Shown here: in pieces, positions 1 through 24,695 of the stretch
How positions within the stretch are numbered: position 1 is the stretch's first letter
Layout: each line of letters begins with the position of its first letter
Source: a virus
Strand: one strand, 5' to 3'
Virus record (IMG/VR): IMGVR_UViG_3300032282_001575
Coordinates: 1 to 24,695 of that record
DNA: 24,695 nt
The notes under the pieces: generated by a model
Database searches by the model: none
What the model saw: the letters and a program-made list of their open reading frames with translations, nothing else
Told to the model about the DNA's origin: nothing
Program-made: the position numbers and the translations under genes

Positions 1-1284
1 ATTAACAACATCATGAATAATTGCCGAAGCGCCAGTAACTAAACCAATCAAACGTTTACCTATTGCATATGTAAAATTATTTGCATTGGTTGCTACACTA
101 ACGTTGTCAATGATAATTCTTGGAAAATCTGGATAAACTCTATATGCGCCAAGGTTTCCTGTTAAGGAACCATTGAACATAATTTTACCATAGTTAGCAC
201 TATTATCTGTAAATGATATGTTATTATTAACCTGTACAGAAGTAGCCGAAAGAAGTGCGCTTACCTTTACAATTTGTGAATATGAAAAAGTATTGGTAGC
301 GAAATAGATAACATCATTAACAGAAAACACAGAAGAATCTGGAACACTAATAGTGTTAGCGCCAGAAGTAGTAACTACAGATTGATTTGCAGTCGAAACA
401 CTTGCGTTAGCGCCAGAAGTTAAATCATAAAGTTTTTTTGATGTTGAAAATGCAGAAGATATATTTGCAATTTTAAACGTTCCAGAATTGTTAGCCAATA
501 TACCCGATGTTAAAACTACTCCGCCTGGAGTATTGTCAACTGTTTGATAAACTGTATCACCAGTATTAAATGTACCATTTATACCAGCTACAGATAAAGC
601 TGCTACAGGAAAATTATATACAAAAGAACCATAATTAAATTTATCTGTTGTTGGATATAATGGTTCGCCAATATGGTAGTCGCCAATTACTCCAGTAAGC
701 TCTAAGTAGTCTTCATCAGGAGATCTAATTACAGCTTGGCCACTTGTTACTGGCGTTCCTGTATTATCTACAAAATTTGCTATGTAAATATTAAACTTCA
801 TGTCTTCTGTAATAACAGGTATCCAACTTAAATCATTCGATGATAGAAACAAATCACCAGTATCATTATTTGTAGAAATAGCATTACTATTCGATACGTC
901 TGTCTGGCCGATTTCAGCAGTCCAAACTTCGTAATCTGGATTACCACCAAGTGGGATAAGGACGATAGCGTAAGATTTACCAGATTCAACAAATACTGGA
1001 GTATCAAACACGAACCTAGTTCCAAAATTAGCAGTATCGCTTGATCTTAAAGTATTTTCTGCAGTAACAGATGGTGGAGGTACAGTTGACACAGGATATA
1101 AAATTTTAGAACCAAAAGGCAAACGTTCTCTTGTAGGAACGCCGTTTAATGTTGTTCTTATTTGTAATTCAATACCATATACAGAACTTATAGATTTAAA
1201 AAATATATCAATTTTAGTAATGAAAATGCCAGGCACACCTGTAGCAGATTCATTAACATAAAATGTTTGAGCAATTGGTTTCAT
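1..1284 (-). CDS. Baseplate/tail structural protein, C-terminal half of a DUF4815-type protein (partial)
   Basis: The frame is open from an ATG at 1284 to the window edge (428 codons, no stop), so the 3' end is missing. The first ~130 residues (MKPIAQTFYVNES, then GIFITKIDIFF, GKSYAIVLIP) resemble the segment that, in T4-like marine phages, follows the DUF4815 region within a single long virion protein. Here it has its own start, an AAAGGG Shine-Dalgarno about 9-14 bases upstream, and a late-promoter-like box at 1311-1318. Around residues 234-262 a small beta module (GTFNTGDTVYQ) resembles modules in the gp8-like protein; the rest is Ser/Thr/Asn-rich, as in fibrous tail proteins. The role is probably structural, at the baseplate periphery. 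That it is the detached second half of the neighbouring gene's family is inference from remembered family members, not from a search. Confidence 0.75.
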   Translation of the reverse strand, partial: MKPIAQTFYVNESATGVPGIFITKIDIFFKSISSVYGIELQIRTTLNGVPTRERLPFGSKILYPVSTVPPPSVTAENTLRSSDTANFGTRFVFDTPVFVESGKSYAIVLIPLGGNPDYEVWTAEIGQTDVSNSNAISTNNDTGDLFLSSNDLSWIPVITEDMKFNIYIANFVDNTGTPVTSGQAVIRSPDEDYLELTGVIGDYHIGEPLYPTTDKFNYGSFVYNFPVAALSVAGINGTFNTGDTVYQTVDNTPGGVVLTSGILANNSGTFKIANISSAFSTSKKLYDLTSGANASVSTANQSVVTTSGANTISVPDSSVFSVNDVIYFATNTFSYSQIVKVSALLSATSVQVNNNISFTDNSANYGKIMFNGSLTGNLGAYRVYPDFPRIIIDNVSVATNANNFTYAIGKRLIGLVTGASAIIHDVVN

Positions 1285-1310
1285 ATTTGTAATACCCTTT
1301 TGATTTTAGA

Positions 1311-1318
1311 TATTTATT
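1311..1318 (-). promoter_or_regulatory. Late-promoter-like box AATAAATA upstream of the partial structural gene
   Basis: The minus strand reads AATAAATATC, one mismatch from the T4 late consensus TATAAATA recognised by the gp55 sigma factor. It lies 27 bases upstream of the ATG at 1284 and physically overlaps the TAA stop (1314-1316) of the Hint-bearing gene. The same ten bases occur in the divergent spacer at 21873-21882. In AT-rich DNA such 8-mers also arise by chance, but the position just before a start codon matches the other three copies. Confidence 0.5.
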
Positions 1319-4300
1319 TCGCAAAACACATAGTAGTACCAACCACCTTAGCAAATGATTTTATAATTTTTCTACCAATAGTTTCTTCTACTAACATACC
1401 AGTAAAAAATTTAGTAACGTACTTATTGTTTATTTTTCCAATTAATTTGTTAAGCAAATACATACCATGAACTGTTGATTTACCTAATTCAATATAATAA
1501 TACATAAGTTCTATAGCTTTTTGTTCTGTAATCAAACCATCCTCAACAGCCAAACGTAGTAGCCCACCATCACCAATGATGGAAGAAGTACCGAATCCAT
1601 TTACAGTGTAAGTACCATCACCGTCTACCCAAAGGTTATATACTAACTGGTTAGAAGAATTAACTATTGAATCTACTTCAATTTGTTTGTTTTTACCAAG
1701 CCATGGATACCAAGTTAAGTTTTTGTCTGGATCAACACCGTGTAATTCGCCATCAAAATACAGTGGATGATTAACAGTAGCGAATGGAGCAAATTTAGAT
1801 GTTGGTGAATAAAGCTTTTCGAAATATTTATCATTTACAACTTCAATAAATTTAACAGTATTTACTGTAGTTTTATCATGGTTGTATACCAAATCTCCAA
1901 TTTTAACTTCATTGATTGGTATTTCTTTACCAGAAGCTAACATAACAAGTGTAGAACTTATGAAACATCCACATCCACAACCACCACCACCACCAGAACC
2001 TGGTGGTGGATTAAGAACAATTGCTTGGGTAACGTCTGTTGAAACTCCAGTACCATTAAGAGTAAATGTATCACTTTTTACTTCAGATGAACTGATAACT
2101 GTAGATCTAGTATTTAATAGAGATTGACCTTGCGCAAGAGTCAATGTTCTTCCATAATAGATAGCATCAGCTTCAGTTGTTATTGCAGAAGCACCCTGAG
2201 TAAGATCAGAAATATCAATAAGCTTAAATTCTAATTCTCCAGCTTCAAAACGAGCGCCTTCTATATTAGGTATAGAAAATATACCATGAATATATCCTGT
2301 AGAATCAGTTTTTAACTGTGTGCCAAGAACATTTGTATATGGCGGTTGATTTTTTTTAGGGTCGAGATAATCATATCCAGCAGTCATTTGATCTGCAGTA
2401 ATTTGAGCACACCAAGCTGAAACATTTGTATTATTAAAATACGCATAAACAATAGTGTCTGGCTTCATACCATGAGCTTCAAACTGGATAGTAGCAGCTG
2501 GAATAAATGGTGTTAAACTTGCGCTCTGTAAAAACGTACCAATATTTAATGTGTCTTTTTGTTCGCCCGAAGTTGATAGTCTATTACCAATAGCCTGCAT
2601 AATAGACTGAGTAGTTTGAAGTGTCTGGGTGGTTGTAGTAGTTTTAGTACCACCATAAGATCCGCCTTCGCCGCCAGCAGCAAGAGTTTCTGATTCTGAT
2701 GCAGAAGCAGAAATAAGTGTATCTGTTGCCTTTGTGCTTATAGTTTGCCAATTGTTCCACTGAGTACCCCAAGCATTAACCAAGTTAACCCAATTTGAAT
2801 AAAGATCAATGTTATTTTTAATTACTGGGTTATTGGTAATCGAAGGAGCTGTAGCGCCTGAAGGCGTAAGCTTGATTGTACCTTTGTGGTTGTAAATATT
2901 ACCTTCAATGCAATTACGATACTTAGAAGCATACTTTTGGCTTATATAAAGATTGTTAGATGTATGTTTAAGCATAACAAGTTCACCAGCCTGTACAACG
3001 TTCGAACTTGCGCCAATATCTACAGCAAATTCTGAACGAAGCTGGAAAAACGCTGGTCTTAATTCTGTTCTATCCCCATCAATAGAAATATTAAAGGATG
3101 CATCTTTTGTGTTAGAAAGATCGAATCCATTAAATCCGTCAACAAAAATACCATTTTGGAATCTTGTTTGACCTGTTGAAGAACTTCTTACTTGTAAAGC
3201 TGCAGCTGACTGTTCAAGTACAGACAATGAGGTATAATATTCAAGATTTTTAATTCTATTATCAATACCACTAATATCTTTCATAGTATATCTTCTCTGC
3301 TGAGAAACTTTTGACAAGATAGCGTTATCGTAACGACTTAAAGATCTAGCTTCATTAGAAGTTAGCGAAGGATATGGTGGGATAGACAATACAGATAGTG
3401 TCATTGTCTTTGGTAATTCGATTGGTGGAGGAGGATTTGGTGTAGTGCTTGGCAATCCTTCCTTAATAATAACATTACCATTAATATCTAACATAACTCT
3501 ATCAGTTCTGTAAAGATAATTTTCAACGTCTGTTAGGAACAAACTATCTGGTTTTGGTAGATAAGGTGTTGTTGAAAATGTCAGAGTTGATGATGGATTT
3601 ACAGGCGTAGCAGATCCAATAACTGTTGTTATAACAGCTGTGTTTGTAGCATATGGTCTAAAATCAACAACGTTTCTAAGATCATAAAAGTTACCACTCT
3701 TTGTTGTAAAGGTTGGTATATCTAAAATTGTTATTGTTGAAGATGTTGCTACATCTGAAATTGGATAAGAATTAGCTGTAAAGAATCCTTTACCTTCGCC
3801 AGAAGGATATGAGAATGCAGACAACTTAACAAGAATTGTTGCTGTTTTACTTAAACCAAAAGAACCATTTTTAAGAACAAGACTAGCTAAATCATAATGT
3901 GATTCTCTTTGACCATTATCCAAAGTAAAGTTGGTTAAATAATTTGTGCCCTCAGCATAGGTTCCAGAACCGATATATACACTATCGATACTAAGAACAT
4001 CTGGTAATCCTAAAGACCATGGACCAATATTCTTATTTGGGTGAGAAGAACAATCGATTTTTACATAAATGCCCTTGTTAATCTGTTTTGTTATTGGTTT
4101 AGCGCCAGCTCTGTTAATTGCTGCATCAACTTGAACAGTAAATGAAGTATTAACTGTTTCACCAAGATTGATTGTTAAGATAGTTCCAGAACTATCAACA
4201 TTCATTGATCTTGCTGGTCTGTTTCCGAAAGGAATTGGTACGCCAGCTGGGAAAGCTTTCTGGTGATTTTTATTAGTTACATCTGCATCAAAAGCAGCAT

Positions 4301-6551
4301 CTACCTGCATAAACACATCATTGGCGATAGAAACAATTTCTCTAATTGTTGTAGAGTCAATGATAATAAAATCACCATTGGCGTAATCAGTTGAGAAAGA
4401 TGTAGCTGTACAAGCATATATGTAACCTACATTACCAGTAAATGTATGTGTTTCTCCGGCTCCAGTTCTTGTTTCGAAAATATTAAGATTTGGGCCACCT
4501 GTACCAGTAGAAAGAGCAATGTCTGTTGAGTTAGCAAAAGAAACATAATAATATGTGTTACCTGTCAAACCACCGACAGCTGTATTTCCTGTTGGAACAG
4601 CGTAATAAACTTTATCGCTTGGACGAAAACGATTTGACGCATTAGACATTTTAATGGTGTCAGCTGTAGAATTAACACCATTAGTATTAGCGGTAATAGC
4701 TATTCCTACAGAATCCCAATATTGTACGCTACCAGTTTTATTTCTAGAATATGAGTTACTAGTAGGAATAACAATAACATCATTCATCTGACTTGATGAT
4801 AAAGTTGTATCAGAACCGTAATAATATGTATCATTATAAGAAACGCCGCCAGGAATAGTAATTGTCGCTTGGCCAGCAGCATTAGCTGTCAACGAAGCAT
4901 TAAGAGGAATACTTCCAACGTTTCTATAATTAAAATTTATAGATCCAAAACCATCAGACTTAATAGCTTTTTGACCGAATGGAAAAAGCATAGTTTTAAG
5001 AGTAGAACTGTTAATATCTGCATAATAACTTGAAGTTCTGCCATTATATGTTAAAACAATGTCAGCGACTGCTTTAACACTACCATCATAATATATGATA
5101 CTTCTAACATCATTAAAACTATAACCATCATTTAGTATATCGTTAAACAAATAAAGTCTGTACTGACAATCAAATGTTCCTTGAACGCCATTGTCATAAA
5201 CAAAAGATTTTATATAAGCTGTACCTATTTTTGTTGTAGAAGAATAACCACCATTTACGCCAGCTGTAAATGCATGTGTAGATAAAGCTTTTTTAGATAC
5301 ATTATGCAACTCTACTTCTATTATTGAAGTAGAGTTGTTAAAATTACCAGATAATTCATTTACTAAAGCATAATAACCTAAATTCAACGAAACACGCTGC
5401 CCAGGTAAAGCAGCATAATCAGTGCCTCTTCTTGTTTTTATCGCATTAGAGTTAATGAATTCTACTCTATGCCCCTCAACATATCCAATGCCTTTTCCAA
5501 TAATTGTATTGAAATGTGTAGCATAATCTGGGTCTGTTGTATCTGCTATTGTTTTAGTAGAAACATCGAAAGGATATACGACAAAATTACCACTTGTTTC
5601 GAATGTTCTTTTAGCTTCTTCTAAAGTTACAGAATTGAATTGTGTATCGTTACGAATAGTAATAGGTTGACCAGATTTAAAATCTACCAATGAGAAAAAG
5701 GTTGTTTTGTTTATGTCGCTAGTTGTTTTTGTAATGAGAGTTGGTGTTATTTTTAAACGATCAGCGCCTGGGGCTGTATAATTTGGAGAACCAGCAGCAT
5801 TATCAAATAATGTTTCGTCAGCATTAGAAGTAACCAAAGATTCGATTGCTTCAAACCCAACAGAAATATTGTCTGGTATATTAGTATATTTGCTGATAAC
5901 TGCTGTTTGAGGAGCTACGTAAATAAAGTAGCCTTTCTTAAAAATAATACCTGAAGTTGTTGTGAACGCATATCCCAATCCAGTAGTGTTTGAAACTGTA
6001 GCTGCTACAACATTACCTTGTGAAATTCCTGCTTCGGTATAAAATGATAAAGTTTCACCAGGATCAAATGTTGACTGCTGCGAACCATTTGAATAAAGAG
6101 CGCTATTTCTATATTTTATGTAGATAGTATTTAAATTTACACCGTCTGATACAAGACCAGGAAGTGTATTAACAATAGTAGCTTGTAGATTAGCTGCGTT
6201 TTTAACAATCAAACCCTGTAAATCAGTAATAGTCAAAGCTGTAGTATTTGAATAAGTGTCACTCAATTTAACATAATTATATGCATTATCAAAAGTAAAA
6301 GCGCAGCCTTTGATAACAGAACCTTCTTTGTAAATATTTTGACCAAAAGAAGCAATTTGATTTTGGAGGATAGTTTGTAGCTGGTTTAATTCTCTTACTT
6401 GTACAGCTGTACCTGGCTTAAAAAGAACTTTGTAATACTGCTTTGTAGCATCAAAATCGTCAAAATATGGACTGATATTTAAATCAGTATCCAACATTGT
6501 TGGAATTCCACCATCACCAGTTTGATTTGCAGGTATTGTTAATGTTGCCAT
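1314..6551 (-). CDS. DUF4815-type baseplate/tail structural protein with a C-terminal Hint domain
   Basis: This 1745-residue virion protein starts at an ATG preceded by AGAGGAAATAAT, a strong Shine-Dalgarno. Residues 1-100 carry the DUF4815 signature (ISPYFDDFDA, VRELNQLQTILQNQIASFGQ, YKEGSVIKG). About residues 650-685 hold a beta insert (GGLTGNTYYYVSF). Residues ~1085-1130 hold a helical stretch (DISGIDNRIKNLEYYTSLS) typical of the family. After LNTRSTVISS the chain enters a Pro3-Gly-Ser-Gly5 and Cys-Gly linker and then a Hint domain from Cys1529. About 80 mostly helical residues follow. Related proteins I recall have no Hint and continue straight into the sequence found here in the next gene. 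It is probably a peripheral baseplate or fibre-anchoring subunit. It follows gp8 by 8 bases, so the two are likely cotranscribed. Confidence 0.85.
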   Translation of the reverse strand: MATLTIPANQTGDGGIPTMLDTDLNISPYFDDFDATKQYYKVLFKPGTAVQVRELNQLQTILQNQIASFGQNIYKEGSVIKGCAFTFDNAYNYVKLSDTYSNTTALTITDLQGLIVKNAANLQATIVNTLPGLVSDGVNLNTIYIKYRNSALYSNGSQQSTFDPGETLSFYTEAGISQGNVVAATVSNTTGLGYAFTTTSGIIFKKGYFIYVAPQTAVISKYTNIPDNISVGFEAIESLVTSNADETLFDNAAGSPNYTAPGADRLKITPTLITKTTSDINKTTFFSLVDFKSGQPITIRNDTQFNSVTLEEAKRTFETSGNFVVYPFDVSTKTIADTTDPDYATHFNTIIGKGIGYVEGHRVEFINSNAIKTRRGTDYAALPGQRVSLNLGYYALVNELSGNFNNSTSIIEVELHNVSKKALSTHAFTAGVNGGYSSTTKIGTAYIKSFVYDNGVQGTFDCQYRLYLFNDILNDGYSFNDVRSIIYYDGSVKAVADIVLTYNGRTSSYYADINSSTLKTMLFPFGQKAIKSDGFGSINFNYRNVGSIPLNASLTANAAGQATITIPGGVSYNDTYYYGSDTTLSSSQMNDVIVIPTSNSYSRNKTGSVQYWDSVGIAITANTNGVNSTADTIKMSNASNRFRPSDKVYYAVPTGNTAVGGLTGNTYYYVSFANSTDIALSTGTGGPNLNIFETRTGAGETHTFTGNVGYIYACTATSFSTDYANGDFIIIDSTTIREIVSIANDVFMQVDAAFDADVTNKNHQKAFPAGVPIPFGNRPARSMNVDSSGTILTINLGETVNTSFTVQVDAAINRAGAKPITKQINKGIYVKIDCSSHPNKNIGPWSLGLPDVLSIDSVYIGSGTYAEGTNYLTNFTLDNGQRESHYDLASLVLKNGSFGLSKTATILVKLSAFSYPSGEGKGFFTANSYPISDVATSSTITILDIPTFTTKSGNFYDLRNVVDFRPYATNTAVITTVIGSATPVNPSSTLTFSTTPYLPKPDSLFLTDVENYLYRTDRVMLDINGNVIIKEGLPSTTPNPPPPIELPKTMTLSVLSIPPYPSLTSNEARSLSRYDNAILSKVSQQRRYTMKDISGIDNRIKNLEYYTSLSVLEQSAAALQVRSSSTGQTRFQNGIFVDGFNGFDLSNTKDASFNISIDGDRTELRPAFFQLRSEFAVDIGASSNVVQAGELVMLKHTSNNLYISQKYASKYRNCIEGNIYNHKGTIKLTPSGATAPSITNNPVIKNNIDLYSNWVNLVNAWGTQWNNWQTISTKATDTLISASASESETLAAGGEGGSYGGTKTTTTTQTLQTTQSIMQAIGNRLSTSGEQKDTLNIGTFLQSASLTPFIPAATIQFEAHGMKPDTIVYAYFNNTNVSAWCAQITADQMTAGYDYLDPKKNQPPYTNVLGTQLKTDSTGYIHGIFSIPNIEGARFEAGELEFKLIDISDLTQGASAITTEADAIYYGRTLTLAQGQSLLNTRSTVISSSEVKSDTFTLNGTGVSTDVTQAIVLNPPPGSGGGGGCGCGCFISSTLVMLASGKEIPINEVKIGDLVYNHDKTTVNTVKFIEVVNDKYFEKLYSPTSKFAPFATVNHPLYFDGELHGVDPDKNLTWYPWLGKNKQIEVDSIVNSSNQLVYNLWVDGDGTYTVNGFGTSSIIGDGGLLRLAVEDGLITEQKAIELMYYYIELGKSTVHGMYLLNKLIGKINNKYVTKFFTGMLVEETIGRKIIKSFAKVVGTTMCFAK
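1563..1967 (-). other. Hint (Hedgehog/intein) domain coding segment
   Basis: This segment encodes residues 1529-1663 of the 1745-residue protein. Block A begins Cys1529-Phe1530 and contains TLVMLASGKEI and VKIGDLVYN. Block B is ATVNHPLYFDG, with the TxxH pair Thr1592 and His1595. The last block is VYNLWVDGDGTYTVNG followed by GTSSIIGDGG. Known inteins have a His before TY and end in His-Asn plus a Cys/Ser/Thr; here those positions are Gly and Gly-Thr-Ser. The N-to-S acyl shift chemistry therefore looks possible, but Asn cyclisation and splicing do not. The junction Gly1528-Cys1529-Phe1530 matches the Gly-Cys-Phe autocleavage site of Hedgehog proteins. The downstream helical tail (residues 1664-1745) is part of the same gene. 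There is no homing endonuclease insert. Confidence 0.85.
1987..2009. repeat. GC-rich perfect hairpin in the linker before the Hint domain
   Basis: A 10-base inverted repeat, CCACCACCAG and CTGGTGGTGG, is separated by three bases. On the coding (minus) strand it encodes the Pro-Pro-Pro-Gly-Ser-Gly linker ending about 20 bases before the Hint cysteine codon. It arises from CCA proline codons facing GGT glycine codons, so it may be a codon-choice by-product. It is still far more stable than the surrounding AT-rich DNA. No T-run follows, so it is not a rho-independent terminator. Confidence 0.8.
5307..5337. repeat. Perfect 12-bp inverted repeat with a 7-base loop inside the DUF4815 gene
   Basis: CAACTCTACTTC (5307-5318) and GAAGTAGAGTTG (5326-5337) are exact reverse complements around a TATTATT loop. 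The repeat lies inside coding sequence (residues ~405-415, STSIIEVEL), about 1.2 kb from the start of the gene. No T-run follows on the coding strand, so it does not look like a terminator. It could be a structured mRNA element, a protein-binding site or chance. Confidence 0.8.
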
Positions 6552-6559
6552 TATTTCCT

Positions 6560-9500
6560 CTAAAATTTAATAATTAATTTTACTTGTTCAGTAGAATCTT
6601 TTGTTTTGCTAAATGGTGCTAAATTATCTAAGTAAATTACTTCACCAGTTTCTCTAATAAATTCAGGAGCTCTTATAGAATTTTCTAACGTAGCAAGACC
6701 ACTAGCAGAAGAAGTATTTCCTATAATTTGATCGGAACTAACAACAAAAGTACCATTAACATCATCTAATACTAAAACAGAATATACTGTATTTATAGTA
6801 GTTTGTTTAGTAGTATCAAAAGTTTCTATAGTATTTGTAACATTAAAAGGTCTAACTACTTCTTCATCAAAACCTGTATGTGATACAGCAGAAAGTTTTA
6901 GATATTTACCTTCTGTATTTGCAAAAATAATAACAGCGTTAGCCCCTGTTTCTGGACATGTTATAATATCTCCTGGTACGAAATCAACAGCTGGATCTGT
7001 ATCATAAACAATATCTAATTCATCCCATGTGCTTACAATTCTTCCATATGCACCTTGATTTTCCTGAGTTACGTATTCATATAAATCATAAGCATGTGTA
7101 TTTGAAGATAATGTAATTCTTGCAGTTTGATTTGCTCTTAGACCAAAAGTATCAGTTCTATCAACTGCGCCATTAGCTATAAATATAGAAGAAACATTAG
7201 CGTATGTATTGCTAGCAGCTTCATAAATTACGTCATTACGTTTAAATGTACCAACTACATTTGTCATTCTAATTTCTTGTAAGCCGCCAGATGGTTGTAG
7301 AGTTTGATTAATAGATCCAGAACCACCTTTGTCTGTATCAGATATAGTTTCTAAATTACCAGAAGTAGAAAAATATATTGAGTTAGCTGAAATACAATTA
7401 GACGTTGATGTGGAAGACAATCCATAAAGATTATCATCTTCAGTGTTGTAAATAAATTCTCCATTTACATTTTTTAATTCTACATATGAATTGTTTGCAA
7501 AAACAACAACACCAGCTGCATTTGTAGATGACTGTATAAGAACTTCGCCAACGTCAAATAATCCAGAAGCATTTTCTATTGATAATGCAGATCTTTGAAA
7601 ATTATTAGCATAAACAATAACATCTCTATATAAAGGATTTTTTATAATACCAATTTTTCTATAAGAACCATAAATTGGAAAATTATAATTTTCATTATCA
7701 GCAATTTCAAATATTTTGTTTATACCGCAGTATGTTGCACCTAATTCAGTATATGGATCAGCGCCGTGACCTTTTACAGGGCTAATTTGAGCAGTAACAA
7801 AAGCTCCATCGCCATAAAGTGTATTAGATGTTATAGTAACATTAGCTTGGTTATAATTATTACCAAAATTAATAAGCTTAATTGAAGTAATTGATTTAGA
7901 TGGATTTTGTGAACTCAAATCAATTTCTGAATATGCAAGAGCGCCTCCACCATCGCCTTCTATAGTAACAGTTGGTGAGATGATATATTCTGTTAAATCA
8001 TCTGGAGAAGAATATGATGATACAACAACAGCATTGCCAACAGGAATATTTGACTGTGTTGTTACATTTATTTTTGTACCATTCAAATATTTTCCAGGAT
8101 CTGGATCGCTTGGTGGAATTGAAAATGCTCCATAAGCAATTTCTACTGTAATATTTGGATATGAATCAATTGCATCAATAGTAGCTTTTGATGCTGAAGA
8201 ACTACCAAGTAAAAACAACTCAGCTTCAAAAATACCAGGACCATATACGTTTGAAAGAATAAGATTAGTACTGTTGGCAAAAGAAAGAGTTCCACTAATA
8301 CCTTGTGATATATTATTTTCATCAACACAAGTAATAGTTTCTCCGATTATAAAAGAAGATCCAACTGGTTGTATACTTGAATATGTTAATGCAACTGAAT
8401 CAAGATTTTTGTAAAGAATATTTCCAACAGTTCTATGACTTATTAATGATTCTATCGTATATGCAGAATTTACCAAATAAACATTAGCAGATGTATATTT
8501 TGTTGGCGAAAGAAGATCTGGAACATACGCTTTATTTACAGCAATATAACCACTACCAGTATTTACTTCTATAATTCTTCTTATATTATTAGCTGCAACA
8601 TCACCAACTCTAATATATTGATTGACAGCAAAATCTTCACTAAAATTAGTACCAGAAGCAGCTAATATTCTTTGTGTATTTGCTGAAAAATTAACTGTTA
8701 CTTTTCCAGATTTTTTAATTGCTGAATCTGTTGAATTATACACTGCATATAGTGGGTCAAATTCAACTTCGCTTTCATTTTGAATAGTAAATGATACAGA
8801 ATTAGCATGTAATATTTGCCCATAAGCGCCGCTATCTGATTGATAAACAGTATCGCCTACGTTAAAAATTCCTGTATTATAATAATACACAGTAAATGAA
8901 ACTAACTGACTTACATAATCTCCAATCGCAAATGTATCACCACCATTAATACTTCCAGCTTTCAATTTAAGGTTTTGATAGTAACTAAATGGAGGATTTA
9001 CAGCTAGCTGTTTATTAGATCCAAGATAACTTATAATTGGTCTGATTTGACCAGAACCAAACCCGGATTTAAGATAAATTGAAGAGCCTGTATAATAATC
9101 ATCTAGAGGAGCGCTTGTTGTAGGTAGCGTTACAACAGAGTTATTAACATAACTTTTTAAAAATCCTTCTTCATAAACTTGGTAATTTGTGCCACCATTT
9201 ATTAATGTTAATGTGTCAATAGAACCTGGAACTGCAAAATCTTTAACAATTTCATTTACTATAACAGGTACATAATTTTGTGTTGCAAAATTTAAAAAGT
9301 TAGCTTCGTCGCATGTAAACATGTATTTCCAAACATAACCATCTGATGTTTGGAAATTGCCTGAAGTTTTATTAATTGTAGGTTTTACTGTAGAAGGTAT
9401 ACCATTTGGTGTTGTTGGCGAATAACCATTGTTTATACACTTATAAACATCTCTAGTATCTGTTATAACGAAAAATTTCTTAGAGTATAAATCTGAATCA

Positions 9501-9796
9501 TTATTATCATAACGAGCATAAACAGTTCCAGATTCCCAATTATATCTATTAATCATAAAAATAGTATCAGTATCGCTCAGTTTTTTAGCATAAATCATAT
9601 CATGATAAATTAATTGTTCAATTTGAGATATTGAATTATTTGCAGGTGGAATACTTGTGTCATTAACCATACCATTACTGTCAAGATATGGATCCGATTT
9701 ACCAACAAAACAGTAGTATGAATTTCTACTGTCTTTTAACGAATTGATAAAATTGTTAACTGCGTCAATTTTTTGATTAATAGTTAAAACTGGCAT
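6560..9796 (-). CDS. 8: Baseplate wedge subunit, gp8-like, greatly enlarged
   Basis: The 1078-residue protein has gp8-family features at both ends. The N-terminal part (residues 1-200) holds FINSLKDSRNSYYCFVGK, NRYNWESGTVYARYD and TSDGYVWKYMFTCD. The last 38 residues (RETGEVIYLDNLAPFSKT to the C-terminus) match the usual gp8 ending. T4 gp8 has 334 residues. The excess lies between ~300 and 1040 as repeated small beta modules of the form G-x-F-x-x-G-(D/E) followed by A-x-G-(Q/V)-(I/V), for example at 309-345, 483-505, 745-770, 848-870, 938-965 and 1013-1037. Start: ATG preceded by AGGTAAGAG. A late-promoter-like box lies 25 bases upstream. gp8 bridges wedge subunits in T4; the extra modules probably decorate the baseplate rim. 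Confidence 0.85.
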   Translation of the reverse strand: MPVLTINQKIDAVNNFINSLKDSRNSYYCFVGKSDPYLDSNGMVNDTSIPPANNSISQIEQLIYHDMIYAKKLSDTDTIFMINRYNWESGTVYARYDNNDSDLYSKKFFVITDTRDVYKCINNGYSPTTPNGIPSTVKPTINKTSGNFQTSDGYVWKYMFTCDEANFLNFATQNYVPVIVNEIVKDFAVPGSIDTLTLINGGTNYQVYEEGFLKSYVNNSVVTLPTTSAPLDDYYTGSSIYLKSGFGSGQIRPIISYLGSNKQLAVNPPFSYYQNLKLKAGSINGGDTFAIGDYVSQLVSFTVYYYNTGIFNVGDTVYQSDSGAYGQILHANSVSFTIQNESEVEFDPLYAVYNSTDSAIKKSGKVTVNFSANTQRILAASGTNFSEDFAVNQYIRVGDVAANNIRRIIEVNTGSGYIAVNKAYVPDLLSPTKYTSANVYLVNSAYTIESLISHRTVGNILYKNLDSVALTYSSIQPVGSSFIIGETITCVDENNISQGISGTLSFANSTNLILSNVYGPGIFEAELFLLGSSSASKATIDAIDSYPNITVEIAYGAFSIPPSDPDPGKYLNGTKINVTTQSNIPVGNAVVVSSYSSPDDLTEYIISPTVTIEGDGGGALAYSEIDLSSQNPSKSITSIKLINFGNNYNQANVTITSNTLYGDGAFVTAQISPVKGHGADPYTELGATYCGINKIFEIADNENYNFPIYGSYRKIGIIKNPLYRDVIVYANNFQRSALSIENASGLFDVGEVLIQSSTNAAGVVVFANNSYVELKNVNGEFIYNTEDDNLYGLSSTSTSNCISANSIYFSTSGNLETISDTDKGGSGSINQTLQPSGGLQEIRMTNVVGTFKRNDVIYEAASNTYANVSSIFIANGAVDRTDTFGLRANQTARITLSSNTHAYDLYEYVTQENQGAYGRIVSTWDELDIVYDTDPAVDFVPGDIITCPETGANAVIIFANTEGKYLKLSAVSHTGFDEEVVRPFNVTNTIETFDTTKQTTINTVYSVLVLDDVNGTFVVSSDQIIGNTSSASGLATLENSIRAPEFIRETGEVIYLDNLAPFSKTKDSTEQVKLIIKF

Positions 9797-9820
9797 TCTC
9801 TTACCTATGATTGTTTTGAA

Positions 9821-9828
9821 TATTTATT
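9821..9828 (-). promoter_or_regulatory. Late-promoter-like box AATAAATA upstream of the gp8-like gene
   Basis: The minus strand reads TTTAATAAATATTC in the 40-base gap between the fibre-like gene and gp8, 25 bases before the gp8 ATG. It is one mismatch from the T4 late box and shares TAATAAATA with both copies at the divergent spacer. This gap is one of the few in a tightly packed block, which favours a real promoter. Confidence 0.55.
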
Positions 9829-9836
9829 AAAAATAT

Positions 9837-10844
9837 TTAGACGCCAAAAGATGTCCAATAACATAATACGTTTGCTGTATTACCAGTTCTAATAGTAAAT
9901 CCTGTTTTAGTAACAGAAAATACTACAGGAACATATGTTCCGTTCGCCGCTACTGTGTTACCTGTAGCTGTTATAGAGTATGCATTAGTGGTATAGGATA
10001 CAGGGAATGATTGTGCTGTTGTGCTACTGTTAACTTGTAAAGACCCCCACTGCATTAATAAACCATTCGGAAGATATGTATATCCATTAGCTGTTATACT
10101 AGGAATTCCAAGAGTTAAAAGATTAGCAGAAATAACAATATTCGCGCCACTAAATGTTAAATTACCAGAAAGTGTTCTTGATTGTGTATTTTGAACATAA
10201 TTAGCAGCCGCTACAGTTCCAAGATATGAAGCATTATTAGCATTAAGTGTTGCGACATTTGATGATAAACCAGCAGTTGTTTGATAGCCTGAAGCAGATG
10301 TACCACCCAATCTAGTTGAATCATATGCAACATTACCAGAATCAGCAATACCAGTAATATAACCTTGTGTAGTAACATATGTTTGTGTTGCATAAGATGC
10401 AGCTGCAACACCACCCAAATAATTAGAATTATTTGAAGTAAGTTTAACTACATTAGCTGATAATCCAGCAGTTGTTTGATAATTTACAAGATTTGAAGAT
10501 AACTGACTATTAGAAACAACATTAGCTGCTGGTAATGAACCTATGTAATTTGAACTATTTGAAGTAAGAACAACAACAGCCGCAGGCATATCTGCTAGAG
10601 TTTGGTAGAGGGCAAGATTAGAAGATAACTGATTATTAGAAATGACATTAGCTGCAGACACAGTACCAACATACGAAACATTATTCGCAGTCATTTTTGC
10701 TACGTTGGCCGACAATCCTTCTTCTGTTTGGTAATTATCATATAATTCAGTAAAATTATCATTTACTTTAACCATTGCATCACGAAGTGGGTCACCATTA
10801 CCATCGTTTGGGTAAGCGCCTACCAAAATAGTTTGTTTTGCCAT
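9837..10844 (-). CDS. Tail-fibre-like protein with internal repeats and a gp53-like C-terminal domain
   Basis: 335 residues. The N-terminus (residues 12-37: PNDGNGDPLRDAMVKVNDNF then TELY) is a common start of phage fibre and baseplate-attached proteins and probably anchors it to the virion. Residues 38-215 hold four copies of a repeat of the form YQT..GLSANV..LT.NN..YLG..AAANV. The C-terminal ~85 residues (YTYLPNGLLMQWGS, then FPVSYTTNAYSITATG and CYWTSFGV at the end) look like the gp53-like fibre C-terminal domain found in many phages (not related to T4 gp53). The protein is nearly free of charge, as expected of a beta-rich trimeric fibre. Start: ATG with GAGGTAACAGAA in front. It interrupts the wedge gene order between the gp7-like and gp8-like genes. 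Receptor binding or a short accessory fibre is inferred. Confidence 0.75.
   Translation of the reverse strand: MAKQTILVGAYPNDGNGDPLRDAMVKVNDNFTELYDNYQTEEGLSANVAKMTANNVSYVGTVSAANVISNNQLSSNLALYQTLADMPAAVVVLTSNSSNYIGSLPAANVVSNSQLSSNLVNYQTTAGLSANVVKLTSNNSNYLGGVAAASYATQTYVTTQGYITGIADSGNVAYDSTRLGGTSASGYQTTAGLSSNVATLNANNASYLGTVAAANYVQNTQSRTLSGNLTFSGANIVISANLLTLGIPSITANGYTYLPNGLLMQWGSLQVNSSTTAQSFPVSYTTNAYSITATGNTVAANGTYVPVVFSVTKTGFTIRTGNTANVLCYWTSFGV
10200..10733 (-). repeat. Four protein-coding repeats in the fibre-like gene
   Basis: Copies begin at residues 38, 80, 122 and 187, each with a YQT start, an SANV/SSNV core, a NN.SYLG/NYIG turn and an AANV or AANY end. The first three are spaced exactly 42 residues (126 bases) apart. 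The fourth follows after a 65-residue step containing the unrelated segment YVTTQGYITG...DSTRLGG. Copies differ at many bases, so this is old duplication rather than a recent expansion. Confidence 0.8.
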
Positions 10845-10859
10845 TTCTGTTACCTCGAT

Positions 10860-13556
10860 TTAATATCTGTCTGCTGTTATTAAAATGTCGTCGGTTCTTA
10901 CATTAGTGCTGTCAACATAAACTGGAACGTATGCTGTATATACAAAATCATGGTCAGCAAGCGTAGAAAATTCTATATCAAATTCATGTTTAATTACATA
11001 TTTTCCAAATAACAATATTCCTGTTGGATGCACTAAATTTTTAACCAAATTTTCATATGTATTTAACATTCTCGGCGCGATAATTTGATATGAATATTTT
11101 TGATAAAAATAACTATCTTGTAAATACATTTTATCGCTTATAAAACTTTTATTATCTTTCCAGTAACCTTTTGCTTTACCATTAAGATCAATGACTGTTG
11201 TTCCTGTAACTGCATAAGGATTTGTTTTAGATAACAATTCTACTTGTTGATCTCTATCATATCCAAAACCACTATCAATAACATCAATAGCAGCAACAAT
11301 ACCATCTGCTATACCAGCCTTAGCTGTTACTACAGAATTAAAACCTTTTCTTGTTCCTACATAAGGACCAGTTTGTTCTGTTATATCTAAATCATAAATT
11401 AAAGGTTCTACGATACTAACGACAGGATCTACCGAATAACCTCTACCAGGATTAATATTTGTTATACTGGCAATCGTACCAACTTCTAATTCTTTCCACT
11501 GTAGTATGTTTATTCCAGTATCTAAATTTTTTAATACGCCTTCTGGTAATCCTATACCTAAAGTATTCCAATCAGTTAATCTATCAACAGATGTAATTGT
11601 AGCAGTAGCAAGAGATGTAGTGTCTTTTATTTGTTCGCCAGAAATAAAATATCCTACCTGATTACAAGCTTGTAAACGATTAGAATTTACTAAATTTAAA
11701 GTAGCAGATCCACTTATAGATTTAACTGGAAATATTGTATTAATTATTATTACTGTTTCTGACACATCACTTATTAAAACAGTTCCAGGAACTAAATTTG
11801 CATTATTTATGTCAGAGCCCTTTACTTGTACATAAGTTTCGTTTCCATTAACTACCGTTAAATCGGTAATTCCAAGAGATGTATTTGATAATATTTCATT
11901 GTTTGCTAATATGGTTTCAATTGATGCTACAGTACAATCAAAAGACAATACGTCAACAGGATCCATAGTTACTGTATGACCAGAACTAAATGTTCCACTA
12001 GTGCCAGAAATATTAATACCATAACCTTCTACAACATCATCTAAAACAGTATAAAAATAATCATGTACATGATCGAGGTTAATATTATAAATTTCTTTAT
12101 TTACAAGGCTACCTATCTTAAAAGTTGCTTCTTGTGTTTGCCCAGTATTAACATAAACATATCCTGTATTCGCCAAGTAAGGTCCAAAAGAAGTTCCATC
12201 TACAGTAGTAGATAAAGATATATCGGAATATATAGAAAACGTTTTATCTGTTAATACTTTAACAAAATATGAATATGATTTAACATTAAGATCATCCATA
12301 CCTTGAACGAAATCGATTCTTATCGATACTGAATCGCTAAGTTCATGATTATCATTAGTTTCTACTACTACTGGATTAGTTTGTGTAGCATTTTTTATAG
12401 CAATTGAACGTCCATCAACTTCAACAGATGCATCAAGAGTAAATCCTGTACCGCCACTGATAAGATTAAATGTAACTTCACCATTTTTTGTTGTAGTGGC
12501 TTTAACGCGAGCTACGCCACCAACGCCGCTGTTTTTAATGTCTAATAGATCACCAACATTATATCCAAGACCGCCATTTACAATACTTACAGAAGATAAT
12601 GAACCAAAAATAATAGGCGCATTAACTTCATCTATAGCAAGAACATAATTACTTTGGTCTACAGAAGATAATTTAGAATATTTATGATAATTTATATAAT
12701 CGTTTGTTAAAGTTTCATCGATGTTAAAAGATGAAGACATTGGAGATGAATCCAAATATCCCTTAACATTTACTTCCCAAACTGTTCCCGACCCAGCGAT
12801 AATCGTTCCTAATTTAGATTCCCCAACATAAACGGTTTGACCAATAAGAATTGTTCCAACAACATTGCTTACTGTTAATGTATCATAATTTAAAACGCCT
12901 GTAAAAGATGATGTTGTTTTATAGTAATTATTATTATAAACTCTTTTAACATACAAATTATCACATAAAACTCTTTCGCCGTATTTAAAATTTCCTTCTA
13001 AATTTGAAAGAACTAATACATTAACAAGCTTATCATTTACAGCTGTTGTGTAATAATTTTCTACAATAGCACTAGCTATTGAAGCACTAGAATAAATTTT
13101 ATTCCCAATTAAAGCTGGAAAATGTTTATTGTCAGATACTTCAATATATTTTGGAGAAACCCACTCGCCATCTGAAGCTTTAAATATATATTTACTTGGA
13201 GTATACGTTTCAATATCTTCATTGAAAATCATTTTAAACAATAATCTATAAGAAGTTTCTGAACCTTTAGAACGATAAAGTTCTAATATATGTTTAATTA
13301 GCAGTTTTTTATCTGCAATTATATTTTCAGGGAGCGAGTTTATATATTTGTTTTTAAAATAGGTAACATAATTAGCTAGTGTTGTATCGATATCTCTATT
13401 TTCTAAAAGAGATCTAGAAAGGTTAGTTATATTACCTGTTTGTTCCATCCATTCATAATACGCCTTCGCAAACTCAATAAAAACTGGTCCTTCCTCTTTA
13501 TAAAAGAGAGGAAATTGCGATTCGATAAATGGTGAAACGTATTTTTCTATATTCAT
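10860..13556 (-). CDS. Baseplate wedge / virion structural protein, gp7-like position
   Basis: 898 residues. The N-terminus (residues 14-130: FPLFYKEEGPVFIEFAKAYY, then DIDTTLANYVTYFKNKYINS, LYRSKGSETSYRLLFKMIFN) and the C-terminus (799-855: YWKDNKSFISDKMYLQDSYF, then HPTGILLFGKY) match a family of large virion proteins lying after gp6 in marine T4-like phages. Between them are four modules around GG.GY or related motifs (residues 325-350, 365-382, 700-718, 758-775) and other beta segments. By position, directly after gp6 and before gp8, it should be the gp7 counterpart, which links wedge subunits. I see no clear sequence match to T4 gp7 itself, so the symbol is withheld. The start overlaps the end of the upstream gp6 gene's neighbour frame as ATGA with the next gene (13553-13556), suggesting coupled translation. 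Confidence 0.75.
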   Translation of the reverse strand: MNIEKYVSPFIESQFPLFYKEEGPVFIEFAKAYYEWMEQTGNITNLSRSLLENRDIDTTLANYVTYFKNKYINSLPENIIADKKLLIKHILELYRSKGSETSYRLLFKMIFNEDIETYTPSKYIFKASDGEWVSPKYIEVSDNKHFPALIGNKIYSSASIASAIVENYYTTAVNDKLVNVLVLSNLEGNFKYGERVLCDNLYVKRVYNNNYYKTTSSFTGVLNYDTLTVSNVVGTILIGQTVYVGESKLGTIIAGSGTVWEVNVKGYLDSSPMSSSFNIDETLTNDYINYHKYSKLSSVDQSNYVLAIDEVNAPIIFGSLSSVSIVNGGLGYNVGDLLDIKNSGVGGVARVKATTTKNGEVTFNLISGGTGFTLDASVEVDGRSIAIKNATQTNPVVVETNDNHELSDSVSIRIDFVQGMDDLNVKSYSYFVKVLTDKTFSIYSDISLSTTVDGTSFGPYLANTGYVYVNTGQTQEATFKIGSLVNKEIYNINLDHVHDYFYTVLDDVVEGYGINISGTSGTFSSGHTVTMDPVDVLSFDCTVASIETILANNEILSNTSLGITDLTVVNGNETYVQVKGSDINNANLVPGTVLISDVSETVIIINTIFPVKSISGSATLNLVNSNRLQACNQVGYFISGEQIKDTTSLATATITSVDRLTDWNTLGIGLPEGVLKNLDTGINILQWKELEVGTIASITNINPGRGYSVDPVVSIVEPLIYDLDITEQTGPYVGTRKGFNSVVTAKAGIADGIVAAIDVIDSGFGYDRDQQVELLSKTNPYAVTGTTVIDLNGKAKGYWKDNKSFISDKMYLQDSYFYQKYSYQIIAPRMLNTYENLVKNLVHPTGILLFGKYVIKHEFDIEFSTLADHDFVYTAYVPVYVDSTNVRTDDILITADRY

Positions 13557-15352
13557 TGTTCGCTTACTGTTGAAACATTAATTCCTGAAATGGTATCAAT
13601 TTCTATAATCGTATTATTTTTACAATAAATGTCTTTTAATTCTGGCGTTACATATAATCTAATCAAAGTACTATTGGTGATAGTAGACGCAATGTTAGTA
13701 AAATTTAATTTTGAAACTGCTACTATACCATTAATATAATCAACAGTTCCTACTTTAATATAATTTGGAACTGACAAGTTTGCATTTTGTTCATATAGAT
13801 AAATTATTCCAGATCCAGTATCTACTCCGGAAATAAAATCTGTTAAAATATAATTTTTACCATCTGCGGTAAATAATGTAGAATAAACACTACCTTTAAT
13901 TATTTTATTATAATACTCAGCATATATTGAAAGGTTTAATGTTGGATTATAAGATCTATAAATTTTAGCATTAGTTTCATTACTTAAAATACCATCATCT
14001 GATTCATTGATAGCCTGTTCAAACTTAGACATTCTAAATGCTGTATTGAAATTTTGTAGATTATTGACATTATAATTTTTAATGGATGTTATTGCATTCG
14101 ACACAATAACAGATGGAGATGATACTGTTTTTTTAAAATTAACACGAATAAGGGATGTAAGAGTTATATACATATAATCAGGATCAATAACTTTAACACT
14201 TATACCGATTGGAGAAAGCCCATTTAAAAAATTTTGAATATCGGTTTTTCTATAATCAGTAAGAGTTGTTCCTGAATATGTGCTTGGAGAAATATAAACT
14301 TTACCATATTCAATTGATGTATTTGTCAACCCTCCAGAAAACACATTTACATACTCAATTTCTGGGTAGTTTTGCAATACAGTCGACACATAATCCTGTG
14401 ATGTAACACATCTACTTTGAGTTTGATAATATCTAGGTGCATTAAATCTTATAGACTCTATCGATTCGGTATTTGCTCCGCCTACTGAAATAGAATCTAT
14501 GGTAATTACAGGAGGAAATACTATGCCACCATTAACTGGTCCAAGATCTTGACCAAGATTAATATTTGTTATACCATTACCATCCGACCCAGAAGATACT
14601 CTGTAATTAGCGTAAACAATAGAGCCATTAATTGGCTTATAACCAAATACACCATCACCAAATAAAACTTGATATGATTGATTTGCAGAAGATTGAAGAA
14701 AATAAACATTAGAATTAGAATTTAAATCATACAAAGTTTCAGCATAACTGTATGAAGTATTAGTTACGCCATTATCTTCAGAAACATTTATTTTTATACT
14801 GTTTGTATCGACATTTGGATTAGAAAGAATAAATTGTTGATTTTCTTGTGTATAATCGACAATGAAAAGATCATTAGTGTAATAGCCTTCATAAATCTCA
14901 AGATTTGAAACTGTAAATGTAGAAGTGCTAGAAAGATAAGAAGTTTCGTCGTTTGTTACGAAATTATAAGAACCACTACCATTGTTAGAACTACCATTAA
15001 AAATAGTTCCTTTTGGTATGATAAATGGGCTTTCAATATTTTTTGTATCAACAGTAAATGATATAACAGATTTAGCAGAACGACTAGATCTTGGAAGATA
15101 ATTTAATTCTTTCGCATGCGAAACAACAGAATCTAGTTTTTGAGCAGAGTCAAGAAACATTTCTGAAGCAATCATATTAAGATAAAATGAGTTCAAGTAG
15201 GTGTTGTAAGACATAACATCCAAAAGAACGTTAATGTTCGAACCTTCAAAATTGTAATCTTGAAAAGTAGGTTGTGACTTTAAAAAGGTAACAAAATTAG
15301 ATTTCAGTGTATCAAAGTCAAGGGATGAAACGTTTAACGAACTGTTTGCCAT
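13553..15352 (-). CDS. 6: Baseplate wedge subunit gp6-like (baseplate J family)
   Basis: 599 residues, close to T4 gp6 (660). Residues 10-100 are characteristic: LDFDTLKSNFVTFLKSQPTF, NINVLLDVMSYNTYLNSFYL, SEMFLDSAQKLDSVVSHAKE and LNYLPRSSRSAKS. The VLFGDGVFG motif near residue 230 and the RYYQTQSRCVTSQDY motif (~315-330) are typical of the baseplate J/gp6 family. In T4, gp6 forms the dimeric ring that joins six wedges around the hub. Its start forms TAATG with the gp25 stop (one-base overlap), and its end overlaps the following start by four bases. gp25 followed by gp6 is the usual order in contractile tails. Confidence 0.93.
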   Translation of the reverse strand: MANSSLNVSSLDFDTLKSNFVTFLKSQPTFQDYNFEGSNINVLLDVMSYNTYLNSFYLNMIASEMFLDSAQKLDSVVSHAKELNYLPRSSRSAKSVISFTVDTKNIESPFIIPKGTIFNGSSNNGSGSYNFVTNDETSYLSSTSTFTVSNLEIYEGYYTNDLFIVDYTQENQQFILSNPNVDTNSIKINVSEDNGVTNTSYSYAETLYDLNSNSNVYFLQSSANQSYQVLFGDGVFGYKPINGSIVYANYRVSSGSDGNGITNINLGQDLGPVNGGIVFPPVITIDSISVGGANTESIESIRFNAPRYYQTQSRCVTSQDYVSTVLQNYPEIEYVNVFSGGLTNTSIEYGKVYISPSTYSGTTLTDYRKTDIQNFLNGLSPIGISVKVIDPDYMYITLTSLIRVNFKKTVSSPSVIVSNAITSIKNYNVNNLQNFNTAFRMSKFEQAINESDDGILSNETNAKIYRSYNPTLNLSIYAEYYNKIIKGSVYSTLFTADGKNYILTDFISGVDTGSGIIYLYEQNANLSVPNYIKVGTVDYINGIVAVSKLNFTNIASTITNSTLIRLYVTPELKDIYCKNNTIIEIDTISGINVSTVSEQ

Positions 15353-15777
15353 TATCGAACTCTTTTGAGAATTAAACTTAGAGAAATAGGCTCTGGATTA
15401 TTTATAAGAGAAAAAATAATATCAATTTGTATTTGGTTTTCATCAGAAGTATTTTTAGCAATTACATTTAATAAACTTACTCTTGGTTCATTAAATTTTA
15501 TAGTATTTTTAACATAAAACTCTATATTACTCAATGTTATGATTGAATTGGGATCAAACAATGCATTCATAACATTCGAACCAATAGTTGGTTGAAACAG
15601 TCTTTCGCCTATATTAGTCATTATCAGATTTTTTAAAGATTGTTTGATAGAGTTCTCATTAACAACACGTCCGAGATTGTTTCCAATCGGACTGTAAGCA
15701 AAACTCGTTAAAAAATCAGAAAAGTATTCTTGTTTTTTTAACGTAGATGTAAGTGTATCTGCTCTTGTAATTGCCAT
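15352..15777 (-). CDS. 25: Baseplate wedge subunit gp25-like
   Basis: 141 residues, close to T4 gp25 (132). The family core is clear: ENSIKQSLKNLIMTNIGERL at 41-60, then FQPTIGSNVMNALFD (61-75) and the late EPRVSLLNV. gp25 is the conserved wedge protein whose sheath-like handshake domain starts sheath polymerisation. The gene sits between the PAAR tip (one-base gap) and gp6 (one-base overlap), the same neighbourhood seen in many contractile systems. Start: the ATG at 15777; no strong Shine-Dalgarno is needed if translation is coupled. Confidence 0.93.
   Translation of the reverse strand: MAITRADTLTSTLKKQEYFSDFLTSFAYSPIGNNLGRVVNENSIKQSLKNLIMTNIGERLFQPTIGSNVMNALFDPNSIITLSNIEFYVKNTIKFNEPRVSLLNVIAKNTSDENQIQIDIIFSLINNPEPISLSLILKRVR
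15399..15406 (-). promoter_or_regulatory. Exact TATAAATA late box inside gp25, upstream of gp6
   Basis: The minus strand reads CTTATAAATAAT, an exact T4 late consensus, 47 bases upstream of the gp6 ATG but inside the gp25 coding sequence (codons for LINNPEP). A few such 8-mers are expected by chance in 25 kb of AT-rich DNA, so the call is weak. Confidence 0.25.
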
Positions 15778-15778
15778 T

Positions 15779-16078
15779 TTATCCTACTACGTTTATAAGT
15801 GAATCGCCGGTTTCGGCAAAAGGAGCGCAGTGCGCTCCACCTGGTATTGGACATAAAGCATCTGGTGCTGCTGGATCACCAACTACGACAACTGGAATGC
15901 CATTGATTGTAATAAAAGTTGCAAGCGTTGATGTCAAAGCGCCTCCTCCATGGCTATCTAAATCACCACTTACCGCCCAAGGTTGACCATCAATTAGAAC
16001 TAAACCTATTTGCCCTGGCCCTGGTACTGTTGATGCCCCGCAAGCTCTAAAATCTCCAATTCTGTGACAAAATGGCAT
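15779..16078 (-). CDS. PAAR-type spike tip protein
   Basis: 99 residues with the PAAR pattern: short beta strands, many Gly/Pro, MPFCHRIGD at the start, DGQPWAVSGDLDSHGGG (30-46) and VVVVGDPAAPDALCPIPGG (63-81). His5, Cys13, His43, Cys76, His83 and Cys84 are candidate metal ligands; PAAR tips usually bind Zn through His and Cys. The protein caps the beta-helix spike and forms the membrane-piercing point. In T4 the tip is gp5.4. Location fits: directly after the beta-helix spike gene and before gp25. A GGATAAA Shine-Dalgarno lies just before ATG. Confidence 0.88.
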   Translation of the reverse strand: MPFCHRIGDFRACGASTVPGPGQIGLVLIDGQPWAVSGDLDSHGGGALTSTLATFITINGIPVVVVGDPAAPDALCPIPGGAHCAPFAETGDSLINVVG

Positions 16079-16085
16079 TTATATT

Positions 16086-17051
16086 TTATCCTTGTATAAA
16101 ATTTACTAAAGTAGAAGTTACATTTACTTCATCCGCAACTGTATCAACAAATCCCGCACTATTTAACAACACTCCTGCTTCTCCTGCAATAGTCGTTTGT
16201 GAACTATTAATAATTGCAGTGCTAACAGCATTTACACTAATTAATCCACCTGCAGAAGCAAATAAAGCGCCAGCTGAAGTAATAGATATTAAAGGAGCTA
16301 CTATTGATATACCAGCTGGTGTTATATCAATGATAGAAGCGCCTACTTGTAATCTAATATTTGTTAAACTAGTTATGCGAATGGGGGATGGAGAATTTGC
16401 TGACATCATACCACCAGAATACAAATGCATTTCTCCAGCTTCTACAGAAACATCCATGTTACCACTTTGGACGTGGATGCCGTATTCGCCTTGACCTACC
16501 ATAACATGTTTATTACCTTGTACAGATTCTACATGGTCGCCTTCGTTTGCCATATGAACATGTCCACTGTGTAAATGAACAATGTTACCATTAGAAGTTG
16601 CGTATGTATCGCCTCCAGTATTATTGTTAAAAGATCCTTCGCCGCTTCCACCAATTTCTTTTTTAGCAGTTCCATTATATTTGTTATTACCAGTTACAGA
16701 ACCAGTATCTTTTTTATAATCTTCGTGACGATTTTCTCCACCTGCAGAAGCTGAATTTTGATCTACTTGTTCGCTTTTACCTTTACCAACATATTCTCTA
16801 CGATGTCCAAGATCATGTTCGCTCGTATGAGCCAGCTCTAAATCTGAATATTCAGTTGTTTTCCAAGATCCATCAACGCTCTGTTTTTCACTCCAAGACT
16901 TAGTAGGATCTGTATGATCTTCATGAAATATTTCCATTCTACCATTTTTAGAAAGAAAACCTGTCATGTTCGAAGCAATAGCGTTTTCTGTTCTCACAGC
17001 AGGCGAGTCGCCAAGTTTTTTTGTTTTATCCGGATCTGTTTTAGTTACCAT
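16086..17051 (-). CDS. Beta-helix spike protein (gp5 C-terminal domain-like)
   Basis: 321 residues. Residues 1-150 are polar and His/Asp/Lys-rich (EIFHEDHTDPTKSW, TSEHDLGHRREY). Residues 150-215 show alternating short strands and turns with many His (HLHSGHVHMANEGDHVESVQ, GNKHVMVGQGEYGIHVQSGN), the pattern of the intertwined triple beta-helix of T4 gp5 and VgrG spikes. The C-terminal 100 residues are hydrophobic repeats (GISIVAPLISITSAGALFAS) that should continue the helix towards the PAAR tip. It is encoded between the OB-fold hub protein (one-base gap) and PAAR (seven-base gap). The separate gene means that the spike is built from at least three polypeptides here, unlike T4 gp5. The spike role is inferred from repeat pattern and context. 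Confidence 0.75.
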   Translation of the reverse strand: MVTKTDPDKTKKLGDSPAVRTENAIASNMTGFLSKNGRMEIFHEDHTDPTKSWSEKQSVDGSWKTTEYSDLELAHTSEHDLGHRREYVGKGKSEQVDQNSASAGGENRHEDYKKDTGSVTGNNKYNGTAKKEIGGSGEGSFNNNTGGDTYATSNGNIVHLHSGHVHMANEGDHVESVQGNKHVMVGQGEYGIHVQSGNMDVSVEAGEMHLYSGGMMSANSPSPIRITSLTNIRLQVGASIIDITPAGISIVAPLISITSAGALFASAGGLISVNAVSTAIINSSQTTIAGEAGVLLNSAGFVDTVADEVNVTSTLVNFIQG

Positions 17052-17052
17052 T

Positions 17053-18780
17053 TTAAATTTCCGATATAATTTTTGATAATACTACAGCTTTAACCATTGT
17101 GTTATTACCACCAATATTTTTAACAACTGCTCCTGTTATTACGCCAGAAGTTACTGCAGCTGTTATATTACCAAGAATGTTTGCAGCTTGTCCACCTACA
17201 AAACTATTAACTGTGTCGCCAACTAAATTACCAGCAATATTTCCAACCAAAGAAGAAATATTTCCAGTAGCAAGCCCAGCTAAATTTAATATCATACCAA
17301 CTTGACCAACACCAGGTAATCCGAAAGCGCCGCCTGACATATTTTTCATAGATTTAAGAATAGCTATATTTCTAGCAAAATTTGTCAATGTTCTTGTTAC
17401 CGAACCAGTATTCAAAACAGATTTTGGTAATTGTAATGTTTGAACTAAGTTAACAGCTATACCAATTAAACCAATTAAACCAATTAATGCTGCTAAACTA
17501 TTACTGCTGTTTTTTCCAAGGTTTTTTTCTAAACCATTATTGTAAGTACTCATCATACATGCTTCTAATATCTTATTTAATTCTGATGGAGTAATAGATC
17601 CTTTGCGAATATAAGGGTCAAGAGCTTGTACCAATTCATTTTCAGAAGCTGAATAAATTGCATCTTGAGTTGATGGATAAGGATGATCAGTTGCAGTTCT
17701 TACGGTATAAACATAATTTCCATCTGGACCTTTCCATTCTATAAATCCTACCCATGGATCTTGATCTGCTGGATAGTATTGTTGAACATAAAGATCTGGA
17801 GCAGAACCAACTATTGGAAGAGGAACAGGATCTTTGTCAGTATGGTAAATTAATGTAGGAGTTTCTGACAAAGGTAAATTGTTAACGCCATATTGAGCAA
17901 CATTTTCAATTAATTTAGCCAAACCTCTTCTTACAATATCTTGATATTGCACATCAATTTGATTAATACCACCATTACCTAAACATTTTGTAAAAATATT
18001 AATGATAATTTCGAAACCATATTTAGCAGCAAGTCTAGACAATGCTCCAGTGAACGCATCTGTTACAGTTGTTTTTATACCAGAAGAACTACCAGACTTG
18101 TTAGTCATATTCATCATAGCAGCAACTAATGCCATCTGGGCGAAAAATTGTATCAAAGTTTGCGCAGTGCCATTTGGATCAACAGATTTAAGAGCTGATG
18201 GTAAATCTAAACCTGGAGGAGCTCCTGCTATTGTAGGTTGATCTGCATTAGGCGCAAACAATTTTCTAATGGTATTAATAGCAGCTTGACCAACTCCATT
18301 ATCTGTATATGTAGCTTCGTTATATCTGTCGTTGTCTGTATTAAAAGGTTTACCATCAGCTCTTGTTAAGAATGGATTTTTACCCCTGTTATCTGGAATA
18401 TCCTTAGCGACATTACCTGGTTTTGGTAAATCAACACCTTTAGATGTTTTGTCAAGTTGTTCTTGACCGCCAGTATTATCATTGTTATCTGTTGGTTTAT
18501 GAGATCTGTAATATGAACCAAATATAATTGCATGTTTATTGGTATCGTCAAGAAATATACCAATAACTCTTGACCCTTTAACTAAACCATGTGGTAATAC
18601 GCCAACGCCACCTGTAGAAGCAGATGTAACTGGCATAATAGGAAGCGCCCAATGTAGATTTTCATCTTTATTGGTTTGCTCGTCATCATTAAAACCGTAA
18701 ATACGTACCTGTACCTTACCCTGATTATCAGGGTCTTTAACGTTTCTAACTTCTGCTAAAAATGGTTCTCCAACTTCCAT
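17053..18780 (-). CDS. 5: Baseplate hub/spike OB-fold protein, gp5-like, no lysozyme domain
   Basis: 575 residues. Residues 1-92 form the gp5/VgrG OB-fold: GEPFLAEVRNVKDPDNQGKV, then QVRIYGF, HWALPIMPVTSASTGGVGVL, GSRVIGIFLDD and AIIFGSYYR. T4 gp5 continues with a lysozyme and a beta-helix. Here residues 100-420 show no recognisable lysozyme catalytic motif, and the helix is a separate gene downstream. Residues 335-365 (DPWVGFIEWKGPDGNYVYTV) may be another small domain. Residues 428-448 (ALIGLIGLIGIAVNLV) could span a membrane, and 485-575 are Gly/Ala/Val-rich (GLATGNISSLVGNIAGNLVG). It follows the gp27-like gene by three bases; gp27 and gp5 form the central hub complex. Confidence 0.82.
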   Translation of the reverse strand: MEVGEPFLAEVRNVKDPDNQGKVQVRIYGFNDDEQTNKDENLHWALPIMPVTSASTGGVGVLPHGLVKGSRVIGIFLDDTNKHAIIFGSYYRSHKPTDNNDNTGGQEQLDKTSKGVDLPKPGNVAKDIPDNRGKNPFLTRADGKPFNTDNDRYNEATYTDNGVGQAAINTIRKLFAPNADQPTIAGAPPGLDLPSALKSVDPNGTAQTLIQFFAQMALVAAMMNMTNKSGSSSGIKTTVTDAFTGALSRLAAKYGFEIIINIFTKCLGNGGINQIDVQYQDIVRRGLAKLIENVAQYGVNNLPLSETPTLIYHTDKDPVPLPIVGSAPDLYVQQYYPADQDPWVGFIEWKGPDGNYVYTVRTATDHPYPSTQDAIYSASENELVQALDPYIRKGSITPSELNKILEACMMSTYNNGLEKNLGKNSSNSLAALIGLIGLIGIAVNLVQTLQLPKSVLNTGSVTRTLTNFARNIAILKSMKNMSGGAFGLPGVGQVGMILNLAGLATGNISSLVGNIAGNLVGDTVNSFVGGQAANILGNITAAVTSGVITGAVVKNIGGNNTMVKAVVLSKIISEI

Positions 18781-18783
18781 ACC

Positions 18784-20049
18784 TTAACCTTCTTTAAACG
18801 CTGCTTTGACAGCTTCAATAATCATAGTATATCTAGGCTTATTACCCTCTGGTAAAACTCTATGTCTAATTTTAACAATTAATACTTTATCGTTCATCTG
18901 TGTTTCGCCTGAATCTTGCCCAGCGTCAGCTTTCTTTGGTAATTTTAATGTAACAACATCGCCAATTTTTATATTAGGATTACCATGCACTTCAAACTTT
19001 ATTGTATTTTGTGCAAGATATGATAAAAATCTTGATCTATATGCAGCAGCCTGTGCTAAATTTGTTTTATTTTTATCAATAGAAGGACTTATTGTGCCAT
19101 TTTTCTCACCAGTAGCACCACGTGGTGGTCTTTGTTCTTTCGGAACATTATCATATTGAGAAGCTAAAGTTTTGTAAGGGTCAGTTCCGAGCGTAACAAA
19201 TGTTGGCATTGTTTTAGAAGAAACTAACTGTTTTCCAGTTTGTATATTGTAATTAGAAATACCAGTCGCCGAACCTGCTATTTCAGCAGAATTAAATGAC
19301 GATGGTACATTAACCCATAGGATATTATGCATCTGATTACCGTCAGTTGTTGTTCTTGTTCCAACTGTACTATCTTGTTTAAAATCAAATTTAGAACCTT
19401 GAGCCATCAAATATTCAAATGTGCAAAACTTATATTTTTCTGTACCACTATCATAAGTTGGAAACAATATGTAAGCAGAAGATTTGTACTGCTGGGAAAC
19501 ATGAACATTACGAATTTTTTCCAAAAATCCAAATACTGTTTCTTTTAACATATGTTGGACTTGCGGAGTAGTAGCGTCTGGCGTATCAACCTGTTTATCA
19601 CTAATTTTTTTGATAGCCTTGCTTACAATGTCACTAGTTGGAATAGATCCTCCAAAATCATCTTGAAAATGCTTGCCTCTGTTATTATTTAATTCAGGGC
19701 TAACCAGTTTAATTGTATATGTTTTATGTTTACCAGCGCCTTTGTTTTCTATAGTGTTATCATTCAAGTCAGCGTTTTCAAATGTTTTCATTTTAAGAGA
19801 AACAAGTTCTCCACCAGGAACTGTGAAATTTATCTGTACATCTTCACCACCTTTTATATTATATGTGCCTAGTGCATCATTTTCATCTAAAATTTCAACA
19901 TCTGCTGCTACGACTGGAGATAAAATGTCATAGTATACATTAAACTCTAATTTTTTAGCTTTGTTTGGATCATTTAAATTTAAACTACCTTTTGCTGTTT
20001 GTATTGTAAAAGTGTTAAACTTTATATCGCCAGGGCTTGCTGTTGTCAT
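18784..20049 (-). CDS. 27: Baseplate central hub protein, gp27-like
   Basis: 421 residues (T4 gp27: 391). The N-terminal half has the beta-rich, tube-like domain (FNVYYDILSPVVAADVEILD, then GGEDVQINFTVPGG and HKTYTIKLVSPE). The middle has the VFGFLEKIR...SSAYILFPTYDSG...FEYLMAQ pattern seen in gp27 and phage gpD proteins. The C-terminus holds the domain KFEVHGNPNIKIGDVVTLKL, typical of hub proteins, and ends LIVKIRHRVLP...YTMIIEAVKA. Three copies form the hub that links the tube to the spike. Start: one-base overlap with the gp53 stop (TAATG). It lies directly before the gp5-like gene, its expected partner. Identification rests on these patterns and on order, not on a search. Confidence 0.85.
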   Translation of the reverse strand: MTTASPGDIKFNTFTIQTAKGSLNLNDPNKAKKLEFNVYYDILSPVVAADVEILDENDALGTYNIKGGEDVQINFTVPGGELVSLKMKTFENADLNDNTIENKGAGKHKTYTIKLVSPELNNNRGKHFQDDFGGSIPTSDIVSKAIKKISDKQVDTPDATTPQVQHMLKETVFGFLEKIRNVHVSQQYKSSAYILFPTYDSGTEKYKFCTFEYLMAQGSKFDFKQDSTVGTRTTTDGNQMHNILWVNVPSSFNSAEIAGSATGISNYNIQTGKQLVSSKTMPTFVTLGTDPYKTLASQYDNVPKEQRPPRGATGEKNGTISPSIDKNKTNLAQAAAYRSRFLSYLAQNTIKFEVHGNPNIKIGDVVTLKLPKKADAGQDSGETQMNDKVLIVKIRHRVLPEGNKPRYTMIIEAVKAAFKEG

Positions 20050-20912
20050 TATTTTAACACATCTGTTAGATTATCAGCTACTGTTTTAGCATAATTTTTA
20101 TCTAAAACTTTAAGTGTTTTATTGTAAGCATTTTTATTTTCTTCATAAGCGTAATAGGTTACAGGATACCAATATACTTCTTCTTCTGGTAACATGTTAT
20201 CCATAATAGATCTACATGATGTAAAATGTGTATTTACTTTACTTTCTACACCATAAATATAGCTACCACTAGATACAGTAGATATCGTTGTACCCATTGT
20301 ATGTTGCACATATAACGTGTTATTGGCTTCAGAAACTACTTGACCTGTGCCGACTGTTAAATCGTCAAAAATAATATTACAAATTTCATCAATTTTAAAT
20401 CCAGTGTTTTGTACTGTATAAGATCTTACAGAGTTTGTATTCATAATCTGATCGATTTTTTTTCTTTTATATCCCATTATTTTATTCGAATTTTGATAAT
20501 CTGCTTCCCAATATTTTACCAGTGTAATTGGTAAAGCTTCATATTGACTGATAGAAATTGCATCAGCATTTTCCCAGTTACATGCATAGTGTTTAATTTT
20601 TTGTTGAGCTAATTCTACATTTCCATATTTTTTAAAAATAAACTGATTAAATGTGTCATAATCCATATACCATTCATAATATGGATCAACAATTTGATTA
20701 CCAAGATAAACTATCCAACTTTTATATTGATCGTTATAATATCTGTAACTAAATTGATCAGCTCTTTCAGAAGACTGAATTTCATATGGGTAAAACAAAT
20801 ATGGATTTTTAAGAATATTGTCAAGAAATACAATACGCTTTGTCAGATCAACAGCCGCTGAGTTATTATAGTTTATAACTGGAAACTTTTTAAAATATGA
20901 ATCTTGTGACAT
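20049..20912 (-). CDS. 53: Baseplate wedge subunit gp53-like
   Basis: 287 residues (T4 gp53: 196). The N-terminal ~125 residues carry the gp53 signature: SERADQFSYRYYNDQYKSWI at 48-67, then VYLGNQIVDPYYEWYMDYD (68-86) and FIFKKYGN, as in T4 gp53's YYIKGSPRP...YWVLLMCND..DPYYGW. In T4 it clamps the wedge to the hub. The C-terminal half (from ~150) is an extension with a beta stretch (IIFDDLTVGTGQVVSEANNT) and an end rich in Tyr and Asn (EEEVYWYPVTYYAYEENKNA) also seen in marine T4-like versions. The gene abuts gp48 with no gap, and AGG lies 9 bases before the ATG. Confidence 0.88.
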   Translation of the reverse strand: MSQDSYFKKFPVINYNNSAAVDLTKRIVFLDNILKNPYLFYPYEIQSSERADQFSYRYYNDQYKSWIVYLGNQIVDPYYEWYMDYDTFNQFIFKKYGNVELAQQKIKHYACNWENADAISISQYEALPITLVKYWEADYQNSNKIMGYKRKKIDQIMNTNSVRSYTVQNTGFKIDEICNIIFDDLTVGTGQVVSEANNTLYVQHTMGTTISTVSSGSYIYGVESKVNTHFTSCRSIMDNMLPEEEVYWYPVTYYAYEENKNAYNKTLKVLDKNYAKTVADNLTDVLK

Positions 20913-21839
20913 TTATATACCTAACGTATAATCGTTTTGAGTCCAAAGCTCAATTTCTTTCAGTTGGACTGACAGATTAACAATAGTTGGAGCGCCATTA
21001 CGGAAAAATGAAGGATTACCACCACCACTATAATCTACAGAAACAGCAGTTATTGCGCATGGTTTAAATTTAAAAGTAAATTGATCGTCTGGGTATAATT
21101 GAATTAATGCAATATTCGGATATTCTAAAAATAATCCAGCATAAGAAGGAAGCATGTTAAATTTAAAATAATTAATTATCGCTGCCAAATTGTCAGATTC
21201 GTCTTGACTATTTGGTGTAAAAGTCCATTGTAAACTGTGTTCTTTAAAATTACTTGTTTTAAAAAGCATAGTTAAAAATGGATTAATAGCATATCCAAGA
21301 GCTCCTAGTATTTGAGGAGTTCCTGATTGAGATGCAGCTCCTAAAGCTCCCAGGCCAATATTTCCAGCAAAACTTCTAGTATTTGGAAGAAATGCTCCAA
21401 TGTTAGATCCGGCTCTTAAAGCTGCAGCTGCTCCAGCAGTAGCTAAAGCATCTACAGTACTTCCTGTTGCATTATACGCTTCGATACCAGCAGCGACCGC
21501 GCCACCATCAACAGCTTCCCAAATTACTGTTACTGTATCATTTATTTTTTTAGGAAGAGGAAGCGAAACGCCACCAAGTGGCATCAAAAATGGCGCAACA
21601 AAAACAGAAGGTCTTTGATATTTTACAAACTGTATCTGAGTATAATAATTTCTATTATTCGTAACAAGATCAGATGGAAATGTAAAACCTGCAACGCCTG
21701 TCTGTGGTGGCATTGGAAAACGAACATTATTGCTAACATAACTATCATTAATAGCCACACCATTTTTTCTGGCAGGCTGATTTAATGGTGCAGTAGGAGC
21801 ATTAAGTACATTTTGTCTTGTTGGTAAAATATCAACCAT
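20913..21839 (-). CDS. 48: Baseplate tail-tube cap gp48-like
   Basis: 308 residues. The C-terminal half is diagnostic: INPFLTMLFKTSNFKEHSLQ then WTFTPNSQDESDNLAAI (185-221), MLPSYAGLFLEYPNIALIQL (229-248), FKFKPCAITAVSVDYSGGGN (256-275) and NGAPTIVNLSVQLKEIELWT (281-300). gp48 sits on the hub and starts the tail tube together with gp54. Residues ~112-185 are an Ala/Gly-rich segment (ALATAGAAAALRAG, GNIGLGALGAAS) that looks flexible or membrane-like. First gene of the leftward block, with AAAGG six bases before ATG and a late-promoter-like box 36 bases upstream. Confidence 0.9.
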   Translation of the reverse strand: MVDILPTRQNVLNAPTAPLNQPARKNGVAINDSYVSNNVRFPMPPQTGVAGFTFPSDLVTNNRNYYTQIQFVKYQRPSVFVAPFLMPLGGVSLPLPKKINDTVTVIWEAVDGGAVAAGIEAYNATGSTVDALATAGAAAALRAGSNIGAFLPNTRSFAGNIGLGALGAASQSGTPQILGALGYAINPFLTMLFKTSNFKEHSLQWTFTPNSQDESDNLAAIINYFKFNMLPSYAGLFLEYPNIALIQLYPDDQFTFKFKPCAITAVSVDYSGGGNPSFFRNGAPTIVNLSVQLKEIELWTQNDYTLGI

Positions 21840-21858
21840 TGAAAACCTTTATTGATGT

Positions 21859-21866
21859 AATAAATA
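21859..21866 (+). promoter_or_regulatory. Late-promoter-like box AATAAATA for the rightward block
   Basis: The plus strand reads GTAATAAATACA, one mismatch from TATAAATA, 34 bases before the gp4 ATG at 21900. It is one half of a back-to-back pair in the only divergent spacer of the window. Confidence 0.6.
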
Positions 21867-21874
21867 CATAAAGA

Positions 21875-21882
21875 TATTTATT
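21875..21882 (-). promoter_or_regulatory. Late-promoter-like box AATAAATA for the leftward baseplate block
   Basis: The minus strand reads CTAATAAATATC, 36 bases upstream of the gp48 ATG at 21839. It lies 8 bases from the plus-strand box. Because the minus box lies to the right of the plus box, the two predicted transcripts overlap at their 5' ends. Confidence 0.6.
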
Positions 21883-21899
21883 AGATGCAAGAGTAAATT

Positions 21900-22343
21900 A
21901 TGAAAACTTATAAAGGATATTTTAAGCCGAAAAATCCACAAAAGTACAAAGGCAATCCTACGAATATTATTTATCGTTCTGGCTGGGAACTAAAGTTTAT
22001 GATGTACCTAGACAGCAAAAATGAAGTTTTAAGTTGGGGTTCTGAAGAAGTCGTAATACCATATCGTTCGCCGATTGATGGTAAAATACATCGTTACTTT
22101 ACTGATTTCGTTGTAACAAAAATAAATAAAGAAGGCATAAAAGAAACTGCGGTAATAGAAATAAAACCTTCTAAGCAAACAAAACCTCCAAAAAAACAAG
22201 AGAAAATAACGAAACGTTACTTAACTGAAGTTAAAACATGGGGTGTAAATGAAGCTAAATGGAAAGCGGCTGCAGAATATTGTATGCTTAAAGGATGGAC
22301 GTTTCATATTTTTACTGAAAAAGAATTAGGGATAAAATTTTAA
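21900..22343 (+). CDS. 4: Head completion nuclease-like protein gp4
   Basis: 147 residues, nearly the same length as T4 gp4 (150). It has the PD-(D/E)xK nuclease layout of the gp4/TnsA-like family: YRSGWELKFMMYLD with Glu30, then YFTDFVV with Asp69, then VIEIKPSK with Glu87 and Lys89. gp4 is needed to complete the filled head before tail joining, possibly by trimming DNA. First gene rightwards from the divergent spacer, so probably a late gene. Only a weak AAGAG lies before the ATG. The last base of its stop is shared with the next start (TAATG), giving coupled translation. Confidence 0.88.
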   Translation: MKTYKGYFKPKNPQKYKGNPTNIIYRSGWELKFMMYLDSKNEVLSWGSEEVVIPYRSPIDGKIHRYFTDFVVTKINKEGIKETAVIEIKPSKQTKPPKKQEKITKRYLTEVKTWGVNEAKWKAAAEYCMLKGWTFHIFTEKELGIKF

Positions 22344-22900
22344 TGGATCTAACACAAGATATTCTTGACGATGGTACGAAAAATATAGCTGAAGCTAAAG
22401 ATTCTATATCTTGGTTTAAAGACAAACTTAACGAATTATCAAAACAAAAATTAGTATTTAACAAAAGATCATTTCCGGAAATTGGTAAAATGTATCTATT
22501 TGTTTATGATGCGAAACATAAAGCTACTCTTCCATTTTTCGATGTATATCCTCTTGTATTTCCAATCGAATATTATTCAGACGGGTTTTTAGGGTTAAAT
22601 TTGCATTATCTTCCACCATTTGCTAGAACTGGGCTACTTGATTCGTTATCATCTATTGCCACGGACAATAAATATACAGACAATACGAAGTTAAATATTT
22701 CTTACAATGTTTTAAAATCTGCGTCTAGCAGTTTTGGCGACTATAATAGCTGTGTAAAAAGATATCTTTTTGGCCAAGTTAGAAGCGGATTTAATTATGT
22801 TAGCCCTTCTGATTGGTCAAAAGCTGCAGTATTACCATTGCATAAATGGAGTATAAACAAAGATATGAAATATGCAAGTAAAGCTTCTCCACCATACTAA
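22343..22900 (+). CDS. Conserved phage virion-associated protein, function unknown
   Basis: 185 residues. The central block is MYLFVYDAKHKATLPFFDVY (50-69), then PLVFPIEYYSDGFLGLNLHY (70-89) and LPPFARTGLLDSL. This pattern recurs in tailed phages near head-completion genes. The later part holds YNVLKSAS...CVKRYLFGQVRSGF and SDWSKAAVLPLHKW. It is basic and aromatic, which could fit DNA or portal/neck contact. By position after gp4 it could correspond to the T4 DNA-end protector gp2, but I see no residue pattern that proves this. It shares TAATG with gp4, and its stop sits in the Shine-Dalgarno of the next gene, so the three genes form one operon. Confidence 0.7.
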   Translation: MDLTQDILDDGTKNIAEAKDSISWFKDKLNELSKQKLVFNKRSFPEIGKMYLFVYDAKHKATLPFFDVYPLVFPIEYYSDGFLGLNLHYLPPFARTGLLDSLSSIATDNKYTDNTKLNISYNVLKSASSSFGDYNSCVKRYLFGQVRSGFNYVSPSDWSKAAVLPLHKWSINKDMKYASKASPPY

Positions 22901-22908
22901 GGAAAATT

Positions 22909-23529
22909 ATGCCTTTTAATATAGATACATTTAAATCTAATTTAGACGAGTATGGTTATTTACAAAATAACAAGTACGAATTTATCGTTTTTCCACCTCC
23001 AATGTTTGTTGGAAAAACTTTATTAAACGTATCTGTTCCAACAACTGAAAATAGCTCATATGGTATTACCAATAATTTAAGATTTCGTATAGATTCTGTT
23101 AGAGCGCCTGGAATTCAATTATTATCTGCAGACAACAATAGATATGGTATTGGTCCAACACAAAAACAACCATTTGGTGCGCAATTCAACGAATTAGGTA
23201 TATCTTTTATTTCAGATGCGTATGGAGAACTTTGGCAATATTGGTACAATTGGTTAAGAGAAATATATCAATTTACTGGAACTGATGGTTCTGTAAACAA
23301 TTCTGCTACTTATACATCAAGATATAAAAGTGAATATGCTACATTCGCTCAATTATTCATCTTTAATAATGAAGGTGATGTTGTACAAACATTTAATTTT
23401 TACGATATATTTCCAACAACATTAAGCGAACCACCGCTTTCATGGAGCGACAATAATACATTATTAAAAATTGGCGTTACTTTATCGTACAAAGAATACA
23501 CCATTGAAGGTTCGACAATGGGTTACTAA
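22909..23529 (+). CDS. Tail tube / tube-initiator-like protein (gp19-gp54 type)
   Basis: 206 residues. It has the tube-fold pattern RFRIDSVRAPGIQLLSADNN at 58-77, then RYGIGPTQKQPFGAQFNELG (78-97) and ISFISDAYGELWQYWYNWLR (98-117), in line with T4 gp19 and its paralogue gp54. The C-terminal half (SEYATFAQLFIFNNEGD, FNFYDIFPTTLSEPPLSW, GVTLSYKEYTIEG) completes the beta barrel. Since gp48 is in the opposite block and this gene precedes gp26, gp54 (tube initiator) is more likely than the major tube protein, but I cannot separate them by sequence. Start: ATG with AAGGAAAATT, formed partly by the previous stop. Confidence 0.75.
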   Translation: MPFNIDTFKSNLDEYGYLQNNKYEFIVFPPPMFVGKTLLNVSVPTTENSSYGITNNLRFRIDSVRAPGIQLLSADNNRYGIGPTQKQPFGAQFNELGISFISDAYGELWQYWYNWLREIYQFTGTDGSVNNSATYTSRYKSEYATFAQLFIFNNEGDVVQTFNFYDIFPTTLSEPPLSWSDNNTLLKIGVTLSYKEYTIEGSTMGY

Positions 23530-23544
23530 TTATGGAGTTATATA

Positions 23545-24255
23545 ATGTCTTTACCGAAAATCGCATACCCAACATATAATATTAAAATACCATCTTTAAA
23601 GAAAAACGTAAAGTTTAGACCTTTTCTTGTTAAAGAAGAAAAGTTACTTTTAATGGCAAAAGAATCTGAAAAATATGCTGACATCTTTTCAGCTATTAAA
23701 CAGATTGTAGAAATTTGCTGTTTAGATGATAAATTTGATATGTCTAAGTTATCTCTATTCGATATGGAGTATATTTTCTTAAAACTTAGATCGTTTTCTG
23801 TTGAAAATATTGTTAAAGTATCCTATACAGATTTAGAAGATAATAAAAATTATGATTTTAATATTGATTTAAATGAAGTAGAAGTCGTTTATCCTGATAA
23901 AATCGATAACAACATAAAAATCAGTGATACTGTTGGCATCATTATGAAGTATCCTTCTTCTTCAATTTACGAAGATAAAGAATTTCTTGATCTTGATAAA
24001 GATCACCTTTTTGAATTAATTATCAGATGCGTTGATAAAATTTACGAAGGCGATTCTATTTTCGAAGCAAAAGATTATACAAGAAAAGAAATCGGCGAAT
24101 TTTTGGAAGGGTTGAGCAGCAAAACGTTTAATTCCATACAAGAATTTTTAACAAATTCTCCTAAATTAGAATATGTGATAAAGTATAAAAATTCTCTTGG
24201 AAATGAAAGGGTGATAACGTTAAATTCGTTGAATGATTTTTTTACATTTCGCTAA
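23545..24255 (+). CDS. 26: Baseplate hub assembly protein gp26-like
   Basis: 236 residues (T4 gp26: 208). The N-terminus LPKIAYPTYNIKIPSLKKNV then KFRPFLVKEEKLLLMAKES, the IVEICCLD block and FDMEYIFLKLRSFSVENIVK are characteristic of the T4 baseplate protein family that includes gp26. These act in hub assembly, probably as chaperones for the tape-measure/hub complex, and need not stay in the virion. Start: ATG with GGAG 8-11 bases upstream. The final codons contain seven Ts (24237-24243). A -1 slip there bypasses the TAA at 24253 and adds a second frame (see next entry). Confidence 0.85.
   Translation: MSLPKIAYPTYNIKIPSLKKNVKFRPFLVKEEKLLLMAKESEKYADIFSAIKQIVEICCLDDKFDMSKLSLFDMEYIFLKLRSFSVENIVKVSYTDLEDNKNYDFNIDLNEVEVVYPDKIDNNIKISDTVGIIMKYPSSSIYEDKEFLDLDKDHLFELIIRCVDKIYEGDSIFEAKDYTRKEIGEFLEGLSSKTFNSIQEFLTNSPKLEYVIKYKNSLGNERVITLNSLNDFFTFR
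24237..24243 (+). other. Slippery heptamer T_TTT_TTT for -1 frameshifting
   Basis: Seven Ts in the order X_XXY_YYZ relative to the gp26 frame (GAT TTT TTT ACA), with the zero-frame stop three codons downstream and a -1-frame stop immediately upstream. A GAAAGGGTG lies 25 bases upstream, too far to act like the dnaX stimulator. Only a weak CTAA/TTAG stem follows. Confidence 0.65.
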
Positions 24256-24416
24256 GTCATAATACATTAGAAAATTATTATCATACTGTATTTACCTTAG
24301 CTCAACATCATAAATATTCAATTAGCGACGTTGAAAATTTAATGCCCTTTGAACGTGATATCTATGTACAAATGTTAATCGCTCATATAAAAGAAGTAGA
24401 AGACAAAAGGAAATAG
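24237..24416 (+). CDS. -1 frame extension of the gp26-like protein (probable frameshift product, gp51-like position)
   Basis: This frame has no ATG of its own before 24342; it opens right after a TGA at 24234-24236. Slipping by -1 on T_TTT_TTT (24237-24243) continues as YISLSHNTLENYYHTVFTLA, then QHHKYSISDVENLMPFERDI and YVQMLIAHIKEVEDKRK, ending TAG at 24414. The full fusion would have 290 residues: 233 from the gp26 frame plus 57 here. The MPFERDIY motif and Lys/Glu-rich end resemble the second frame of tail-assembly chaperones. T4 encodes gp51 next to gp26 in the same role. The frame is dense in conserved-looking residues and fills the space up to the next gene's Shine-Dalgarno, so it is very likely translated. 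A missed T in the run (sequencing undercall) would give the same picture. Confidence 0.7.
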   Translation, partial: FFYISLSHNTLENYYHTVFTLAQHHKYSISDVENLMPFERDIYVQMLIAHIKEVEDKRK

Positions 24417-24418
24417 AT

Positions 24419-24695
24419 ATGGCTAAATTTGGCAAATCAATCGTATCTGACGATTTCGAAATACCTTCAGTATCGATAACACCACCACCACCGCCAGCAG
24501 CTCCTGTTACGCCAACAGTAACAGCTTCTGTCGCGCCTCCACCTTCTCCACAGCCTGTGGTTACTCCTACAACTGCGGCTACAACAACTCCTGCTATAGA
24601 ATTTACACCTATGTCTCCTGAAAAAGCAGAAGAACATTGGGTAAAATCTTTGTGGAGACCAGCAATGGGTTGGCTTTACATGCTTATTTGTTTAA
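24419..24695 (+). CDS. Proline-rich membrane protein, holin-like (partial)
   Basis: The frame is open from ATG 24419 to the window end (92 complete codons). Start: AAAGGAAATAG just upstream. Residues 1-62 are a low-complexity Pro/Thr/Ala segment (TPPPPPAAPV, SPQPVVTPTTAATTTPA). Residues 70-92 (AEEHWVKSLWRPAMGWLYML and ICL) resemble the start of small phage membrane proteins of the holin type, in which a WRP..GW motif precedes the first membrane span. The rest lies outside the window. A holin or other inner-membrane protein is a guess; a proline-rich N-terminus is unusual for a holin. Confidence 0.6.
   Translation, partial: MAKFGKSIVSDDFEIPSVSITPPPPPAAPVTPTVTASVAPPPSPQPVVTPTTAATTTPAIEFTPMSPEKAEEHWVKSLWRPAMGWLYMLICL

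Follow-up and report, generated by a model that had tools for sequence, protein, structure and literature searches.

An uncultured T4-like virus uses two genes to encode a baseplate protein that its relatives encode in one. The first of these genes ends in a Hint domain of a distinct C-terminal type. This type forms a module that had not been described before and that is found repeatedly on structural proteins of metagenomic viruses. On balance, the module is probably bacterial-intein-like and self-cleaving, and would free the mature N-terminal part of the baseplate protein from a helical tail. The window analysed here is a whole stretch of 24,695 nucleotides, in which the two genes are placed as follows:

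1314 to 6551, minus strand: P0001 (1745 aa), the N-terminal portion of a DUF4815/phrog_358 baseplate protein, which ends in a Hint and a helical tail
1 to 1284, minus strand: P0002, truncated at the contig end (428 aa) and corresponding to the C-terminal portion of the DUF4815/phrog_358 protein, starting M-K-PIAQTF
772 to 1278, minus strand: P0002 residues 3-171, a conserved domain that follows the junction in intact relatives

In profile searches, P0001 matches DUF4815 (PF16075) at 8e-45 and columns 2-1239 of the 2056 columns of phrog_358 at 1e-221, while P0002 matches phrog_358 columns 1423-1741 at 1e-42 and also columns 783-935 of phrog_877. PDB 9euf_0 ('DUF4815 domain-containing protein', 1152 aa) is the single solved chain matched by both proteins, through residues 79-249 for P0001 and 835-945 for P0002. 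Because both proteins match the same phrog_358 profile and the same PDB chain, they correspond to the two parts of a single protein family, as the first-pass annotation had proposed. In cultured phages, the N-part and C-part form one chain joined at D-P-[LI]-[AS]-Q-[ST]-F. This motif, which that annotation had given correctly, is present at the junction (DP[LI][AS]Q[ST]F) in each of four intact single-chain controls: HTVC008M (2001 aa), phiM19 (1802 aa), SKML-39 (1612 aa), and S-SM2 (2519 aa). A single polypeptide is the usual, though not universal, state of the family; the window has two ORFs, 29 nt apart, an arrangement common to the members of its clade. A frameshift or assembly error as the origin of the split was ruled out, since seven clade members share both the split and a conserved promoter-like box.

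The 29-nt gap contains this box and a Shine-Dalgarno-like element, both of which are kept in relatives:

1311 to 1318, minus strand: AATAAATA box, T4-type late-promoter-like, overlapping the P0001 stop codon; conserved in the window's clade
1295 to 1300, minus strand: Shine-Dalgarno-like AAAGGG, 10 nt upstream of the ATG at 1284; conserved in relatives

Conservation of the two elements agrees with the earlier suggestion that the C-terminal gene has its own Shine-Dalgarno and promoter-like box. Overall, AATAAATA-like sites are not enriched (107 found, 122 expected), and their only notable aspect is their placement in gene gaps.

The C-terminal portion of P0001 is composed of a linker, the Hint domain, and the tail:

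1968 to 2012, minus strand: linker (residues 1514-1528, NPPPGSGGGGGCGCG) leading into the Hint; rich in Gly and Cys in the window's clade
1581 to 1967, minus strand: Hint domain, residues 1529-1657, with Cys1 = C1529 and block-B Thr/His = T1592/H1595
1965 to 1967, minus strand: codon of the catalytic Cys1529; predicted scissile bond G1528-C1529
1317 to 1565, minus strand: helical tail domain at the C-terminus (residues 1663-1745), conserved in every terminal-type Hint protein that is complete

Detection of this Hint by Pfam is weak (0.0005-0.006, below the Pfam cut-offs). An AlphaFold (AF2) model of residues 1521-1745 is confident (pLDDT 91.9, pTM 0.87), and the best fold matches of the modelled Hint are BIL, intein, Vint, and Hedgehog domains. 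The closest is BIL2 of Tetrahymena (Z 15.9, rmsd 2.2, 127 residues); further matches are the gp41-1 intein (Z 12.8), a Clostridium BIL (Z 12.4), and Hedgehog (Z 11.5). Together with the PF16075 and phrog_358 matches, the model bears out the earlier claim that the 1745-residue DUF4815 protein ends in a Hint. The fold, the Cys at position 1, and the block-B TxxH place the domain in the Hint superfamily. A splicing intein would have a C-terminal His-Asn followed by Cys, Ser, or Thr at +1; here, Ser-Ser (1656-1657) stands in the place of His-Asn, and the tail follows. Judged from these residues and the model, the window Hint appears to be an intact self-cutting domain for which cleavage is predicted.

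In the mechanism that we propose, Cys1529, helped by T1592 and H1595, would convert the G1528-C1529 peptide bond to a thioester, which would then be resolved by a small nucleophile, presumably water. Resolution would leave a mature N-part ending ...GGGGGCGCG-1528 and would release the Hint together with the helical tail; it is this G1528-C1529 bond that would be cut in vivo. Because the terminal His-Asn is missing, neither a second cut nor splicing would be expected. The C-part would be expressed on its own from a separate late promoter and would join the N-part as another baseplate subunit, instead of sharing one chain with it as in relatives. Precedent for such chemistry comes from BIL domains, whose main activity is cleavage (PMC7664689) and which keep N-side cleavage when the C-terminal motif is absent (PMC7765530).

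Among 53 non-redundant terminal Hints, which can be as little as about 36% identical to the window copy, Cys1, the block-B Thr, and the His are invariant (53/53), and none has a terminal His-Asn. Such invariance indicates selection on the site rather than which reaction follows thioester formation. It is hard to explain without catalysis in so divergent a family, which makes it quite unlikely that the Hint is simply a retained structural or adhesive domain whose reactivity has been lost. That reading would draw on the loss of the terminal His-Asn by the whole type and on general knowledge of phages, many of whose structural proteins carry added beta domains. The terminal module also ends other, unrelated virion proteins, including a gp5-like baseplate hub and further structural proteins, a distribution easier to reconcile with release of a C-terminal tail than with the joining of two specific halves. 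No terminal or K/R-type virion Hint was found in the collection of isolated phages searched, where there were remote matches only, mostly in helicase or other non-virion genes, and the literature searched contained no paper on virion Hints or on phage DUF4815. The terminal module, whose tail domain is unrecognised, lacks a counterpart in the isolated phages searched and is under-detected by Pfam.

In the terminal-type proteins, the helical tail carries an invariant Gly and ends its ORF. Searches of its fold gave no PDB match (Foldseek best E 8.4, VIA Z 2.8), and Pfam gave no match and no recognised chaperone homology; by sequence, there is a weak PDB match to 6sxj (0.003). Homology to the 'VICT' helical tail found after other Hints received no support (hhalign probability 0.8%, with shuffles reaching 0.94%). 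By analogy with S74 chaperones on tail fibres, the tail probably assists in folding or assembly until it is released. S74 domains occupy the same slot in DUF4815 relatives, either together with a Hint (L122, PF13884 at 4.6e-8) or alone (L179, PF13884 at 1.9e-9).

In the Hint tree, the terminal type forms one side of one branch, whereas on the DUF4815 tree it requires 9 changes, 7 of them forced by starred branches; it also changes host protein at least 3 times. Thus, the terminal Hint type moves. Among DUF4815 loci that were collected independently of the Hint, it is a minority state: of 55 readable loci, about 3 have a Hint of any kind. Mobility and rarity are both what one would expect of a selfish, hitch-hiking C-terminal module that is spread by recombination and for which processing just makes it harmless to the host protein. 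We give this idea little credence, however, as no homing endonuclease was noticed alongside and the whole of the window's clade has the module, complete with a conserved tail of its own, which suggests use.

Relatives reveal what else can occupy the junction. At 22 non-redundant metagenomic loci, the N-part, a Hint (Cys1...His-Asn, followed mostly by Lys or Arg), and the C-part are continuous in a single chain. In the one-ORF relatives L073, L095, L096, L114, and L215, the His-Asn Hint sits exactly at the junction. L215 and the empty locus L235 form an occupied/empty pair with 61-62% identity on both flanks; relatives with and without the Hint, which the first-pass annotation had suggested seeking in metagenomes, both exist. 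Tandem Hint arrays are frequent among the one-ORF phage Hints. After related His-Asn Hints, the +1 residue is Lys or Arg in 113 of 116 cases (Lys 90, Arg 23), Thr in one, and never Cys or Ser. This pattern, without a splicing Cys/Ser nucleophile, is that of cleaving A-type BILs. A role for Lys at +1 as an obligatory nucleophile is weakened by the 23 cases of Arg. Apparent split Hints in L090 and L093 are frame breaks (in L093, a 25-nt tandem duplication) and were excluded from the split counts.

The first-pass annotation had supposed that a Hint entered the junction, and the exact placement in these members and the L215/L235 pair favour that part of its account. It had further suggested a decayed splicing intein whose failure to splice forced the gene split. 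The junctional His-Asn Hints would fit such a history, as would L162, in which an N-part-Hint protein ending ...AHNK-stop adjoins a separate C-gene. Nonetheless, we consider it highly improbable: the invariant Cys1, Thr, and His belong to a coherent family with its own tail and not to a decayed one, the related one-ORF Hints have no splicing nucleophile at +1, and in other clades the split sits elsewhere in the protein. In addition, L159-161 and L163, just outside the window's clade, have two separate genes and no Hint, so the Hint did not necessarily force the split. Separate genes without a Hint had been named beforehand as evidence against the account; these loci count partly in that direction, whereas the homology of P0002 to the C-part is upheld.

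The raw association of terminal Hints with split genes and His-Asn Hints with one ORF is strong (29:0 vs 7:22, Fisher 6e-10), but mostly reflects shared ancestry. On the tree, presence of a Hint as such shows no relation to splitting (0.4 pairs in favour, 0.5 against). The type of Hint alone does, with 4 independent pairs agreeing and 0 disagreeing, too few for significance (p 0.125). The family nevertheless offers a natural series within one protein: no Hint, a Hint within one chain, tandem Hints, a split with a Hint, and a split with a terminal Hint. This series makes the mutual replacement of a self-cleaving domain and a gene split directly testable.

Instead of water, the nucleophile that attacks the C1529 thioester might be a lipid, or an amine supplied by the N-terminus of the C-part or by a Lys on an adjacent baseplate protein, so that the N-part becomes covalently attached. 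Hedgehog attaches cholesterol. A conserved domain follows the window Hint just as a sterol/adduct recognition region follows Hog (PMC2362128), and the closest fold, BIL2 of BUBL1, attaches a ubiquitin-like protein by forming isopeptide bonds to Lys (PMC8616854). Lys is also the prevalent +1 residue of related Hints, and the C-gene start in the window's clade, M-K-PI[AG]QTF, resembles HN-K-PIAQSF of L215. We nonetheless judge conjugation or trans-ligation unlikely, given that Arg at +1 could not make a Lys isopeptide bond, that many hosts of the terminal module have no evident split partner gene, and that K precedes PIAQTF in the Hint-less L159-161 as well. It is likewise rather improbable that the terminal Hint serves covalent assembly by passing the N-part from its thioester to an amine of another virion protein or of the C-part, giving a cross-linked or re-ligated baseplate without ATP; if so, tandem and terminal Hints would represent an evolutionary series of protein-ligation modules encoded by viruses. 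For self-cleavage, the reading that we prefer, confirmation of cutting would establish a recurrent maturation step of contractile-tail baseplates that uses intein-type chemistry, not a protease or an S74 chaperone.

Several known systems resemble parts of this arrangement. The Hedgehog Hog (Hint plus sterol recognition region; PDB 1at0) likewise lies at the C-terminus of its protein, with a Hint followed by a conserved region and N-side chemistry only, which in the window is predicted; the window module differs in its lower fold match, in having no known adduct, and in its tail, for which the searches run found no relationship. BIL2 of Tetrahymena BUBL1 (PDB 6y75/6tmm), although closest in fold, is flanked by ubiquitin-like domains and keeps its terminal Asn, and conjugation is a feature of BIL2. 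B-type BILs (PMC7765530) have the intein motifs except the C-terminal one, as does the window type, which is likened to them by motif pattern only; the latter adds the conserved helical tail and resides on phage baseplate and other virion proteins. A-type BILs (e.g. PDB 2lwy of Clostridium thermocellum, matched by the L073 Hint at 8e-8) share Cys1, the block-B His, and a conserved C-terminal His-Asn without Cys/Ser at +1 with the one-ORF phage Hints but not with the window Hint, which lacks His-Asn. Unlike A-type BILs, the one-ORF phage Hints lie at one fixed junction of conserved virion proteins, often in tandem, and are followed by the Lys/Arg described above. The Peptidase_S74 intramolecular chaperones of tail proteins, self-releasing C-terminal modules of a different family with different chemistry, are comparable by analogy. 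Finally, both window genes are members of DUF4815/phrog_358 (VrlC; PDB 9euf chain 0), of which the window carries a two-gene version whose first protein has a C-terminal Hint.

T4-like baseplate genes (gp25, gp6, gp8, gp53, gp5-OB, tube-cap and PAAR-like) lie on the minus strand of the window, which spans 24,695 bases of a virus record. Two genes on this strand encode parts of a single baseplate protein:

1314-6551, minus strand: P0001, the 1745-residue N-part; DUF4815 match 8e-45, phrog_358 columns 2-1239
1-1284, minus strand: P0002, the C-part, truncated by the contig end; phrog_358 columns 1423-1741, 1e-42

The two align in the expected order to a single solved chain, 9euf_0, and in four cultured phages both parts occupy a single ORF of 1612-2519 residues with the junction D-P-[LI]-[AS]-Q-[ST]-F. 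These matches confirm the homology claimed in the first-pass annotation. A 140-residue ORF antisense to the baseplate genes (16072-16494, plus strand) is probably no gene.

P0001 ends in two features, delimited by alignment A1 (28 relatives) and an AlphaFold model (pLDDT 91.9, pTM 0.87):

P0001 residues 1529-1657: complete Hint domain
P0001 residues 1663-1744: helical tail

The Pfam match to this Hint is weak and covers only its first ~45 residues. Its closest fold is BIL2 of Tetrahymena (Z 15.9), followed by the gp41-1 intein (Z 12.8), a Clostridium BIL (Z 12.4), and then Vint and Hedgehog (11.5). The canonical N-side residues are present (Cys1529, T1592 and H1595), and Ser-Ser stands in place of the terminal His-Asn.

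Relatives of this Hint were found on about 70 viral contigs among 2.9 million, plus one MAG contig; all are metagenomic, and none came from an isolated phage in the phage collection searched. Nearly all have the tail, the exception (L073) being of the internal type, which keeps His-Asn. All 53 non-redundant complete Hints of the window's terminal type have Cys1, the block-B Thr and the His, and none has His-Asn; the ORF of complete copies ends with Hint and tail. Conservation of these residues across the 53 argues against the window Hint being a relic. Besides DUF4815 proteins, terminal Hints occur on gp5-like proteins of the baseplate hub (phrog_694, ~1e-29), on further structural proteins of the virion and on small uncharacterised proteins. 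In trees built from quick searches, the terminal type forms one side of a single branch (support 100), within which the host protein changes at least 3 times.

Arrangement of DUF4815 loci that include both ends (97 loci, whose sampling enriched for Hints)
One ORF, without Hint: 32/97
One chain with His-Asn Hint: 22/97; in three of these the N-part is broken at another site, and two contain frame breaks
Split, terminal Hint: 29/97
Split, His-Asn Hint: 7/97
Split, without Hint: 7/97

None of the 97 has a terminal Hint in one ORF with the C-part. Hint type goes with the split in 4/4 informative independent pairs, which is not significant. A Hint-blind sample tallied by eye (55 readable loci) gave about 42 intact, 10 split without a Hint and 3 with one. 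The split lies at the junction in the window clade, ~170 residues earlier in the L007 group, and inside the preceding domain in L031, L065, L070 and L072. In a tree likewise built from a quick search, the window clade (L001-L004, L006, L038 and L039; support 97) has as its nearest neighbours, with support 99, L159 and L163, which are split without a Hint, and L162, split with a Hint ending ...AHNK-stop; next out are one-ORF phages without a Hint. The splits in L159 and L163 show that a split does not require a Hint, so the Hint need not have forced it in the window's lineage, as had been suggested. The N-part is itself divided at a further position into at least two genes, without a Hint at that break, in L002, L003, L041, L045, L022, L130, L133, L153, L155 and L156.

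The 29-nt gap between P0001 and P0002 contains an AAAGGG-like Shine-Dalgarno sequence and the box [AC]ATAAATA. In all seven clade members this box stands ~27 nt upstream of the first codon of the C-gene; its counterpart in L160, which is split but has no Hint, reads TATAAATA. Exact AATAAATA sites number six in the window, and four of these fall in gaps immediately ahead of a gene:

1311, minus strand
9821-9828, minus strand
21875-21882, minus strand
21859-21866, plus strand

This placement and the conservation in the clade make the promoter-like box proposed before the C-gene credible; the AATAAATA boxes in these gaps are likely the phage's late-promoter element.

The second Hint type, with His-Asn kept, was found at 80 further loci, likewise metagenomic. 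Cys1 is present in 99/99 non-redundant copies and His-Asn in 97/99, the latter partly an effect of selecting full-length matches. The residue that follows (+1) is Lys in 90/116, Arg in 23/116 and Thr in one, with no splicing Cys or Ser among the 116. In DUF4815 proteins, such Hints sit at the junction within a single ORF, for example:

L073: ...AHN-K-DPLAQSF
L095: ...VHN-K-DPIAQTF
L114: ...AHN-R-DPVAQSF
L215: ...VHN-K-PIAQSF

L215 shows the site occupied and L235 shows it empty (GGG-[Hint]-K-PIAQSF versus GGGGG-D-PVAQSF), and the two are 62% identical before the Hint and 61% after. Up to four His-Asn Hints stand in tandem ahead of the DUF4815 junction (L080, L094), and in another protein, L050, up to six precede a terminal Hint.

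Several side observations concern these Hints. Single phage proteins carry 4-7 tandem Hints (L050:1574-7087, L042:1476-8669, L025:1-2361, L080:2523-11582), many abutting as ...VHN-K-CF..., and the last is of terminal type in L042, L050 and L025. Ser, Cys or Thr precedes Cys1 in 69/116 His-Asn-type phage Hints (loci L079-L157). A third Hint-like domain (CF..GT..EM.DG...KGG) comes after the His-Asn Hint, at the protein's C-terminus, at L107:8433-8960, L124:6888-7286 and L140:7339-7815. Another tail, probably helical, starting [IV]C[TS][AEK][LM] and with no confident Pfam or PHROG family, follows His-Asn Hints at L111:8439-8798, L116:6316-6669, L143, L148, L106 and in Pelagibacter phage HTVC033P. 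Two predicted self-cleaving modules in a row, a Hint and then a Peptidase_S74 chaperone, occur at L086:8442-8771 (S74 below the Pfam cut-off) and L122:5597-5851. A Hint at L093:4770-4800 loses its reading frame to a 25-nt tandem duplication.

Hint domains form a thioester at their N-side, and an Asn cuts or splices at the C-side. By this established chemistry, the window Hint would be able to make the thioester and would lack the Asn for C-side cutting or splicing; the simplest outcome would be release of Hint and tail from the N-part. Alternatively, the N-part could pass from the thioester to another nucleophile, as BIL2 transfers to Lys (PMC8616854). Lys/Arg at +1 and the M-K-P start of the C-gene are suggestive of such transfer, but Arg at +1 in 20%, and some hosts of the module without a partner gene, argue against it as a general rule. 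As for release, the same slot in relatives holds a Hint plus an S74 chaperone (L122, 4.6e-8) or S74 alone (L179, 1.9e-9), which suggests that its purpose is to hold a self-releasing C-terminal assembly module.

BIL chemistry is already known (summarised, with that of Hog, in PMC7664689, PMC7765530 and PMC2362128), and Hint domains are already annotated in phage proteins, as in BFVD, where uncultured phages have an entry named 'Hint domain containing protein'. In the literature library searched, no paper on the terminal Hint and tail module or its baseplate junction was found. What is new is this module on virion proteins, together with A-type-BIL-like Hints at one baseplate junction, where the likeness to A-type BILs is borne by the His-Asn Hints.
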